A DNA stretch of 64,000 nucleotides from Oceanobacillus sp. FSL K6-2867 (GTDB lineage: Bacteria > Bacillota > Bacilli > Bacillales > Amphibacillaceae): NCBI RefSeq assembly GCF_037963145.1, contig NZ_CP150144.1, forward strand, positions 620,001 through 684,000. Reading direction: 5' to 3'. Each line of letters opens with the position of its first letter. Positions within the stretch are counted from its first letter, which is position 1. Below are positions 1-64,000 of this stretch, piece by piece. Made by a program: the position numbers and the translations under genes. The notes under the pieces are model-generated. The model saw only the letters and a list, made by a program, of their open reading frames with translations, did not search any database and was not told the DNA's origin.

Positions 1-74
1 TTCCCCCTAAAGGGGCGGTTGCCGGGCGTCATAGGGCCAAATCCCTCAGCCAACTCGTGATAAGAGTAATCTGT
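1..74 (+). ncRNA. Possible 3' part of a ydaO-type (c-di-AMP) riboswitch, cut by the window edge
   Basis: The first 74 bases are much richer in G and C than what follows and contain no reading frame. The stretch GGGCCAAATCCCTCAGCCAA followed by CTCGTGATAAGAG resembles, from memory, the 3' conserved part of ydaO/yuaA riboswitches (CCGAATCCGTCAGCTAAC then CTCGTAAGCG). Only the 3' end would be present. The next feature on this strand is a tRNA and there is no channel or wall-hydrolase gene to control, so it may be an orphan or a chance likeness. A covariance-model search would settle it. Confidence 0.3.
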
Positions 75-234
75 TATTTTGTTTTATTGTTGAAATATAT
101 TCGTTTATTAAATTATTGCAATATTAACAGAACGCAAACAGAAGGTCAATAGTTATTTTGTAAACGTAACTAAACAGCTTCTATTGACAGCCTTCTATTT
201 TGCAAGTATAGTTAAAGTTGAGAATAATACATAC

Positions 235-307
235 GATTCCGTAGCTCAGCTGGGAGAGCGCTACCTTGACAGGGTAGAAGTCGTTGGTTCGAGTCCAATC
301 GGAATCA
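235..307 (+). tRNA. tRNA-Val (anticodon GAC)
   Basis: A full cloverleaf can be drawn. The acceptor stem GATTCCG pairs with CGGAATC, the D stem GCTC pairs with GAGC, and the anticodon stem CTACC/GGTAG encloses the loop TTGACAG, giving anticodon GAC (valine, codons GUC/GUU). The T arm is GTTGG-TTCGAGT-CCAAT, closed by one G-U pair. The discriminator base is A307 and CCA is not encoded. It stands alone and is followed 14 bases later by a terminator. Confidence 0.95.
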
Positions 308-320
308 TTCTAACACGTTG

Positions 321-366
321 GTCTGTATCCCTTGTGTATCAAGGAGTACAGGCTTTTTTATTTTTC
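321..366 (+). terminator. Rho-independent terminator after tRNA-Val
   Basis: CTGTA and CCTTG on the left arm pair with CAAGG and TACAG on the right around a short loop, followed by GGCTTTTTTATTTTT. The hairpin plus T-tract begins 14 bases after the tRNA and ends its transcript. Confidence 0.8.
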
Positions 367-518
367 TTGTAGAGATTGGTTTTTCATCTGATTTTGGTTA
401 GCAGTCACAGATCAGTTACAGGATTTTCTAGAGCCATTTCAAACATATCGGCAACATCCATAATTATTGTTGGGAACAAGGTGAGCGTGTATTCCATTTC
501 ATCAACCACTATAAAAAA

Positions 519-791
519 TTATGTTAGACGAAAAACTATAGCATAGATAGCTACTAATACTATGAGGATTTCAAGCAAGAATGATTTCTTAAATCTATTA
601 TGCATTTTGAAATTAAGAATCGATTGAAAAATAATTAATAACAATAAAAATGCACTTAAAAAATAAATGATAGTATTGCTAATGTCTATAAATGCTACAA
701 TTAGCAAAATTAAAGGACCAAACAACATTTTTATCTTCAATATATAATTATCTAATACTTCATATCTTTTTTTTTTATTATCTACAACCAT
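519..791 (-). CDS. Small membrane protein, unknown function (90 aa)
   Basis: This is a short hydrophobic protein with a charged N-terminus (MVVDNKKKRYEVLDNY) and about three predicted membrane spans, near residues 20-40, 41-58 and 69-88. The spans are separated by a basic loop (KMHNRFKKS). The ATG is preceded by GGGGGGATTTTA, a usable ribosome binding site. I recognise no family. It is a lone gene in AT-rich DNA between the tRNA and the secreted-protein gene, with neighbours on the other strand. Whether it is expressed is unknown. Confidence 0.5.
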   Translation of the reverse strand: MVVDNKKKRYEVLDNYILKIKMLFGPLILLIVAFIDISNTIIYFLSAFLLLLIIFQSILNFKMHNRFKKSFLLEILIVLVAIYAIVFRLT

Positions 792-1079
792 TAAAATCCC
801 CCCAAGTATATGTCAAATATATAGGAATAACATTATTTTAACAATAATAAATATAATCATCATAAAATTAATAATTACAGTTGACTTACTTAAACTATAT
901 TAAATTGCCTTTAATTAAGTAACAGCTTGATTAGTTGTTTTATTATTTCAGGCATAATTATTCACCCTAATTTTATAAATTCAAGACTTTCTCCCCATTT
1001 AATTTAATATATAAAATTGTTAGAATTATTAACGTATTGGAATTATCAAATTTTGTCAATTAATATGAGGAGGGTTTTT

Positions 1080-1640
1080 TTGAAAAAAGTTATCTTTATT
1101 ATTTTGTCGTTTACTCTTATTTTTAGTGCTATGCCAATCAATATTTTAGCTGCAGAAATTCCTAGCGCTGATGGATTTAATGGAACTTCTCAAATACGAG
1201 GTCATCATGATCCTAAAGTCACGTGTTCTACTCAGAATGTTAGTCACGCAGAAGCAGAAGCAATAAGAAAAGCTGAAAGTGATCAGAAGGTAGCAGCTGT
1301 TGCTTTGGCGGTATTAGGATTTGCTTCTGTACAAGGAATTATTGCAAAATCCCTATCACAATCTATATCTTGGGTATCATCAAATAAAACAGCCACTTCA
1401 GTAATTGGCACCACAGTTTCTAGTTTTGGACTAGTTAGTGCTGTTGGAGATAACGGTTCAGATGTGGGAGCAGCAGGAAACTATGAGGTTTGTGAGTATA
1501 AACACTTAGTAGATACCAGAAGTAATCATTGGGATAGCTGGACTGACTATGCACACTATGCAGGACAAGTAATGTACAAGACAACTGACAATGATACAGG
1601 ACGAGTATATTACTTAAATGCGAATGCAATTGCAAGATAG
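1080..1640 (+). CDS. Secreted protein with signal peptide and two cysteines, unknown function (186 aa)
   Basis: The chosen start is TTG at 1080, because GAGGAGG lies 5-6 bases before it; an ATG further upstream at 1017 has no such site. The protein opens with a classic signal peptide: two lysines, a hydrophobic core (VIFIILSFTLIFSAM), then a likely cut after NILA. The mature part has a hydrophobic Ala/Gly/Val/Ser-rich centre (about residues 70-125) and exactly two cysteines (KVTCSTQ and YEVCEYK) that could form a disulfide. The C-terminal 50 residues are rich in Tyr, Trp, His and Asp. I do not recognise the family. A secreted bacteriocin-like or surface protein is possible but unproven. A run of ten C bases follows the stop by 14 bases. 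Confidence 0.7.
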   Translation: MKKVIFIILSFTLIFSAMPINILAAEIPSADGFNGTSQIRGHHDPKVTCSTQNVSHAEAEAIRKAESDQKVAAVALAVLGFASVQGIIAKSLSQSISWVSSNKTATSVIGTTVSSFGLVSAVGDNGSDVGAAGNYEVCEYKHLVDTRSNHWDSWTDYAHYAGQVMYKTTDNDTGRVYYLNANAIAR

Positions 1641-1724
1641 TAAAGCGGCTGGAACCCCCCCCCCAGAATTAAAAAGAGTGCTGCTCGCCAATAAGTTGAG
1701 GAGTTCCAGTATTTTTGCACGCAA

Positions 1725-2002
1725 AAAGGATACCTTCTGATAAAATTAAAGTTACCACACAATAATATATGGAGGTATCCTTATGTTTAAACATAATACC
1801 AGGAACCAAGTTTTTTGCCTTTAGATTTAGAAATGAAATTATAAGAAAATGATATTGCCCATGCGGTGAATGAAGTGGTGGAAACTATTCCGGATGAGGC
1901 ATTCGTAGTATTCTTTCGTAGACAGGTTGTTCTGCTTACCATCCATGCATGATGATGAAAATGATTTTAGCTGCTTACACGCAATCCGTTCATATAACTT
2001 AA
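1725..2002 (+). pseudogene. Decayed N-terminal fragment of an IS1182-type transposase
   Basis: Starting at ATG 1783, the three frames can be stitched into the N-terminus typical of IS1182-family transposases: MFKHNTRNQV, then LPLDLEMKL, then ENDIAHAVNEVVETIPDEAF, then GCSAYHP-MMMKMILAAYTQSV. This needs at least two frameshifts and reading through an in-frame stop (TAA where the family has a Gln codon). It ends after about 70 codons and the rest of the element is gone. An inverted repeat (AAGGATACCTTC at 1727-1738 with GGAGGTATCCTT at 1771-1782) sits just upstream and overlaps the ribosome binding site, as in leaders of complete copies. It cannot encode active transposase. Confidence 0.75.
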
Positions 2003-2074
2003 TGCCGCTTTAACATTTAACTTCAATACGAAATACTATAAGATTAGTTTCAATTTTCCCTCTTTGCCCTTTAT

Positions 2075-2136
2075 TTAAAAAAAGACCGCCCTATTGACGA
2101 TCTCCTCGCTGTGTTAAAACCATATAGTTTAAGTAC
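2075..2136 (+). repeat. Dispersed short repeat, copy 1
   Basis: The core GACGATCTCCTCGCTGTGTT, preceded by TTTAAAAAAAGACCGCCCTA, recurs at 3626-3700 (GATCGCCGTATTAACGATCT then CCTTGTTGTGTTAAAGCA) and in part at 5471-5510. All copies lie in gene-poor DNA in the same orientation. The copies are diverged, so this is an old repeat. Its origin is unknown; an IS end or a palindromic intergenic repeat are both possible. Confidence 0.6.
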
Positions 2137-2201
2137 ATTAGTTCATATATTATTTTCGATAACCGAACCATTATTGTCTGCATAGCTTTGTTGAGGTTCA
2201 G

Positions 2202-2665
2202 TTAGAATAATAAACTTATTTTTTCTCTAATATTGTTTATAATCCTTTGTCCTATATTTACCTCTGTAAGAGTAATATCCCACACCGCATTTGGATTGGT
2301 ATCTTCGTTAATAATTTTTATTGTAAGGTCATTTACTCCATTTAAAGGGACTTGAAAAGAGACTTCCTGATTTTCTCCACTTTTAGCTGATAACCCAACC
2401 TCACACTACTCTCTTTGCTTGCAGCGTTAATTACATCGTCTGGTATTGCAAAATAGCCTGTTATGTTTTTATATTTGCCATCCAATAGATACGAGAATTC
2501 ATTAACTTTTGTATTGTTTCTACTATACAGATTTATTTGAGGCCTAACCTCTTTTTGAGCTACTGTAAAGCTCGACAAGCTTTCATCCCACTGTACAGAT
2601 CCACTTTTTTTATATCAAAAGCTACCAAACGAGAAATCATTTGCAGTGACTCAACTATTGTTATT
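2202..2665 (-). pseudogene. Frameshifted relic of an unidentified protein
   Basis: On the minus strand, three pieces read as one protein if frameshifts are repaired: a segment with ESLQMISRLVAFDIKKSG, then SSFTVAQKEVRPQINLY through AASKESSVRLGYQ, then SGENQEVSFQVPLNGVND through VNIGQRIINNIREKISLLF and a stop at 2202. At least two frameshifts are needed (near 2605 and near 2393). The beta-rich pattern with VPLNGVNDLTIKI recalls carbohydrate-binding or NPCBM/NEW2-like domains, but that is only a guess. There is no start codon with a ribosome binding site. Confidence 0.5.
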
Positions 2666-3112
2666 GATAAAAAAGGTTAAAAATCGCCTTAAACTACATC
2701 GAAACAGGAGTGGGATGATTATCCCAAAAGGTATAAATGCTAAAAAATTCTCGTATTCAAAAAACTAGATTTGAAAGTATTTTCCCATGGGAAAAAGCAA
2801 TGGAACCCTTTCAGGTACTTGATTAAATCGTAAGCCGGAGTTTTGCCTCATAGAACCTCTGTCAAAACCAAGATACAAGAAAAAAAGATCAAAGTTATAT
2901 ATAATGTTAAGAGCACAATTGTGCTTTTTCGCAAATTCCCTTGAAACATAATTACATCTTTTCTTTTCTGTAGGTGAATCTCATCATCCAACAGAATCCT
3001 TCTCTTTTCTTAGGCCCGGGAGGCTTGTGTGATTGTAAAACCTGTATTTCGTTTTGTAATAATTAAACGGTAAAATGAATAGGTCTAAATTTCTTCACTT
3101 TATTTATTGCCG
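2666..3112. other. Gene-free stretch with one hairpin
   Basis: I see no supported gene here; every frame is broken by stops. The only clear structure is the perfect palindrome AGCACAATTGTGCT at 2913-2926. It is followed by TTTT on the plus strand, so it is terminator-like but has no obvious upstream gene. Confidence 0.5.
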
Positions 3113-3352
3113 CTACCCCTTACATCCGCAATCATATTCCTTAAACTTATATTCTTTGTACAACTTTAACTCCTTAAAGTCACTGGTATCTGATTCATAA
3201 ATCTTAACTAAGGGAGCAACATCCGTTTTTGCGAGTTCCCTTATTTGCTGATCGATATCAATAGACAAATCTAATAGAAATTCGTTCATATCTTCATATA
3301 TATTATTATGTTCGCAAACATCATACGTCACTGCAATATAATATCTAGTCAT
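3113..3352 (-). CDS. Hypothetical protein with C-terminal CxC motif (79 aa)
   Basis: This is a small soluble protein, mostly polar and acidic, ending in KEYDCGCKG. The Cys-Gly-Cys tail could bind metal or form a disulfide. There are two adjacent ATGs; the second (3352) is chosen because AGGGGG then lies five bases upstream, while the first has only two. I do not recognise the family. The flanking DNA holds relics, so the gene may be a recent arrival or in decay. Confidence 0.5.
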   Translation of the reverse strand: MTRYYIAVTYDVCEHNNIYEDMNEFLLDLSIDIDQQIRELAKTDVAPLVKIYESDTSDFKELKLYKEYKFKEYDCGCKG

Positions 3353-3383
3353 CATATCCCCCTAAATTCTCATAATTGCTCTA

Positions 3384-3535
3384 TTAAGCAATTAAGCCTT
3401 CCTTAACTCTTGCTCCATTAGAACCATCCGTTTGATTAGAACGAAACATTTCATTTGCTCCAAAAGTATTTTTGTAAAACTCCACAGACTGTTCCAGGTT
3501 TGGTGTGAAAATAGTTACAGCCTGTATGAATTTTA
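3384..3535 (-). pseudogene. Truncated VOC (glyoxalase/bleomycin-resistance) family relic
   Basis: The minus strand reads KFIQAVTIFTPNLEQSVEFY followed by KNTFGANEMFRSN and SNGARVKEGLIA, then a stop. This is the first beta-alpha-beta unit of a PhnB-like VOC-fold protein. About 48 codons remain of roughly 120-140. The codon expected to be ATG is ATA, with AAGGAA just upstream, so the start codon looks lost. It is not expected to be functional. Confidence 0.6.
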
Positions 3536-3625
3536 TATTTCCTTAATTACTTGAATGCTTCCATATCCTCCCCGTTTTTTGATATATCTTTATACTCCAT
3601 TTAACCTGGACCCTATTAAACTCTT

Positions 3626-3700
3626 CTGCCATTTAGTAAAAAGATCGCCGTATTAACGATCTCCTTGTTGTGTTAAAGCACCAATATAAGAGTTTAAAGA
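3626..3700 (+). repeat. Dispersed short repeat, copy 2
   Basis: This is the second copy of the repeat at 2075-2136. It shares CTGCCATTTAGTAAAAAGAT, CGCCGTATTAACGATCT and GTTGTGTTAAA, with scattered substitutions. It lies immediately downstream (minus-strand sense) of the gene at 3706-4059. Confidence 0.6.
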
Positions 3701-3705
3701 AATTC

Positions 3706-4059
3706 TTAATTAAAATATGGGACCTTTTTAATTGTCAACAAATGCCCTTCTTCCAATAAAAGCTGTTTTGGATTAACAATCTTGTGTAACAATATATTGG
3801 ATTTCCCCTGTACTTTTAGCTCAACTTTGTTCGAATTTAATAAGTTAGCTATTTGTATGGTACAAACTTTATAAGGTGCAGTGTGATTACGGATATACTG
3901 TAATAATGCCTTTAGCTCCCATTCTTTTTCAAGACTTAGTGTTTCAAATTGAACTGGATAATCGAATCCTGGAATAATATAATCTGTCTCCATGTAGTCA
4001 ACGGAACCGTTACCTAATCCCATTTTCTTGTCCGATGCTAAATAATAGTAATGTGTCAC
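3706..4059 (-). CDS. Hypothetical protein (117 aa)
   Basis: This is a soluble protein of unrecognised family, beginning (M)THYYYLASDKKMGLG and ending TIKKVPYFN. It has no membrane span or signal peptide. The start is GTG, with GGGGCGAAAAA as a weak ribosome binding site. It lies 41 bases downstream of the kinase-like gene on the same strand and may be co-transcribed with it. The pattern of alternating hydrophobic residues suggests a small alpha/beta fold. Confidence that it is a real gene is moderate. Confidence 0.55.
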   Translation of the reverse strand: MTHYYYLASDKKMGLGNGSVDYMETDYIIPGFDYPVQFETLSLEKEWELKALLQYIRNHTAPYKVCTIQIANLLNSNKVELKVQGKSNILLHKIVNPKQLLLEEGHLLTIKKVPYFN

Positions 4060-4100
4060 TTTTTCGCCCCAATCCTGTATTTCTTTAGCTCTTACATCCG

Positions 4101-4643
4101 CTAGTTTAGGTTCAATCTTTCACGATTACTTATATTGTCTAAATAAGACTTAATTTCTTGTCTACCCTTTAAAATAATAATCTCTTTTCTAGAATCTATG
4201 GCTTGAAAGTCCTGAAATCGTTCAATCATTTTTCTTTTTCGAGGATAGTAAGTAGTAATTATAAACTTAATGAATTTCCAATCTAATTTTTCGTTACATC
4301 CATTTCCCATATCAGGTCGTGTTTTCCCGAAGTTCTTTAGCCATCGCTTAACAACACGATATAAACAAACGTATAATGGTAATTCCAAATAAATTATTGT
4401 GTCAGCGTGTTTTGCACGGATCTGAATAGTATTAAAATAGTTCCCTTCGATTATCCATTCCCCTTGTTTCACAATCTTCTGCTGTGCTTCTGAAAACTCT
4501 TCTGATGTGGCTTCTACCCAATTTGGCTTCCAATATAAGACATCTAAATGATTAACTTTTATATTAAGCTCTTTCCCTAACTTTTGTGCGAAAGTCGACT
4601 TCCCAACACCAGCCGAAACGCCAATTACCATAATTCTTCTCAT
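4101..4643 (-). CDS. P-loop kinase of the topology-modulation (FlaR-like) family
   Basis: The protein (180 aa) starts with MRRIMVIGVSAGVGKSTFAQ, which contains a Walker A loop (GVSAGVGKS). The HLDVLYWKPNW segment follows at about residue 32, then GEWIIEGNY near 62 and a basic lid-like region (RVVKRWLKNFGKTRPDMG) near 95-112. This is the layout of adenylate-kinase-like proteins annotated as topology modulation protein. The true substrate in this family is unclear, probably a nucleotide or small molecule. Start ATG has CCTGGG just upstream, a poor ribosome binding site. The downstream gene at 3706 probably shares its transcript. Confidence 0.75.
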   Translation of the reverse strand: MRRIMVIGVSAGVGKSTFAQKLGKELNIKVNHLDVLYWKPNWVEATSEEFSEAQQKIVKQGEWIIEGNYFNTIQIRAKHADTIIYLELPLYVCLYRVVKRWLKNFGKTRPDMGNGCNEKLDWKFIKFIITTYYPRKRKMIERFQDFQAIDSRKEIIILKGRQEIKSYLDNISNRERLNLN

Positions 4644-4754
4644 CCCAGGTCACCGCCTCTTAATAGGTTCCTATGCTACAAATTAGAATGTTATTCTTAG
4701 TTATACAAACCTACATCTTTAAGTACAATTACTTCTATATAAAATAGAGTTAAT

Positions 4755-4794
4755 CCTTCTTGAATTAAAGCACCCTTTAGCACAATAAAGAGAA
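4755..4794 (+). repeat. Second dispersed repeat family, copy 1
   Basis: A 40-base segment beginning CCTTCTTGAATTAAAGCACC and ending ACAATAAAGAGAA matches 6918-6957 (beginning CCTTGTTCAACTAAACAGCC) at about three quarters of positions, in the same orientation. Both lie in gene-free DNA next to relics. Confidence 0.5.
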
Positions 4795-4815
4795 TTACGT
4801 AATGAGTAAGTCAAA

Positions 4816-5196
4816 TTAAATGATGACAATTAGAACTAATACCAGTATAAATATTTCACTAATCGTTAAGATAGATTGTTTTGGATTTTGGGTGTATCTC
4901 CACTCAAAAAACGCTCTAACCGCATAATCTATCCCACTGGTGATGATTAATGCAATTAGAAAAATATTTACCGAATAGTCTCGGAAGATTATCCAGTAAA
5001 CAATAATGATTAATACAATCGGAGAAGTAATTCTTATAGCCCAATCTAATTTTTTATGCAAATCGTTTATGTGGTTATACGAAAAAAGCTCCTTTTTCAC
5101 TTTCTCAATATTAAATACTTTTCTCAAACATAGCTTAACTACTGTGATTAGAGCAAAGGTAATTAACACGATCAATGCAAAATTTAACCAAATCAC
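4816..5196 (-). CDS. DUF4181-like membrane protein (126 aa)
   Basis: Four membrane spans can be seen: FALIVLITFALITVV, SPIVLIIIVYWIIF, IFLIALIITSGI and the C-terminal SEIFILVLVLIVII. The third is followed by AVRAFFEWRYTQNPKQSILT, which matches the conserved tail of DUF4181 proteins as I recall it. The start is taken as GTG at 5196, since AAGGGGGG lies five bases upstream. The longer ATG at 5262 would begin three bases inside the end of the previous gene's spacer and has no ribosome binding site. It is probably co-transcribed with the DUF6366-like gene at 5266-5457. Confidence 0.65.
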   Translation of the reverse strand: MIWLNFALIVLITFALITVVKLCLRKVFNIEKVKKELFSYNHINDLHKKLDWAIRITSPIVLIIIVYWIIFRDYSVNIFLIALIITSGIDYAVRAFFEWRYTQNPKQSILTISEIFILVLVLIVII

Positions 5197-5265
5197 ATAA
5201 TCCCCCCTTAATAAACCTTTCCCTTTTGTATAGGAATCGACTTCATTATTGAATATTCGCACCCG

Positions 5266-5457
5266 TTAGCGAAAGAAGCCGACGTATATTATAAATCCTA
5301 AAGTTACTACAGCAATAAGGATTCCAGTCCCTTTCCAGCCCATTCCTCCAACTAGATCAGAAAGATTACTCCCGTGAATACTACTTGAGGGATTTTTTAA
5401 TTCCTTTTGTCTCATTCGTTCTCTTCTTTCTTCAGGAGTTTCTCTATTTTCACTCAT
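5266..5457 (-). CDS. DUF6366-like small membrane protein (63 aa)
   Basis: The N-terminal half is charged (TPEERRERMRQKELKNP). It is followed by NLSDLVGGMGWKGTGILI and a single membrane span to the end. The LVG-MGWKGTG motif is what I associate with DUF6366 proteins of Bacillaceae. The ATG is preceded by GGAGGGTACGTTA, a good ribosome binding site. Function is unknown. It precedes a DUF4181-like gene on the same strand, forming a probable two-gene unit. Confidence 0.65.
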   Translation of the reverse strand: MSENRETPEERRERMRQKELKNPSSSIHGSNLSDLVGGMGWKGTGILIAVVTLGFIIYVGFFR

Positions 5458-5470
5458 TAACGTACCCTCC

Positions 5471-5510
5471 GATCTCCCTGTTGTGTTAATGCACGAGATA
5501 CTTTAAGTAC
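5471..5510 (+). repeat. Dispersed short repeat, partial copy 3
   Basis: GATCTCCCTGTTGTGTTAAT, followed within 20 bases by CTTTAAGTAC, matches the 3' half of the copies at 2075 and 3626. Confidence 0.5.
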
Positions 5511-6022
5511 AATTTTTCACAAGCATACTTAACTGACTTAAAATTTTAGGATTATAAATGAAATTCTATTGTCCACTTTCAGGTTGGTATAACAATACAT
5601 CAAGAATATATTTTACATCATAATTATTTGGAAGTTCTTTTTCTGGCATAATTTCAATTACACTCCTGTACTAATTCTTACCTACTTTTTTATTATGCAA
5701 TGTATTATTATGTTTTCCAATTACAATGTTACCTTTATTGTCTTCTTCAAACTAATGTCATGCTCGAATCACCTGATCAAACCATGCTTAATCCAACACA
5801 GAATTAAGTTTTTAACTTTTTTAAGACCGGTATCCGTTTGCTCTGCGTAGTGAAGCGCTATCTAAATTAAATCGTTAATCCTTTTACTGAAAGAAAAGTA
5901 TATATGATAAATGGCCTGCCTTCCAAAATATAATCTTTTATACTAGTCGGTGTTTCTTTCCTAATCTTTAATTTGACTATCAGAAGACTCTCTAGAAAAA
6001 AGCAACCGATATTTCCCTTCGT
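5511..6022. other. Gene-free stretch
   Basis: No convincing gene is visible here. A 27-codon minus-strand frame (MPEKELPNNYDVKYILDVLL, roughly 5571-5650) could be a leftover of a larger gene. I cannot name it. Confidence 0.4.
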
Positions 6023-6062
6023 AATGTGACATATTCAATATTAACAATGTGACATTTGTGAC
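6023..6062 (+). promoter_or_regulatory. Direct repeats upstream of plsC
   Basis: AATGTGACAT occurs at 6023-6032 and 6046-6055 (23 bases apart), with a third GTGAC at 6058-6062. This lies 66-105 bases before the acyltransferase start. It could be an operator for that gene; the cognate regulator is unknown. Confidence 0.35.
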
Positions 6063-6127
6063 TTATTTTATTTGTTCATGTCTTTTATGATTGTAATAGA
6101 TTAAACATGATGGAAAAGAGGAAAAAA

Positions 6128-6829
6128 ATGCGTACTTTATTATTTCAAGGATACATGTGGGGTTATATTTTAAGTAAAGCAAACAAATCATTTACTATTA
6201 ATAAATTAAATAAAGCAGGTAAGAACAAAGAAAAACTAGAACTGATGGATAAAATCATTCTAAAATGTACCAAAAATTTAATTAGAATCTCGGGTGCCGA
6301 CCTTATAATAACGGGGACAGAAAATATTCCTTTAGATGAACCTGTATTATATGTTAGCAACCATCAAAGTAGTATGGATATTCCAATTTTATATTCAACA
6401 GCTCCTCAAACGATGGCTTTTGTTGCCAAAAAAGAAATGGAGAAAATTCCGTTGCTAGGTTATTGGATGAAAGAACGAGGATGCGTGTTTATCAACAGGG
6501 ATAATGCTCGTAGTTCCCTGCAGGCTATTAACCAAGCAATAGAAAGCTTAAAATCAGGTCATTCAATAGCAGTTTTTCCAGAAGGAACTAGAAGTAAAGG
6601 GCCTGAAATTGGAGACTTTAAATCGGGTAGTTTACGAATTGCGATTAAATCAGGCGTCAAAGTCATTCCTGTGACCTTCAAGGATTCTTACAAATTGATA
6701 GGGAAAAAGGGTAAGAATACACCAGCAAAAGTTTCTGTCCATTACTCTGATCCAATCGATTCAAGAAATTTTAAAGATACAAACAAACTAGCTACAACAG
6801 TTCTAACACAAATTAAAAAACATTTGTAA
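6128..6829 (+). CDS. plsC: 1-acyl-sn-glycerol-3-phosphate acyltransferase
   Basis: This membrane-associated enzyme adds the second acyl chain to lysophosphatidate, making phosphatidic acid. The family signatures are present: NHQSSMDIP (the NHx4D catalytic motif), FINRDN, FPEGTRSKG (glycerol-phosphate binding) and VIPVTF. The start at 6128 is preferred because AGAGG lies six bases upstream; the ATG at 6107 lacks a ribosome binding site. It gives 233 aa, usual for PlsC. It stands alone, with relic DNA on both sides. It may be a second plsC paralogue of the genome; that cannot be judged from the window. Confidence 0.9.
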   Translation: MRTLLFQGYMWGYILSKANKSFTINKLNKAGKNKEKLELMDKIILKCTKNLIRISGADLIITGTENIPLDEPVLYVSNHQSSMDIPILYSTAPQTMAFVAKKEMEKIPLLGYWMKERGCVFINRDNARSSLQAINQAIESLKSGHSIAVFPEGTRSKGPEIGDFKSGSLRIAIKSGVKVIPVTFKDSYKLIGKKGKNTPAKVSVHYSDPIDSRNFKDTNKLATTVLTQIKKHL

Positions 6830-6917
6830 CTGGACAGGTAGACAGTGAGGATTACGCTATCCCCCTTTCTTGGTACCCCTTTGATTATTATTACTCTGGG
6901 AGTTGCAAGCTTACAGT

Positions 6918-6957
6918 CCTTGTTCAACTAAACAGCCCCATTAGTACAATAAGGGAA
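6918..6957 (+). repeat. Second dispersed repeat family, copy 2
   Basis: It begins CCTTGTTCAACTAAACAGCC and ends TACAATAAGGGAA, and aligns without gaps with 4755-4794. A related palindrome (CTTATTGCACT with AGTGCAATAAG) is at 11066-11100. Confidence 0.5.
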
Positions 6958-7318
6958 TAAGCTCTTACCTTCCTGAACTGTCGCACCAGTTTGGTAAACA
7001 AACCCTAATGACTATCTGCCAAAAAATCGATTCGAAAAGATATCCAAAGAACATAAAAATAAAAAAATCATAATTATATTTGAAATAATTCCAAATATGA
7101 ATACACCAAATTAAAACCCAATCGATTGATAAAATATGTCAACACCCAAATGCTGTATCCATATTGATATACAGAGTTTGGTACCTATAGGACTACTCTT
7201 AATTTAAAACAAATTCATTACATTCATTAAATTTTACGGTAAATCAAGAAAAGCGCCCGATTGTGGAAGATCACTTAATTTTATATTCAATGGAATAGTG
7301 AGATTGGTTATAAGTGGA

Positions 7319-7362
7319 TTAAAAAAGATGATCCCTTTATAGAACTGAGATCATCTTCTACA
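7319..7362 (-). terminator. Terminator of the GNAT gene
   Basis: Read on the minus strand, AAGATGATC pairs with GATCATCTT across a loop and is followed by TTTTTAA. It lies 40 bases after the stop codon of the acetyltransferase gene. Confidence 0.7.
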
Positions 7363-7402
7363 AGTTGCCCGGTTTTTAAATGGATGTCACAAAGAAAGGA
7401 TA

Positions 7403-7885
7403 TTACAATGAGCTCTTCCTTTTTTTAAATGTTAAAATGTATCCACCTGTCAACTCTGAATATTGTTTATCTTCTTCAAACCAACCGTTTTTCTTATAAA
7501 AAGTAATTGTTGGGTAATTTTTTTCAAATGTTTCTAATTTAATGATTTTATGTTTTTTAAACATTTCATTTTCCACATAATCAATGATAACTTTACCTAT
7601 TCCTTGACCCTGATATCCATACTTCACCATTATTAAATGTAATAAATCATCCAAGTATACACATATTCCGACCACTTCATCATTGTATTCACAAACGATC
7701 ATATTATCTAAATGATCATTAATTTCTTTATCTGACATTCCACTATTAATAAAATAGTTTACATTATCTTCACCTAAAAAAGATGTATAGTTCTTTCTTA
7801 CAACTACACTCGCAAGGTCTTTAATTTCGGATACTTTAGAATGTTTTACGTTCGTAAAAGTTAATTTTGTTTTATCTATATACAT
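7403..7885 (-). CDS. GNAT family N-acetyltransferase (160 aa)
   Basis: This is a predicted acetyl-CoA-dependent N-acetyltransferase of unknown substrate. The acetyl-CoA binding motif YGYQGQGIGKVIIDYVE is at about residues 107-123, preceded by the beta-strand VVGICVYLDDLLHLIMV. The C-terminal YPTITFYKKNGWFEED is the usual motif B region. The start is the ATG at 7885 because CCAGGAGGACATT stands just before it; the longer reading from 7912 has no ribosome binding site. It is a single-gene unit with its own terminator. Confidence 0.8.
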   Translation of the reverse strand: MYIDKTKLTFTNVKHSKVSEIKDLASVVVRKNYTSFLGEDNVNYFINSGMSDKEINDHLDNMIVCEYNDEVVGICVYLDDLLHLIMVKYGYQGQGIGKVIIDYVENEMFKKHKIIKLETFEKNYPTITFYKKNGWFEEDKQYSELTGGYILTFKKRKSSL

Positions 7886-7923
7886 AATGTCCTCCTGGTA
7901 ATTGGTATTCATAGTGTTTTAAT

Positions 7924-7963
7924 AACGCAGAAGGCTAATTCATCTATGCTGGCCTTCTGCGTT
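7924..7963. repeat. Perfect 12-bp inverted repeat
   Basis: AACGCAGAAGGC (7924-7935) and GCCTTCTGCGTT (7952-7963) form a strong hairpin with a 16-base loop, 39 bases upstream of the acetyltransferase start. Neither flank has a long T-tract, so it may be a weak terminator or an operator. Confidence 0.5.
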
Positions 7964-8216
7964 TATACCAGGTTACTAGTTGTGTATTGTCTCATAATAC
8001 ACCCTCCTTAATTGATGCAAACAACTTAACATTATTAATTTTAATTGTCAATCATACCAGTAAGTAAAGTCTAGATTATGCAAAAAAAGTATTATATATT
8101 GAACAAATTTCATTCCACATTTGGCCTGTTTCTACAAGATAGAGCGAATTTCTTATTTTTCTTGCACCCGTTTGTTTAAGTACATCTTTTCGCAAACTTT
8201 CAGTTGTATTGATTCA

Positions 8217-8627
8217 CTATTTATCAATAACAATAGATAATTTATAGTTCGCATACTCGTTTAATTCTTCAAGAAATTGATTCATCAGTTCATTGGATGG
8301 AAAGTGACATTCGAGTATGTAACACCCATCTCCACTGATTTTATAGTTATTAATGAGATATTTTTCTTGTTTCTTTATAAAATTCAAATATGGTTGATGA
8401 GAAATGCTTTCTGTAATGATTGTAATAAAAGCATGTATATAGCAGCCTAATTTTACTTGGTTCACTTTAATCGTATATCCCTCAATCACACCACTGTCCT
8501 CTAATTTTTCAACTCTTGCTGAAGCAGCTGGTCCAGTTAAATGGATTTTTTCTCCCAACTCTTTTATGGTAATCCGACTATTTTTAGATAGTTCGTCTAA
8601 AATTCGTTTATCTGTATCATCAAACAT
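8217..8627 (-). CDS. Lrp/AsnC family transcriptional regulator
   Basis: The N-terminal winged helix is clear: FDDTDKRILDELSKNSRITI, then KELGEKIHLTGPAASARVEK and LEDSGVIEGYTIKV. A C-terminal ligand-sensing domain follows (CYIHAFITIITES, ISGDGCYILECHFPS, LSIVIDK). The start is the ATG at 8627, with GAAAGGAG eight bases upstream; the length of 136 aa is normal for Lrp-type proteins. It is divergent from the MBL-fold hydrolase gene at 8753, with a shared 125-bp spacer. It may therefore control that gene and itself; this is inference. Confidence 0.88.
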   Translation of the reverse strand: MFDDTDKRILDELSKNSRITIKELGEKIHLTGPAASARVEKLEDSGVIEGYTIKVNQVKLGCYIHAFITIITESISHQPYLNFIKKQEKYLINNYKISGDGCYILECHFPSNELMNQFLEELNEYANYKLSIVIDK

Positions 8628-8752
8628 TTCATTAACTCCTTTCAAAAAGAAAGTAAAACGGCCAAAAGACTTTGTTTATTCCATGTATTTACTATATGTC
8701 CCTAGTATAGAATATACATTGTCATTTAAAAAAACAATAAAGGAGTTTATTT

Positions 8753-9514
8753 ATGAATATACATCAAATTCGTAATGCAACAATCGTTGTAGAATATGCA
8801 GGTAAGAAGTTTTTAGTTGATCCAATGCTAGCTGAAAAAGGTACCTACCCACCTTTTCCAAATGCACCAAGAGACGATCAATATAATCCGTTAGTTGATT
8901 TGCCAACTTCCATTGATACTATTATTAAAGATATTGATGCAGTCATCGTAACGCATCTTCACTATGATCATTGGGATGAGGTTGCAAAAGAAGTATTACC
9001 AAAGGATATCAAGTTATTTTCTCAAAATGAAGAGGATGCAACAGAAATTCGAAATGCTGGTTTTCAAAATGTAGAGGTCTTACAAGAGGACACTACCTTT
9101 GAAGGTATTCAATTAGTGAAAACAAAAGGTGAGCATGGAAGAGGAGAAATTCTGAAACTCGCTGGTCTAGTGTGTGGGGTTGTCTTCAAACATGATAGTG
9201 AGAAAACATTATATGTAGCAGGAGATACCGTATGGTATGACGCTGTCCAAGAAGTAATTGATACTCATAATCCAGAAGTTATCGTTGTAAATGCCGGGGA
9301 TAATCACTTCAATGAAGGCGGTTCTCTCGTTATGAACAAAGATGATGTCTATGAAGTCTACAAAGCTGCTCCTGAGGCGAAAATTATCGCTGTCCATATG
9401 GAAGCAGTAAACCATTGGGGACTATCAAGAGAAGAATTAAAAAGCTTTATTATCGAAAAAGGTATCTCGTCAAATGTGTCCGTGCCAGATGACGGAGAAT
9501 CGTATTCATTTTAA
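8753..9514 (+). CDS. MBL-fold metal-dependent hydrolase (UlaG-like)
   Basis: The protein (253 aa) has the metallo-beta-lactamase signature THLHYDHWD near residues 66-74, with further metal ligands likely in GEHGRGE, AGDTVWYD and AVHMEAVNHW. The opening HQIRNATIVVEYAGKKFLVDP is typical of UlaG-like or YcbJ-like hydrolases. The substrate is unknown, perhaps a lactone or phosphodiester. AAAGGAG lies eight bases before the ATG. It is followed within 30 bases by the SnoaL-like gene, so the two form an operon, divergent from an Lrp-type regulator. Confidence 0.85.
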   Translation: MNIHQIRNATIVVEYAGKKFLVDPMLAEKGTYPPFPNAPRDDQYNPLVDLPTSIDTIIKDIDAVIVTHLHYDHWDEVAKEVLPKDIKLFSQNEEDATEIRNAGFQNVEVLQEDTTFEGIQLVKTKGEHGRGEILKLAGLVCGVVFKHDSEKTLYVAGDTVWYDAVQEVIDTHNPEVIVVNAGDNHFNEGGSLVMNKDDVYEVYKAAPEAKIIAVHMEAVNHWGLSREELKSFIIEKGISSNVSVPDDGESYSF

Positions 9515-9543
9515 AATTAAAACAAAAAATGGGGGGGATAATT

Positions 9544-9951
9544 ATGTCAGCAGAAGCTAATAAAGAATTAGTTCGCCGTTTTTTTGAAACGATAGAAAAA
9601 GAGAACTATGATGCTCTTAAAGATTTTTGTCATGAAGACTATGTATTTTATCCACAAATTGGTACCCCGTTTCCGGGTGTAGAAGGTCTTATAGAATCAG
9701 AAAAGAAAAACTTTGATGCTTTCCCAGGCTTTGAAATGCCGATTGTAGAAATGGTAGCTGAAGGTGATCTTGTAGCCGCTTATTTTATCTTTCAAGGAAA
9801 ACATACGGGTATCCCATTTGCCGATGTCCCCGCAACTGGGAAAGAAGCTAGATTTTCTCTTATGATACTTTTACGTATCTCTGAAGGCAAAATTATTGAG
9901 CAACGATCTTTTGTAGATGTTCATGACATCATTCGTCAAATAAAGGATTAA
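9544..9951 (+). CDS. SnoaL-like/NTF2-fold protein, putative ester cyclase (135 aa)
   Basis: The sequence fits the SnoaL-like cone-shaped fold: NKELVRRFFETIEKENYDAL at the N-terminus, then FCHEDYVFYPQIG, PFPGVEGLIE, a central GKHTGIPFADVPATGKEARF and the closing GKIIEQRSFVDVHDIIRQI. Such proteins act as small-molecule isomerases, cyclases or hydrolases; the substrate here is unknown. The start is the ATG at 9544, preceded by GGGGGGGAT. It is the second gene of a pair with the MBL-fold hydrolase and ends at a clear terminator. Confidence 0.8.
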   Translation: MSAEANKELVRRFFETIEKENYDALKDFCHEDYVFYPQIGTPFPGVEGLIESEKKNFDAFPGFEMPIVEMVAEGDLVAAYFIFQGKHTGIPFADVPATGKEARFSLMILLRISEGKIIEQRSFVDVHDIIRQIKD

Positions 9952-9978
9952 GTAAAAAAATAAATTTATTTGTAAGGC

Positions 9979-10006
9979 AAGAGACCCTACCCGGGTCTCT
10001 TTTATT
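9979..10006 (+). terminator. Terminator of the hydrolase/SnoaL operon
   Basis: GAGACCC pairs with GGGTCTC around a TACC loop, followed by TTTTATTATT. Confidence 0.85.
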
Positions 10007-10247
10007 ATTCTTTATAAACTATCTTATTGGTACGTATGGAAAGGATACTTCTTGTTATATCCTGTAAATGTTCTTTATATTAGCACAGACCACTAGCTCA
10101 CCTATCAGTCACAAAAATGTGAATGAAAAATTGAAGTTCTAAGGTCATAAGTACAAATTGACAAAGAAAGGTCGGGCTTACGTAACGAATGAACTCATGC
10201 AATAATCCAATTTATTATTTACCTCCTTCGTAGAACAATCGCATCCT

Positions 10248-10706
10248 TTAGTCAAAAATCATTAGACCAACTGATGAACCAAGACCTGTTTGCCAAAAAA
10301 ATAAAAATGTTACCATAAAGAGAAAACAAAAAGTTCGCCAAGCCTTAGCGGGGCGTACAAATTGAATGAAATAAAAGATACCCCAGATGACAAACGATAG
10401 CCCCATTGCAAAATGCATATAAGACTGTATTCCACCTTCACTCATCCCAGCCCCAAATGAGGCTAAAAGGTTAAATGACAACAATAAAAACAAAATGATA
10501 AAGTTATTTATGTGAAATGCTTTTTTACTCAAGTTTCCTGTAAATAAGATTGACGCGATTATTATTAAAACACCTATAAATATCAAAGGAATAGAGAGCG
10601 CAGAAAAAGGCCCACCATCATCATTTATCATCAATATAATACCACATGCAACTACCCCGACACCTATAAAGGCCAATACTTTTCCTATTTTAGACAATTT
10701 CTTCAT
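10248..10706 (-). CDS. Four-span membrane protein, unknown function (152 aa)
   Basis: Four hydrophobic segments are visible (about residues 10-28, 36-55, 66-86 and 92-113), with a fifth near 122-140. A basic N-terminus (MKKLSKIGK) precedes them. AGGTG lies nine bases before the ATG. I recognise no family. It is a lone minus-strand gene between two gene-free stretches, and its codon use looks ordinary for the window. Confidence 0.6.
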   Translation of the reverse strand: MKKLSKIGKVLAFIGVGVVACGIILMINDDGGPFSALSIPLIFIGVLIIIASILFTGNLSKKAFHINNFIILFLLLSFNLLASFGAGMSEGGIQSYMHFAMGLSFVIWGIFYFIQFVRPAKAWRTFCFLFMVTFLFFWQTGLGSSVGLMIFD

Positions 10707-11346
10707 TTTAGAACACCTACCTTGTGCTTATTATCAATCCCAATAAACAACAATATTTACTAAAACAGCCTAATTTAATGAAGTTGTTGCTACAATCGTT
10801 GCTCTTCTTTAATCTCCTCCTTCAAGGATTGCCCCCCTGAAGCTGAATAACAAAAACTACCCGGCATATTCCTAGACGGTGTCCCTTTCGTCTAAACTAT
10901 AAAGAATGAAAATGAGAAACAAATAATTGATAAACCAATAAAAAATTTCCTCAATTCAGCAACATCTCTTTCTGATTAAAGGACCCTTTAATAAATACGT
11001 TTGAAAGAAATAGAAGTTCCATTTTAATTATATTTTCATTTGAAATTATCAAAACCCCCAGTTTTCTTATTGCACTTACCTTCCTCAATAGTGCAATAAG
11101 AAAAAAACCGCTGTATCTTAAAGTAAATCACTAAGTAATTGAATAAGGAATTGGAATGGATTACCTTCGTTTATCCATAAAGTCACCCGTGAAAAATAGA
11201 GATATCACATATCCAGTGTTTGTTCTCAGAAATGAATAATGACTGAATTCAAGACAGTAACATCCTAATAAAAACCGAATAAAATACAAAAAAGCATAGG
11301 CGTTTGTTCATACTCTGTAAAAATCATAAGGGGTGAAAGTGAATAT
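10707..11346. other. Gene-free stretch with a perfect inverted repeat
   Basis: No supported gene lies in these 640 bases. CTTATTGCACT (11066-11076) and AGTGCAATAAG (11090-11100) form a perfect hairpin followed by AAAAAAA, which would be a T-tract only on the minus strand upstream side. A minus-strand fragment near 10800-10855 reads CYSASGGQSLKEEIKEEQRL and may be a gene relic. Confidence 0.4.
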
Positions 11347-12789
11347 ATGTCAATCATTACAGGAAGTGAATATATTGATCGAATCAATCGTCTGCAAATG
11401 GATATATGGGCAGATGGCCATCCGGTCACAGGAGAAGTCTCTGAGCACCCAGCATTTAAAGGAGTTATAAGGAGCCAAGCAGCATTGTATGATTTACAAC
11501 ATGATAAATCATTACAAGATATCATGACCTATTCTTCTCCATCAACTAGTGAGCCAGTTGGGATGTCCTATTTGCAGCCAAAGACGAAAGAAGATCTGGT
11601 AAAAAGAAGAAAGATGGTCCAACAATGGGCTCTATCAACGAATGGCATGATGGGAAGAAGTCCAGACTATATGAATACAGTAGTGATGGCACTTGCATCA
11701 TCCGCAGACCTTTTAAAGGGAAAGGAAAACTGCTTCCCCGAACATTTATTATCCTTTTATGAATATGCCCGTGAAAACGACATTTCCATGACACATACAT
11801 TTATAAATCCGCAAGTCAATCGTGGGCAATTCTATTTTGAAGATACGGATGATGAACCAATTGCCACAAAGGTTGTAGACAAAACAGCTAAAGGTCTCAT
11901 TATTAAAGGGGCTAGGCTATTGGCAACACAAGGCGGAATAACAGATGAAATTGTTGTACTTTCGGCTGGCGGAGTTCAGGATAAGGCGAATGGCTTTGCA
12001 TTTTCTATACCCAGTAATACAAAAGGTTTAAAATTTATTTGCAGGGAATCATTTGTTGGGGGCGATTCCACATTTAACTATCCATTAAGTTCACGCTATG
12101 AAGAAATGGATACGATTGTAGTTTTCAATAATGTACTTGTTCCTTGGGAACGCGTGTTTTACTACAATAACCTGCAAATCTCTAATACTTTCATGAATGC
12201 TAGTTCCTTTCTACCATTCACTTTACATCAGGCTGTTTCCAGACAAATCGTAAAAACTGAATTTGTTTTAGGGGTAGCTCAGTCAATCATTGATTCAATC
12301 AATATCAGTGAATACCAACATGTACAGGAAAAGGTATCTGAGATTATCGTCGCATTGGAAACAATGAAAGCACTGATAATCAAATCAGAAGTTGAAGCTG
12401 AATTGGATGATTGGGGTTTTATGAGACCAAATCAAAAAACGCTGCAGGTAGCCTGTAATGTATTCCCACGGTCCTATGCGCGCTTCGGTGAAATTATCCA
12501 GCAACTAGGAGCAAGTGGATTAATGTCCATCCCAACAGAAAAGGCCTTTCGTTCATCACTGAAAAAAGACTTGGATCAATATTTGCAATCGAAAGCCGAT
12601 GATGCTGAAACACGTGTCAGGATTTTCCGTTTAGCTTGGGAAATGACAATGAATGCCTTTGGTACACGGGAAATCCAGTATGAACGATTTTTCTTTGGTG
12701 ATCCAATCCGGCTATCTAATGATTTGTATTTTTCGTATGATAAGGAACCATATGTAAAACGGGTGAAGACTTTGTTAGAGATGGACTGA
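11347..12789 (+). CDS. 4-hydroxyphenylacetate 3-monooxygenase-type oxygenase (HpaB family)
   Basis: At 480 aa with the opening MSIITGSEYIDRINRLQMDI, this is a full-length member of the FADH2-dependent HpaB/PvcC/YoaI group, which hydroxylates phenolic substrates ortho to the OH. The acyl-CoA-dehydrogenase-like fold is visible: MMGRSPDYMN, FINPQVNRGQFYFED, VDKTAKGLIIKGARLLATQG, FVGGDSTFNYPLSSRYEEMD and a C-terminal helical domain with GREIQYERFFFGDP-like sequence. No flavin reductase (HpaC) is nearby, so reduced FAD must come from elsewhere. AAGGGG lies about 14 bases before the ATG, a little far. A terminator-like hairpin follows, indicating a single-gene unit. Confidence 0.87.
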   Translation: MSIITGSEYIDRINRLQMDIWADGHPVTGEVSEHPAFKGVIRSQAALYDLQHDKSLQDIMTYSSPSTSEPVGMSYLQPKTKEDLVKRRKMVQQWALSTNGMMGRSPDYMNTVVMALASSADLLKGKENCFPEHLLSFYEYARENDISMTHTFINPQVNRGQFYFEDTDDEPIATKVVDKTAKGLIIKGARLLATQGGITDEIVVLSAGGVQDKANGFAFSIPSNTKGLKFICRESFVGGDSTFNYPLSSRYEEMDTIVVFNNVLVPWERVFYYNNLQISNTFMNASSFLPFTLHQAVSRQIVKTEFVLGVAQSIIDSINISEYQHVQEKVSEIIVALETMKALIIKSEVEAELDDWGFMRPNQKTLQVACNVFPRSYARFGEIIQQLGASGLMSIPTEKAFRSSLKKDLDQYLQSKADDAETRVRIFRLAWEMTMNAFGTREIQYERFFFGDPIRLSNDLYFSYDKEPYVKRVKTLLEMD

Positions 12790-12793
12790 AAAT

Positions 12794-12818
12794 GAATCTG
12801 GCTTAATAAGCCAGATTC
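12794..12818 (+). terminator. Hairpin after the HpaB-family gene
   Basis: GAATCTGGCTT and AAGCCAGATTC pair perfectly around AAT, five bases after the stop. The trailing bases are CTGTGTAATAA, so the T-tract is poor. Confidence 0.55.
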
Positions 12819-12902
12819 TGTGTAATAATCTGATTTACTTGATTAACCAATATATTTCTGTCATAGCTTTTTCTCAAGAAAAAAGCTGCTCTTTGTCCAA
12901 TC

Positions 12903-13145
12903 ATGACAATTCAAAGGGGAGCTGAATTGGTTCAAGAAGAAGATTTGACATATAAAATTGTTAAAAGCGACACAGGTCATTCGGGAATATCAATTATTGG
13001 TGTGACTGATGCTGATATCGTCCTCAAATTCGTTGTTGAGGATGATATCATTTTTCAACGTTTCATGATTTTTAAAAACGGTTTAATCATATGTAAAGAA
13101 AAATCTAATGGACAACGGTTATTTCGCTCTAATAGGCCTCTTTAG
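12903..13145 (+). CDS. Hypothetical protein, possibly a gene remnant (80 aa)
   Basis: The frame stays open upstream of the ATG as far as 12864, without another start. AAGGGG lies inside the frame after this ATG, not before it. The protein begins MTIQRGAELVQEEDLTYK and has a beta-rich middle (SGISIIGVTDADIVLKFVVE). It may be the leftover of a larger protein. I recognise no family and its reality is doubtful. Confidence 0.3.
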   Translation: MTIQRGAELVQEEDLTYKIVKSDTGHSGISIIGVTDADIVLKFVVEDDIIFQRFMIFKNGLIICKEKSNGQRLFRSNRPL

Positions 13146-13354
13146 TGTTATTTTTGCATATTTCCCAAGGTTAAATTGCTTAGCTCTCATTTGGCAAATC
13201 AGGAGTAGTAATAAAATGGACAGTTCCTTGCTTCCTTCAGCTCAAGGATTCTGTCCATTTTCTTTTCAACTCTATCAAATAGTAATGCTCTTCTTCATTT
13301 GCAAACCTTGCACTCTCAAAAGCTGCTGCCTTTCTTAATACATATAATTCTTAT
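13146..13354. other. Intergenic stretch containing a strong terminator
   Basis: The main structure is a long hairpin at 13212-13266. No gene is supported in the rest. Confidence 0.4.
13212..13266. terminator. Terminator-like hairpin, possibly bidirectional
   Basis: AAAATGGACAG pairs with CTGTCCATTTT, and inside it TCCTTG pairs with CAAGGA. TTTTCTTTT follows on the plus strand, and CCATTTTATTA follows on the minus strand. Confidence 0.7.
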
Positions 13355-13390
13355 TTTCATCAAACTTTCACATTGAGCAGCTACGATTAA
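13355..13390 (+). promoter_or_regulatory. Orphan copy of the sortase-cluster promoter element
   Basis: It starts TTTCATCAAAC then TTTCACATTGA, a direct repeat of TTTCAY with an 11-base step, and continues GCAGCTACGAT. It matches the element at 14407-14440 at nearly every position. OmpR/PhoB-type regulators typically bind direct repeats with this 11-base step, and one is encoded at 17186. No plus-strand gene follows this copy for almost 400 bases. Confidence 0.6.
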
Positions 13391-13665
13391 GATGGAGAGA
13401 TTTTTGATAGGTATGAATAAATATATGCGAGAGTTTCTTCGGTCCAAATTAATCTGTCTTGCAGGCTAAGTGCGTATTTTCGTGCAAGTATACCTGTAAT
13501 AATAGTGAGAATCAAACCGAGTAAGAGAGCATGAGAAAAGGTAAAATTACCTTGCGCGATTACGGTGATCATGGATGTAATGCCAGCAAGGAGATAATCA
13601 GAGTCAGGGGCAGCCGGAAAAAACGCTGTTGCGGTTTGATTATCAGCAGATTGAGTTTGTTTTAT
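13387..13665 (-). CDS. DUF6526-like membrane protein, start codon apparently ATA
   Basis: Read from 13665 the frame is open for 92 codons. It contains QTATAFFPAAPDSDYLLAGI, a membrane span around HALLLGLILTIITGILA, then RKYALSLQDRLIWTEETLAY. The ARKYALSLQDRLI motif is what I associate with DUF6526. A strong AAAGGAGG stands seven bases before an ATA codon at 13665, where ATG would be expected. The first ATG in frame is only at 13572. Either ATA is used or the gene has lost its start; it is also shorter than relatives (about 140 aa), so it may be decaying. Confidence 0.45.
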   Translation of the reverse strand: MKQTQSADNQTATAFFPAAPDSDYLLAGITSMITVIAQGNFTFSHALLLGLILTIITGILARKYALSLQDRLIWTEETLAYIYSYLSKISPS

Positions 13666-13785
13666 AAAGCTGCCTCCTTTACATACCAGCGTGGGTATTA
13701 TAGAGTTGTTATATGTAAATGCCTATGTAATGATTTGATTGAAATATAAAACAGATGATTAATTATGAGTTTGGAGTTGACCAGA

Positions 13786-14367
13786 GTGCTTAAAGTTTTC
13801 TCTTGGCTGTTAATTATTGCAGGCTTATCTATATTATCGATTGGCGGTTACCAGCTTTTGAGCTCGTCTGAAAAGGAAGAAGAGAGACTCTCGGAAGCAT
13901 ATGCAATTCTTGCCAATGGGGAACATACGTCCAAAGGCATAACGATAGAAGGGGTTACGGATATCGCGTATGAGACAGGAGAAACCATCGGATTACTGCA
14001 TATTCCTAAATTGGATCGTCAAATAGCTATTATAGAGGGCACGGATGAAGAAGAGCTTGCAGAGGGGGTAGGTCATTACCATGACACAGGTCTTCCCGGA
14101 CAGAATCGGCAAATCCTTTTATCGGGGCACAGGGATACTGTATTCAGGGATTTTGATCAATTAAAAGATGGAGATGAGTTCCATGTAAAAATGGAATATG
14201 GTACGTATATTTATCGAATAAGAGACCAGGAAGTTGTTGCAGCAGATAACACAACAGTGATTGATCCATCAAGAAAAGATGAATATTTAACAGTTTCCAC
14301 CTGTTATCCTTTTTACATGATTGGAAGCGCACCTGACCGTTATGTGTTATATGCTTATCCTGAGTGA
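13786..14367 (+). CDS. srtD: Class D sortase
   Basis: This is a membrane-anchored cysteine transpeptidase that would attach surface proteins to the wall. An N-terminal span (FSWLLIIAGLSILSIGGYQL) is followed by a linker and the sortase beta-barrel. The catalytic residues are seen in LSGHRDTVF (His), TVSTCYPF (Cys, the TxTC motif) and APDRYVLYA (Arg). GLLHIPKLDRQIAIIEGTDE is the usual strand region before the active site. The chosen start is GTG at 13786, with GGAG nine bases upstream; an ATG at 13765 has no ribosome binding site. No sortase substrate gene is visible nearby. It leads a cluster with CcdA, two thioredoxins and a two-component system. Confidence 0.88.
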   Translation: MLKVFSWLLIIAGLSILSIGGYQLLSSSEKEEERLSEAYAILANGEHTSKGITIEGVTDIAYETGETIGLLHIPKLDRQIAIIEGTDEEELAEGVGHYHDTGLPGQNRQILLSGHRDTVFRDFDQLKDGDEFHVKMEYGTYIYRIRDQEVVAADNTTVIDPSRKDEYLTVSTCYPFYMIGSAPDRYVLYAYPE

Positions 14368-14406
14368 AATGAGTCAAATTCGCGAAACAAGCATTCGCCA
14401 GTCCTT

Positions 14407-14440
14407 TTTCATTAAACTTTCATATTGAACAGATATGATA
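14407..14440 (+). promoter_or_regulatory. Direct-repeat operator/promoter before the redox genes
   Basis: TTTCATTAAAC then TTTCATATTGA gives two TTTCAT units 11 bases apart, followed by ACAGATATGATAAT, in which TATGAT can serve as -10. It lies 32-65 bases before the ATG at 14472 and is almost identical to 13355-13390. It is a candidate binding site for the OmpR-family regulator encoded downstream. Confidence 0.6.
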
Positions 14441-14471
14441 ATAATCAGCAGAGTAAACGGAGGAAATTCGA

Positions 14472-15119
14472 ATGGCAATTGCAAGCAAAGCCGAAACGAT
14501 TGGTGTTATCATTATCAGCTTGGCTGTCGGAGTAATTTTTCATTATTTCTTCAGTCATTTGCCTAAAAATGAGAAGAAAAAATATACAGATGAATTAATT
14601 TCACAGTTGATTAATTTCATCCTTTTTATCTGGGTCGGTAAGATTTTGTTGAGTGTATCCTTATTTGTTCAGGATCCGCTGGCAGTATTAGCTTATCCAG
14701 GAGATTCAAATGCCTTTTATTTAGCAGTTTTATTTACTGCCATCATCATTATTTATAAAACACTGCGTAAAAACCTGAATCTGTTTGTATTTGCTGAAGC
14801 ACTTACATATGTATTTCTTATTTCATTATTTATCTATGAATTTTTACAATTGGTTCTAAAAGACGATATTTATTCGCTTGGATATCTCATCCTATCGGGC
14901 ATACTGCTGATTATTTTTTTCTTTATACATGACCGTATTAAACTATTTTCCCTGTTAATGATGATTTTAACTGGATGGACTGTGGGGGTGCTTATTCTAA
15001 ACTATATTTATCCTTTTGTTGCCGTATTTGGTTATCTCCTTGGTTGGGGTTTTATTATCACATTTTTCATCTTCTGCGGAGCCATTCTTATCTTATATGA
15101 AAAGAAAGGGAGATCATAA
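14472..15119 (+). CDS. Polytopic membrane protein of the sortase/CcdA cluster (215 aa)
   Basis: Six or so membrane spans can be counted: IGVIIISLAVGVIFHYFF, LINFILFIWVGKILLSV, FYLAVLFTAIIIIY, FAEALTYVFLISLFIYEFL, LGYLILSGILLIIFFF and the C-terminal pair ending at ILILYEKKGRS. There are no recognised motifs. CGGAGGAAATTCG before the ATG is a strong ribosome binding site. Its stop overlaps the ATG of ccdA, so the two are translationally coupled. That suggests a role in membrane electron transfer or complex assembly, but no family is recognised. Confidence 0.75.
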   Translation: MAIASKAETIGVIIISLAVGVIFHYFFSHLPKNEKKKYTDELISQLINFILFIWVGKILLSVSLFVQDPLAVLAYPGDSNAFYLAVLFTAIIIIYKTLRKNLNLFVFAEALTYVFLISLFIYEFLQLVLKDDIYSLGYLILSGILLIIFFFIHDRIKLFSLLMMILTGWTVGVLILNYIYPFVAVFGYLLGWGFIITFFIFCGAILILYEKKGRS

Positions 15120-15877
15120 TGGGAATTATTGAAACAGATACAATGTTGTTAGTAGGAGTGATTTTAGCAATTGGTGCAGGAGCAATGTCCTTTTTATCAC
15201 CTTGTGTGCTTCCAATTTTTCCTGCCTATATGTCTTATATTACTGGGATTAGTGTAAAAGATTTACAAGGAAGTCAGGATACGAGAATTCGCGGGAAATT
15301 ACTTAGCCACTCTTTTTTCTTTTTACTTGGGGTGTCTCTCGTGTTTATCAGTTTGGGCGCCGGCGCTTCATTTTTGGGACAATGGGTGCAAAATCTGCTA
15401 ATTGGTGATACTGGTTTGTTGATTCAACGCATTGCCGGGATCTTTATTGTCTTTATGGGATTATTTGTTGCTGGATGGATTAATTTACCCACTTTGATGA
15501 AAGAGAGAAGAATACATCAAGCCAAGAAACCAGCAGGATTTCTTGGAACATTCTTTATCGGATTAGGATTTGCTGCTGGATGGACGCCTTGTATTGGTCC
15601 TATTTTTGGATCGATTCTGCTGCTGGCAGCATCAAATCCTGGACAAGGTGTATTCTATACGATTTTTTATGTCATCGGTTTTGCATTACCTTTTGTAGTG
15701 CTGACCTTTTTCCTCGGTTCAACGAAATGGATTGTACGGCACAGCGGTATTATTATGAAAGTCGGCGGCCTGTTAATGATTGTGATGGGATTGGTTTTAT
15801 TCTTTGGTCTGATGCCTCGTATCTCCACATTTTTACTTGATTTAATACAAGATACATGGTTATCGCGATTAGGTTAA
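15119..15877 (+). CDS. ccdA: CcdA-type thiol-disulfide electron transporter
   Basis: CcdA moves reducing equivalents from cytoplasmic thioredoxin across the membrane to extracytoplasmic thioredoxin-like proteins. The paired cysteines are present: FLSPCVLPIFPAYMSYITG in span 1 and GWTPCIGPIFGSILLLA in span 4. Six spans fit the 252 aa. The ATG overlaps the preceding stop (TAATG). Two TlpA-like thioredoxins follow at once and are the probable electron acceptors. Being next to a sortase and a two-component system, it probably serves surface-protein thiols here, although cytochrome c maturation cannot be excluded. Confidence 0.9.
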   Translation: MGIIETDTMLLVGVILAIGAGAMSFLSPCVLPIFPAYMSYITGISVKDLQGSQDTRIRGKLLSHSFFFLLGVSLVFISLGAGASFLGQWVQNLLIGDTGLLIQRIAGIFIVFMGLFVAGWINLPTLMKERRIHQAKKPAGFLGTFFIGLGFAAGWTPCIGPIFGSILLLAASNPGQGVFYTIFYVIGFALPFVVLTFFLGSTKWIVRHSGIIMKVGGLLMIVMGLVLFFGLMPRISTFLLDLIQDTWLSRLG

Positions 15878-15895
15878 TTACTGGAGGGATTTATA

Positions 15896-16486
15896 ATGAA
15901 AAAAGCAATACCTATTGTCATTGTTATAGGGATGCTTGGTTGGGCATTATTTGATTTTATTGGATCATCAACCAATGAAGAGGTCGAAAATGATGCGATG
16001 TCAGGAAATAGTATCACTTCTCCACTGGAAGAAGATACAGAAGAAGTAGTGGAATCCGATGAAGTAGGGCTGGAAAGAGGGATGATTGCCCCGGATTTCG
16101 AAGTGATGACACTAAATGGTGAGCAAGTAAAATTATCGGATTATCGAGGGGAACGCGTTTTGCTGAACTTTTGGGCAACCTGGTGTCCTCCATGTCGGGC
16201 AGAAATGCCTGATATGCAAAAGCTGTACGAGGAAGAAGATGTTACGATATTAGCCTTAAATATGACAGAGACGGAGAATAATGTTGAAAGAGTTGAGGAA
16301 TTTATTGATGAGCTTGGATTAACTTTTCCAGTTTTAATGGATGAAACATCTGATGTGATGACTTCTTATAAAGTTCAAGTATACCCAACATCTTATATGA
16401 TTGATTCCAATGGAAGAATTCAATATATTACTCTTGGAGCGATGAATTATGATCAGATGCTGCAGCAAATGAGCAAAATCGATTAA
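15896..16486 (+). CDS. Membrane-anchored TlpA-like thioredoxin, first copy (196 aa)
   Basis: An N-terminal anchor (AIPIVIVIGMLGWALFDFIG) is followed by an acidic linker of about 40 residues, then a TlpA/ResA-type domain: GMIAPDFEVMTLNGEQVKLS, NFWATWCPPCRAEMPDMQ with the WCPPC active site, FIDELGLTFPVLMDE and the cis-Pro loop VYPTSYMID. It would be an extracytoplasmic thiol reductase fed by CcdA. TGGAGGG precedes the ATG. It is a paralogue of the next gene, with the same active site. Confidence 0.88.
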   Translation: MKKAIPIVIVIGMLGWALFDFIGSSTNEEVENDAMSGNSITSPLEEDTEEVVESDEVGLERGMIAPDFEVMTLNGEQVKLSDYRGERVLLNFWATWCPPCRAEMPDMQKLYEEEDVTILALNMTETENNVERVEEFIDELGLTFPVLMDETSDVMTSYKVQVYPTSYMIDSNGRIQYITLGAMNYDQMLQQMSKID

Positions 16487-16515
16487 TTCGAACAAAAATA
16501 CGGGATGTGTGCTTA

Positions 16516-17148
16516 ATGAGAAGATTTTTATTGGCAATTGTACTACTTGGTATGGTTGGCTGGACTGTGTATGAATTTGCCCTTGCATCTGATAGTTCAG
16601 ATAATGGACAAGAAATGGTATCGGATGACTCTGAGAGTGAAGAAGGGTTTGCAGCAGATGTAAAAAAAGCATTTGAAACAGCTGAAGCGGATGAAGCAGA
16701 AGAAGAAACTACAGCTGAAAAAGAGATTGGTCTCGAAATCGGAAACCTTGCTCCCGACTTTCAATTAACTACGTTGACTGGAGAAGAGACAGCATTGTCG
16801 GATTATCGCGGCAGCAAAATTATGCTTAATTTCTGGGCAACCTGGTGTCCTCCATGCCGTGCAGAAATGCCCGATATGGAGAAATTTCATCAGGATACAG
16901 ATGTCGAAATTCTGGCAGTAAACTTAACGGAAACCGAGCCTCATCCCAATCAGGTTCAGCAATTTGCAGATGAATATGGATTAACTTTTCCTATTTTATT
17001 AGATGAGAAAGTCGAGGTTGCAACAATTTATGCGATACAGCCAGTACCTACTTCATTTATGATAGACTCAGAAGGTATTATTCAGTTTAAATCTATTGGT
17101 CCCTTAACATACGACCAGATGGTACAAGTCTCAAAAGATATGGATTAA
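16516..17148 (+). CDS. Membrane-anchored TlpA-like thioredoxin, second copy (210 aa)
   Basis: It is built like its neighbour: an anchor (FLLAIVLLGMVGWTVYEFAL), a longer very acidic linker rich in Asp, Glu and Ser, then GNLAPDFQLTTLTGEE, NFWATWCPPCRAEMPDME and PVPTSFMID. The start is the ATG at 16516; an ATG three codons earlier has no room for a ribosome binding site, and GGGATG is the only weak candidate. The pair probably arose by tandem duplication. Different linkers and substrate-facing loops suggest different partners. Confidence 0.86.
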   Translation: MRRFLLAIVLLGMVGWTVYEFALASDSSDNGQEMVSDDSESEEGFAADVKKAFETAEADEAEEETTAEKEIGLEIGNLAPDFQLTTLTGEETALSDYRGSKIMLNFWATWCPPCRAEMPDMEKFHQDTDVEILAVNLTETEPHPNQVQQFADEYGLTFPILLDEKVEVATIYAIQPVPTSFMIDSEGIIQFKSIGPLTYDQMVQVSKDMD

Positions 17149-17185
17149 CCTTCTGTGTTAGTATATTAAGTATGAGGTGAGCAGG

Positions 17186-17869
17186 ATGGAACAGACAATA
17201 TTAGTTGTCGAAGATGATAAAATGATTCGAAACCTTATCAGCCTATATTTAAAAAAGGCTGGATATGCTGTTGCAGAGGCTGCTGACGGAGAAGAAGCAA
17301 AACAGGTATTTATGAAAATGCATCCTTGTATGGTAATACTTGATCTAATGCTGCCTAAACTTTCAGGAGAAGAATTTTGTATTTGGATTCGGGAACTGGA
17401 AAGAAATGAAGTTTCCATCATTATGTTATCAGCGAAAGTCCGTACAGAAGATAAAATCAATGGTTTAAAGCTTGGAGCAGATGATTATCTTGTAAAACCT
17501 TTTCACCCGGAAGAATTAATGGCCCATGTTGAAGCTGTATTACGGCGTACAGGACAGTTTTGCCAAAAGATTGCTTATGATGGTTTATGCATTAAACCTC
17601 GTAAAGGCGAAGTACTGTTGTTTGATAAAGAATTGAAGCTGACAAAGCATGAATTTAATCTTTTATATACATTTATGGAGAATCCGAATGTTGTTATTTC
17701 CAGGGAGAATTTAATGGACCAATTATATCCCTATGCAGATAAACTGGTATCCTACCGTACGATTGATGCCCATATAAAAAAGCTGCGGAAAAAAATTGAA
17801 AATAATCCGGCTGTTCCAGAGCGTATTACAACAGTACGGGGAATGGGGTATAAATTTGTTACGCAGTAA
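17186..17869 (+). CDS. OmpR/PhoB-family response regulator
   Basis: The receiver domain shows ILVVEDDKMIRNL (acidic pocket), CMVILDLMLPKLSGEEF with the phospho-acceptor Asp, IIMLSAK and DDYLVKPFHPEEL with the conserved Lys. The C-terminal winged helix is the OmpR type (LTKHEFNLLYTFMENPN, YRTIDAHIKKLRKKIE, ITTVRGMGYKF). GAGGTG lies just before the ATG. Its stop lies inside the next gene, the partner kinase. The 11-base-step repeats at 13355 and 14407 are plausible targets, so it probably controls the sortase/redox genes. Confidence 0.92.
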   Translation: MEQTILVVEDDKMIRNLISLYLKKAGYAVAEAADGEEAKQVFMKMHPCMVILDLMLPKLSGEEFCIWIRELERNEVSIIMLSAKVRTEDKINGLKLGADDYLVKPFHPEELMAHVEAVLRRTGQFCQKIAYDGLCIKPRKGEVLLFDKELKLTKHEFNLLYTFMENPNVVISRENLMDQLYPYADKLVSYRTIDAHIKKLRKKIENNPAVPERITTVRGMGYKFVTQ

Positions 17870-18977
17870 ATTGCGGAGTATATTTTTCCCAAATCAGTTT
17901 ATCTTCCTATTAACATTTATTAATATAGCCGTAACCGCAGTTTTTGTTGCCCTTAGCAGCTGGGCAATTTATAATACAGCCTGCTTATTGGCAGATGGCA
18001 TGCTTTCCATGACAGTACAAAAACAGAATCTATTTGAATCAACATTATACCAATATCTATGGGTGTTCAGTCTTTGCGCTGTATTTTTAGGCGGACTTAT
18101 TCATTATTATTTAACAAAGAAAGTCACTGAGCCATTAAAAAAATTAATTTTTTCAACAAAAAAGATGAAACAAGGTCAATATGTGCCGATTTCAGTAACT
18201 GTAAAACGAGATGGAGAAATCGGAGAGTTAATCAATCATTTCAATGAACTTGCACAGCAATTGGAAACGAATGAAAAGCAGCGAAGAAAATTGGTATCTG
18301 ATTTATCTCATGAGTTTCGAACACCACTTACGAATTTAAATGGTTATTTGCGTGCATTGCAAAGTGGTATATTGGAAGGTGACGAAAGGCTGTATCAGGC
18401 ACTTTATGAAGAGTCTTCAAAACTCACCCAGCTTGTAGAACAAATAGAAAAGCTGAAAGAATGGGATGATATGGCTGAACGGACAGTGGTTGAAAAAGAA
18501 GCGGTTAATATGAAGGAGTTTATTGGAAAATCCGTTAAAATATTCCATTGGACGCTGGAGCAGAATGACATGGATCTGGTTTTAGATGTGGAGTCAAGTA
18601 TTGTTGCCATTGATTCTACAAGCATTTCACAAGTAATGAGTAATTTATTGGATAATGCTATCCGTTATTATAAGGGTACAGGGCCAATCATAATAAAAGG
18701 AGAAAAACTGCCTAGCGAATATAAAGTCTCTGTAACAGGGCCAGGACGGATAATTTCAAAAGCTGATAGAGAAAGAATTTTTGATAGATTTTATCGCACT
18801 GAAAAATCAAGATCCCGGAAATTAGGAGGATCGGGCTTAGGGCTAGCTATTTCAAAAGAAATAGTAGAACGGCATAATGGAAAAATAGGATTACAGTCAG
18901 AGAGTGATATACATACTTTTTGGTTTGTATTGCCTCATCTCCTTCAGACAACGGCTCACGATGGTGGTCTAGATTAG
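17856..18977 (+). CDS. Sensor histidine kinase with an altered G1 box
   Basis: The frame overlaps the regulator's end by 14 bases and starts at TTG 17856, with GGGG six bases upstream; the ATG at 17796 lies deep inside the regulator gene. Two membrane spans flank a short outer loop of about 25 residues. A HAMP linker (KKVTEPLKKLIFSTKKM), HisKA with DLSHEFRTPLTNL and HATPase_c follow. The N box (SNLLDNAIRYY) and G2 box (GGSGLGLAIS) are normal. Where DxGxG is expected the protein reads SVTGPGRIIS, so the conserved Asp that contacts adenine is absent. Confidence 0.88.
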   Translation: MLRSKLRSIFFPNQFIFLLTFINIAVTAVFVALSSWAIYNTACLLADGMLSMTVQKQNLFESTLYQYLWVFSLCAVFLGGLIHYYLTKKVTEPLKKLIFSTKKMKQGQYVPISVTVKRDGEIGELINHFNELAQQLETNEKQRRKLVSDLSHEFRTPLTNLNGYLRALQSGILEGDERLYQALYEESSKLTQLVEQIEKLKEWDDMAERTVVEKEAVNMKEFIGKSVKIFHWTLEQNDMDLVLDVESSIVAIDSTSISQVMSNLLDNAIRYYKGTGPIIIKGEKLPSEYKVSVTGPGRIISKADRERIFDRFYRTEKSRSRKLGGSGLGLAISKEIVERHNGKIGLQSESDIHTFWFVLPHLLQTTAHDGGLD

Positions 18978-19056
18978 TCTTTCCATGCTAGGCCAGTCTC
19001 CGCTATATTTACGACGGCTTGATCAACGCTCGTCGCTCAAAAAGAGATTCATTGTA

Positions 19057-19110
19057 GGTGCTGAATCCCAAAAGTTAGAGTAAGAAAACTGACTTTTAGG
19101 GTTCAGCACC
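19057..19110. mobile_element. Pair of IS3-like (IS150-group) ends with nothing between
   Basis: GGTGCTGAATCCCAAAAGTT (19057-19076) and GACTTTTAGGGTTCAGCACC (19091-19110) are inverted at 17 of 20 positions with only 14 bases between. The sequence resembles the TGTACTGACCCCAAAAAGTT ends I recall for IS150-group elements. It could be an internally deleted element or MITE. The alternative is a terminator for the kinase gene, which ends 79 bases upstream. Confidence 0.4.
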
Positions 19111-19356
19111 AATAGATCTGACCATTTTATTAATAGACGTTTTCAAAAAGCATCTACATACTTCAATAAATACGGAGTACCTGGGATTTCACTTTTGGGA
19201 CCTGTAATCGGAACAAATCATATTGGAGCATTGGTTTGTATAGTAGGAAAAGCAGATAAAAAGAATATAGTACTCTGGCAAACTGTCAGTATAATTATCA
19301 GGGCTATAGGGACTGGCTTACATTTAACCTATGGCATGGATATCTACAATAATTAA
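19111..19356 (+). pseudogene. Truncated membrane protein relic (small multidrug-export-like)
   Basis: The frame reads RRFQKASTYFNKYGVPGISL, LGPVIGTNHIGALVCIVGKA, DKKNIVLWQTVSIIIRAIGT and GLHLTYGMDI, then stops at 19356. This looks like the C-terminal part of the protein family annotated as small multi-drug export proteins. There is no start codon; the frame runs directly into the IS-like ends upstream, which suggests a deletion or insertion removed the 5' part. Confidence 0.5.
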
Positions 19357-19450
19357 AATGATTAAAAAGAAATAATAATATCAGTTTGATTCCCAGCTTT
19401 AACTGACAAAACAGGTGTTACAGAGTTTCAAAAATAACTAGAGCTATGGA

Positions 19451-19473
19451 AGAGGGTATTTTCTAACCCTCTA
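19451..19473 (-). terminator. Weak hairpin after glcF
   Basis: AGAGGGT pairs with ACCCTCT around TATTTTCTA-like bases, 27 bases beyond the glcF stop on the minus strand. Only TTCC follows, so termination strength is doubtful. Confidence 0.4.
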
Positions 19474-19499
19474 TCCACTGCATTTCAGATTTCCCTTCA

Positions 19500-20780
19500 T
19501 TAAGCTTCCACCCCGCAAGCCTCCGCCAATAATTCTATTAAATGAACAACCTGAATCTGTTCAGTCAATCCTTCTCGCTCTACTCCAACCTTCATTTGCA
19601 GGTGACAACCAGGATTTGTTGTAACTATTATTTCTGGTGTTATAGTGGTCAAGTGTTTCATTTTTTCATCAATCAATTCCATCGACTCATTATAATTTAC
19701 AATATTGTAGATTCCCGCTGACCCACAGCACATATCCTTTTTCGGAAATTCTAAGTATGTGATCCCCGGTACAGATTTTAATAATCGCAATGGTTCATTT
19801 ACCCGCTTCTGGACATTGCTCATATGACAGGATGGCTGATAGGTCACGGCTCTATTGATTTCCTTTTCAAATGGTAAATTCAACTGACTTAAAATAACAC
19901 TAATATCAGCATTTTTTTCTGCAAACTGCTTTGCTCGATTCGCCCATTCTGGATCACCGGCAAATAATTTATCATACTCAACGAGCATGGCACCGCAGCC
20001 ACCAATGCTGTTTACAATATAATCGAAGTTGTGTTTTTCAAATGCCTTAATATTTTCCTTCGCTAATCTTTTCGTAATTTCCGTTTCTCCGCTATGACTT
20101 TGTAAGGCTCCACAACAGGTTTGCTCTTTAATAACTGTCACTTCACATCCAGCTAATTGAAGTAATTTTATGCTTTGCGTGTTAATCGATGAAAACATTG
20201 TGTCCATCACACATCCTGTAAAAAATCCGATGCGAAATGCAGGACGCTGGATTGGCGGATAGTATTCCTCCCGTTTTCTGCGTTTGATACTGCCTTCTGC
20301 ATTCGGGAGGATTTTCTCAAACGTACGTAGGTTTTCTGGTAAAACATTGGTTGCTCTTGCTTTATGTGCTACCTTTTGCAAGCCGGATTTTTGGTATAAT
20401 GCAATTCCTCCGCCTACCGTATTTAAAATCTTTTTATTAGGTATCGTTTTATTAAATAAAAATTCCCGAAATAATTTTACGCGCTTTGGCGTTTCTTTTT
20501 TCTTATTTTCTTCAATAAATTCTTTTGCCGATTCTAAAATCGTCCCGTATTGTACATTTGTTGGACAAACCACTTCACATGCTCGACATCCAAGGCAAAG
20601 ATTAATTGGCCCTTCTAATTCAGAATACGTAATTTTGCCTTCAGCTGCCATTTTCACTAAATTGATTCGCCCTCTTGGTGAGTGCGTTTCTTTCTCCATT
20701 GTTATATATGTTGGACAAGCTGGTAAGCAATAGCCGCATTGTACACAATCAAACGTTTCTTCATATGCTAGCTCAGCCAT
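19500..20780 (-). CDS. glcF: Glycolate oxidase-type iron-sulfur subunit GlcF
   Basis: This 426-aa protein carries two [4Fe-4S] ferredoxin clusters (CVQCGYCLPACPTY and CLGCRACEVVCPT) and two CCG domains (EQTCCGALQSHSGE and KDMCCGSAGIYNI), the standard GlcF layout. It passes electrons from the FAD subunit to the quinone pool at the membrane. Its ATG overlaps the glcD stop by eight bases, so the two are coupled. No GlcE is present, as in the two-gene YsfC/YsfD arrangement of Bacillus. The exact 2-hydroxy acid is not shown by sequence. Confidence 0.9.
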   Translation of the reverse strand: MAELAYEETFDCVQCGYCLPACPTYITMEKETHSPRGRINLVKMAAEGKITYSELEGPINLCLGCRACEVVCPTNVQYGTILESAKEFIEENKKKETPKRVKLFREFLFNKTIPNKKILNTVGGGIALYQKSGLQKVAHKARATNVLPENLRTFEKILPNAEGSIKRRKREEYYPPIQRPAFRIGFFTGCVMDTMFSSINTQSIKLLQLAGCEVTVIKEQTCCGALQSHSGETEITKRLAKENIKAFEKHNFDYIVNSIGGCGAMLVEYDKLFAGDPEWANRAKQFAEKNADISVILSQLNLPFEKEINRAVTYQPSCHMSNVQKRVNEPLRLLKSVPGITYLEFPKKDMCCGSAGIYNIVNYNESMELIDEKMKHLTTITPEIIVTTNPGCHLQMKVGVEREGLTEQIQVVHLIELLAEACGVEA

Positions 20781-22185
20781 TAGTTAACACCAGCCTTTGA
20801 CCCGGTTCCGGAAAAATTTTGCCAGGATTCAGCACATTTTTGGGGTCCCAGCTTTCTTTGATCCGCTTCATCATATCCAATCCAATTTCTCCGAGCTCCA
20901 TTTCCATAAACGGAGCTTTTAATGTACCAATCCCATGCTCTCCAGATAATGTGCCACCAAGTTCAATAGCCGCTTCAAAGATTTCCTCTACCGCTTTTTC
21001 CACTCGGTGCATTTCTTCTTGATCACGTTTATCAGCAATAATATTCGGGTGCAAATTTCCATCACCCGCATGTCCGAATACGACTAAATTAATGTGATAC
21101 TTTTCTCGAATTTCTTTTAATCGCTTAAACATTTCTGGAATCTTACTTCTTGGGATTGTTGCATCCTCCGAAATTTTTGTCGGCTTCTCACGGACAATCG
21201 CAGGTGATACAAGCTTTCTAGCCCTCCAGAGCTCACTTGCCTCTTCCGCCGTATTAGCTATTCTTACTTCGCTTGCTTGAGTAGATTCACATACCTGCTG
21301 AACACGTACAATTTCATCTTCTATTGCTGCCGGGTGACCATCTAATTCAATTAATAACAATGCTTCCGCCTCAATAGGAAGTCCAAGTGGTTCATAGGAT
21401 TCAACGGCATTAATCGTTGCATTATCCATTATTTCCAGCTTGGAAGGCAAAATTCCAGAGCTTAAAATGTTCGTAATTGCTCGACCGGAATCAACTATGT
21501 CGTCAAATACTGCCATCAATGTTTGATTTGCTTGCGGTTTTGGAAAAAGCCGTAATGTAGCTTCAGTGATAATTCCTAATGTCCCTTCTGATCCAACGAT
21601 TAATTTTGTTAAGTCGTATCCTGTTACATTTTTAACAGTTCTTCCACCTGTACGAATAACCTCTCCCTCTGGTGTTACAACCTCCAGTCCAATAACATAA
21701 TCTTTTGTAACCCCGTATTTCAACCCACGAGGTCCTCCTGAATTTTCGGCTAAGTTGCCACCAATCGTTGAAACATTTGAGCTGCTCGGATCAGGCGGAT
21801 AAATCATCCCTACCTCGATTGCGGCATTATTAATATCCGCGGTTATAACTCCTGGTGAAACAACCGCTACCATGTCTTCAGCATCAATGATTAATTTGTT
21901 ATCCCATTTGGATAAATCAAAAACAATCCCACCTTTCACTGGTAAAGGACCGCCACTTAAACTTGTTCCTTGCCCACGAGGACAGACAGGTATTTCGTAT
22001 TTATTTGCAAGCTTCATCATTTCGGCTACTTCTTCTGTCTCCTTTGGCTGAACAACTACATCTGGGAGATATACCCCAAACGAGGAGTCATAGGAATAAC
22101 TATATAAATCTACTTTGTCTGTTAATATTCGCTTTTCATCCTTTATAATATCTTTTAACAACTGGATGATTGTGTCATTAATCAT
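20773..22185 (-). CDS. glcD: Glycolate oxidase-type FAD subunit GlcD
   Basis: This 470-aa flavoprotein oxidises a 2-hydroxy acid to the 2-oxo acid. The PCMH FAD-binding region is seen in CPRGQGTSLSGGPLPVKGG, VSPGVITADINNAA, STIGGNLAENSGGPRGLKYG and KLIVGSEGTLGIITEATLRL. The C-terminal FAD-oxidase domain includes VFGHAGDGNLHPNI and GTLSGEHGIGTLKAPFM, with the catalytic-site histidines. GGAGGGATACGGA precedes the ATG. It overlaps both neighbours by eight bases: the GntR regulator upstream and glcF downstream. This makes one operon. Confidence 0.92.
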   Translation of the reverse strand: MINDTIIQLLKDIIKDEKRILTDKVDLYSYSYDSSFGVYLPDVVVQPKETEEVAEMMKLANKYEIPVCPRGQGTSLSGGPLPVKGGIVFDLSKWDNKLIIDAEDMVAVVSPGVITADINNAAIEVGMIYPPDPSSSNVSTIGGNLAENSGGPRGLKYGVTKDYVIGLEVVTPEGEVIRTGGRTVKNVTGYDLTKLIVGSEGTLGIITEATLRLFPKPQANQTLMAVFDDIVDSGRAITNILSSGILPSKLEIMDNATINAVESYEPLGLPIEAEALLLIELDGHPAAIEDEIVRVQQVCESTQASEVRIANTAEEASELWRARKLVSPAIVREKPTKISEDATIPRSKIPEMFKRLKEIREKYHINLVVFGHAGDGNLHPNIIADKRDQEEMHRVEKAVEEIFEAAIELGGTLSGEHGIGTLKAPFMEMELGEIGLDMMKRIKESWDPKNVLNPGKIFPEPGQRLVLTNG

Positions 22186-22912
22186 TCCGTATCCCTCCTG
22201 AATTTAAACGAAACTGCTGATGCCGCAATTTAATTCCTTGATGATGCTTCCACATCGCTTCTTTTGCTGCATCTGGTCTTCCTTCTATAATTGCACGAAA
22301 AATATGTTCATGCTCTTTTATAACCTGGTCATTCAATGAATCATCTGTTATGGAGTACGCTCGGCTCTCACGTAAATGGATCAAAATCTTATCAGCTACT
22401 AATTTAATAATCTCTAACATGACAGGGTTATTTGCAGCTTCAACAATTGTATAATGGAACTGGTAATCTTCCTTCATTGCAATCTTGCCTTCCAGACTTT
22501 GCACTAATAAATTTTCGTAGTCCGATTCCAACCGTTCTCTTTGGTGCTTCTTAATCCGTTTCGCCGCATAAAAAGCTGCGTCCCCTTCAATCGTCTGTCG
22601 CAATTCAATCAGATTCATAAAATCATACGGCTTATCTCCAATCAAGTTGGAAAATTCAAGAAGTGGTCCAGATTTAGCCTTCGTGTTCACATACATCCCT
22701 ACTCCTGGCCTGACTGTGATAATCCCAGAGGATTCCAGAACAGTCATTGCCTCTTTTACAGAAGTTCTTGACACTTTAAACATCGTTGCAAGCGCTCGTT
22801 CTGACGGTAATTTATCGCCAGGCTGAATAGTTCCTTCAGCAATGGAATGTTTAATTTGATCAATAATCGTTTGATAGATTTTTTTCTTCTTTTGTATTGC
22901 TTGAAACTCCAA
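22178..22912 (-). CDS. GntR-family regulator, FadR/FCD type (244 aa)
   Basis: The N-terminal winged helix (QIKHSIAEGTIQPGDKLPSE, RALATMFKVSRTSVKEAMTV, SGIITVRPGVGMYVN) is followed by a helical FCD ligand domain with the metal-binding type pattern (ELRQTIEGDAAFYAAKR, YQFHYTIVEAANNPVM, EHEHIFRAIIEGRP). The start is TTG at 22912, preceded by GGAGGG. It is translationally coupled to glcD and probably senses the hydroxy acid or its product. A palindrome 23-47 bases upstream is a likely autoregulatory site. Confidence 0.9.
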   Translation of the reverse strand: MEFQAIQKKKKIYQTIIDQIKHSIAEGTIQPGDKLPSERALATMFKVSRTSVKEAMTVLESSGIITVRPGVGMYVNTKAKSGPLLEFSNLIGDKPYDFMNLIELRQTIEGDAAFYAAKRIKKHQRERLESDYENLLVQSLEGKIAMKEDYQFHYTIVEAANNPVMLEIIKLVADKILIHLRESRAYSITDDSLNDQVIKEHEHIFRAIIEGRPDAAKEAMWKHHQGIKLRHQQFRLNSGGIRND

Positions 22913-22934
22913 GTGATTCCCTCCATCCCAGCAG

Positions 22935-22959
22935 TTGGTCTAGTGGACAGTCCACAGAA
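22935..22959. promoter_or_regulatory. Palindromic candidate GntR operator
   Basis: GTGGAC-A-GTCCAC is a perfect six-base palindrome, flanked by TCT and AGA, lying just upstream of the regulator/glcDF genes. The nested GGTCTAGTGGAC also resembles a FadR-type half-site pair. Confidence 0.5.
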
Positions 22960-22960
22960 T

Positions 22961-22993
22961 ATATGCAAATACCCCGTTTAGGCATTTGCATAT
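22961..22993 (-). repeat. Inverted repeat between the two regulator genes
   Basis: ATATGCAAAT and ATTTGCATAT form a perfect 10-bp stem with a 13-base loop, 29-61 bases after the stop of the upstream regulator. It may end that transcript, though the T-tract is poor. Confidence 0.45.
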
Positions 22994-23021
22994 ATATAAC
23001 CAGATATATACACGAATATAA

Positions 23022-23750
23022 TTAATGAATTTCATTGGTATTATTCTCTATAATAACGCGCTTATCTCCAAGTTTAATTCGGGCGTTTGTTAAATGTTCA
23101 GCTACTGCTGCCATTGCAGTTTGCGCATCTCGATTTTTGATCGCAAGGTAAATTTTTTCATGTTCAGCATAGACTGTTTTTCGTCGAACCTCCCAGCCTT
23201 GGTTTTTGGATAATGAAAACTGGACAGCTTTTAAGTGGAGATCCGATATATTATCCATCGTTTGCGTTAAAAAAGGGTTATAAGCCGAGCGAACAATAAT
23301 TCGATGGAATGCATAATCGGCTTCAAACCCATTTATATAAGGGTCTTTAACAGTTTGACTAAAAGCTTCCAGGCTTGCTTTTAGATCAACTATATCCTCT
23401 TGCTTATGCCGCTTAGCAGCAAGATAAGCGGCATTTGATTCAACAATTGTACGTAATTCCAGCAAATTTTGTACCTCTTCTACTTTTATCATCTCAAAAT
23501 GTACTTGCTTTAACATTTCTGCTACATTCACTTCTTTTATCCAGCTTCTACCACCCTGCCTGGACTCAATCAAACCACTTGCTGCTAAAACGCTTAATGC
23601 TTCTCGTATAGGTGAACGACTAACACCGAACATCTTAACGAGTTCATTCTCAGAGGGCAATTGACTGTTTGGAGGAAACTTGCCAGTCTTTATCATTTCT
23701 TTCAATTCCTCAAGCACCAATTCGGATACTTTCTTTCTTTCAATTTTCAA
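23022..23750 (-). CDS. Second GntR-family regulator, FadR/FCD type (242 aa)
   Basis: It has the same architecture as its neighbour: a winged helix (ELKEMIKTGKFPPNSQLPSE, NELVKMFGVSRSPIREALSV, SGLIESRQGGRSWI) followed by an FCD domain (LLELRTIVESNAAYLAAKR, DYAFHRIIVRSAYNPFL, AEHEKIYLAIKNRDA). The start is TTG, with AAGGAG about ten bases upstream. It lies 23 bases after the TRAP permease gene on the same strand and is probably in that operon. The palindrome ACTTGT-ATT-ACAAGT in the transporter promoter fits a FadR-type operator. Confidence 0.9.
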   Translation of the reverse strand: MKIERKKVSELVLEELKEMIKTGKFPPNSQLPSENELVKMFGVSRSPIREALSVLAASGLIESRQGGRSWIKEVNVAEMLKQVHFEMIKVEEVQNLLELRTIVESNAAYLAAKRHKQEDIVDLKASLEAFSQTVKDPYINGFEADYAFHRIIVRSAYNPFLTQTMDNISDLHLKAVQFSLSKNQGWEVRRKTVYAEHEKIYLAIKNRDAQTAMAAVAEHLTNARIKLGDKRVIIENNTNEIH

Positions 23751-23773
23751 CCATACCCATCTCCTTCTTCCAG

Positions 23774-25756
23774 TTAAGCACCAACCATTTTATCACCACT
23801 AGTGGCATTTTGTTTTAATTTGTTGGCCCGTAAAATATGCCACGTTAAAATAATTGCTCCAATTCCTAATCCAAATAAATCAGTTATTATGCCTGGTTTA
23901 ATAAGCAAAAATGCAATTGCAAAAAAACCGATTCTCTCAATTATATTCAGCTTTATACTGAAGTAATTGAATGTAGCAATAGATAAAGCAAACACACCAA
24001 GTAATGCGGTTACAAAAACGATTAAGCCCTCCATAAATGTTGCTAACTCGCCTGCATCTGTCTGCATAACCATAATTGGATTGTATGCAATCATAAACGG
24101 AATAATAAAACCTGGTAGGCAGAGTTTTAAAGCAGTCCATGATGTCTTCATCGGATCGCCTCCAGATATACCGGATGCCGTGTAAGCAGCTAATGCTACA
24201 GGTGGAGTTATGTTGGATAGCGCACCAAACCAAAATACAAAAAAGTGAGCAGCAATTGGGTTTACGCCAGCTTCAACTAATGCAGGTGCTGCTGTAACTG
24301 CTACTACAATATAAAGTGCAGTTGAAGGCAATCCCATACTTAGCACAATACAAGTAATCATTACTAGAAATAAAATAACCGCTAAATTTCCGCCAGATAT
24401 ATCGATAATATTATATGCAAGTGTGGTTCCAAGCCCTGTCATCGTTATAACAGCAATTAGAATACCAACTGAAGCACAGGCAACTGTAACCTGAATGGTA
24501 CCTTTTGCACCGTCTATTAATGTTTGAATAGCTTTTTTAAACGTAATTCGGTTTGTTTTATCCTTTGTTAACCAGCTGACAATAATTGCAGAAATAATAC
24601 CTGAGAAACCTGCTACGATCGGGGTTTTACCGCTCAGCAATGTCCCTATTACAACAATCAGCGGAAGCAGCAATACGCCTCCCTCTTTTAAAACAGACCA
24701 GACCTGCGGAATAGAATCTTTACTAATCCCTTTAAGTCCTCGTTTTTTGGCTTCAATATCAATTGCAATTACTAATCCGCCATAATAAAGCAATGCGGGA
24801 ATGATCGCAGCGATAATGATAATGTTATAGCTGACACCGAGAAATCCAGCCATAATGAATGCAGCTGCCCCCATAATTGGTGGCATAATCATCCCACCTG
24901 TTGATGCAGCAGCTTCAACTGCACCAGCAAATCTTGAATTTAATCCAATGCTCTTCATCAATGGAATCGTAAATGGACCAGTTGTTGCTACATTCGCAAC
25001 TGCACTGCCACTCAATGAACCAGTTAGCGCACTCGATATTACTGCCACTTGAGCTGGACCGCCACGTCGCTGTCCGGCCAGGGCAATAGCTAAGTCATTG
25101 AATAGCTTGCTTGCACCACTCGCATTTAAAAAAGCGCCAAACAGAATAAACAGAATAATATAGGTCGTTGCAATCGATAAAGTCATTCCGAAGACGCCTT
25201 CCGTTGTCATATAAAAACGGAATAATAAACGCTCCAATGTAAATCCAGCATGACCCAGCACTCCCGGAAAATATGGACCAAATAAAGCGTATACAATCGC
25301 CATTAATGAAAGTAATGGTATGAATATTCCAATGCTTCTTCTTGCTACTTCCAGAAGTGCAATGATTGTAAGAGCTGCAAATACATAATCAATTGTAATT
25401 GCCTGGGAAATTCTAACACTATGAATGACAATATAGTTAAATAGAATATAAATGGTTCCGGACAAACCTGCAATAATCCATATGAAGTCAATCGTTGATA
25501 CTTTTGTTTTATCACCTTTCTTCATTGCTGGGTATAAGGAGAATCCTAATATAAGCACAAATCCGAGAAAAATAATATTGCGGTAAATTTCTTGGATATT
25601 CATAAAGCTGTTCACATAGATAGCAAATAAGGATAGGCCTAATGCAACTGCAGCGATAATGTACGCTTGTATTCCTTTCAGCTTTCTAGCACCGCCGCCC
25701 CCCTCTTTGTCTGCATCTGCGTTTTGTGTATCTGTAGCAAGATTTTTATTTTCCAT
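23774..25756 (-). CDS. TAXI-type TRAP transporter, fused 4TM/12TM permease
   Basis: At 660 aa with about 16-18 hydrophobic segments, this is a DctQ-DctM fusion of the kind that pairs with TAXI solute-binding proteins. Conserved DctM-like motifs are seen: NASGASKLFNDLAIALAGQR, GGPAQVAVISSALTGSLSGS, GGMIMPPIMGAAAFIMA and LGLPSTALYIVVA-like sequence near residue 480. It is driven by an ion gradient, often Na+. The start is the ATG at 25756, where GGTGG is five bases upstream; a longer form begins four codons earlier. It lies 36 bases after the binding-protein gene. Confidence 0.92.
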   Translation of the reverse strand: MENKNLATDTQNADADKEGGGGARKLKGIQAYIIAAVALGLSLFAIYVNSFMNIQEIYRNIIFLGFVLILGFSLYPAMKKGDKTKVSTIDFIWIIAGLSGTIYILFNYIVIHSVRISQAITIDYVFAALTIIALLEVARRSIGIFIPLLSLMAIVYALFGPYFPGVLGHAGFTLERLLFRFYMTTEGVFGMTLSIATTYIILFILFGAFLNASGASKLFNDLAIALAGQRRGGPAQVAVISSALTGSLSGSAVANVATTGPFTIPLMKSIGLNSRFAGAVEAAASTGGMIMPPIMGAAAFIMAGFLGVSYNIIIIAAIIPALLYYGGLVIAIDIEAKKRGLKGISKDSIPQVWSVLKEGGVLLLPLIVVIGTLLSGKTPIVAGFSGIISAIIVSWLTKDKTNRITFKKAIQTLIDGAKGTIQVTVACASVGILIAVITMTGLGTTLAYNIIDISGGNLAVILFLVMITCIVLSMGLPSTALYIVVAVTAAPALVEAGVNPIAAHFFVFWFGALSNITPPVALAAYTASGISGGDPMKTSWTALKLCLPGFIIPFMIAYNPIMVMQTDAGELATFMEGLIVFVTALLGVFALSIATFNYFSIKLNIIERIGFFAIAFLLIKPGIITDLFGLGIGAIILTWHILRANKLKQNATSGDKMVGA

Positions 25757-25792
25757 AAAGTCCACCATCCTTATTTTTAGTATTGTTGTTAT

Positions 25793-26806
25793 TTACTTTT
25801 GAGATTCTTTCACTTCGACAGGGATAATCTCTTCTGGAATCTCTATTCCTTGCTCTTCAAAGTATTTGTAAGCACCAATATGAAGTGGGGCAGGCAAGCC
25901 TGTTAATGCTGTTTCTAAAGAAACATCTTTAGCTGAATTATGAATCTCATGCACTTTTTCAAGATTTTCAAACATTGCCTTCGTAAGCTCGTATACTAAA
26001 TCTTCATCCATTTCTTTTGATAAGGCGATAAAATTCGGCTGTGCAATTGTGTGAATCTCTTCGCTTAATCCTGGATAAGTGTCAGCTGGTATAACATAAC
26101 GCACCCACGCATTATGCAGTCCATTGATTGCTTCTAATTGCTCATCTGTTACTTCTAATACACTGGCATTCACTTTACTTGCATACATATCCATAATTGC
26201 TGAAACTGGCGTACCAGCTGGTAGTGATCCTCCAGATAGACGGCCATCACGCATAGCTGAAATCGTATCGTCATACCCTAAATACTCTGGGGTTATATCC
26301 TCCTTTGTTAAATCAATCCCTCGCATAATGACTAGTGTCGATTGCTCAGTACCACTCGCCTGGGGACCAACAGAGAAGGAATCACCTGCAATGTCTTCAA
26401 TAGTTCCTGTTTTAACTCTGTTATTCATTAATACAAAGTGTTCCACATTCGGCCAGAGCACCGCCATTGACCGAAGATCCTTATAGGCATTATCCTCAAA
26501 AATTCCAGTGCCCTCGTAGGCTTGGGCTCCAATTAAACCTTGTAAGATCGCTAAATCCGCTTCATTTTTCCTGAGCAAATCAACATTTTCTACTGATCCA
26601 GCTGAGGATTGTCCGGTTGCCTTAAGTCCATCAATGGTTTCAGACCATAGATTTCCTATCCCTACACCAATCGGGTAATATGTACCTCCAGACGAAGCTG
26701 TTGCAATAGATATGTACTGAGTTCCGCCATTCGCTGTGCCGCAAGCAGAAATAGTAAGCGCTAACATAATTAATAATGGTAAAACAAACCTTTTTTTCAA
26801 TTTCAT
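25793..26806 (-). CDS. TAXI-family TRAP solute-binding lipoprotein (337 aa)
   Basis: The signal peptide ends in the lipobox LTISAC, giving a lipid-anchored Cys21-22. The next segment, SIATASSGGTYYPIGVGIGN, is the hallmark of TAXI binding proteins. The C-terminal region (ETALTGLPAPLHIGAYKYFE) is also typical. It captures the substrate outside and delivers it to the permease encoded 36 bases downstream. GAGGAGTTGA precedes the ATG. TAXI proteins commonly bind dicarboxylates or related organic acids; given GlcDF and a LarA-like protein nearby, a 2-hydroxy acid is a reasonable guess. Confidence 0.92.
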   Translation of the reverse strand: MKLKKRFVLPLLIMLALTISACGTANGGTQYISIATASSGGTYYPIGVGIGNLWSETIDGLKATGQSSAGSVENVDLLRKNEADLAILQGLIGAQAYEGTGIFEDNAYKDLRSMAVLWPNVEHFVLMNNRVKTGTIEDIAGDSFSVGPQASGTEQSTLVIMRGIDLTKEDITPEYLGYDDTISAMRDGRLSGGSLPAGTPVSAIMDMYASKVNASVLEVTDEQLEAINGLHNAWVRYVIPADTYPGLSEEIHTIAQPNFIALSKEMDEDLVYELTKAMFENLEKVHEIHNSAKDVSLETALTGLPAPLHIGAYKYFEEQGIEIPEEIIPVEVKESQK

Positions 26807-26844
26807 TCAACTCCTCTATGTCTTCATGTAAATCATTTTTCCAA

Positions 26845-26886
26845 ACTTGTATTACAAGTATATAATATGATAACTTTCAAAATCAA
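26845..26886 (-). promoter_or_regulatory. Promoter and palindromic operator of the TRAP operon
   Basis: On the minus strand TTGATT (26881-26886) and TATACT (26857-26862) are spaced by 18 bases, a good sigma-A promoter. The perfect palindrome ACTTGT-ATT-ACAAGT at 26845-26859 overlaps the -10. It contains TTGTATTACAA, which fits the TNGTNNNACNA pattern bound by FadR-type GntR proteins. Confidence 0.65.
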
Positions 26887-26973
26887 TAGTTTTCTGAAAA
26901 TAAATTATTATGCCCTAAATCTGAATTTAATTTGTTTGCTAAACAAATTATAAATGATGATTTCTCATTACTT

Positions 26974-27006
26974 AAAAAGCTGCTAAGTTATTATTCTTAG
27001 CAGCTT
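26974..27006 (-). terminator. Terminator of the LarA-like gene
   Basis: On the minus strand GAAGCTGCTAAG pairs with CTTAGCAGCTTTTT around AATAATAA. It separates the LarA-like gene from the TRAP operon. Confidence 0.85.
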
Positions 27007-27053
27007 CGTAATACTTTTATGAAGCCCATTATCCGGACTCTCTTCACTTTGTA

Positions 27054-28310
27054 TTATGTAAAGCTTAAAAGCCGGTATTTAAGTTCTTCATTTATGAATT
27101 CTAACTGCAGCTTACGCTCGATGCTATAATCGATAGCATTGCTGTCAATCTTCCTTAAAGCACTCTCTGAAACTAACATTTTATTTAAATGAAGGGTGTT
27201 TGGGATTTGGACGTAATCAACATCCTCCCGCTTAGCTTTTGGACCCAAGCTTTTAAATGCGTATTCTAACACCTGTCGTTCGGATGCATAATAAAGCGGA
27301 AACATTACGCGTCGTAAGAATGTACTAGTCAGCGCATTCATATAGGTAGCATTCCGGTTAATTTTATTAATTAATTTTTCCGTAGTGAAATCTGCCAGTC
27401 CAATTCCTTGTGCATTTCCAAATGATTGTTCGGATAAATCAAGCACTGCAAGACGCTTAATACAGGGCTCTTTCGGTTCGTCTACTCCATCAATGCGCCA
27501 TCTGCCAATTATATTCGGGTCCATTCCAGTACCACTGTAGTTTTTCCCCATTTCCTCAACAACTAATAAATCAACCTCTTTTAATGGAAGGGTCGGCATA
27601 AGTTCTTTTGATTTTCTTAGAAGCTGTGATTCTTGCTCAAACCACTTATCCACTTCGATTCCTTGAATGATAGCTGTTTGATCATAGCTATTTTCAATAA
27701 TAGCTAGCCCCATACATATTGGCGTATGATGTAAAGCATGCTTAGAAACAGCTAAAATATTTTGCTCCATATTCGCTGCCCCTTCGCTATGTACAAAACT
27801 TGCTCCCTTCTGTTTACCCAAACCGATTGCAACCATCTTGCTTAATCCACTTTCGACGCTTCCCCGAAATGCTGTATGTGCTTTAATTCGATTGACAACA
27901 ATAATACCATCAGCATGGTATGCATGTTTATCCATATAAACAGGTAACCCTTCAGGTGTTGTAGCAAGATCCATCACTTCCATCGAAGAACGAATTGGCA
28001 CACCCATGGCATCCTCTGTAATCCCTAAATAGCGAAGCACACCCATTTGCCCCTCCGCGGTTGCTCCACCATGGCTTCCCATAGCTGGTACAATAAATGG
28101 TCGATAACCATGCTCATCTAGATAATTAATAATCTCCCTTAAAATAACTACAATATTATTGATTCCACGACTTCCTGCTGTTATCGCTATTTCTGCGTCT
28201 ATTGGAAGCGAATTCAATTGTTTGTTTGCTTTTAATTCAGATCTAATCTGCCCTTTAAGATCTGTTAGTTTTTCTCTCTTAAACTTTTGTTCGATCTCGT
28301 ATAAAATCAT
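27054..28310 (-). CDS. LarA-like (DUF2088, lactate racemase N-domain) protein
   Basis: The 418-aa protein has the DUF2088 type fold. Visible features are AITAGSRGINNIVVILREII, PFIVPAMGSHGGATAEGQ, IVVNRIKAHTAFRGSVESG, LSKMVAIGLGKQKGASFVH and a C-terminal domain with VEEMGKNYSGTGMDPNIIG. In LarA the corresponding region carries the Lys and His residues that hold the nickel-pincer cofactor; several Lys and His candidates exist here, but I cannot align them reliably. No larB, larC or larE is in the window. AGGGGG precedes the ATG. Its own terminator shows a separate transcript. Role inferred: a racemase or epimerase for a 2-hydroxy acid. Confidence 0.72.
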   Translation of the reverse strand: MILYEIEQKFKREKLTDLKGQIRSELKANKQLNSLPIDAEIAITAGSRGINNIVVILREIINYLDEHGYRPFIVPAMGSHGGATAEGQMGVLRYLGITEDAMGVPIRSSMEVMDLATTPEGLPVYMDKHAYHADGIIVVNRIKAHTAFRGSVESGLSKMVAIGLGKQKGASFVHSEGAANMEQNILAVSKHALHHTPICMGLAIIENSYDQTAIIQGIEVDKWFEQESQLLRKSKELMPTLPLKEVDLLVVEEMGKNYSGTGMDPNIIGRWRIDGVDEPKEPCIKRLAVLDLSEQSFGNAQGIGLADFTTEKLINKINRNATYMNALTSTFLRRVMFPLYYASERQVLEYAFKSLGPKAKREDVDYVQIPNTLHLNKMLVSESALRKIDSNAIDYSIERKLQLEFINEELKYRLLSFT

Positions 28311-28440
28311 GTTTAATCCCCCTCCTGTTCCCCCTCTATTTCTTTAATTTTAGCTTTTCGTTTTAATTAATCAAGTGAAATAACATGAATTGTCCCTAAA
28401 ATTATTTAATTTACACAACTCTGGTATTAAAAAATAACAA

Positions 28441-28517
28441 TAAAAAAGCACCTCAACGCTTGGTATAGTAGATTCTTGAAAATCACACAACCATACTGAT
28501 GAGGTGTCTTCCAGTGA
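28441..28517 (-). terminator. Possible terminator or element end after purF
   Basis: CACCTCA (28449-28455) and TGAGGTG (28500-28506) are inverted with 44 bases between. On the minus strand the second arm is followed by CTTTTTTA. The long loop is unusual for a terminator, so an insertion-element relic at the purF boundary is also possible. Confidence 0.45.
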
Positions 28518-28553
28518 CACTAAGCAACTAAATAAAGAATGTTGCATTAATTT

Positions 28554-29963
28554 CTAATAACTGCTATAAACTACCTCTTTCTCCACTATCTCTTTCACAG
28601 GATATTTCCCATTCATACATGCCATACATAGCCCTTGATTAAGAGAATCCCCTTTTAAAACAGCTCTTTCCAATCCTTCTTCTGACAAATAGGCAATACT
28701 GTCAGCACCGATTATTTCAGCTATTTCATCAATATTGTGATTCGCAGCAATGAGTTCATCTCTTGTTGACATATCAATCCCGTAATAACATGGGTTCTGA
28801 ATGGGAGGAGCTGCGATTCGAACATGGACTTCTTTCGCTCCTGCATCTTTTAACATCTGGACGATTCGCTTGCTTGTCGTCCCTCGTACAATCGAATCAT
28901 CAATCATAATCACACGTTTGCCTTCAATAATACCACGAACCGGTGCGAGCTTCATTTTTACACCTTGTTCCCGAAGTTCCTGTGATGGCTGGATAAATGT
29001 TCTGCCAACGTATCGATTTTTAATAATACCCATTTCATACGGTAATCCGCTTTCCTCTGCATATCCAATTGCGGAAGAAATACTGGAATCTGGAACACCA
29101 ATAACGATATCCGCATCTTTTGGTGCTTCCTTCGCCAATTCCTTGCCCATTTGTTTGCGAGAAGCATGCACATTTACATCGTTCAGATTACTGTCTGGTC
29201 TCGCTAAATACACATATTCCATGGCACACATTCTTCGCTGATTACTTGCTGTAAATCTGATTGATTTTATTCCCTCATCATCAATGGTAATTAATTCTCC
29301 AGGCATTACTTCTCTTAAAAAGCTTGCACCGATTTGATCAAATGCACATGTTTCTGATGCTACAACATAAGCATTGCCAAGCATGCCGATTGATAACGGG
29401 CGAATACCTGTTGGATCAAGTGCTGCAAACATTTTATTTTCCGTTAAAATTAAATAAGCATAAGCACCGACCAATTGATTCAATGCATTGCCAATAGTCT
29501 CTTCATTAACATCTTGCCCGTCACGTTTCAGTAAATGCATTAGAACCTCTGTATCAGAAGACGTTTGAAAGATACTGCCTTGCTCTTCTAACAGTCCGCG
29601 TAGTTTATAAGCATTCACAATATTTCCGTTATGCGCGAGTGCTATACTTGCCTTTTGTCCACGGAACAACAATGGCTGTACATTTTCATACACTTTCTCC
29701 CCTTGTGTGGAATAGCGGACATGACCAATGGCAACACGTCCTTGCAATTGGTCAAACTTTGCATCCTTAAATACATCATTAACGAGACCTAATCCTTTGT
29801 GAACATTTAATTCTATTCCGTCATTCACAACAATTCCAGCACCTTCTTGCCCACGATGTTGCAGAGAATGAAGTCCATAATACGTTAATTCAGCTGCTTT
29901 CTCATGTCCCCAAATTCCAAATACACCACATTCGTCATTTATGCTTTTGATTTCAGCAAGCAT
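28554..29963 (-). CDS. purF: Amidophosphoribosyltransferase
   Basis: PurF makes 5-phosphoribosylamine from PRPP and glutamine, the first committed step of purine synthesis. A short propeptide ([11 protein letters not shown]) precedes the catalytic Cys of [20 protein letters not shown]. The Ntn glutaminase region contains [10 protein letters not shown] and GHVRYSTQG. The PRPP loop [20 protein letters not shown] is near residue 355, and Cys ligands for the Fe-S cluster are present near the C-terminus (LCMACMNG). It overlaps purL by 25 bases. Nothing of purM follows, unlike the usual operon. Confidence 0.96.
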
Positions 29964-32167
29964 GGGATAGCTCCCTTCCAGACTTTTTCGAGTTCCTGCA
30001 CACTATCGTTTATCACTTCTGAACTGTTTACGAGTACTTTAAGCATTCCGTTATCTGTAACCGTACCAACTGCTTTAGCATCCTGCACCATATCTTCAAA
30101 CTTCTTAGCATTCTCTTTGCTTACGGATACGACAAATCGCGATTGTGATTCACTAAATAATGCAACGGTTGCATCACCTGCTAATTCAACAGTTGTACCT
30201 AATCCCTTGTCACTAAAAACACTTTCCGCTAATGCGACTGCTAAGCCACCTTCAGCTACATCATGTGCAGATTGAACCAGCCCCGATTGAATTGCTGTTA
30301 GCAACTCTTTTTGTCGTTTCGCTTCTACATCTAAATCAATTACAGGTGCTTTTCCTTCATATTTTCCTTGTGTTACATTTTGCAATTCGCTTCCGCCAAA
30401 TTCTGCTTTAGTTTCTCCAATCACATAAACGACATCTCCTGCACGTTGGAAAAAGCTTGGCGTAATATGTTCTAATGACTCATATAAGCCAACCATTCCT
30501 ACAATCGGGGTTGGGAAAATAGATTTTCCTTTTGATTGATTATAAAGGGAAACATTTCCACTAATAACAGGTGTTTCAAGCGCTTGACATGCCGAACTCA
30601 TGCCTGCTACACTTTTCTCCATTTGCCAGAAAATTTCTGGGTTTTGCGGATTACCGAAATTCAGCCCATCGGTTAATCCAAGCGGTTTTGCCCCAGAGCA
30701 GACAATGTTTCGCGCTGCTTCTGCGACTGCAATTTTACCACCTGTTTCAGGGTCTAAATAGATGTAACGCGAATTGCAATCGGTTGTAATCGCAAGTGCT
30801 TTATCATACCCTTTAATCCGAAGTACAGCTGCGTCTGACCCAGGTGTAACGACCGTGTTCGTTTGTACCATATAATCATATTGATCATAAACCCATTCTT
30901 TACTTGCGATTGTTGGCTGCTGTAGTAAGTTCTTTAACATATCTCCATGATGTTGAACTTCTGGAACTTTGCTTTCCATCTTTTGAAATGCGTTAAAATA
31001 CTCCGCTTCCTTTGACGGCATATGATAAACAGGTGCATCATCTGCTAGAGAGTCAACAGGAATATCAGCCACTACTTCGCCATGATGTTTAATTCGAAAC
31101 ACCTTTTCTTCCACTACTTTACCGACAGGAACGGCATTCAATCCATATTTCTCGAAGACATCGATAATTTCCTGTTCTCGTCCTCGTTTCACACATAACA
31201 GCATCCGTTCCTGTGATTCCGATAGCATCATTTCATATGCAGTCATATTTAATTCACGCTGCGGGACAAGATCGAGGTCCATTTCCAATCCTGTACCTGC
31301 TTTGCTTGCCATTTCCGATGCAGAAGATGTAAGTCCCGCTGCTCCCATATCTTGCATTCCAACTAAAGCATCTGAATGAATAACTTCCAAACATGCTTCA
31401 ATAATAAGCTTCTCCATAAATGGATCACCAACTTGAACAGATGGACGCTTCTTATCTGTATCTTCTCCTAAGTCGTCGGACGCAAATGTTGCTCCATGAA
31501 TGCCATCACGTCCAGTCGCAGGACCTGCATAGAGGATCGTATTTCCAATACCCTTGGCTTGACCTTTCTGGATATCATTGTGGTTAATTAGCCCAATACC
31601 CATCGCATTAACGAGCGGGTTCTCTTCATAGCTATCATCAAATTGAACGTCACCGCCAACAGTTGGAACTCCCACGCAGTTCCCGTATCCAGCAATCCCA
31701 TTTACTACTTCTCTAAAAAGATATTTCGTACGTTCAGATGTTAAATTTCCGAAACGGAGGGAATTCATGACCGCAATTGGGCGTGCACCCATTGAAAAAA
31801 TATCACGAAGAATTCCACCAACACCTGTTGCTGCCCCTTGATACGGTTCTACTGCAGATGGGTGGTTATGACTTTCCACTTTAAAAACAACTGCTTGATT
31901 ATCACCAATATCAATAACCCCTGCGCCTTCCCCAGGACCTTGGAGCACATTAGTTGCCTTCGTTGGGAACTTTTTCAACAAGGTTTTAGACGTTTTATAA
32001 CTGCAATGCTCAGACCACATAACAGAAAATATTCCCGTTTCGGTGAAGTTCGGACGGTGATTCAGAATTTCTTTTACCCTGTCGTATTCCTCGTCGCTTA
32101 ACCCCATTTCTTGATAGATTTTCTTCTCCTCGATTTGCTCTGGGCTCCATTCACGCGTTTGTAACAT
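29939..32167 (-). CDS. purL: Phosphoribosylformylglycinamidine synthase, large subunit
   Basis: This is the small-type PurL (742 aa), which works with PurQ and PurS to turn FGAR into FGAM using ATP and glutamine-derived ammonia. Typical segments are [71 protein letters not shown] and [15 protein letters not shown]. The second half repeats the AIRS-like fold ([33 protein letters not shown]). It overlaps purQ by 17 bases and purF by 25, so translation of the three is coupled. Confidence 0.97.
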
Positions 32168-32834
32168 AAGCTTGCCTCCAATTATTAATTATGGACTCGA
32201 ATAATCTCACACCGTCATCACTACCTACCAGTGCTTCCACCGCACGCTCTGGATGAGGCATCATCCCAAGCACATTCCCCTGTTTATTGGTAATTCCTGC
32301 GATATCAGCTACCGACCCATTGGGGTTACGTTGGTATGTAAAAACAATTTGATTATTTGCTTTTAGTTCAGCTAATGTTTCCTCATTACAAAAGTAATTT
32401 CCTTCCCCGTGCGCAATTGGAAACTCGACGATTTCTCCTTTTTCATACCCTGTGGTAAACATTGTTTTATTATTTTCTACGATGATATTTTCCTGACGAC
32501 ACAGGAAGGATAGCTGTTTATTCTTCATTAACGCTCCTGGCAGTAAACCGGATTCTGTTAAGACTTGGAATCCATTACAAACCCCCAGTACTGGCTTTCC
32601 TTTTTCTGCATGCTCCTTCACTTGTGTCATCACCTCTGATGTTGCAGCGACAGCACCAGTTCGTAGGTAATCTCCATAAGAAAAGCCGCCCGGGAGCAAA
32701 ATAGCATCATAGTCTTCTAGATTACTATTTTGATACCAGACTAAATCTGCTTCTTTTCCGAGAATATCTTTTATCGCATGATACATATCCCGATCACAGT
32801 TCGACCCTGGAAAAACAATGACTGCAAATTTCAC
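32151..32834 (-). CDS. purQ: Phosphoribosylformylglycinamidine synthase, glutaminase subunit
   Basis: This class I glutamine amidotransferase (227 aa) supplies ammonia to PurL. The nucleophile Cys is in [20 protein letters not shown]. The oxyanion-type [19 protein letters not shown] and the His/Glu pair in [10 protein letters not shown] are also present. It starts four bases inside purS (ATGA-type overlap) and overlaps purL at its end. Confidence 0.96.
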
Positions 32835-33082
32835 GACTGGACGGCCTCCTCGATTTCAAATCGGTAATCTTCCATTACCGGATTCGCTAGTAATTTATCA
32901 CACATTTTTGTGACACGAGCTTCTAAATTAGGACCATCTTCTATATTTAATTCAATAACTTTCCCAACTTTTGCTTCTTTTACTTCTTCAAAACCTAATG
33001 AATGCAATGACTCACCGATCGCTTTTCCTTGTGGATCCAGCACACCTGCTTTTAATGTGATATAAACCGTTACTTGTTTCAT
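32831..33082 (-). CDS. purS: Phosphoribosylformylglycinamidine synthase subunit PurS
   Basis: This small (83 aa) structural subunit bridges PurL and PurQ. The start [20 protein letters not shown], then [11 protein letters not shown] and the end of [13 protein letters not shown] match the family closely. Four-base overlaps with purC and purQ mark strict coupling in the operon. Confidence 0.95.
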
Positions 33083-33789
33083 ACGTTTGCCTCCAGTCGA
33101 TTTAAAATCTCTTCATAAACTGTAATTAAGTTTCCTGTATTTTGCCTGAAAACATCTTTATCTAATTTCTCTTTTGTATCTTTATCCCATAACCGACAAG
33201 TGTCTGGTGATATTTCATCGGAAAGAATAATGGTGTCCCTCATTTTTCCAAACTCTAATTTAAAATCTACTAATAGCACGTTTAAACCTGTAAATAACTC
33301 CATTAAAAGCTGATTAATTTGAAGTGCTTTTGTTTTTATTTCTTGTAATTCGCTTGGTGTAATCTCTGTTAAAAAATATGCCTGGTCGTCATTAATTAAG
33401 GGATCACCGAGTTCATCCTTTTTATAGTACAATTCCACAAGTGGTGGGCTAAGTTCCGTTCCCTCATCTATCCCTAATCGTTTTGTAATACTTCCTGTTG
33501 CAAGGTTTCGAACTACAACTTCAAGTGGGATGATTTCCGTTTTATGTACAAGCTGTTCTGTTTCGTTTAATTGCTGGATAAAATGAGATTCCATTCCTTT
33601 ATCACGAAGGTATTCAAAAATCCGTGATGAAATTTCATTATTTAACCGACCTTTTCCAATGAAAGTAGCTTTTTTTTCACCATTAAAAGCTGTTGCATCA
33701 TTTTTATAGGCTAAAACTAATTTCCCTTGCTGGCCCTGTGCTTGATAGACCTTCTTTGCTTTCCCTTCATATAAAAGTTCAGCTTTCAT
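33079..33789 (-). CDS. purC: SAICAR synthetase
   Basis: PurC (236 aa) joins aspartate to CAIR with ATP. It shows LLYEGKAKKVYQAQGQQGKL, the ATP-binding VLAYKNDATAFNG, PLEVVVRNLATGSITKRLG, FKLEFGKMRDTIILSDEISP and DTCRLWD. It begins one base after the purB stop region and overlaps purS by four bases. Confidence 0.96.
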   Translation of the reverse strand: MKAELLYEGKAKKVYQAQGQQGKLVLAYKNDATAFNGEKKATFIGKGRLNNEISSRIFEYLRDKGMESHFIQQLNETEQLVHKTEIIPLEVVVRNLATGSITKRLGIDEGTELSPPLVELYYKKDELGDPLINDDQAYFLTEITPSELQEIKTKALQINQLLMELFTGLNVLLVDFKLEFGKMRDTIILSDEISPDTCRLWDKDTKEKLDKDVFRQNTGNLITVYEEILNRLEANV

Positions 33790-33790
33790 G

Positions 33791-35095
33791 TTATTCCCCT
33801 TCCACTAGTCCAATTCGGTCAAATATAAGGTCAACATTTTTCAAATGCCAAGTCGCATCGAAACAATCATCAATTTCCTCTTGCGTAAGCATGTTGCTAA
33901 TCTGTATATCCTGTTCCACAAGCTGCTTAAAGTGTGTTTCTGTTTCCCATGCTTCCATCGCTTTTGGTTGCGTGATATCGTACGCTGTTTCCCTCGCCAT
34001 TCCTTTATCAATTAATTTAAGCAATACGCGTTGGGAAAAAATAACTCCATAGGTTTTATCGATAGTGCGCTTCATATTCTCTGGGAACACAGTTAAATTC
34101 TGAACAATATTGCTGAAGCGATTGAGCATATAGTTGAGTGCAATCGTAGCGTCTGGTATAATCACACGCTCTGCAGATGAATGGGAAATATCACGTTCAT
34201 GCCATAGGCTGACATTTTCATAAGCAGTCATCATATATCCTCGAATGACACGCGCCATCCCTGTCATGTTCTCTGAACCAATCGGGTTTCGTTTATGCGG
34301 CATTGCGGATGATCCTTTTTGACCTTTAGCAAACCTTTCCTCTACTTCTCTTGTTTCTGTCTTTTGCAGCCCACGAATTTCGGTTGCAAATTTTTCAATA
34401 GATGTTGCGATTAAGGCAAGTGTTGATATATAGACAGCATGGCGATCACGCTGTAGGGTTTGTGTTGAGACAGGTGCAGGTGAGAGTCCTAATTTTCGGC
34501 AAACATACTCCTCCACAAATGGATCAATGTTTGCATACGTTCCAACAGCTCCAGATAGTTTTCCAAATTCTATATTTTTAGCTGCTGCTTCAAAACGCTC
34601 TAAATTACGTTTCATTTCTTCATACCAAAGGGCAATTTTGAGACCAAATGTTGTCGGTTCTGCATGCACACCATGTGTCCGCCCCATCATAACGGTATGT
34701 TTATGTTCAATGGCTTTATTTTTTAGGATTCGAATGAAGTTGTGTAAGTCTTTACGAAGGATTTCATTTGCTTGTTTGATTTGGTAAGAAAGTGCTGTGT
34801 CGACCACGTCTGTAGAAGTTAACCCATAGTGAACCCATTTGCGTTCCTCACCTAATGTTTCGGATACTGCACGTGTAAAGGCAACAACATCATGGCGAGT
34901 TTCTTGCTCAATTTCATAGATTCGCTGAATATTATAAGATGCGTTTTTCCAAAGTTTTTTCACATCTTCTTTAGGAATGACACCACGTTCACTCCATGCT
35001 TCACATGCTAAGATTTCAACCTCTAACCATGCTTTGAACTTATTGTCTTCCTTCCAAATAGCTCCCATTTCCTCTCGAGTATAACGTTCAATCAA
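33791..35095 (-). CDS. purB: Adenylosuccinate lyase
   Basis: PurB acts twice in purine synthesis, cleaving SAICAR and adenylosuccinate to release fumarate. The fumarase/aspartase signature [20 protein letters not shown] is near residue 262, and [11 protein letters not shown] and [14 protein letters not shown] are conserved active-site regions. The start is TTG at 35095, eight bases after AGGAGG, giving [14 protein letters not shown]; the upstream ATG at 35119 is in the leader. It is the first gene of the purBCSQLF group, with purE and purK absent. Confidence 0.96.
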
Positions 35096-35125
35096 TGTTT
35101 TTCCTCCTCGTATCCCCAAATTTCA

Positions 35126-35138
35126 CCATTCGGTTTCC
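35126..35138 (-). promoter_or_regulatory. Possible PurBox before purB
   Basis: On the minus strand AAACCGAATGG matches the core of the PurR-binding PurBox (AWWWCCGAACWWT) at most positions. It lies about 30-45 bases before the purB start. Confidence 0.4.
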
Positions 35139-35292
35139 GTTATAATCAAAAAAATTACAAACTTGTATTATCTCCCAATTACAACGTAAGGGTTATATAC
35201 TTTTCATGCGATTATATTAGCAATATTTTAATTTAACGTCAATAAAATTCATACGTTAAATTAATAAAATTTAAAAACGTATGTATTTTAGG

Positions 35293-35321
35293 TTGACACA
35301 TCTTTTTCCAAAAAGTAAAAT
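35293..35321 (+). promoter_or_regulatory. Sigma-A promoter of purA
   Basis: TTGACA (35293-35298) and TAAAAT (35316-35321) are separated by exactly 17 bases, 99 bases before the purA start. Confidence 0.8.
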
Positions 35322-35380
35322 AAACTCGTCAAAAATATTTAGACAATAAAAAAGTATTAAACTTTACCATCTAGAAAAAT

Positions 35381-35393
35381 CGGGACGAACATT
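35381..35393 (+). promoter_or_regulatory. Possible PurBox before purA
   Basis: CGGGACGAACATT carries the intact PurBox core CGAACATT, between the purA promoter and start codon. Repression by PurR would fit the family, but no purR is in the window. Confidence 0.4.
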
Positions 35394-35419
35394 AAATTAA
35401 ATCATTGGAGTGAAGGCCT

Positions 35420-36709
35420 ATGTCATCAGTAGTCGTAGTTGGAACACAATGGGGCGATGAAGGAAAAGGGAAAATCACTGATTTTTTGTCGCAGCACGCT
35501 GAAGTTGTTGCTAGATATCAAGGTGGGGACAATGCAGGTCATACCATTAAATTTGATAATACAACATATAAACTACATTTAATCCCCTCAGGAATCTTTT
35601 TCAAAGAAAAAATGTGTGTGCTGGGTAATGGAATGGTCATTAATCCAAAGGCCTTTGTTGATGAAATAGACTATTTGCATAAACACAATATAACAACAGA
35701 AAACCTTCGTATCAGCAATCGTGCACATATTATCTTACCTTATCATCTAAAGCTGGATATATTGCAGGAAGAAGAAAAAGGTGCTAATAAAATCGGCACA
35801 ACGAAAAAGGGAATTGGTCCTGCCTACATGGATAAAGTTGCTCGTATTGGAATTCGTGTCGCAGATTTACTAGATAAAGAAGTTTTCCTTGAAAAATTAG
35901 AGCAAAACGTAAACGAGAAAAATCGTATATTTGAAAAAGTATACGGAGTCGAACCAATGATTACAGAGGCTATTTTAAACGAATATTTTGAGTATGGACA
36001 AAGGATGGCAAAATATGTTTGCGATACATCTGTTGTGCTAAATGATGCGTTGGATGAAGGAAAACGCGTTTTGTTTGAAGGCGCACAAGGTGTTATGCTG
36101 GATATTGACCAGGGTACATATCCATTTGTAACGTCCTCAAGCCCAATTGCTGGTGGAGTAACCATTGGATCTGGTGTCGGTCCAAGTAAAATAAACCATG
36201 TTGTTGGTGTATCAAAAGCATATACTACCCGTGTCGGTGATGGTCCTTTCCCTACAGAATTGCAGGATGAAATTGGAAATCAAATCCGTGAAGTAGGAAG
36301 AGAATATGGAACAACAACTGGAAGAGCACGCCGAATAGGCTGGTTTGACAGTGTTGTCGTACGTCATGCACGACGAGTTAGTGGAATTACGGATCTTTCT
36401 TTAAATTCCATTGATGTTTTAACAGGAATTAAGACATTAAAAATTTGTACTGCATATAGGTATCAAGGAGAAATAATGAAGGAATTCCCAGTAAGTCATA
36501 AAACTCTTGCAGAATGTGAACCTGTTTATGAAGAAATGCCAGGATGGACAGAAGATATAACAGGCGTGAAAAGCTTACATGAACTTCCTGTAAATGCGCG
36601 GCATTATTTGGAACGCATCTCCCAATTAACAGAAATTCCATTGTCCATCTTCTCTGTTGGTCCAGACCGTTCACAAACCAATGTTGTAAAAAGTGTGTAT
36701 CGTTCTTAA
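35420..36709 (+). CDS. purA: Adenylosuccinate synthetase
   Basis: PurA (429 aa) makes adenylosuccinate from IMP, aspartate and GTP, the first step towards AMP. It begins [20 protein letters not shown] with the catalytic Asp and P-loop-like element, followed by [11 protein letters not shown] (catalytic His), [40 protein letters not shown] and [28 protein letters not shown] precedes the ATG. It is divergent from purB across a 324-bp control region and has its own terminator. Confidence 0.97.
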
Positions 36710-36740
36710 TTAAAAAGCACTAATAGACAATTCCACAAAT

Positions 36741-36787
36741 AGATCCATTTAGAAGTATAAAGTGATACCTCTAAATGGATCTTTTTG
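36741..36787 (+). terminator. Terminator of purA
   Basis: AGATCCATTTAGA pairs with TCTAAATGGATCT across a 16-base loop, then TTTTTG. Confidence 0.9.
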
Positions 36788-36926
36788 TACCTCTTCACGT
36801 TCACTTTCCAATAAAGCTCCTCGCGAATCATTTCGATACTCGAAATAGAATAGTGGATAAAATCCTTTTCTCGCCTTATAATAGTAAAAAAATTGTTTTA
36901 TATCTGAGATTGTAGGTGGGTCACGA

Positions 36927-38657
36927 TTGAGAAATGTCTTTTCCTTTTTAAAACCGTATAAGCTCCCTGCTGTAGCAGCTTTCATCTTAATGCTAGTTGA
37001 GCTCGCAGTAGAATTACTCCTTCCTCTATTTTTAGGTTTAATGATTAACCAGGGGGTTCTCAATCAAGATTTAAATAACATTGTGATGTGGGGCTCTATT
37101 ATGATTGGTCTTGCATTCCTTGCATTACTAGCAGGTATTACGAATTCCTTTTTCTCTTCACACGTCAGCATTGGTTTCGGCTATGACATCCGACAGAATC
37201 TATTTGAAAAAATTCAGGCTTTTTCCTTTGCAAATCTGAACCAGTATCCAACCTCAGGTTTAGTCACCAGGTTCACAAATGATATTAGGCAAATTCAAAA
37301 TACAATATTTATGGCATTGCGAATTATGGCAAAAGCTCCATTAATCGTAATCGGTGGTGTTTTGATGGCATTCATCGTAAATGCCAAACTTGCAACCATT
37401 TTCTTAATCACCGTGCCATTACTTGTCATCTTTTTACTTTACGTCCTTAAGTTAGCGAGTAAAATGTTTGCCAATGTTCAAAGCAATGTAGACCAAGTAA
37501 ACCGAGTGATGCAAGAAAACCTTGCAGGAATGCGACTCATTAAGGCATTTACACGAAGGGACTTTGAAGAAGTTCGATTTATGGAAGCGAATACTGGACT
37601 TGCAGACACTACACGTAAGACTTTTCGCTTTGTTGAATCGTCGATGCCTATACTTCTATTTGTTATGAACGTAAGCATCATTGTTATTCTTTGGTTTGGA
37701 AATCAACAAATGGTTAATGGTAATGCAAATGTTGGTGAAGTCGTTACAATGGTCAATTACGCCCTGCGTGTTGCGATGGCGATTTCTATGTTCTCTTTTA
37801 TCATCATGGCACTTTCAAGAACGAAAGCTTCTGCACTACGGGTTGATGAGGTACTGTCTCTAGAAGTCGATCTTGTTGATCATGCAGAAGCAGATAAGCA
37901 AAAAGCCGTCACTCGTGGAAAGGTAGAATTTAATCACGTTTCATTCATCTATCCAGGTGCAGCCATGTCTACATTAAAAGATATCTCATTTAAGGTTAAT
38001 CCAGGAGAAAGATTCGCTGTAATCGGGGCAACTGGCTCTGGTAAAACATCTTTATTTCAGCTCATGCCGCGATTATACGATGTTCACAAAGGAAATATCC
38101 TTGTCGATGATAAACCTATTACTTCTTATAGCTTTGACCAGATTCGCAGCAGCATTGGATATGTCCCGCAAAGTCCCCTATTATTTTCAGGGTCCATTAA
38201 AGATAATATTTCATGGGGGAAAAACGATGCGACGATAGAAGAGATTATGCAAGCTGCCAAAGACGCACAAATTCACGAAACCATTATGGGGCTGCCAAAT
38301 CAATATGACACAAGAGTCGGGCAAAAAGGCGTTAACCTTTCCGGTGGTCAGAAACAGCGTATTTCAATTGCACGAGCCTTGATTCGCAAACCAAAAATTT
38401 TAATGCTTGATGACAGCACAAGCGCGCTTGATTTAGCAACTGAATCCCGACTCCTTACTGCGATTGAAACTTATAATTGCACCATTTTTATAATTACACA
38501 AAAAATTTCCACAGCAAGTACAGCAGATCGCATTATGGTTCTAGATGAAGGCAAAATTCTTGCTACAGGGACGCATCAAGAGTTATTGCAACTTTCAAGT
38601 TTGTATAGAGCAATCGTTGAATCACAATTCGGAAAGGAGTATGAACATGTCCAGTAA
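36927..38657 (+). CDS. ABC exporter half-transporter with degenerate ATP site
   Basis: This 576-aa protein has an N-terminal six-span ABC_membrane domain and a C-terminal ATPase. The ATPase shows Walker A GATGSGKTS, signature LSGGQKQR and Walker B ILMLDDSTSALD. The catalytic Glu after Walker B is Asp, and the H-loop His is replaced (IIITQKIST-like). That marks the non-hydrolysing site of a heterodimeric exporter, as in BmrC/BmrD or YfiB/YfiC. The start is TTG at 36927, eight bases after AGGTGG. It overlaps its partner gene by 11 bases. Substrate unknown, probably drugs or lipids. Confidence 0.9.
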   Translation: MRNVFSFLKPYKLPAVAAFILMLVELAVELLLPLFLGLMINQGVLNQDLNNIVMWGSIMIGLAFLALLAGITNSFFSSHVSIGFGYDIRQNLFEKIQAFSFANLNQYPTSGLVTRFTNDIRQIQNTIFMALRIMAKAPLIVIGGVLMAFIVNAKLATIFLITVPLLVIFLLYVLKLASKMFANVQSNVDQVNRVMQENLAGMRLIKAFTRRDFEEVRFMEANTGLADTTRKTFRFVESSMPILLFVMNVSIIVILWFGNQQMVNGNANVGEVVTMVNYALRVAMAISMFSFIIMALSRTKASALRVDEVLSLEVDLVDHAEADKQKAVTRGKVEFNHVSFIYPGAAMSTLKDISFKVNPGERFAVIGATGSGKTSLFQLMPRLYDVHKGNILVDDKPITSYSFDQIRSSIGYVPQSPLLFSGSIKDNISWGKNDATIEEIMQAAKDAQIHETIMGLPNQYDTRVGQKGVNLSGGQKQRISIARALIRKPKILMLDDSTSALDLATESRLLTAIETYNCTIFIITQKISTASTADRIMVLDEGKILATGTHQELLQLSSLYRAIVESQFGKEYEHVQ

Positions 38658-40464
38658 TCAATTAAAAGCTCCTTTTCAATATGAAAAAATCCCACTTGAA
38701 AATGTAACGGTAGATAACAAGAAAAAGGCAAAAAATATGAGCAATACATTAAAACGATTATGGAATTATTTAGCTGTAGAGAAAGGTAAGCTGATCCTTG
38801 TAATCCTAATGGTGACGATAAGCTCTGTTCTAGGCCTTCTCGGTCCATTTATGGTAGGTATGGCAATCGATGATTATATCGTAACACAAGAAGCAGCAGG
38901 TCTTGGAATGCTATTAATTGGCCTAATCATTGTCTATTTGTTCCACTCTTTATCTATCTTCCTACAAAACTATTGGATGATTGGTATTGCGCAGAATACC
39001 GTGTATACGTTACGTAAAGACCTTTTCAAACAGTTCCACCGGCTGCCGATTTCATATTTTGATAAACGGCAGCACGGAGACCTGATGAGTCGCTTAACGA
39101 ACGATATTGACAACGTGAATAATACACTCAATCAATCCGTCATCCAGGTTTTCGCCAGTGTTTTAACATTAATTGGAACTGTTGCGGTAATGCTCTATTT
39201 AAGTCCAATCTTAACGGTTGTAACCATGTCTGTTATTCCCGCCATGTTTCTCGCCATGCGTTGGATTACCAAACGCACGGGCCCTCTATACAAGTTACAG
39301 CAAAATGATCTGGGTGAAGTGAACGGATATGTGGAAGAAATTGTTTCTGGTCAGCATATTGTTAAAACATACTCACAGGAAGAAAAAGTAATTCGATGGT
39401 TCGAAAAGCACAATCATAGCCTCAAACGAACTGGTTTCTGGGCACTTACATTCGCCGGATTTATTCCAAAGATCATGAATATGCTTAACTTCTTAAGCTT
39501 TGCTTTAATCGCATTAGTTGGAGGAATTCTCGTCATTGTTTACGACCAACAACTCGTAACGGTTGGGATTATTGTTATCTTCACCGAATATGCACGTCAG
39601 TTCACACGGCCGCTTAATGAGCTATCAAACCAATTTAATCTTCTGCTTTCATCAATTGCCGGTGCTGAACGAGTATTTCAAGTCATGGATGAAACAGAGG
39701 AAGAATCTGATGAAACAAATGCAATTGAATTGGAAAACACAAAAGGAAATATTAAATTTAAAGATGTAACCTTTGGTTATGAGGATACAGCCATATTAAA
39801 AGGAATTGATTTTGAAGCAAGACCTGATGAGACAGTAGCATTTGTTGGTCACACTGGTGCAGGCAAAACAACGATTATTAATCTGATTTCGCGTTTCTAT
39901 AACTATAATTCAGGGAAAATCACAGTAGATGGGATTGATTTAAAAGCAATTAAACGTAGCAGTCTCAGGCAGCATATGGCATTTGTACTCCAGGACCCCT
40001 TCCTCTTTCACGGTACCGTTCGGGAAAATATTCGCTATGGAAAACTTCATGCAACAGATAAAGAAGTAGAGGCAGCAGCGATGAATGCGAATGCTCATGA
40101 TTTCATAGTAAAGCTACCAAATAGTTATGATACAATCCTCGATCAAGATGGCAGTGGGATTAGTCAAGGTCAAAAGCAATTATTAACAATTGCACGAGCT
40201 CTGCTTGCAGCACCCTCTATTTTAATATTAGACGAAGCAACCAGTAATATTGACACAATTACTGAGATGAAAATTCAAGATGCATTAAAACGGTTGATGG
40301 TTGGCAGAACAAGCTTTGTTATTGCTCATCGATTAAATACAATTCAAGAGGCTGATACAATTATCATGCTTGAGAATGGGGAAATTATTGAACAAGGCAA
40401 CCATGATGAACTTATTAACCAAAAAGGCAGCTATTACCGACTTTACAAAGGACAACTACATTAA
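38647..40464 (+). CDS. ABC exporter half-transporter, catalytically complete partner
   Basis: The protein (605 aa) carries six membrane spans and a full ATPase: Walker A GHTGAGKTT, Walker B LILDEATSNID with the catalytic Glu, and H-loop FVIAHRLNTI. Its signature is ISQGQKQ instead of LSGGQ, so the composite site formed with the partner's normal signature is the active one. AAAGGAG lies eight bases before the ATG at 38647; an earlier ATG at 38545 lies deep inside the preceding gene. The two proteins should form one heterodimeric multidrug-type exporter. Confidence 0.92.
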   Translation: MSSNQLKAPFQYEKIPLENVTVDNKKKAKNMSNTLKRLWNYLAVEKGKLILVILMVTISSVLGLLGPFMVGMAIDDYIVTQEAAGLGMLLIGLIIVYLFHSLSIFLQNYWMIGIAQNTVYTLRKDLFKQFHRLPISYFDKRQHGDLMSRLTNDIDNVNNTLNQSVIQVFASVLTLIGTVAVMLYLSPILTVVTMSVIPAMFLAMRWITKRTGPLYKLQQNDLGEVNGYVEEIVSGQHIVKTYSQEEKVIRWFEKHNHSLKRTGFWALTFAGFIPKIMNMLNFLSFALIALVGGILVIVYDQQLVTVGIIVIFTEYARQFTRPLNELSNQFNLLLSSIAGAERVFQVMDETEEESDETNAIELENTKGNIKFKDVTFGYEDTAILKGIDFEARPDETVAFVGHTGAGKTTIINLISRFYNYNSGKITVDGIDLKAIKRSSLRQHMAFVLQDPFLFHGTVRENIRYGKLHATDKEVEAAAMNANAHDFIVKLPNSYDTILDQDGSGISQGQKQLLTIARALLAAPSILILDEATSNIDTITEMKIQDALKRLMVGRTSFVIAHRLNTIQEADTIIMLENGEIIEQGNHDELINQKGSYYRLYKGQLH

Positions 40465-40599
40465 GCTCCTGAAAAGATATTCCATAATGGAATAGAACAG
40501 CCATACGTTCATTTCAATAGGTGACAGATGCTGCTTGTTAGTGATAGACTATGGTTAAATACGTGCAGATTGATTAATAGAAAGCCTGAGGTGTATATT

Positions 40600-41325
40600 T
40601 TGGGTAGAAAAGGTACGATGCTCGTTAAGGACATTGATAGCCACCTTCTGAATGAAAAAATGTCCGTTCACATTTATCAACCGGAATCATTCTCCCCGCT
40701 TTATAAATATAATATTTGCATTATGCAGGACGGGAATGATTATTTTCAAATGGGAAGGGTTGCAACACTCAGCGACAAGCTTCATGACAGCTTCGAAATT
40801 ACAAATACTGTGTTTGCCGGAATCCATTACAAAGATAAATATGATCGCAGAAAAAAGTATCATCCAAGTGGTGAACAAAATAAAGCTTATACGAAATTTC
40901 TCGTCCATGAAGTTGTTCCTTTATTAGATGAGCTGATTCCAGGCTACCATATGGGACAGTCTAGAGCTTTAATGGGTGACTCCTTAGCAGGTACACTTGC
41001 ATTAGTGACCGCACTTAAGTATCCCAATACATTTGGTAAAATCATCATGCAATCACCATACGTAGATGAACAAGTATTGGAAGCTGTAAAAAAATCTGCA
41101 TCCCTTGATTCCATGGATATTTACCATACTATTGGCAGGCTGGAAACAGAAGTTCAGATGACTGACGGCAATAAAGCAGATTTTGTAGAGCCAAACCGCA
41201 AGCTCAATCAACTATTGCAGGAAAAAGGAGCAACCTATTATTACGATGAGCTAGAGGAAGGAAAACATACGTGGAAGTATTGGCAGCAAGATATGCCGCG
41301 AGTTCTCACTACAATGTTTAATTAA
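40600..41325 (+). CDS. yjcH: YjcH-like esterase, alpha/beta hydrolase
   Basis: The sequence fits the esterase D / Fes-like group. It has ICIMQDGNDYFQMGR near residue 44, a Ser nucleophile elbow in GDSLAGTLALV (GxSxxG), and a C-terminal His in EEGKHTWKYW. It has 241 aa from TTG 40600, where GAGGTG stands nine bases upstream. Order and strand with the next two genes match the yjcH-yjcG-yjcF trio known from Bacillus. The substrate is unknown. Confidence 0.8.
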   Translation: MGRKGTMLVKDIDSHLLNEKMSVHIYQPESFSPLYKYNICIMQDGNDYFQMGRVATLSDKLHDSFEITNTVFAGIHYKDKYDRRKKYHPSGEQNKAYTKFLVHEVVPLLDELIPGYHMGQSRALMGDSLAGTLALVTALKYPNTFGKIIMQSPYVDEQVLEAVKKSASLDSMDIYHTIGRLETEVQMTDGNKADFVEPNRKLNQLLQEKGATYYYDELEEGKHTWKYWQQDMPRVLTTMFN

Positions 41326-41419
41326 TTCTTTTCCTTTGTAATTTTTGCTATACTTAACATTAAATAATGACAGCACTTATTCATCATTAAAATTAACTAC
41401 GATGCAGGAGGTTTTATTA

Positions 41420-41938
41420 ATGAATTATGGTATTGCAATTTTCCCATCGAAGCCAATTCAGGATCAAGCAAATGCATACAGAAAACGGTATGATCCTCAT
41501 TATGCTTTAATTCCGCCACACATCACGCTGAAAGAATCTTTTGAAGCAAATGATGATAAATTGGATGAATTGATTAAGGAAATGAAACATATTGCCAATG
41601 AGACAGATCCATTTACCATTTATATTAATAAAGTCAGTTCGTTTTCGCCAGTCACGAATACGATTTACTTTAAGGTGGAACCCGTTCAAGCTTTATTGGA
41701 TTTACAAGCTAAAATGCATCTAGGGAAATTTGAGGATAACAATGAGCATCCATTTGTCCCGCATATTACAATTGCTCAGGATCTTGTACATGATGAATAT
41801 TCCGATGTTTTCGGCAGATTGAAAATGGAATCGTTTCAGTTTGAAGATACAATTGATCGTTTCCAATTACTATACCAGTTAGATAACGGATCATGGACTG
41901 TCTATGAAACATTTGTGTTTGGAAAGGAACAGGTATGA
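41420..41938 (+). CDS. yjcG: YjcG-like 2H phosphoesterase (2'-5' RNA ligase superfamily)
   Basis: Two HxT motifs, PPHITLKES and VPHITIAQD, spaced about 80 residues apart, define the 2H phosphoesterase fold. The opening MNYGIAIFPSKPIQDQANAY is typical of YjcG. The start is ATG 41420 with GCAGGAGG just before it; 172 aa. The stop overlaps the ATG of yjcF by four bases. The biochemical role in Bacillaceae is not established. Confidence 0.88.
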   Translation: MNYGIAIFPSKPIQDQANAYRKRYDPHYALIPPHITLKESFEANDDKLDELIKEMKHIANETDPFTIYINKVSSFSPVTNTIYFKVEPVQALLDLQAKMHLGKFEDNNEHPFVPHITIAQDLVHDEYSDVFGRLKMESFQFEDTIDRFQLLYQLDNGSWTVYETFVFGKEQV

Positions 41939-42357
41939 ATTTAAAAACAGTAGAGACAAAAAAAGAACTGCAAGATGCTTATCAAGTTCGGATGGAAGTT
42001 TTTGTTGATGAACAAAACGTTCCTCCAGAAGAAGAAATAGATGACTTTGAAGCAACTGCAACACATTTTGTAATGTATGACCAGGATAAGCCTATTGCTG
42101 CAAGTCGCCTGCGATTTGTTGATGAATATGGAAAACTGGAGCGTATTTGTGTACTAAAAACATATCGCGGAAAATCCTGCGGTAAACAGCTTATTGATGC
42201 AATGGAGAAGACAATTGCTCATAAGGGATATCAAAAGGCAAAGTTGAATGCTCAAACACACGCTGAGGATTTTTATAAAAAGTTAGGATATCAAACCATA
42301 TCCGGGGAATTTTTGGATGCCGGTATTCCACATATTACGATGGTCAAGGAGCTTTAA
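41935..42357 (+). CDS. yjcF: YjcF-like GNAT acetyltransferase (140 aa)
   Basis: The acetyl-CoA binding segment reads LERICVLKTYRGKSCGKQLI (motif A, with R-G-K-S-C-G for the pyrophosphate loop), followed by KLNAQTHAEDFYKKLGYQTI (motif B). The Cys in the loop and short length are as in ElaA/YjcF-type proteins. It is coupled to yjcG by an ATGA overlap and ends at a strong terminator, closing the yjcHGF unit. Substrate unknown. Confidence 0.88.
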   Translation: MNLKTVETKKELQDAYQVRMEVFVDEQNVPPEEEIDDFEATATHFVMYDQDKPIAASRLRFVDEYGKLERICVLKTYRGKSCGKQLIDAMEKTIAHKGYQKAKLNAQTHAEDFYKKLGYQTISGEFLDAGIPHITMVKEL

Positions 42358-42363
42358 CAATTT

Positions 42364-42394
42364 GCGCGCTGCAATCTTGCAGCGCGTTTTTTCT
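42364..42394 (+). terminator. Terminator of the yjcHGF unit
   Basis: GCGCGCTGCA pairs with TGCAGCGCG around ATCT, followed by TTTTTTC. Confidence 0.92.
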
Positions 42395-42513
42395 TTAAAC
42401 AATTTGGATCATTTACATACTATAGTTTTTTATTCTCCATATCATTAACACATTAAATTTCCTTTCCTGGTTACACTAAGCCTTAAATGTTTTAAACAGG
42501 AGGGCAATAAATC

Positions 42514-43221
42514 ATGCATGAATATTTAACGATGTTTTATGAGCTTGTTTTCGGCTTTTTTGCTCTTTTTGTTGCAACGAAGGTATTGGGAAAAACACAA
42601 ATTTCGCAAATAACAGCATTTGATTTTATATCTGCCCTACTGTTGGGAGAACTCGTCGGCAACGCTTTATTTGATCCACAGGCTGGTGTTCTGGAAATTG
42701 CTTTTGTGGTGGCCGTTTACGGTATTTTGATGTATGTTACAGAAATTATTACTCAAAAATTTAAAGGTACCCGCAGCTTTATCGAAGGAAATCCGGCAAT
42801 TGTTATTTATAATGGAAAATTAATACGCGATACTATGAAAAAGAATAAACTTGATATTGATCAATTGCAGCATTTACTACGTGAGAAGGATACATTTTCA
42901 ATACGTGAAGTCGAGTTTGCAATCTTAGAAGCAAATGGTTCACTATCTGTGTTAAAAAAATCCGATTATCAAAACCCTACGAGAAAAGACATGAAGCTTG
43001 CTTCACAGGATGTTGATTTATCAACAACTTTAATTAATGACGGAGAAATTATATATGATAATTTAAATGAGAAGAACTTAAACGAGGAATGGTTAATGGA
43101 GCAATTAATTGAACAAGGATATAATCGAATAGAAGATGTATTCTATGCGGAGTACACGAAAGGACAGAAAATGCTTATACTTCCTTACACTAATCGAAAC
43201 CATCAAAAATGGGAACCATAA
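42514..43221 (+). CDS. DUF421 (YetF-type) membrane protein (235 aa)
   Basis: Three N-terminal membrane spans (FYELVFGFFALFVATKVLG, FISALLLGELVGNALFD, IAFVVAVYGILMYVTEII) are followed by the cytoplasmic YetF domains. These include FIEGNPAIVIYNGKLIRDTM, LREKDTFSIREVEFAILEAN and GSLSVLKKSDYQNPT, all diagnostic of DUF421. The ATG is preceded by AGGAGGG. Bacillus homologues have been linked to sporulation or germination, though the molecular role is unclear. It is a single-gene unit between two terminators. Confidence 0.9.
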   Translation: MHEYLTMFYELVFGFFALFVATKVLGKTQISQITAFDFISALLLGELVGNALFDPQAGVLEIAFVVAVYGILMYVTEIITQKFKGTRSFIEGNPAIVIYNGKLIRDTMKKNKLDIDQLQHLLREKDTFSIREVEFAILEANGSLSVLKKSDYQNPTRKDMKLASQDVDLSTTLINDGEIIYDNLNEKNLNEEWLMEQLIEQGYNRIEDVFYAEYTKGQKMLILPYTNRNHQKWEP

Positions 43222-43246
43222 GAATTTTTGAGACCCTTTCAATAAA

Positions 43247-43277
43247 AAACGCTACAATAAAGTAGCGTTTTCTTTTA
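43247..43277. terminator. Bidirectional terminator between the DUF421 gene and the next gene
   Basis: AAAAAACGCTAC pairs with GTAGCGTTTTCTTTT around AATAAA. It serves converging transcripts and overlaps the end of the minus-strand gene at 43275. Confidence 0.85.
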
Positions 43278-43526
43278 TATATAATTATTAATGTGCATCC
43301 CCTTTCCAGTTAATTCTCCAAATAAATCCCCGGCCACCCCTCGAGCATCATATTGACGCATGTTTCCCCTGTTAAACGCGTCATATTTGGCTGAAATTTC
43401 TTGATGCTCTTTTTCAAGAATTACTTTAAAAGGGCTTTCGATAAAATGCTTGTTCCCCTTCTCATGTATGGTTCTTCTCTGATAATCATTATATTGAAAG
43501 TGCGTTATCGGTAAAATATAACTCAT
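43275..43526 (-). CDS. Hypothetical protein (83 aa), neighbour of coat genes
   Basis: This is a soluble, basic protein with MSYILPITHFQYNDYQRRTI at the start and FKVILEKEHQEISAKYDAFN in the middle. It ends GELTGKGMHINNYI. AAGGGGTGGGGGA before the ATG is a strong ribosome binding site. I recognise no named family, although the sequence looks like a conserved Bacillaceae protein. Lying next to cotZ and cotO, it may be sporulation-related. That is a guess from position. Confidence 0.65.
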   Translation of the reverse strand: MSYILPITHFQYNDYQRRTIHEKGNKHFIESPFKVILEKEHQEISAKYDAFNRGNMRQYDARGVAGDLFGELTGKGMHINNYI

Positions 43527-43687
43527 TCCCCCACCCCTTATCAGATTATTTAAAATATATATACGTATAACATATAAGATTATTGTCCGTTCAGCAACTA
43601 TTTATATATCCCCTTTTTTATAAACGTAATCTCCTTATTATTTTTAGCGGTTTATTCTCCATCCATAAAACTCGGTTAAATGCCCAC

Positions 43688-43714
43688 ACAATCCAAGTAA
43701 AGGCACATATCCTA
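43688..43714 (+). promoter_or_regulatory. Sigma-K-like promoter of cotZ
   Basis: CATATCCTA (43706-43714) fits the sigma-K -10 CATANNNTA exactly, and AC at 43688-43689 is 16 bases upstream, as expected for the -35. Confidence 0.65.
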
Positions 43715-43751
43715 TAAAGGAAAGTAAATACTTTTGAGAGGAGCTATTTTC

Positions 43752-44237
43752 ATGGGATGTGGGAAAAATAATGATTCTGGAAATTGTGTTGTAGATATCC
43801 TTAAAGACATTGTAGACGCACAAAATGATATCGTGGAAAATTGCTGTGACACGAGCTGTGATGAATCCATTAGCGATCTACTCGGTGAGAATGATAATGG
43901 TAATGGTTTAGATACAGTACCAATAATTTTATATTGTAAAGATGGCTGTAAACCATTTAAGGGATTTGGTGCTCTAAAAGAGAGAAGAAATAAAATCGGA
44001 CCAATTCTTGCTAGCTTTATTTTTAGAGTGAAAAAAGTCGACAAAGTTCATTGTGCTGTCCTTGAACTTCTGCTAAAAGACGGTGAAAATACTGGATGTG
44101 AACATTTGAAGTGTCCTACGGATCAAAGCACAGATAAACTTCGCGCAACAGGTATTTGTATAACAGTTGACCTAGATTGCTTCTGCCATGTAACTTGTCT
44201 TCCAGCAATCGATGCATTCAATCGAGACTTTCACTAA
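43752..44237 (+). CDS. cotZ: Spore coat protein of the CotY/CotZ family
   Basis: This cysteine-rich outer coat or crust protein (161 aa, 14 or so cysteines) starts MGCGKNNDSGNCVVDILKDI. It contains ENCCDTSCDESISDLLG, YCKDGCKPFKGFGAL, HLKCPTDQSTDKLRATG and CITVDLDCFCHVTCLPAID, which are the family blocks. The start is ATG 43752, preceded by GAGAGGAG; the longer frame from 43734 is unlikely. It self-assembles through disulfides in the mother cell. Convergent with cotO, sharing a terminator. Confidence 0.92.
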   Translation: MGCGKNNDSGNCVVDILKDIVDAQNDIVENCCDTSCDESISDLLGENDNGNGLDTVPIILYCKDGCKPFKGFGALKERRNKIGPILASFIFRVKKVDKVHCAVLELLLKDGENTGCEHLKCPTDQSTDKLRATGICITVDLDCFCHVTCLPAIDAFNRDFH

Positions 44238-44242
44238 TATTG

Positions 44243-44286
44243 CAAAAACACCATTTAGGGGGAATACCCTCTAAATGGTGTTTTTC
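44243..44286. terminator. Bidirectional terminator between cotZ and cotO
   Basis: AAAAACACCATTTAGGG pairs with CCCTCTAAATGGTGTTTTT, with T-tracts on both strands. Confidence 0.92.
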
Positions 44287-44287
44287 T

Positions 44288-44785
44288 TTAAAATCCAAGT
44301 ATTTGCACTTCTGTAATTTCATCAATCGCTATTTGTACTGGTGCAGATCGATTTCCAGTTTTGAATACGACTCCTTCTTCTTGCTTTCCAAGCATAATGC
44401 CGCGATATGTTTTCCCCTTTGTTCTTATTTCACATCTAACCTGTGGAGCAAACTTTGGTCGGTTTAGAAAATAATCGATACGTTCCTGAATATCCATTTC
44501 CTTAAAATGTTTACGTCGCTCTCTTGAAGCTACATGTTGCTGCTCTTCATTATTTTGACTGCTTTCCATTTTTTTCTCTTCGTTTTCATCTGAAGCTTCC
44601 CCTTGACGGAACGCATGGTGTCTGCGATTAGTTCTCTTTGGCATATGCATTGCTTCTGGACTGCTTTGGTCTTGTTTCGCTTTCATTTGCCCCATATAAT
44701 TATGCTGCATTGGTGCCTTTGTCGACCCAATATCGGGTTGATGAATATATAGCAATGGCTCATTCGCAAACTTTTTTTCACTCAT
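44288..44785 (-). CDS. cotO: Spore coat protein CotO
   Basis: The protein (165 aa) has an N-terminal segment with EPLLYIHQPDIGSTKAPMQ, a low-complexity charged middle rich in Gln, Glu and Arg, and a conserved C-terminal domain (MDIQERIDYFLNRP, VRCEIRTKGKTYRGIMLGKQ, IDEITEVQIL). This matches CotO/YjbX. It is needed for late assembly of the coat and crust. AAGGGGAG precedes the ATG. It faces cotZ, as in the coat cluster of Bacillus. Confidence 0.85.
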   Translation of the reverse strand: MSEKKFANEPLLYIHQPDIGSTKAPMQHNYMGQMKAKQDQSSPEAMHMPKRTNRRHHAFRQGEASDENEEKKMESSQNNEEQQHVASRERRKHFKEMDIQERIDYFLNRPKFAPQVRCEIRTKGKTYRGIMLGKQEEGVVFKTGNRSAPVQIAIDEITEVQILGF

Positions 44786-44815
44786 GTATAATCTCCCCTT
44801 CTTATTTCCTCAACC

Positions 44816-44846
44816 CATTATATGAACCCAAGAAATGAAATGTGTT
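44816..44846 (-). promoter_or_regulatory. Sigma-K-like promoter of cotO
   Basis: On the minus strand CATATAATG is one base from the sigma-K -10 consensus, with AC 17 bases upstream (at 44842-44843). Confidence 0.5.
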
Positions 44847-44870
44847 GCCCACCCAGACAAGGCCACATAT

Positions 44871-44906
44871 AAAAACAGCTCCTTCCAAACGGAAGAAGCT
44901 GTTTTA
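44871..44906 (-). terminator. Terminator of mgtE
   Basis: On the minus strand AAAACAGCTTCTTCC pairs with GGAAGGAGCTGTTTT around GTTT, then TATATG. Confidence 0.85.
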
Positions 44907-44910
44907 GCAA

Positions 44911-46296
44911 TTAGATTAAATATCTCATAAACGTCGTTGCCATTCCAAAGTATATTAGAATTGAAATAATATCATTAATTGTTGTAATAAAGGGACCTGA
45001 AGCTACTGCTGGGTCGATATTAAATTTATGCATGAGCATCGGTATCAATGAGCCTGCAAGTGTTGCAACCAGTAATGAAGCTAGAATGGAAACACCAACG
45101 AGCAGACCTAGGAAAAGATTTCCTTGCCATAGATAAATAACTATCGCTATTAAAATACCACATACAGTTCCCGTAATTAATCCAGTAACCGCCTCACGTA
45201 AAATTAATTTCATCTTACCTTCTTTATCATAATCACCAGTAGCAATCCCTCTTACTGCCACTGCAAGTGCTTGCGTTCCAGTATTTCCTGCCATTCCAGC
45301 AATTAATGGTATAAAGATGGCTAGAACTGCTACTTGATTTAGTGTTTCCTCAAACCTGCCAATCAAGCTAGCTGTAAAAAGACCTAAAAATAGTAAAATG
45401 ACAAGCCATGGCAAGCGTCGTTTAGCTGATGTCAATGCGGTATCATCTCGTTTATCGGTGTCAGACATCGCAGCAAGACGGGAATAGTCTTCGCTCGCTT
45501 CCTCTTCCATAACATCCAGAATATCATCGACAGTAATGATTCCTAATAAATGATATTGAAAGTCAACAACTGGCAACGCAAGAAAATCATAATCTCTAAA
45601 CATTTGCGCTACTTCTTCCTGGTCTTTCGCAACAGAAACTGCAACGACACTCCCACTCATAATTTCCTCAATTCGGGTATCTTCATCTGCGATAATCAAG
45701 TCACGAATAGAAAGAACACCAACTAAGCGTTTCGCATCATCGAGAACGAATAAATAATAAATCGTTTCTGCATCCGGCGCTTCCTTTTTTAAAAGCTGCA
45801 TTGTTTCTTTTACTGTTTCATTTTGATAGATAGCGACATACTCTGTCGTCATAATACTACCAGCAGTTTTTTCTTCATAATGCAGCAATTGTTTTATTTC
45901 TTCTGCTGCATCTTTTTCCATTATGGTTAGAAAACTAGCGACTTCTTCCTTATCTAATTCATTCAACACATCGACCGCATCATCCGCAGGCATTTTCGAG
46001 AATACCATTGCAGCATAGCGGGGATCCATCTCAATAAAAAAATCTGTTACATCTTCCAGTTCTATATTGATCATGATTTCAGCAATTTCTTCAGGTGATA
46101 AGTAAGAATATATATTCATTCGATTCGGTTTATCTTGCTCCTGGAAAAAAATAGCTCGATCATATGGATGCATATCAAGAAATTTCGTTCGAAAACCTTC
46201 CATTTTTTCCTCTAGCAAGAGGTTTTGTACTTCCTCAAATCGTTCTCTCACTTTTTCCTCATATCGTTCCTCATGCCTATCCTGTTTCACGCTCAT
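44911..46296 (-). CDS. mgtE: Magnesium transporter MgtE
   Basis: MgtE (461 aa) is a dimeric Mg2+ channel gated by cytoplasmic Mg2+. The N-domain (YLSPEEIAEIMINIELEDV, MDPRYAAMVFSKMPADDAVD) is followed by two CBS domains (TAGSIMTTEYVAIYQNETV and IMSGSVVAVSVAKDQEEVA). Five C-terminal spans follow, with AGMAGNTGTQALAVAVRGIA and the pore motif region GPFITTINDIISILIYFG. The start is ATG 46296 with GGAAGTGG upstream; an ATG at 46332 is less likely. No Mg2+-sensing M-box leader was found upstream. Confidence 0.93.
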   Translation of the reverse strand: MSVKQDRHEERYEEKVRERFEEVQNLLLEEKMEGFRTKFLDMHPYDRAIFFQEQDKPNRMNIYSYLSPEEIAEIMINIELEDVTDFFIEMDPRYAAMVFSKMPADDAVDVLNELDKEEVASFLTIMEKDAAEEIKQLLHYEEKTAGSIMTTEYVAIYQNETVKETMQLLKKEAPDAETIYYLFVLDDAKRLVGVLSIRDLIIADEDTRIEEIMSGSVVAVSVAKDQEEVAQMFRDYDFLALPVVDFQYHLLGIITVDDILDVMEEEASEDYSRLAAMSDTDKRDDTALTSAKRRLPWLVILLFLGLFTASLIGRFEETLNQVAVLAIFIPLIAGMAGNTGTQALAVAVRGIATGDYDKEGKMKLILREAVTGLITGTVCGILIAIVIYLWQGNLFLGLLVGVSILASLLVATLAGSLIPMLMHKFNIDPAVASGPFITTINDIISILIYFGMATTFMRYLI

Positions 46297-46533
46297 CTTA
46301 CCACTTCCTTTCCCAAACGCAGCGACAATCATTCTTATATTAATTCCCTAGATGGAGATAAATAAAACAATGCCACTTCTTTTATATTCAAATTAATACG
46401 AATGTGATGTAAGGGGGATATCAGCAACCTATTGCTGATATTACATCTATATTTACTTATGCTAAATGCACACTGTGCTATTATATGAAGCAAGACTGAA
46501 ATAATCTCACTTTTTTAGATTGGAGTGTTACCC

Positions 46534-47271
46534 TTGAAAATTGATATTATCGGCGATATCCATGGCTGCTTCGATGAATTGCAATCCTTATTCAAAGCAT
46601 TGGATTACGAGCAAAAAGGAGATATCTTTGTCCATCAAAATAATCGAATACCAGTATTTCTGGGAGATATCACCGACCGCGGCCCTAACTCTATAGCAGT
46701 TATCGAACTTGTATATCAGATGGTTGCAAATCATAAAAAAGCACTTTATGTTCCAGGAAATCATTGCAATAAGCTATATCGTTATTTCCTAGGCAATAAT
46801 GTCCAGCAAAAACATGGTTTAGAAACAACAGTCGCTGAATATGAAGCTCTCCCTGCAAGGGAACAGAAATTTGTCCAAAAGCAATTTCTCACACTTTATG
46901 AGCAGGCGCCTCTTTATTTGCAGTTGCCAGAACTGAACGTTATTATCGCTCATGCAGGGATAAAAGAAAACCTGATTGGCCGTACCGATAAAAAGGCCAA
47001 AACCTTCGTATTGTATGGCGATATTAGTGGTGAGTTTGACAGCAGCGGACGACCGATTCGCAGGGACTGGGCAAAACACTACCACGGGAAAGTTTGGATT
47101 GTTTATGGACATACACCAGTAATGGAGCCGCGTATCCTAAATAAAACAATAAATATTGACACTGGATGTGTATTCGGCAACCAATTAACAGCGTTTCGTT
47201 TGCCTGAGGAAAAAATCATATCTGTTCCATCCCAGCAACCACTGTTGGAAGAAAAGTTCACCTACTTCTGA
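46534..47271 (+). CDS. prpE: PrpE-type bis(5'-nucleosyl)-tetraphosphatase / protein phosphatase
   Basis: This calcineurin-like phosphoesterase (245 aa) shows the PPP-family metal motifs in order: GDIHGCFDEL, GDITDRGPNS, GNHCNKL, IAHAGI and VYGHTPV. Bacillus PrpE hydrolyses diadenosine polyphosphates and affects germination. The start is TTG 46534, eight bases after GGAG. It ends by overlapping the convergent rluD gene by ten bases. The synteny with rluD and nadK matches B. subtilis. Confidence 0.92.
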   Translation: MKIDIIGDIHGCFDELQSLFKALDYEQKGDIFVHQNNRIPVFLGDITDRGPNSIAVIELVYQMVANHKKALYVPGNHCNKLYRYFLGNNVQQKHGLETTVAEYEALPAREQKFVQKQFLTLYEQAPLYLQLPELNVIIAHAGIKENLIGRTDKKAKTFVLYGDISGEFDSSGRPIRRDWAKHYHGKVWIVYGHTPVMEPRILNKTINIDTGCVFGNQLTAFRLPEEKIISVPSQQPLLEEKFTYF

Positions 47272-48152
47272 TGGTGGTGCTGTTCTAATAGTTTTTTCAT
47301 ATCTTCAGGTAGCATCGATTGGATTGTTATGTTTTCTTTCGTAATTGGGTGTTCAAACGAAAGCTCATAACAATGCAATGCCTGTCTATTGATACTTTGT
47401 AAAGATCCACCATATAAATCATCTCCCACTAATGGATGACCACAGTGGGAGAAATGAACACGAATTTGATGAGTTCTGCCCGTCTCCAGCTCTATCTCAA
47501 CCATCGTATTTTTTCCAACTTCAGATCTTTTTTTATAGTGCGTTATTGCCTGTTTTCCACTTTCATGAACCATGCGTTCAATAATAGAACCTGCTTTGCG
47601 CGCTATTGGGGCATCAATGGTTCCTGCATCTGCCGCTAAATGCCCTTCCACAAACGCAATATATGTACGTTTCACCTGATTCAACTGCTGCTGTTTCGAC
47701 AGTAATGAGTGGCTGTATCTATCCTTTGCAACTAACACGAGACCAGATGTGTCACGATCCAATCGCGTTACAACATGTACAGTAAACCTGCAATCATTTC
47801 GCGTGTAATAACCAATTATCCCATTTGCCATTGTACCTATTGGATGGTTCTTGGAAGGCATCGTTGCCATTCCCGCGGGTTTATCAATAACAATCACAGC
47901 TTCGTCTTCATAAGCAATATTTAGATTTATATTTTCAGGCTGCAGACTATCGCTTACCTTTTCAGCAGGAAAACGAATTTCTAACACATCCCCCTCGACC
48001 AAAATATAGCGAACACTCCTTTCCATGTCATTTACAAGGAGTTTTCCTTCCTGCTTTATTGCAATAAGTATTCTCCTTGAAAAACCATGAACAGCTTGCA
48101 AATAATCACGGATGGTTAATCCAGCGTGATTTTTCTCGATTACCCAATTCAT
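47262..48152 (-). CDS. yjbO: RluA/RluD-family pseudouridine synthase
   Basis: The 296-aa protein has an N-terminal S4-like RNA-binding segment (TIRDYLQAVHGFSRRILIAI) and a catalytic domain with VVTRLDRDTSGLVLVAKDRY, where RLDRxTSG holds the catalytic Asp. HQIRVHFSHCGHPLVGDDLY is also present. It isomerises uridine to pseudouridine in RNA, probably rRNA or tRNA; the exact site is unknown. It follows nadK by 15 bases and is probably co-transcribed with it. Confidence 0.92.
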   Translation of the reverse strand: MNWVIEKNHAGLTIRDYLQAVHGFSRRILIAIKQEGKLLVNDMERSVRYILVEGDVLEIRFPAEKVSDSLQPENINLNIAYEDEAVIVIDKPAGMATMPSKNHPIGTMANGIIGYYTRNDCRFTVHVVTRLDRDTSGLVLVAKDRYSHSLLSKQQQLNQVKRTYIAFVEGHLAADAGTIDAPIARKAGSIIERMVHESGKQAITHYKKRSEVGKNTMVEIELETGRTHQIRVHFSHCGHPLVGDDLYGGSLQSINRQALHCYELSFEHPITKENITIQSMLPEDMKKLLEQHHHQK

Positions 48153-48167
48153 TTTGCTAAAGCCTCA

Positions 48168-48977
48168 CTATCTATTATCTTCATCCGCAACAAAGGAGTC
48201 ACGGACCCTGTTCCAAAACGGAAATTGTTTAAAACGCGCAAATCGAATACGCTCATTTGCCACACGGCATTGGATTGATTTCACATTTGTGTATGTTTTA
48301 ATAAAATGATCGATTTGAATAAGAAAGCTGCTGTCTACCATAGGCTTTAAGAAACACGTATGATGCTTTGGCAGCACTAATGGTGATCCGATTGTTCGAA
48401 ACACACGGTTATTGATCGACGCATTTTCCGTTATTTGTATTGCTTCAAGGGACGGATGTAAAATTGCCCCGCCAAGCGCCTTATTATATGCCGTACTTCC
48501 AGAAGGAGTAGATATACAAATACCATCTCCGCGGAAGGTTTCAAAATGCTCCCCCTTAATTTCCACATCAAAAACAACTGAAGAACCGTCAGCAGTCTTA
48601 ATCATTGCTTCATTCAATGCCAAAAAACGATCCTCCTTGTCTCCTGTTTTCCCGCGAATAATTACTTCAAGCAATGGATACTCTACAGTTTGAAACGGTG
48701 TTTTGGCAATTTCAATAATTAGCTTTTCAATTTCAGAAGGAACCCAATCTGTATAAAATCCCAAATGACCGGTATGCACCCCAATAAATGCAGTTGTTTC
48801 AAGCCGATGATTATACCGATGGAAAGCCTCCAGAAATGTTCCATCTCCCCCAACCGATATAACAAGATCCGGCTCAACTTTATCATATACTAAATCAAAG
48901 TCCGACAAGTACTGCTTCATCGTTGCTTTCATCTTATTGGAACGTTCATCACCTTTTGAAACAATTTTAAACTTCAT
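48168..48977 (-). CDS. nadK: NAD kinase
   Basis: NAD kinase (269 aa) phosphorylates NAD to NADP. The motif [20 protein letters not shown] contains GGDGT for nucleotide binding, and the NE/D-type region [14 protein letters not shown] follows. The glycine-rich [21 protein letters not shown] is also conserved. In the usual Firmicute order it lies between relQ and the pseudouridine synthase, although here 374 bases of non-coding DNA separate it from relQ. This corresponds to ppnK/yjbN of B. subtilis. Confidence 0.95.
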
Positions 48978-49351
48978 CCATTCTCTCCCCTTATTTCTTA
49001 TATTACGAGCTCTTTCATACTGATAGCATCATTCCAGTGAGACTTTTCTCATCTCATGACAGTCTATAGAAAACCTGCGACTGCCAAGACATAAAACCTG
49101 GTTGGACTTATACTCTTATGGTGAAGGCGAGCGGGTATCGACTTCATGTAAAAGCGATAAAAAAGCCTAAGCCATATCCCTAAATGGAGCATGTTTCCTT
49201 TTAGATGACTTTCTCCCTTAACGGCGAAAGTTATAAAGCAGCTTACACTTTTGAGTGAATCTCCTGCGTAAGAATATTCGACATGTCGAAGCACCCACAG
49301 TTCGGAGCACAGTCTGTACATTGTTAACCGGACTCCCTGAGCTTTTGCGCT
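48978..49351. other. Non-coding GC-richer island between nadK and relQ
   Basis: The stretch 49060-49325 has a visibly higher GC content than its surroundings and no credible gene. A minus-strand frame of 85 codons spans it, but it has no ribosome binding site and no protein-like pattern. It contains the perfect palindrome TTCGACATGTCGAA (49277-49290) and several short complementary segments. It may be an inserted repeat or a structured RNA. Nothing of the kind is expected between these genes. Confidence 0.45.
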
Positions 49352-49960
49352 TTACTTGCGGTGGAATATTCGTTGTGCTTCCTGAATTTCGCTTTTTATC
49401 TTAGACATTTCTTCATCTAATTTAAATGCCGCTTCTGCCGCTCTCTGCAGCCTGGACTCTACCTCTTCTGGCAGTTTACCTTCATATTTATAATTTAAGG
49501 AATGCTCATTAGTTGCCCAAAAGTTCATTGCGAGCGTCCTTATTTGAATCTCTGCAAGGTGCAGCTTTGTACCATGAATTGTTTCAACTGGATATTCAAT
49601 AATCATATGATACGAGCGATAGCCACTCGTTTTCTTATTCGCGATATAATCTTTTTCTTCGACTATCGTAAAATCGGTTCTCGTATGAAGCATATCTACT
49701 ATTGTATAAATATCATCAACAAATTGACAAACAACGCGAACCCCAGCAATATCCTGAATTTCCGTATCGATTTTATCAAGCGATATTCCTCGCATTTCAG
49801 CCTTTTCCATAATACTATGTACTGGTTTTACACGACCTGTTACAAATTCAATTGGAGAATGGCTGGATTCAAGTTCAAATTGTGCACGCATACCCCTCAG
49901 TTTTACTTTTAGCTCTTCAACAATCTGTTTATATGGAGCAAGGATTACTTCCCATCTCAT
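49352..49960 (-). CDS. relQ: Small alarmone synthetase RelQ (YjbM, SasB)
   Basis: This single-domain (p)ppGpp synthetase (202 aa) has no hydrolase domain. The synthetase core is visible: SPIEFVTGRVKPVHSIMEKA, IQDIAGVRVVCQFVDDIYTI, KKTSGYRSYHMIIEYPV (the GYRSYH substrate motif), AEIQIRTLAMNFWATNEHSL and the C-terminal helix that forms the tetramer. The start is ATG 49960, eight bases after AAGGG. It helps adjust nucleotide metabolism under wall stress in relatives. It is divergent from yjbK. Confidence 0.94.
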   Translation of the reverse strand: MRWEVILAPYKQIVEELKVKLRGMRAQFELESSHSPIEFVTGRVKPVHSIMEKAEMRGISLDKIDTEIQDIAGVRVVCQFVDDIYTIVDMLHTRTDFTIVEEKDYIANKKTSGYRSYHMIIEYPVETIHGTKLHLAEIQIRTLAMNFWATNEHSLNYKYEGKLPEEVESRLQRAAEAAFKLDEEMSKIKSEIQEAQRIFHRK

Positions 49961-50182
49961 TGTTATCACCCTTACCGTTCATCAGGTTCATAACAGTCTT
50001 CAATATGCAAAATAGTATTTCGAATTGTCAGCATGACAATAATGTATTACCTGGCATTGTTTGAATAACTATTATTAATCAACCTTATTTTAACACATCA
50101 AACGAAAATGGCTAATCTTTGCATACATGTCCATCTTTCGCCATAATTAATAATAACCTATTTTCAAGTTGGGGGACAGATT

Positions 50183-50755
50183 ATGACACAAGAAATAGAA
50201 ATTGAATTTAAAAATTTATTAGAAAAGGAGGAGTATGATTATTTACTAAAAAACATTCCTTTTCCAACAGAAGGAAAACTGCAAATAAACCATTATTTTG
50301 AGACCTCAAACTTTTCGCTTAAAGAACAAGGATGCGCGCTTCGGATACGAGAAAAGCATGGGAAATATACGCTAACATTAAAGGAACCACATCCTGACGG
50401 CTTGCTTGAAACTCATGATTTATTAACAAAACAAGAAGCGCTGAGCTGGATTAACGGTACCATTATTCCGAAATACAACACATCCAAACAGCTATTGCAA
50501 AAAGATATTCAACTAGAAAAGCTAGTCTATTGCGGAAGTCTCTCTACATTGAGAAGAGAAGTTTCCGATCAAGGTGTGTTACTCGTACTTGATTACAGCA
50601 CGTATAATGATCAAGCAGATTACGAATTAGAAGTAGAGGCAAATTCACAAAAAGAAGGATTGCGTATATTTCATCAGCTGCTCGAAGAAAATAAGATCAA
50701 GGAACGCGCAACCCCGAATAAAATTGAACGTTTTTTCCACTCGCTGGAAAATTAA
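50183..50755 (+). CDS. yjbK: CYTH-domain triphosphate tunnel protein YjbK
   Basis: The CYTH/triphosphate tunnel fold is recognised by the N-terminal IEIEFKNLLEKEEYDYLL (ExExK), the strands CALRIREKHGKYTLTLKEP with RIRxxxxxxxLTxK, and DYELEVEANSQKEGLRIFHQ near the end. It is predicted to bind or hydrolyse inorganic or organic triphosphates with divalent cations. GTTGGGGGACAGATT precedes the ATG. Placement next to relQ is conserved in Bacillus, though a functional link is not shown. Confidence 0.88.
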   Translation: MTQEIEIEFKNLLEKEEYDYLLKNIPFPTEGKLQINHYFETSNFSLKEQGCALRIREKHGKYTLTLKEPHPDGLLETHDLLTKQEALSWINGTIIPKYNTSKQLLQKDIQLEKLVYCGSLSTLRREVSDQGVLLVLDYSTYNDQADYELEVEANSQKEGLRIFHQLLEENKIKERATPNKIERFFHSLEN

Positions 50756-50843
50756 TTAAGTAATAAGCTGGTCACAATCAGATTTGTTGCTCATTTTGCT
50801 TTCCGTTGCTACAATATATACAAACATCCAAGGAGATATTTTT

Positions 50844-51230
50844 ATGGAGCATATTGTACATGGAACGATTTACGATGCCATTGGCGGATTCGATACAATA
50901 GACAAACTAGTTAATGCCTTTTATAAACGTGTTGGAAAACATCCAAAACTTATACCAATATTTCCAGAAGACCTCACAGAAACTGCAAGAAAGCAGAGTC
51001 TTTTTTTAACGCAGTTTTTCGGAGGTCCAAGGCTTTATGAAGCAGAACGCGGCCATCCAATGATGCGAAGACGTCACTTGCCATTTGAAATTACTCCTTC
51101 CAGAAGAGATGCTTGGCTAGATTGTATGGCAGAAGCGTTAGACGAAGCAGGAATCGAGGAACCATACCGCACGGCTATATTTGAGAAATTGACCCTTACT
51201 GCAAACCACATGATGAACACGCCTGAATAA
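50844..51230 (+). CDS. yjbI: Truncated (2-on-2) hemoglobin YjbI
   Basis: This group II truncated hemoglobin (128 aa) has TIYDAIGGFDTIDKLVNAFY, FPEDLTETARKQSLFLTQFF and GGPRLYEAERGHPMMRRRHL, with the proximal-His region (HLPFEIT). The start is ATG 50844 with AAGGAGAT in front; an earlier ATG lies in leader sequence. It is followed 18 bases later by yjbH, so both are on one transcript. In B. subtilis the YjbI-YjbH pair is linked to disulfide stress and Spx control. Confidence 0.93.
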   Translation: MEHIVHGTIYDAIGGFDTIDKLVNAFYKRVGKHPKLIPIFPEDLTETARKQSLFLTQFFGGPRLYEAERGHPMMRRRHLPFEITPSRRDAWLDCMAEALDEAGIEEPYRTAIFEKLTLTANHMMNTPE

Positions 51231-51248
51231 GAGAAAGGAGAATTCGAT

Positions 51249-52142
51249 GTGAGTTGGAATCAAACTGAGCTTACAAGCTCAAATCATACAAACACATCGG
51301 CCAATTATAGCTATATTGATATTGTGCAAAAACCGATAGAGATTTTTGTATTTATTGATCCGCTTTGTGCGGAATGCTGGTCCTTAGAGCCTTATCTAAA
51401 AAAACTGTCTGTTGAATACGGACGTTTTTTCACTATACGCCAAATTGTAAGTGGCCAACTTAGAGCACTCAATACAGATTCATTTGATAAACCGAGAAAA
51501 TTAAAAGAAATATGGGAAAGAACTGCCAAACGTACTGGTATGAGCTGTGATGGAGATTTCTGGATCGAAAATCCAGTATCATATCCATGGATTGCATCAC
51601 TTGCAATTAAAGCTGCAGAGCTTCAAGGTAAAAAGGCAGGAATGTTGTTTCTGCGAAAGTTACAGGAGAATCTTTTCTTAAAAAAGCAGAATATTTCAGA
51701 TGAAGACGTGCTGCTTCAATGTGCGAAAGAAGCTAAGCTAGACGTTGAAGAATTTGAAAGAGACCTATTCTCGTCCTCTGCCAAAAAAGCATACCAATGT
51801 GATTTAAAGCTAACGCGCGAAATGGAAGTAGACTATATCCCAACCATTGTATTCTTTAATCAGGTTGCCGAAGAGGAAGGCATTAAGATTTCAGGCCTTT
51901 ATCCATATGAAATTTATGAGCTTGTATTGAAAGAAATACTGCAGAGAACACCGATCCCTTCCGTAAAGCCGCCTTTAGAAACCTTTTTACAATATTACGA
52001 GGTAGTTGGTACCAAAGAGATTTCAGTGGTTTATGATTGGTCACTTGCAAAGACGGAAAAGGAAATGAAGAAGCTGCAATTCCAGCAAGTGGTCGAAAAA
52101 ATTCCAGCAAAATATGGATCCTTTTGGAAATATAATTTTTAG
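51249..52142 (+). CDS. yjbH: YjbH, ClpXP adaptor for Spx degradation
   Basis: YjbH (297 aa) is a DsbA-like fold protein that delivers Spx to ClpXP. The signature is [20 protein letters not shown] near residues 35-54, with a CxxC-like CAEC. A helical domain and a C-terminal thioredoxin-like part ([20 protein letters not shown]) follow. The start is GTG, eight bases after AAAGGAG. Spx is encoded at 59230 in the same window, so the whole Spx turnover switch is local. Confidence 0.93.
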
Positions 52143-52148
52143 TTTTTC

Positions 52149-52178
52149 AGCCTTACAATAATGAGGCTTTTTTTTTGC
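52149..52178 (+). terminator. Terminator of the yjbK-yjbI-yjbH region
   Basis: AGCCTtacaataatgAGGCT is followed by eight or more T bases. Confidence 0.85.
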
Positions 52179-52202
52179 CTTCAAAATGAAGACAAAAAAA
52201 TA

Positions 52203-52240
52203 AAGGATATACGGGGCAGCGTATATCCTTATTCCTACTT
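52203..52240 (-). terminator. Hairpin with minus-strand T-tract
   Basis: AAGGATATAC and GTATATCCTT pair perfectly around an eight-base loop. On the minus strand TATTTTTTTTG follows, so it could stop transcripts running in from pepF. Confidence 0.65.
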
Positions 52241-52448
52241 TGTATTTATACAAAGGGGGATGGGAGAAAGTTTCATGATCAAACAAAAGGGGTATTTGTT
52301 TGTACTTAACTTACAATCTTATAATAACAAGAAGTAAATTGATTTTCAACCTATATGTGCACATATTCACAAAATGTTCACTTCTATACAAGTTGTAATT
52401 ATCATATAGTGTAATGAGCCGATTGAAGATGCTACTGGAGGGATTGAG

Positions 52449-52640
52449 ATGCGCAGGTCTTATCGTTTTTATCGGTTTTATCCTGTTCTATTTATCGCAT
52501 TAACAGTTTTTGCCTTTTTCTTAAATCTATTAGGCTTAATGAAGCTCATTCCGCTTTTTGTTACATTGCCGCTATTTTTCTTATCCATCTACTTAACACT
52601 TCATTCTTTAACACAGCGGGATGTCCGAAGGTATAGATAG
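52449..52640 (+). CDS. Small two-span membrane protein at the yizD position (63 aa)
   Basis: It consists of a basic start (MRRSYRFYRFY), two membrane spans (PVLFIALTVFAFFLNLLGL and IPLFVTLPLFFLSIYLTL) and a charged tail (TQRDVRRYR). TACTGGAGGG precedes the ATG. It sits between yjbH and pepF, where B. subtilis has yizD, but I cannot confirm homology from memory. Function unknown. A terminator overlaps its stop codon. Confidence 0.7.
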   Translation: MRRSYRFYRFYPVLFIALTVFAFFLNLLGLMKLIPLFVTLPLFFLSIYLTLHSLTQRDVRRYR

Positions 52641-52669
52641 AGGGAACCAGATGGTTCCCTCTTATTTTT
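52640..52669 (+). terminator. Terminator of the small membrane protein gene
   Basis: GAGGGAACC pairs with GGTTCCCTC around AGAT, then TTATTTTTA. Confidence 0.85.
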
Positions 52670-52678
52670 AATGGTGAC

Positions 52679-54490
52679 TTATTCTAATAACATACGTTCC
52701 ATTTCATTTAACTTTTCCTCAAACACATCAAGCGCATCTAAAATCGGTTGTTTCGATGTCATGTCGACGCCAGCCTTTTTCAGCACTTCAATTGGATAGT
52801 CACTGCTTCCGGATTTCAGGAAGTCAAGATAGCGATCAACAGCTCCTTCTTTTCCTTCTAATATTCCATTTGCAAGTGCTGTTGCAGCAGAATATCCTGT
52901 TGCATACTGATACACATAATAGTTGTAATAGAAATGTGGGATTCTTGTCCATTCAAGCCCGATTGCTTCATCTGAAACAACAGCTTCCCCATAATATTTC
53001 TTGTTTAAATCATAGTATATTTCTGTTAGCTTATCTGCCGTAAGTGCTTCCCCGTCTTTTGCTCTTACATGGATTTCATGTTCAAATTCTGCAAACATTG
53101 TCTGACGGAATACTGTACCACGGAAGCCTTCTAAAAAATGATTTAGAATATATAATTTCTGCTTCTCGTCTGCTAGATTATTTAATAAATAATCATTTAA
53201 CAATGCTTCATTTGTCGTAGATGCAACTTCTGCTACAAAAATGGAATAATCTCCATAGCGGAAAGGCTGCGTTTTTCTCGTATAGTAGCTATGAAGAGAA
53301 TGACCTAGCTCATGCGCCAATGTAAATGTATTGTTTACATCATCTTGCCAATTCATTAAAATATACGGGTTTGTCGCATAGGATCCAGAAGAGTATGCAC
53401 CACTTCGTTTTCCTTTATTCTCTTCCACATCAATCCAGCGATTTTCAAATGCCTCTTTTAGAATATCCGCATATTCATTTCCAAGTGGAGCAAGCCCTTT
53501 AAATACAAAGTCCTTTGCATCTTCATAGGTAACCTTCATTTCTACTTCTTTTACTAATGGTGTGTACAAATCGTACATATGCAATTCATCAAGCTTTAGG
53601 ACCTTTTTCCGAAGTTTTGTATAGCGATGCAGTAGTGGTAGTTTTTCATTAACCGCTTCAACTAAATTATCATATACTTGCTCTGGAATATTATTGTTAT
53701 CAAGAGCCGCCTGTCTTGCAGATTCATAATTACGAACTTTTGCAGAAAAATTATGGGTTTTCACCGCTCCACTGAGTGTTGATGCAAATGTATTTTTGAA
53801 TTTACCATACGTATCATACATCTTATTAAATGCATCTTCTCTCACACGACGGTCCTTCGATTCTAAGAAAGTAGAATATCTTCCATGTGTAAGATCAACT
53901 TCTTCCCCTTGTTCGTTCACGATTGTTGGAAAGGTTAGATCAGCATTATTGAGCATGCTGAACGTCTGTGATGAGCTGGATAATGCTTCGGAAGCTTCAG
54001 CGAGTAATACCTCTTCTTTCTCACTTAGCACATGTGGACGCTGACGATTAATCTCATCCAATACTTTCTTATATAATCTTAATTCTTCTTTTTCCTCCAG
54101 AAATTGATTAATTTGGTTTTCATCCATTTGCAGTACTTCTGGAACAACATAGCTCATTGCACTTGAAGCCTGGGTCAATACCATCTCCGCTTGAGCATTC
54201 AACCCTTGATAAAAGGAATTCGTAGTATCCTGATCATATCGCATATGCGAATATGTATACAGTTTTCCAAGACGTTTAAAGAGGTCATCCTGCAGTTTTA
54301 AAAGTTCATATAACGCATCGGCAGACTCTGATAATTTTCCTTTGTATGCTTCTGCCTTTGGTATTTCCTGCTGCAGCTTTTTTAATTCTTCCTGCCATAA
54401 TTCATCTGTTGCGAAAATATCTTCTAATTTCCATGTTGATTCAACCGGTATTTCACTGCGTTTAGGTAATTCTTTTGATGTTTTTGACAT
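52679..54490 (-). CDS. pepF: Oligoendopeptidase F
   Basis: This cytoplasmic M3 zinc metallopeptidase (603 aa) cuts short peptides. The HExxH motif is in NTFTLAHELGHSLHSYYT near residue 386, with the downstream third ligand region FVAEVASTTNEALL. The family N-terminal helical domain and the conserved GAYSSGSYATNPYILMNWQ segment are present. AGGGAGGAATTTATTC precedes the ATG. In B. subtilis PepF (YjbG) can affect phosphatase-regulator peptides and sporulation when overproduced. It lies downstream of coiA, as expected. Confidence 0.95.
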   Translation of the reverse strand: MSKTSKELPKRSEIPVESTWKLEDIFATDELWQEELKKLQQEIPKAEAYKGKLSESADALYELLKLQDDLFKRLGKLYTYSHMRYDQDTTNSFYQGLNAQAEMVLTQASSAMSYVVPEVLQMDENQINQFLEEKEELRLYKKVLDEINRQRPHVLSEKEEVLLAEASEALSSSSQTFSMLNNADLTFPTIVNEQGEEVDLTHGRYSTFLESKDRRVREDAFNKMYDTYGKFKNTFASTLSGAVKTHNFSAKVRNYESARQAALDNNNIPEQVYDNLVEAVNEKLPLLHRYTKLRKKVLKLDELHMYDLYTPLVKEVEMKVTYEDAKDFVFKGLAPLGNEYADILKEAFENRWIDVEENKGKRSGAYSSGSYATNPYILMNWQDDVNNTFTLAHELGHSLHSYYTRKTQPFRYGDYSIFVAEVASTTNEALLNDYLLNNLADEKQKLYILNHFLEGFRGTVFRQTMFAEFEHEIHVRAKDGEALTADKLTEIYYDLNKKYYGEAVVSDEAIGLEWTRIPHFYYNYYVYQYATGYSAATALANGILEGKEGAVDRYLDFLKSGSSDYPIEVLKKAGVDMTSKQPILDALDVFEEKLNEMERMLLE

Positions 54491-54589
54491 GAATAAATTC
54501 CTCCCTTTACGATTTCTTCAGATTTCTATTTCTTGCAGAAATCCTTTATAAATTCAATCTATACTTTAGTATAACGAACTATTCCCAAT

Positions 54590-55783
54590 TCATGCTCGTA
54601 TTATGTTTGATTTTTGACTAAATAATTCCTTTACAAGCTGATTATCCCCTTGTACTGCTTCCTCAATATGGTGATAAAAAGTAATTGGCTGGAATTTTTT
54701 ATACACATCTTTAGAGACCTTCTGAATTACTTGAAGGCGTTCGAGCAATCTAAGGTATTCTTGAACAGGAGTAGTTTGTGAAATACATAAAGGAAAGTAA
54801 TTAGAGTTGTATTGTTGTCGGAAAAGGAGATGTTGACATTCCCCAATAGAAAAAAGACCTTTCATGGGAAGTGGATCAATTATTTCCAAGCAGACTTTAC
54901 TCTGCCAGTTCCATAGTGGAATTTTCATTCGATATTGAGTGGCAATTGGAAGATGAATAATAGACGGGAGATTTTCAAGATGAAAGCCTTTGGAATAGAG
55001 CCATCTGCGCCAGGTCAATTCATTTCCATAAGCTTTTCTTCCTTGTGCATGGCGGAATTTATATTTTTGCTTCTGCCATAGCAACTGCAATTCTGTATTC
55101 GTAAAAGACTGTAAGTGAAATAAATCTGTGAATTTTCTCTTCTCAAGAGCTGAAATATGAAGTTTTCCTATAGCTTGTGTGCTTGTAGTTATGAAAATAT
55201 CTTGTAAGATAGCGAGCTGGGCGGTATGTGGGCAAAAATAATAAAGTACAGGGGGCATTTGAGGGTTATATTGTTGCATTAATTGCTTTGTAAACTGGTC
55301 TATCCGAAAGCTATTTGCTTGATAACGCGTAAAAAGAGTTGCACCTGCAATCCATATTGGTATAATTCCAACCGATTGATATCCTTCATTACGTAGTTTT
55401 ATTATTTTGTCGGGGACTCTGGCACATTGGTATTCAATGGCAATTCTTCTGTTATTCCATGTCACGAGTATATCTGGTCTCTGTTGGATTTCAGGAAGAA
55501 ACACTTCCAGTTCCACCTTCATATTGTGGCGCATCAACCATTGATATAGCATAAGCTTTCCTTGTTCATGATAAACTCCCTCTCCCCCTTTATAGGAAGG
55601 ACAATCTGCAGTCGACTTATGAGCAAAATGAGGAATTGTCTTAATCCCCACCTTCATAATCACCTGTTTACCACACACAGGACAATAATATAACGTACCA
55701 GTTGCTTTTAATTTAATAATGCTTTCATGATTCATTGTCGCAAGCGTAATGGTTCTGCCATCTTTTGTTTTAGCTTGCAGCAT
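54590..55783 (-). CDS. coiA: Competence protein CoiA
   Basis: CoiA (397 aa) is a transformation protein with a restriction-enzyme-like nuclease core. It shows YYCPVCGKQVIMKVG (zinc-binding pair), PHFAHKSTADCPSYKGGEG, and LPEIQQRPDILVTWNNRRIA followed by IEYQC, which supplies the D...ExK-like catalytic residues. GATGGAGGTGAAGTT precedes the ATG. Its place between mecA and pepF follows the Bacillus order. Whether the strain is competent cannot be told. Confidence 0.92.
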   Translation of the reverse strand: MLQAKTKDGRTITLATMNHESIIKLKATGTLYYCPVCGKQVIMKVGIKTIPHFAHKSTADCPSYKGGEGVYHEQGKLMLYQWLMRHNMKVELEVFLPEIQQRPDILVTWNNRRIAIEYQCARVPDKIIKLRNEGYQSVGIIPIWIAGATLFTRYQANSFRIDQFTKQLMQQYNPQMPPVLYYFCPHTAQLAILQDIFITTSTQAIGKLHISALEKRKFTDLFHLQSFTNTELQLLWQKQKYKFRHAQGRKAYGNELTWRRWLYSKGFHLENLPSIIHLPIATQYRMKIPLWNWQSKVCLEIIDPLPMKGLFSIGECQHLLFRQQYNSNYFPLCISQTTPVQEYLRLLERLQVIQKVSKDVYKKFQPITFYHHIEEAVQGDNQLVKELFSQKSNIIRA

Positions 55784-56144
55784 AACTTCACCTCCATCAA
55801 GCTATATATTCGACAGCAAATGAACAATCTCCTGCTATTATTTTTATTATTGTTTCTAGGCAACTTCAGACTTCTGAAAAAACAATGTTTAGAATAACTT
55901 TATAAAATCGTTGGTTGCATTTTATTATAGATTGTTATAATACGGCTGTTTCAGAAAAATGAATCTCTCTCCAAATAATTCCACCTTTGTTATATGAAGC
56001 AAAAACAACTAGTTTTATACCGTTATTTACTGCTTACTTCAGCAGTATTAATAGACTTTACGAGAACAATTCAGACAGACATAAAAAAACGAATAGTGTC
56101 CAACTCGTTTAGCTGGCTGCTATTCGTTCTTTATATAAATCATT
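55784..56144. other. Intergenic stretch with the terminator of the lipoprotein gene
   Basis: No gene is supported. The distal part holds the terminator at 56083-56130; the part near coiA is AT-rich and probably includes its promoter. Confidence 0.4.
56083..56130 (-). terminator. Terminator of the DUF5068-like lipoprotein gene
   Basis: On the minus strand GAACGAATAG pairs with CTATTCGT over a partly paired loop, then TTTTTTTA. Confidence 0.8.
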
Positions 56145-57446
56145 TTACTTTAGCTTAAATTCCGCTCTTGCACCTTTGGAAATATCTTCAGCATCCATAT
56201 TTCGAAGTGGCCCGATTTCCATTTCAAATGATTTATCTTTCCAAATTTTTTCATACTGCTCCTGATCTAAAAGATAGACTTGCAGCAATTCACCACTTTC
56301 ATTAGCAGGAATAGCATCCCCATAACTATATGGCAATAACATGCCTTCATTTAATGTCCATTGTTTACCATCATTTACGTACAAATTAGAGGACATAGAG
56401 CTTTTTGAAATATCCTCATCATATTCATTATCAATAGTAAACCTTACCGTTAATAATACAACCTCTTCTGACTGAAAACGAGGAGCTTCATCTGCATTTG
56501 GAACAAAGTTTGTGAATTGGTAGCCTTCTAATGTTACAGTTGCTTTGTCTAATTTCTTGCTTTCCCCTATACTTTCTTCACTTTCCAGCATCTCTTTTTC
56601 ACCCATATTATCTGCAGTTGCTTTATCTTTATAGAAGCCTTGACTTGCGGTTTGTTCTACTTTATCAGCACTTTCTGCATCCAGCGGCAGTGTAAATCTT
56701 CCTTCTGAACCAAAAGTCGTGGAGAAATCATCTTTATCCGTTTGTGGTTTTGCCACTTCCACATCCACGCTGCCAGCCTTTAATACATCTTTCAAACGAT
56801 CTTCTCCAATTGGATATGCAAAATATCCTGTAATCTCTTGGCCTGCTTCTAGCAAGTATTCATTGTTCGGTGAGAGTAATGTTGGGAGCTGCTGTTCTTC
56901 TGGTAAAAGATAACGATGATTACTTAAATCTTTATCAGCACCAACATAGGTCATATAAAGACTTGGCATGTAGTGTACATTTTCATCTGTATCATTTTTT
57001 ACTGTGTACTGCGCAATAATGACTGCTCCATTGTTTTGGTCATCAAATGGGATAGAGAAATCTCTATGAAAGTCTAGTAATTCAACTAATGTATAAGCAT
57101 CTAATGATAAAGATATACCTTCCATATCATGAGTCTGAGATTTATCATTTTCAAATAGTACACTTGCTGTACCTTGTGTTTCATCTTCCATATATGTAAT
57201 TAAATCACTAAAGCTGCCTTCATTATTCGTTGCAGCAGTTTCTTCTTTGTTTTCCTCTTGTTCTTCTTGCCCTGTTTCTTCTGATTCTTTTTCTGTTTCT
57301 TCTTCCGTTTCTTTTTTAGTTGCCTCTTCCTTTGGTTCTTCTGCACTAGCTGCATCCTTGTTTTCTCCATCTTCGTTACCACATGCAGTTAATACGATAG
57401 CTAAAAATAGTAATGTAATAAAAGCGATAAGTCCTTTCTGTTTCAA
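56145..57446 (-). CDS. DUF5068-like lipoprotein (433 aa)
   Basis: The signal peptide ends in the lipobox IVLTACGNED, so it should be lipid-anchored at Cys22. A long Glu/Lys-rich spacer (residues 25-72) follows. Then come two related immunoglobulin-like domains: one with ISLSLDAYTLVELLDFH and IIAQYTVKNDTDENVHYMPS, and one with VTLEGYQFTNFVPN and VLLTVRFTIDNEYDEDISKS. The pattern is that of DUF5068/DUF4352-type lipoproteins. The start is TTG with AAGGAGGG upstream. It stands between mecA and coiA. Function is unknown. Confidence 0.78.
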   Translation of the reverse strand: MKQKGLIAFITLLFLAIVLTACGNEDGENKDAASAEEPKEEATKKETEEETEKESEETGQEEQEENKEETAATNNEGSFSDLITYMEDETQGTASVLFENDKSQTHDMEGISLSLDAYTLVELLDFHRDFSIPFDDQNNGAVIIAQYTVKNDTDENVHYMPSLYMTYVGADKDLSNHRYLLPEEQQLPTLLSPNNEYLLEAGQEITGYFAYPIGEDRLKDVLKAGSVDVEVAKPQTDKDDFSTTFGSEGRFTLPLDAESADKVEQTASQGFYKDKATADNMGEKEMLESEESIGESKKLDKATVTLEGYQFTNFVPNADEAPRFQSEEVVLLTVRFTIDNEYDEDISKSSMSSNLYVNDGKQWTLNEGMLLPYSYGDAIPANESGELLQVYLLDQEQYEKIWKDKSFEMEIGPLRNMDAEDISKGARAEFKLK

Positions 57447-57563
57447 CAGTTTCCCTCCTTCTTTTTAAACACAATTACTATTGTACTATACCCAAAAGGA
57501 AAGTCTATGAATATTGCGAAAAATGAGCTGTTTGTCCTAGGTATTTGGAGGTCTTAAAAACAG

Positions 57564-57595
57564 AAAAATAGACATTCCTGTTACAGAATGTCTAT
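57564..57595 (-). terminator. Terminator of mecA
   Basis: On the minus strand AGACATTC pairs with GAATGTCT around TGTAACAG, then ATTTTTC. The hairpin begins at the stop codon. Confidence 0.8.
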
Positions 57596-58284
57596 GCTTC
57601 AACTGGAAAATATGATCTTACTTGTGAAAAAGTATTGGATTCAAAAATAATTTTACCGTATTCTTCCAACAAATGAATGGATATATCGGAATCATTTGCA
57701 AACTCAAGTACCTGACTAATGATATTCTCCTGCTTGTTATCATCGAGTATATCGTGAGAAAATTCCATGTACAGATAATATTTGTCACGATAATGGTATA
57801 GTGTCTCTTCCCCAAATTCAGATAAGCTGTTAAAATAATGACTTAATTGAATGACGTCCTCAAATTCACTAAATTCTACAATGATCCATAAATTATCTTC
57901 AATCATATCCTCTGCATCATCCTCTGAAGATGAAACGTTTTTGCCGAATTTATCTTCAAGCAGGTTTTCAATCTTTTCTTCAACTGGTAAATCGAAACCA
58001 TCGGCATCCTCTGTATCTAATTCGTGATGCTCACCATTTTTAGATACTTTCGCTTTTGTAACTACAATTTCAAGCCCTTTTTCCATCGCTTGTACTTGAA
58101 TCCATAGTGGACCATCCGGATTAAAGTCTTCCTGGTAATTAACCTCATCCATCATTTGCCAAAAAAGCTGTTCACTGCGTTCCCGGTTGTACCAAATTTC
58201 TTCACGTTCAAAACCGAGATCTTCAATATCGATATACGAAATATAAAACTTTATGGTATTCTCATTTATTCTCTCTATTTCCAA
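57592..58284 (-). CDS. mecA: MecA, adaptor of the ClpCP protease
   Basis: MecA (230 aa) targets ComK and other proteins to ClpCP and acts as a negative regulator of competence. The N-terminal domain MEIERINENTIKFYISYIDI, then GFEREEIWYNRERSEQLFWQ and PLWIQVQAMEKGLEIVVTKA, is almost identical to known MecA. The C-terminal ClpC-binding half carries FEDVIQLSHYF and YYLYMEFSHDILDD. The start is TTG, 9-10 bases after AGGGAG. An unusually long leader of about 295 bases is predicted from its promoter. Confidence 0.95.
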   Translation of the reverse strand: MEIERINENTIKFYISYIDIEDLGFEREEIWYNRERSEQLFWQMMDEVNYQEDFNPDGPLWIQVQAMEKGLEIVVTKAKVSKNGEHHELDTEDADGFDLPVEEKIENLLEDKFGKNVSSSEDDAEDMIEDNLWIIVEFSEFEDVIQLSHYFNSLSEFGEETLYHYRDKYYLYMEFSHDILDDNKQENIISQVLEFANDSDISIHLLEEYGKIIFESNTFSQVRSYFPVEA

Positions 58285-58586
58285 TTTAATTCTCTCCCTT
58301 CAAATTGAAAAATTAATCGCTGTTTCGTCCTTGCAAAGCATAGCTTAATCATTTCATTTTTATTAAGGAAAAACAGTTAGGTGGAAGAGACATCTTCACC
58401 AATTATTTATTTCAGCTTATTTGCTGCTCTATAGTTTGTAGTACCCGATTTGCGGTGACTCTAACCATCGCTATTCTCTGCTTACTTCCATTGTATGATA
58501 GTGTACGGCATCTTGGAAATTAATATGCCTATTTATCATATGAATTTCTGCCTCCTACCCAATTAGGAGTGGATAGTTAGTATGCT
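58285..58586. other. Long mecA leader, no clear gene
   Basis: Two tiny minus-strand frames, of 22 and 18 codons, are present. The first starts MINRHINFQDAVHYH with GGAGG 11 bases upstream. They are too short to support as genes; they may be leader peptides or chance. Confidence 0.35.
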
Positions 58587-58615
58587 ATTTTACAGCATTT
58601 CCCCCATTTTGTCAT
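58587..58615 (-). promoter_or_regulatory. Predicted sigma-A promoter of mecA
   Basis: On the minus strand ATGACA (58610-58615) and TAAAAT (58587-58592) are 17 bases apart. Confidence 0.6.
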
Positions 58616-58617
58616 CC

Positions 58618-58698
58618 GTTTCCGCCATGATATGATGACATTTTCAGCACAAAAATTCATGCTGAATAAGGCGAAAACCTATAAAACAGTCATATCAT
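58618..58698. other. Interleaved inverted repeats (pseudoknot-like)
   Basis: Three stems can be drawn. GTTTCCGCC (58618-58626) pairs with GGCGAAAAC (58670-58678). ATGATATGA (58627-58635) pairs with TCATATCAT (58690-58698). TTCAGCA (58643-58649) pairs with TGCTGAA (58660-58666). The first two cross, as in a pseudoknot. It lies between the DCC-family gene and the mecA promoter. Confidence 0.4.
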
Positions 58699-58737
58699 CG
58701 GGGATATCAGTATAGCAATGCCCCGTTCAAAAGGGTT

Positions 58738-59139
58738 TTAGTTTGGATCTGTCAAAAATCGTTTCCTGATTTCAGGGCTCGGCAATTCACAGCTTGTTTT
58801 TTTTCCAAACCATTTATATCGATTATTTGCAATAAATTCATAAAGGAAATCCCGAATGGGCTTTGGGATTACTGCAAAAACATAAGCTGCTTTCCATAAT
58901 CCCTTTAAATGCTTACATATTCGAAGTGCTGCTGTAGATTTAATATAATACGTGTCATTTTCAATAAGCACCATACTATCTAAATCTTCAGGAGCATTAA
59001 GGTTACCCAATATTTGCTGACCAATGTCACTTTGTAAGGAGGCAAATTTAAAATGGCCTTTGGGGTCACGCGCAATGATAAATTGCACACCTCTGTCACA
59101 AAAATTACAATCTCCGTCAAATAATATCAGCTTATCCAT
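58738..59139 (-). CDS. DCC-family thiol-disulfide oxidoreductase-like protein (133 aa)
   Basis: The defining motif is LILFDGDCNFCDRGVQFIIA near residues 4-23: the DxxCxxC pattern of the DCC (DUF393, YuxK-like) family. FKFASLQSDIGQQIL and STAALRICKHLKGLWKAAYV follow, as usual. A redox role through the CxxC is assumed, but no substrate is known. AAAGGGGGGATTTC precedes the ATG. It sits between spx and mecA, a place that is empty in B. subtilis, and it shares the thiol theme with Spx. Confidence 0.87.
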   Translation of the reverse strand: MDKLILFDGDCNFCDRGVQFIIARDPKGHFKFASLQSDIGQQILGNLNAPEDLDSMVLIENDTYYIKSTAALRICKHLKGLWKAAYVFAVIPKPIRDFLYEFIANNRYKWFGKKTSCELPSPEIRKRFLTDPN

Positions 59140-59171
59140 GAAATCCCCCCTTTCTTGAATGCTAATACAGT

Positions 59172-59206
59172 AGAAAAACGCAGCTCCATATTGGAGACTG
59201 CGTTTC
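59172..59206 (-). terminator. Terminator of spx
   Basis: On the minus strand AAACGCAG-CTCC pairs with GGAG-CTGCGTTT around AATAT, then TTCTACTG. Confidence 0.85.
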
Positions 59207-59229
59207 TTATTTTATTTATGAAAAAACAG

Positions 59230-59625
59230 TTAGTTAACCATCCTCTGAGCTTCGCGTAATTGAAATGTACGCACAGTTCTCGGTAAGAATCTGCGAATCT
59301 CATCTTCGTTATAACCTACTTGCAGGCGCTTTTCATCCAGTATAATTGGCCGTCTCAATAATCCAGGATTTTTTTGAATTAGACTAAATAGATCCTTCAT
59401 TGGAAGCTGTTCAATATTAACATCCAACTTTTGAAAAACCTTCGAACGCGTCGAAATTATCTCATCCGTTCCATCTTCAGTCATACGTAATATTTCTTTA
59501 ATCTCATTAAGCGTTAAAGGTTCAGAGAAAATATTACGCTCTGTAAACGGTATGTTGTGTTCTTCTAGCCATGCTTTTGCCTTTCTGCAAGAAGTACAAC
59601 TTGGCGAGGTATAAAGTGTTACCAT
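59230..59625 (-). CDS. spx: Spx, redox-sensing transcriptional regulator
   Basis: Spx (131 aa) binds the RNA polymerase alpha subunit and switches on thiol-stress genes. It is an ArsC-like protein starting [20 protein letters not shown], with the CxxC redox switch (C10-T-S-C13). [16 protein letters not shown] and [20 protein letters not shown] are conserved. The C-terminal [16 protein letters not shown] ends close to the usual LRxxxxLVN recognition tail used in ClpXP turnover. GAGGAGTGAAGTTTC precedes the ATG. Its partner YjbH is encoded at 51249. Confidence 0.96.
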
Positions 59626-60038
59626 GAAACTTCACTCCTCATTTTTAAGTATGTTAGATCATTATCATAAACATTGGTAAACTTACTAAATTATAATAAG
59701 TTTAAACTACCTATATGTATAAGTATACTACATCTGTCAACCAAAAGGTAGAGGATATTCTAGAAATAACAGGAAGTTTTAATGTTTTTGATAATATCTT
59801 AGCTCATTATGTAATGTACCCATTCACAATTTAATTAAACCTATGAATTGAAAAAGTTTCCACTTCAATTAGGTTTTTTCCGCTTTAGAATTTTCTAAAA
59901 GCATGCAAATAATTTAAGAAAAATATTTAACCAAAATGGAAATAGAATGCGACGAAAACTAAGCTGGCTTCCGCCGCATTCCTTACTTATTTTAATTGTT
60001 TCAAGCATTTTCCCCACTCAATGAAGCACACCTGACAA
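59626..60038. other. Spx promoter region and preceding hairpin
   Basis: No gene is visible in this 413-base gap. AACCT-AATTGAA and TTCAATT-AGGTT form a hairpin at 59838-59876, followed by TTTTTT on the plus strand. It separates yjbC from spx, which are co-transcribed in B. subtilis, so spx may rely on its own promoter here. Confidence 0.45.
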
Positions 60039-60632
60039 TTATGCTTTCTCGGTTTTTTTCAATCCTTCTAAGATATCCTTTGAATCGCGTTCCTCATTGT
60101 AACTCAATACCTCATCAACAGGTTGATATGCTTTTCCATATATTTCTTCATCTTTATACGTATGGATATCATTATACATTTTCTTCATTTGCTCAAAAAT
60201 AATCTCTTCAGCATCGTCATTTGGTGACCAGTATAATATTTCCAGCTGTGTCTCTTCATTAGTAGCTAAAGACCTGCGATTATATCCGATTGATTGTGCG
60301 TGGGTAAATCCTTCTCGATTATAAAAACGCAATCTTTTTTCAGAATCTGAATCATCATAATCAATCGGCTCAACCTCTAATATAATTGGTTTATTCTTAG
60401 CCTTTAAAGTTTCGATTAATTGATGACCAATTCCCTGTCCTCTCGTGTCTGTTGAAACCCAAAGGTAATCAATAAAAAGGAATGTCTTAAATTCAGCATA
60501 CATCAGCACATGCTTCGGACTTTCATCCTTATAGTACACATCCCCTTTTTCATCTAAAAGGATTTCCATATGCTTCTTTGACTTCATTTCTTCAATTGGA
60601 AAATATTCATTCAGCTTTTCATACCAATTCAT
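60039..60632 (-). CDS. yjbC: YjbC-like GNAT acetyltransferase (197 aa)
   Basis: This is a GNAT-fold protein with the acetyl-CoA loop DTRGQGIGHQLIETLKAKNK near residues 72-91. It is preceded by LFIDYLWVS and followed by LRFYNREGFTHAQSIGYNRR (motif B). The long acidic C-terminal extension (IIFEQMKKMYNDIHTYKDEE) is typical for YjbC. The start is ATG 60632, preceded by AAAGGAG. It lies upstream of spx on the same strand, as in B. subtilis. The substrate is unknown. Confidence 0.85.
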   Translation of the reverse strand: MNWYEKLNEYFPIEEMKSKKHMEILLDEKGDVYYKDESPKHVLMYAEFKTFLFIDYLWVSTDTRGQGIGHQLIETLKAKNKPIILEVEPIDYDDSDSEKRLRFYNREGFTHAQSIGYNRRSLATNEETQLEILYWSPNDDAEEIIFEQMKKMYNDIHTYKDEEIYGKAYQPVDEVLSYNEERDSKDILEGLKKTEKA

Positions 60633-60714
60633 GGATCTACTCCTTTTTCCGTAGTCCCACATAGTATAACGAAAAACTTCTCATTTGTTAAATGAGGTGT
60701 GAAGAATATTATAC

Positions 60715-60749
60715 AAAAAAGCAAGAGACCGCCTTAAAGCAGCCCCTTG
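60715..60749 (-). terminator. Terminator of the glycoside-hydrolase-like gene
   Basis: On the minus strand CAAGGGGCTGC pairs imperfectly with GCGGTCTCTTG, then CTTTTTTG. Confidence 0.65.
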
Positions 60750-60752
60750 GTA

Positions 60753-61961
60753 TTATTTCCCAATCATATAGTCCACATTTTCTGTATAAACATTACCTGA
60801 ATTCCATAGCAGAAACTCATCAATACCGTTCTCATACAGCCCTTTAATCTGAGCTTCTACTTCCGCTTTACCATACTGTTTCGTGGCTCCACTGTATAGC
60901 CATGGTGCTTCAAAGTCCTGCAGCCAAGGTCTTGATACTGGCGGTGTCTTCAGCTCACCTAATACTGCATTTTCAACCTTTGCATATTCTGAAACGAGCT
61001 TGTATGGCTCTTCATCAGGATTTTCAATACCAAAGTAAGATGTCCAATGACTTGGATAAATCATGGAAGAAATGACATCAACATTTTCCGAAATTCTTGA
61101 GAAGTTTTGCCCGATGCCTGGTGTCTCTTCAATTGTTGCTGCATAACCAAAAATATCAACAGACACATCTACATCATAATTAGACAGTTCTTCTCTTGCA
61201 TATGCAACAAAGTCTGATACCGCCTCAACTCGTTTTTTAATATTGTTTAATTCTAAATCCTTATAATCACCAAGTGTATACTCCAGTTCTTCATCCTTTG
61301 TTTCAAATCCTTCTGGGAAACGAACATAATCAAATTGAATCTCCTGGAATCCCATTTCCGCTGCCATTTTGGCGATTTCAACATTATATTCCCATACTTC
61401 TTTTTCAAAAGGACTGACAAAGGCTTCCCCTTTGTTGTTCACCCACACTTCTCCATTTTTAGTGAATGATAAGTCAGGGCGCTTTTTAGCAAGCAGTGAA
61501 TCCTTAAATACAACGATTCTGGCAATTGGATAAATTTTCTTTTCCTCTAAAAGTTTCATCAGCCCTTCAGGATCCGAAATATTATTGGTTGAAATATCTT
61601 CATAGGGAGACCCTTCTTCCGGCTTAAACGTTAAATGTCCATGATCTTCTTTAATATCAATTACCATCGCATTCAAATCTGTTGTATCTACCAAGTCTAC
61701 CAAGCTTTCAAATTTGCTTGACCCAACGGAATTTCCAGTTACATAGATTCCTCTAACCGCATCAGGATATTCAAAGTCATAACCAGAGTCATATGTAAAA
61801 CGCTTCATGTTTTGTAAGATATCCATTAATTCTATGTTTGTCTTTCTTTCTTGATGCAAGGATGCCTGCATCTCCTCTTCCGCTGCCGCCACTGTTGGAA
61901 TTGAAATACTAAGCAAGAGAATTCCAATGAATGCCATAATCGTACTACGCCTTTTCCTCAT
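60753..61961 (-). CDS. Secreted putative glycoside hydrolase (DUF4015 type, 402 aa)
   Basis: The signal peptide (RRSTIMAFIGILLLSISIPT with a cut near VAAAEE) is followed by a TIM-barrel-like domain. Family blocks are RGIYVTGNSVGSSKFESLVD, LNAMVIDIKEDHGHLTF, YPIARIVVFKDSLLAKKRPD, GFQEIQFDYVRFPEGFE (a probable catalytic Asp/Arg strand), VSVDIFGYAATIEETPGIGQ and VISSMIYPSHW. It probably acts on a polysaccharide in or near the cell wall; the activity has not been assigned for this family as far as I know. TAGGAGATTGATTCAAC precedes the ATG. Confidence 0.83.
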   Translation of the reverse strand: MRKRRSTIMAFIGILLLSISIPTVAAAEEEMQASLHQERKTNIELMDILQNMKRFTYDSGYDFEYPDAVRGIYVTGNSVGSSKFESLVDLVDTTDLNAMVIDIKEDHGHLTFKPEEGSPYEDISTNNISDPEGLMKLLEEKKIYPIARIVVFKDSLLAKKRPDLSFTKNGEVWVNNKGEAFVSPFEKEVWEYNVEIAKMAAEMGFQEIQFDYVRFPEGFETKDEELEYTLGDYKDLELNNIKKRVEAVSDFVAYAREELSNYDVDVSVDIFGYAATIEETPGIGQNFSRISENVDVISSMIYPSHWTSYFGIENPDEEPYKLVSEYAKVENAVLGELKTPPVSRPWLQDFEAPWLYSGATKQYGKAEVEAQIKGLYENGIDEFLLWNSGNVYTENVDYMIGK

Positions 61962-62248
61962 GTTGAATCAATCTCCTATTAAAAGTTAATAAGTTAAGTA
62001 TAAATGAAAAGTTCGTTCATTTAAATGGATAACCCGAATTCATTTTAAATACTTTTCATCTCTATTAACTTAAAGTACATTACCCTCCGCACATAAATTA
62101 AAAACGCCTTTTTTATAACTTTTTTTCGGGGTTAGAATAAAACGCTGGAAAATTGAAAGAGCTCCTAAACAGCCCTTCAATTCTATTTCATTAAATGATT
62201 TCTTTCAGTATAATTGAATTAGTTAATATATAGTAATAGAAAGGATGT
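61962..62248. other. AT-rich intergenic stretch
   Basis: No gene is supported. It should contain the promoter of the minus-strand hydrolase gene. An imperfect hairpin-like stretch lies around 62100-62180. Confidence 0.35.
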
Positions 62249-62398
62249 TTGCCCTACAAATCTCGTACAAAGCCAAAAGCATTATATATTCTCGAGTTTT
62301 TAAACAAACGAAAAAAGAAAAACAACACTACTTCAATCTGTATAAAGGATATGAAGGAGAAGTTCTATTCGATCATTTCACAGAAAACTACATGGGAT
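62249..62398 (+). pseudogene. Broken N-terminal fragment, NERD-like protein
   Basis: AGAAAGGATGT stands before a TTG at 62249, which gives PYKSRTKPKALYILEFLNKR. After a frameshift in an A-rich tract near 62315 the neighbouring frame gives KQHYFNLYKGYEGEVLFDHF and TENYMGS. The YKGYEGEVLFDHFTE segment is like the start of nuclease-related (NERD) domains. The rest of the gene is missing; a tandem repeat array begins where it ends. Confidence 0.5.
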
Positions 62399-62402
62399 CC
62401 TT

Positions 62403-62636
62403 CACGCGTGATTCTCATATCTTTTTGGGTTCTATCGACTGTGACGGCTCTCTTCTCGGATGATTCTCATGTCTTTTTGGGTTCTATCAACCGTGACAGC
62501 ATTCCTCTCGGTGGTTTTTATATTATATTTAGTTCTATCGACCGTGACAGCAACTATCTCAGTTAATTCTCATATCATTTCCAAATTTATCAACCGTGAC
62601 GGTACTCTTCTCGGTCGTTTCTGTATATCTTGCCCC
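62403..62636 (+). repeat. Degenerate tandem array with 52-base period
   Basis: TTCTATCGACTGTGACGGC and its variants start at 62430, 62482, 62533 and 62585, so the step is 52, 51 and 52 bases. The conserved core is TATCRACYGTGAC. Each core is followed by CTCTTCTCGG-like bases and a T-rich segment. A partial unit precedes the first. The reading frames through it are not protein-like. The array ends 54 bases before the trpS leader. Confidence 0.75.
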
Positions 62637-62689
62637 TTGCATTTCAATAAAATGATATATATAATAGTTAAAAACTCAATATGTTAAGC

Positions 62690-62882
62690 GATGATAAAGA
62701 TATAGTACAATTTACCCGCTGATTTTTAGAGAGCTTGTGGTTGGTGGGAGCAAGCATCAAGGTAATTTGGAATTGGGCTTTAGAGCTGATGACAATTAAA
62801 GTGATCTTACACAGTTAAGATAATTAGGGTGGCACCGCGGTTCATTCGTCCCTTTTCTATAGGGAGAATGGGCTTTTTTAAT
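62690..62882 (+). promoter_or_regulatory. T-box leader controlling trpS
   Basis: The leader has GATAAAGATATAGTA at the base of stem I, AGAGAGCTTGTGGTTGGTGG (the AG-bulge/GGTGG region), and the diagnostic T-box AGGGTGGCACCGCGG at 62829-62843. A terminator follows (TCCCTTTTCTATAGGGA, then TTTTTT). A TGG triplet near 62774-62776, in GGAATTGGGC, is the likely specifier, though TGG at 62768-62770 is also possible. Uncharged tRNA-Trp would favour read-through. Confidence 0.93.
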
Positions 62883-62910
62883 GCTTTAAAATGATAAGAT
62901 GGAGTGATAG

Positions 62911-63903
<993 letters not shown>

Positions 63904-63909
63904 CAATTT

Positions 63910-63950
63910 AAAATGCGCTAGGCAGATCAATTCTGCTTAGCGCATTGCTT
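63910..63950 (+). terminator. Hairpin after trpS
   Basis: AAATGCGCTAGGCAGA pairs with TCTGCTTAGCGCATT around TCAAT, seven bases after the stop. The trailing bases (GCTTTAGC) are a weak T-tract. Confidence 0.7.
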
Positions 63951-64000
63951 TAGCTCATTCAATGACATGATGAAAATTATTTTTGATTTGATGTATCATG

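Follow-up and report, generated by a model that had tools for sequence, protein, structure and literature searches.

A sensor kinase and its PhoB-like response regulator very likely switch on a set of envelope thiol genes through a direct-repeat DNA element that has been kept in many related species, and this gene set probably serves to repair extracellular sulfur groups that have been oxidised. The system was analysed in a window of 64,000 nucleotides from Oceanobacillus sp. FSL K6-2867 (contig NZ_CP150144.1, positions 620,001 to 684,000); all coordinates refer to this window and, unless stated otherwise, all features lie on its plus strand. Domain and family searches confirmed the gene content given by an earlier sequence-only reading, namely a sortase, a six-span protein, CcdA, two thioredoxins, an OmpR/PhoB-type regulator and a kinase. 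The class D sortase SrtD (13765..14367, alternative start GTG 13786; NF058671, 218.4 bits, cut-off 140) is followed by a six-span protein with a predicted Lgt-like fold (14472..15119), a CcdA-type thiol/electron carrier across the membrane with a DsbD_TM domain (15119..15877), a membrane-anchored TlpA/ResA-like thioredoxin (15896..16486), a second TlpA/ResA-like thioredoxin (16516..17148, alternative start GTG 16507), the response regulator (17186..17869, alternative start GTG 17177) and a HisKA sensor histidine kinase with two spans and a short outer loop (17856..18977). The regulator matched both the receiver domain (PF00072, 100.6 bits) and the Trans_reg_C winged helix (PF00486, 86.4 bits) above cut-off. 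Its best-scoring model was that of PhoB (TIGR02154), at 209.2 bits and below the cut-off of 296.2, and by these scores it is PhoB-like without being classed as PhoB. An alignment of the regulator retained 76 rows out of 83 matches above 250 bits after removal of identical ones; numbered from GTG 17177, its Cys51 codon lies at 17327-17329.

Two TTTCAT units were read directly at 14407 and 14418, exactly 11 bases apart, in agreement with the TTTCAY repeat that the sequence-only reading had placed before the gene at 14472; that reading was right about the copy at 14407 and had overlooked another at 13355. Element 1 (14407..14424), in which the two half-sites are separated by TAAAC and followed by A, begins past the sortase stop and 65 bp ahead of the ATG at 14472, and precedes the operon of the Lgt-like, ccdA, tlpA, tlpA, regulator and kinase genes. 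The sequence TTTCATTAAACTTTCAT found there has its second copy at 13355, ahead of the sortase, where element 2, TTTCATCAAACTTTCACA (13355..13372), lies 410 bp upstream of the sortase ATG. A predicted −10 hexamer, TATGAT (14434..14439), stands 9 nt past the 18-mer of element 1, and TACGAT (13382..13387) follows element 2 at the same spacing, a distance that we take to resemble that of pho promoters. When distinct sites were picked by the 18-mer alone, 66 of 68 had TANNNT at this spacing, whereas no other offset between 20 and 39 reached more than 13 of the 68. Within the window TTTCAYNNNNNTTTCAY occurs twice versus 0.15 expected, a number reached in 0/100 shuffles. The bare 11-bp repeat was dropped as evidence because the loose pattern is common in the genome (19 matches versus 8 for the pattern read backwards), and specificity resides only in the extended form with its −10; the long form TTTCATNAAACTTTCANATTGANCAG, allowing up to three mismatches, was found in the whole genome only at 13355 and 14407, with no match to the control. 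Like the E. coli Pho box, which is bound by PhoB and made of two 11-bp direct repeats of seven conserved and four loose bases, the element has two such repeats and a PhoB-type regulator, but the Pho box has a TGTCA core (CTGTCAT in the full criterion) and serves phosphate genes, whereas the aligned sites here show TTTCAT or TTTCAY and precede thiol genes (PMC2648988). Judged by its sequence, the element would work like a Pho box and is not itself one.

The sequence-only reading had set out beforehand that a repeat not conserved in related clusters would count against it, and the repeat proved to be conserved. When 80 named Bacillales ccdA loci were surveyed, the element, with the −10 at its fixed distance, was found at the operon head in 60 of the 63 with an adjacent regulator and in 11 of the 17 without. 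Counting also regulators encoded elsewhere in the genome, the figures became 68/72 versus 3/8 (p 2.6e-4), and across 58 genomes the exact 18-mer was present in 12/16 with the regulator versus 6/42 without (p 2.2e-5), the latter frequency being about that of backwards control matches (7/58); as the species are related, these Fisher tests overstate independence. Searched in full, 50 genomes yielded 51 sites, distributed over 39 of them, against none for the backwards control, and every site lay at genes of this system or at osmC, tlpA or srtD. Over 65 distinct sites, drawn from 88 loci, the first downstream gene encoded the six-span protein 52 times, CcdA five times, OsmC three times, the regulator and TlpA twice each and SrtD once, with no other gene. 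Away from the operon, the element stands ahead of a lone tlpA in two genomes and, in L108 and L110, of a detached regulator gene, and Gracilibacillus timonensis shows the order element-osmC-srtD 11 kb from its operon. Where the six-span and tlpA genes are kept and the regulator is absent, elements are decayed or missing. Locus L144 retains a good element in a genome that yielded no regulator orthologue; weaker cases of this kind are L153, with a damaged −10, and L183, at a contig end, while L157, L164 and L173 have the regulator and no element at the threshold used. The distribution among adjacent-regulator loci and the specificity of the 51 sites, with a control of zero, thus strongly support a tie between the operon's own regulator and the element. 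The half-site geometry shared with the Pho box and the PhoB model as the regulator's best, though sub-cut-off, match could also be explained if the element belonged to another PhoB-family regulator, for example that of phosphate, and the local pair acted elsewhere. We give this very little credence, since none of the 51 sites in the 50 genomes has a phosphate gene as first gene downstream and the element tracks the operon's regulator even to its detached gene.

The proteins encoded between element and regulator have the parts of a CcdA/TlpA relay, as Cys29 and Cys158 of CcdA are invariant among 11 aligned CcdA sequences and both TlpA proteins carry the thioredoxin motif WCPPC. CcdA and ResA function in cytochrome c maturation in Bacillus, and the ResA model was the best match of both thioredoxins, in each case below its cut-off; the cluster might therefore be a ResA/CcdA-type module that assists cytochrome c maturation, under a control unrelated to thiol stress. 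This seems quite improbable, given that domain searches assigned none of the seven window proteins to cytochrome c or haem ligation and that the recurrent partners in other genomes are OsmC, TusA, DsrE, an MBL-fold protein and, in one genome, glutaredoxin. Sulfane-sulfur genes were present near 28/80 loci versus 0/49 control loci, the latter being shorter, and none of those sought occurs in the window itself. Nor did any of the seven cluster proteins show an Msr domain in the domain search.

The kinase was aligned from 75 matches above 220 bits, of which identical ones and frames of up to 320 aa were removed, giving 69 rows with the window protein added. Numbered from TTG 17796, the start of the longest frame, Cys63 (codon 17982..17984) closes a YxxAC motif at the outer end of TM1 and is invariant in all 69; in residues 34-112 only Y59, A62 and C63 are invariant, and no invariant His or Met was found there. 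Cys63 is a candidate thiol sensor, although it could alternatively be structural or metal-binding. Mostly T and then always A stand before it, preceded by N rather than L, and the thiol might conceivably be, or once have been, a lipidation target. The pair might instead sense copper or another thiophilic metal through this cysteine, with thiol repair answering metal damage; such sensing would fit the single invariant outer-face cysteine, the arsenic genes near one plasmid copy of the system, and the reports on Pseudomonas aeruginosa that DsbS binds copper and that DsbRS induces disulfide-bond genes (PMC10141476). DsbRS is also a two-component system over thiol-disulfide genes, yet is described as copper-sensing and as acting on a different set, the Gram-negative dsb genes (PMC10141476). 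We consider metal sensing rather unlikely here, with a lone invariant cysteine lacking any invariant His or Met beside it and sulfane-sulfur genes as the recurrent neighbours among the genes sought.

The account that we favour, and regard as reasonably probable as a whole, is that a PhoB-type system senses extracytoplasmic thiol or reactive-sulfur stress and induces a CcdA/TlpA reductive relay. Both promoters would carry one PhoB-type element and be bound by the operon's own regulator. At the outer membrane face, the kinase would perceive stress from thiol-reactive compounds or reactive sulfur, probably via the single invariant cysteine, and the phosphorylated regulator would occupy both half-sites, standing in for a −35 box, and activate the operon from the Lgt-like gene to the kinase, its own genes included. 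CcdA would then relay electrons supplied by cytoplasmic thioredoxin to the TlpA proteins. These would reduce extracellular thiols that had become oxidised or persulfidated and thereby, in the feedback that we propose, end the signal.

To our knowledge, little is understood of how Gram-positive bacteria perceive and repair extracytoplasmic thiols that are oxidised or persulfidated. This system offers a regulator, a DNA element whose specificity allows regulon mapping from sequence alone, a single cysteine as a candidate sensor, and an Lgt-fold protein probably devoid of Lgt chemistry. As far as we know, the regulator of the pneumococcal CTM locus is not of the PhoB type. The combination of surface anchoring with disulfide reduction in one regulated unit had been called unusual; regulator pairs in CcdA/thioredoxin loci have precedents in streptococci and Fusobacterium. 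The streptococcal CTM locus (ccdA1/etrx1 or tlpA/msrAB) and ccdA2-sdbB of S. gordonii share with the present operon CcdA and a thioredoxin-like lipoprotein together with kinase and regulator; one of them includes MsrAB, and the available text of these reports mentions no six-span Lgt-like protein (PMC12650345, PMC7034828). In Fusobacterium nucleatum, ModRS is likewise encoded in one locus together with CcdA and a thioredoxin of the extracytoplasmic kind; its regulator is reported to activate trx and ccdA and peroxide to induce the locus, and deletion of the ModS kinase raised trx and ccdA (PMC9239216, PMC12288474). The kinase acts negatively there, and the sign of control may therefore differ. 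The ccdA-trx-msrAB locus of that species also includes MsrAB, which the Oceanobacillus cluster lacks, and the term 'binding site' occurs nowhere in the main text of PMC9239216. No Bacillales operon like this one is described in the titles or abstract openings among the matches listed from the open-licence literature.

The predicted model of the six-span protein has the overall fold of Lgt, and profile comparison, for which 54 frames of 205-230 aa from the 80 loci were aligned with the window protein, scored above CcdA controls. Only one of these 55 members matches PF01790 (Lgt; E 7.6e-4), the window protein giving no match up to E 1, and the six-span profile found nothing among PDB sequences. 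In Lgt, the prolipoprotein diacylglyceryl transferase, H103, R143 and R239 are reported as essential, and E. coli Lgt H103Y failed to complement (PMC4728403). These catalytic residues appear to be replaced by Tyr83, Phe120 and Val173, in profile alignments of low probability (13 and 20%), and Lgt (5azb) has a middle stretch without counterpart in the six-span protein. The six-span protein is probably not a working Lgt and is probably a membrane partner of TlpA. A 7TMR-DISM receptor was also considered and rejected (18.1 bits against a threshold of 29; absent among the fold-search matches listed).

The sortase had been assigned to one regulated unit with the CcdA module, an assignment that is not supported. 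Its stop codon lies upstream of element 1, so that it falls outside the transcript starting there, and a weak terminator-like stem of five pairs (14382..14398) stands between the two; by this layout it is a separate transcription unit with an element copy of its own. Element 2 may put this class D sortase paralogue under the same regulator in this genome. Such a link is rare, an element being present within 1.5 kb upstream in only 3/7 close sortase orthologues and in 0/23 other SrtD loci. The copy at 13355 might alternatively be the relic of a lost osmC promoter that does not drive the sortase, as the 410 bp between them, the element-osmC-srtD order of G. timonensis, the osmC homologue of the present genome, which sits elsewhere without an element, and the four close orthologues lacking one would suggest. 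We lean against a relic while taking it as a serious possibility, because the conserved positions and the −10 are kept at 13355 and a second genome, at L156, has the order element, 309 nt, srtD, element, operon. If the sortase truly belongs to the regulon, surface protein anchoring would be linked to thiol state. We advance only tentatively, as possible and on balance doubtful, the idea of a Bacillales-wide envelope thiol-stress system. In it, a kinase whose sole invariant sensor residues form the membrane-surface YxxAC motif would read the outer-face redox or persulfide state, and the pho-box-like TTTCA element would govern OsmC as well as a CcdA/TlpA relay with a catalytically dead Lgt-fold protein at its centre. 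A class D sortase devoted to the system would join them in some lineages, so that anchoring and thiol repair at the surface were induced together as a single stress regulon. The genome has two sortases and four LPxTAT surface proteins, all four outside the window, and the only candidate sortase substrate near a cluster was an LPTTATD protein of L105 (scanned: window, L217, L156, L226-L231 except L227, and L105). The sortase leader downstream of element 2 (13388..13764) matched no Rfam family, a sub-threshold microRNA match at 12859-12950 falling outside it, and contained no credible osmC remnant by tblastn (best E 0.73). Its folding gave a z of −2.07, with equally good structures in 3/100 shuffles, and its opposite strand bears a short or decayed DUF6526 frame.

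The genes under study lie within a single 4.40 Mb contig, of which the window spans 620001–684000, and consist of srtD, encoding a class D sortase (13765), followed by an operon for a six-span Lgt-like protein (14472), CcdA (15119), two TlpA proteins (15896 and 16516), a PhoB-type regulator (17186) and its kinase (17856). Among the named records, loci with the same genes were found in Oceanobacillus, Virgibacillus, Lentibacillus, Gracilibacillus, Sporosarcina and relatives. The repeat that the sequence-only reading had noticed at 14407, two TTTCA half-sites 11 bp apart, is present exactly as described, and the observation was confirmed and extended by a second copy at 13355, 5' of the sortase gene. 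At 60 sites of clusters with an adjacent regulator, drawn from the best 80 of 567 loci, the pattern TTTCAT-N-AAA-Y-TTTCAYA was near-fixed and was followed 9 bases on by TANNNT, the predicted −10 hexamer. As these sites had been selected by this very layout of 18-mer and TANNNT, the spacing was checked separately on sites selected by the 18-mer alone; TANNNT stood at the expected spacing in 66 of 68 distinct sites, and no other offset in the range 20–39 had it in more than 13 of them. Judged from its sequence, the element is a conserved promoter with the layout of a PhoB-type promoter carrying two 11-bp repeats. Its distance to the −10 hexamer resembles that in pho promoters. The Pho box is likewise described as defined by two 11-bp repeats (PMC2648988). 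Its core is TGTCA, whereas that of the present element is TTTCA. One locus (L107) has a pair of complete elements, at 5193 and 5290 and separated by 97 bp, ahead of a single six-span gene.

In the window's own genome and 57 relatives, a regulator orthologue (E up to 1e-80) was present in 16 of 58 genomes, and the exact 18-mer occurred in 12 of these 16 versus 6 of the 42 genomes lacking the orthologue (p 2.2e-5; this and the following p values are too small because the species are related), while the pattern read backwards matched in 7 of 58. Among regulator-bearing genomes without the exact 18-mer, two (G030 and G032) carried the element with small changes, in one (G049) it was degenerate and in one (G011) the contig with the regulator stopped short of the operon start; in G017, the exact 18-mer adjoined a tlpA unlinked to the operon, whose own site was one letter off. 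Among the best 80 of 567 loci fetched by CcdA, and allowing up to two deviations, the element headed 60 of 63 loci with an adjacent regulator versus 11 of 17 without (p 0.0023). For nine of these 17 the regulator lay elsewhere in the genome (L146 being counted via the assembly shared with L117, and the regulator frame in the genome of L139 containing a stop), and eight of the nine had the element. The regulator was not found in the genome for the other eight, three of which nonetheless had the element: good in L144, with a damaged −10 in L153 and at a contig end in L183. Counting a regulator anywhere in the genome, the element was present at 68 of 72 loci versus 3 of 8 (p 2.6e-4; same best 80 of 567). 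Seven relatives' loci (L050, L051, L059, L061, L063, L066 and L069) kept the six-span and tlpA genes, had no adjacent regulator, and their element was absent or decayed. The comparison thus strongly supports the earlier proposal that the operon's own regulator would control the element and with it the cluster. L066 and L069 are similar copies, more than 1 Mb apart in one genome (G024), of a broken six-span/tlpA locus, with the element decayed in both.

The element is also specific. Together with its −10 it was found at 51 sites in 39 of 50 named genomes searched whole, and the backwards control gave no site in all 50; every one of the 51 site strings recurs in operon loci L106–L185 or in eight further fetched loci. 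The 65 distinct sites (88 loci) precede genes for the six-span protein (52), CcdA (5), OsmC (3), the regulator (2), TlpA (2) and SrtD (1), and no others. Further sites stood at a lone tlpA in G017, where a glutaredoxin gene follows, and in Gracilibacillus halotolerans (L216); at a second locus combining six-span, tlpA, regulator and kinase genes in each of four genomes, two of Lentibacillus and two of Virgibacillus (L218–L221), with ccdA in L219 only; at a regulator-bearing locus of L. persicus (L222); at a six-span/tlpA pair of L. salicampi (L223); and, at a distance of 11 kb from the operon, at osmC-srtD in G. timonensis (L217). In the L222 copy of the operon, from Lentibacillus persicus, ccdA has shrunk to 58 in-frame codons, flanked by tlpA and a six-span gene that is intact. 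Divergent to the element-osmC-srtD operon is a gene (L217:2266-3771) that, by sequence reading, is alkaline-phosphatase-like and ends in a LysM-like tail.

A regulator pair with CcdA and an outer thioredoxin is of a kind already known, having been described in F. nucleatum (ModRS), S. gordonii and S. pneumoniae, and P. aeruginosa DsbRS is described as controlling disulfide-bond genes. The Bacillales version differs from known pairs in its PhoB-type element and Lgt-like partner and, in some genomes, in its OsmC and SrtD sites; the window's cluster also lacks MsrAB.

As to the signal, kinase Cys63 (codon 17982–17984, numbered from TTG 17796; residue 43 if numbered from TTG 17856) is invariant in all 69 distinct kinases and, with Y59 and A62, alone so within residues 34–112. 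Hydropathy places it where the first span ends on the outer side, just ahead of a loop of ∼25 residues. Cys63 may sense the thiol state, and thiol sensing by the kinase/regulator pair is plausible. Regulator Cys51 (codon 17327–17329) is kept in 76 of 76 regulators and Cys129 in 75 of 76, and the two could possibly provide a cytoplasmic redox input; Cys51 precedes the presumed phosphorylation Asp by four residues. Genes for MBL-fold (rhodanese type), TusA, TauE or DsrE proteins were found in the fetched flanks of 28 of the 80 named loci (best 80 of 567), two or more kinds at 20 of them, versus none at 49 control loci (162 kb), a comparison of density only, as the named loci are related to one another and the controls are shorter; domain checks were made on ten of the neighbour proteins. 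None of these genes occurs in the window. These neighbours suggest that reactive sulfur is part of the signal or load. Large plasmids of Sporosarcina psychrophila and Cytobacillus oceanisediminis (L260 and L261) carry the operon or a ccdA-redoxin relative adjoining sulfur-transfer genes, and in one of the two arsenic genes as well.

The sortase had been read as forming one unit with CcdA and the twin TlpA proteins. Its gene lies upstream of the 14407 promoter and therefore outside that transcript, a weak terminator-like stem stands in between, and it has its own element at −410; instead of one unit, there would be two promoters sharing one element type. Sortase orthologues of at least 58% identity were found in seven of 80 genomes searched, other full-length matches reaching at most 51% and one partial match (G066) 64% over 129 residues. 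Among 30 sortase loci with sequence, the element lay within 1.5 kb upstream of three of the seven close sortases versus none of the 23 others. The three are the window, L227 with osmC in between, and L231, the same locus as L156, whose order (element, 309 nt, srtD, element, operon) is that of the window. From these counts and the shared order, the sortase-element link is real but rare, and the 13355 promoter may still drive the sortase. A further sortase locus (L226) has MBL-fold and TusA genes 5' and a truncated tlpA frame 3' of the gene. In the window, a DUF6526-like frame that lacks a good start codon occupies the sortase leader (13390–13722, minus strand), and in Psychrobacillus soli (L153) another DUF6526-like frame precedes the operon. 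The genome's second class D sortase (G000:C1:3586964-3587521, minus strand; L105) has, ∼4 kb away, a frame of 232 aa for an LPTTATD surface protein (G000:C1:3591539, plus strand).
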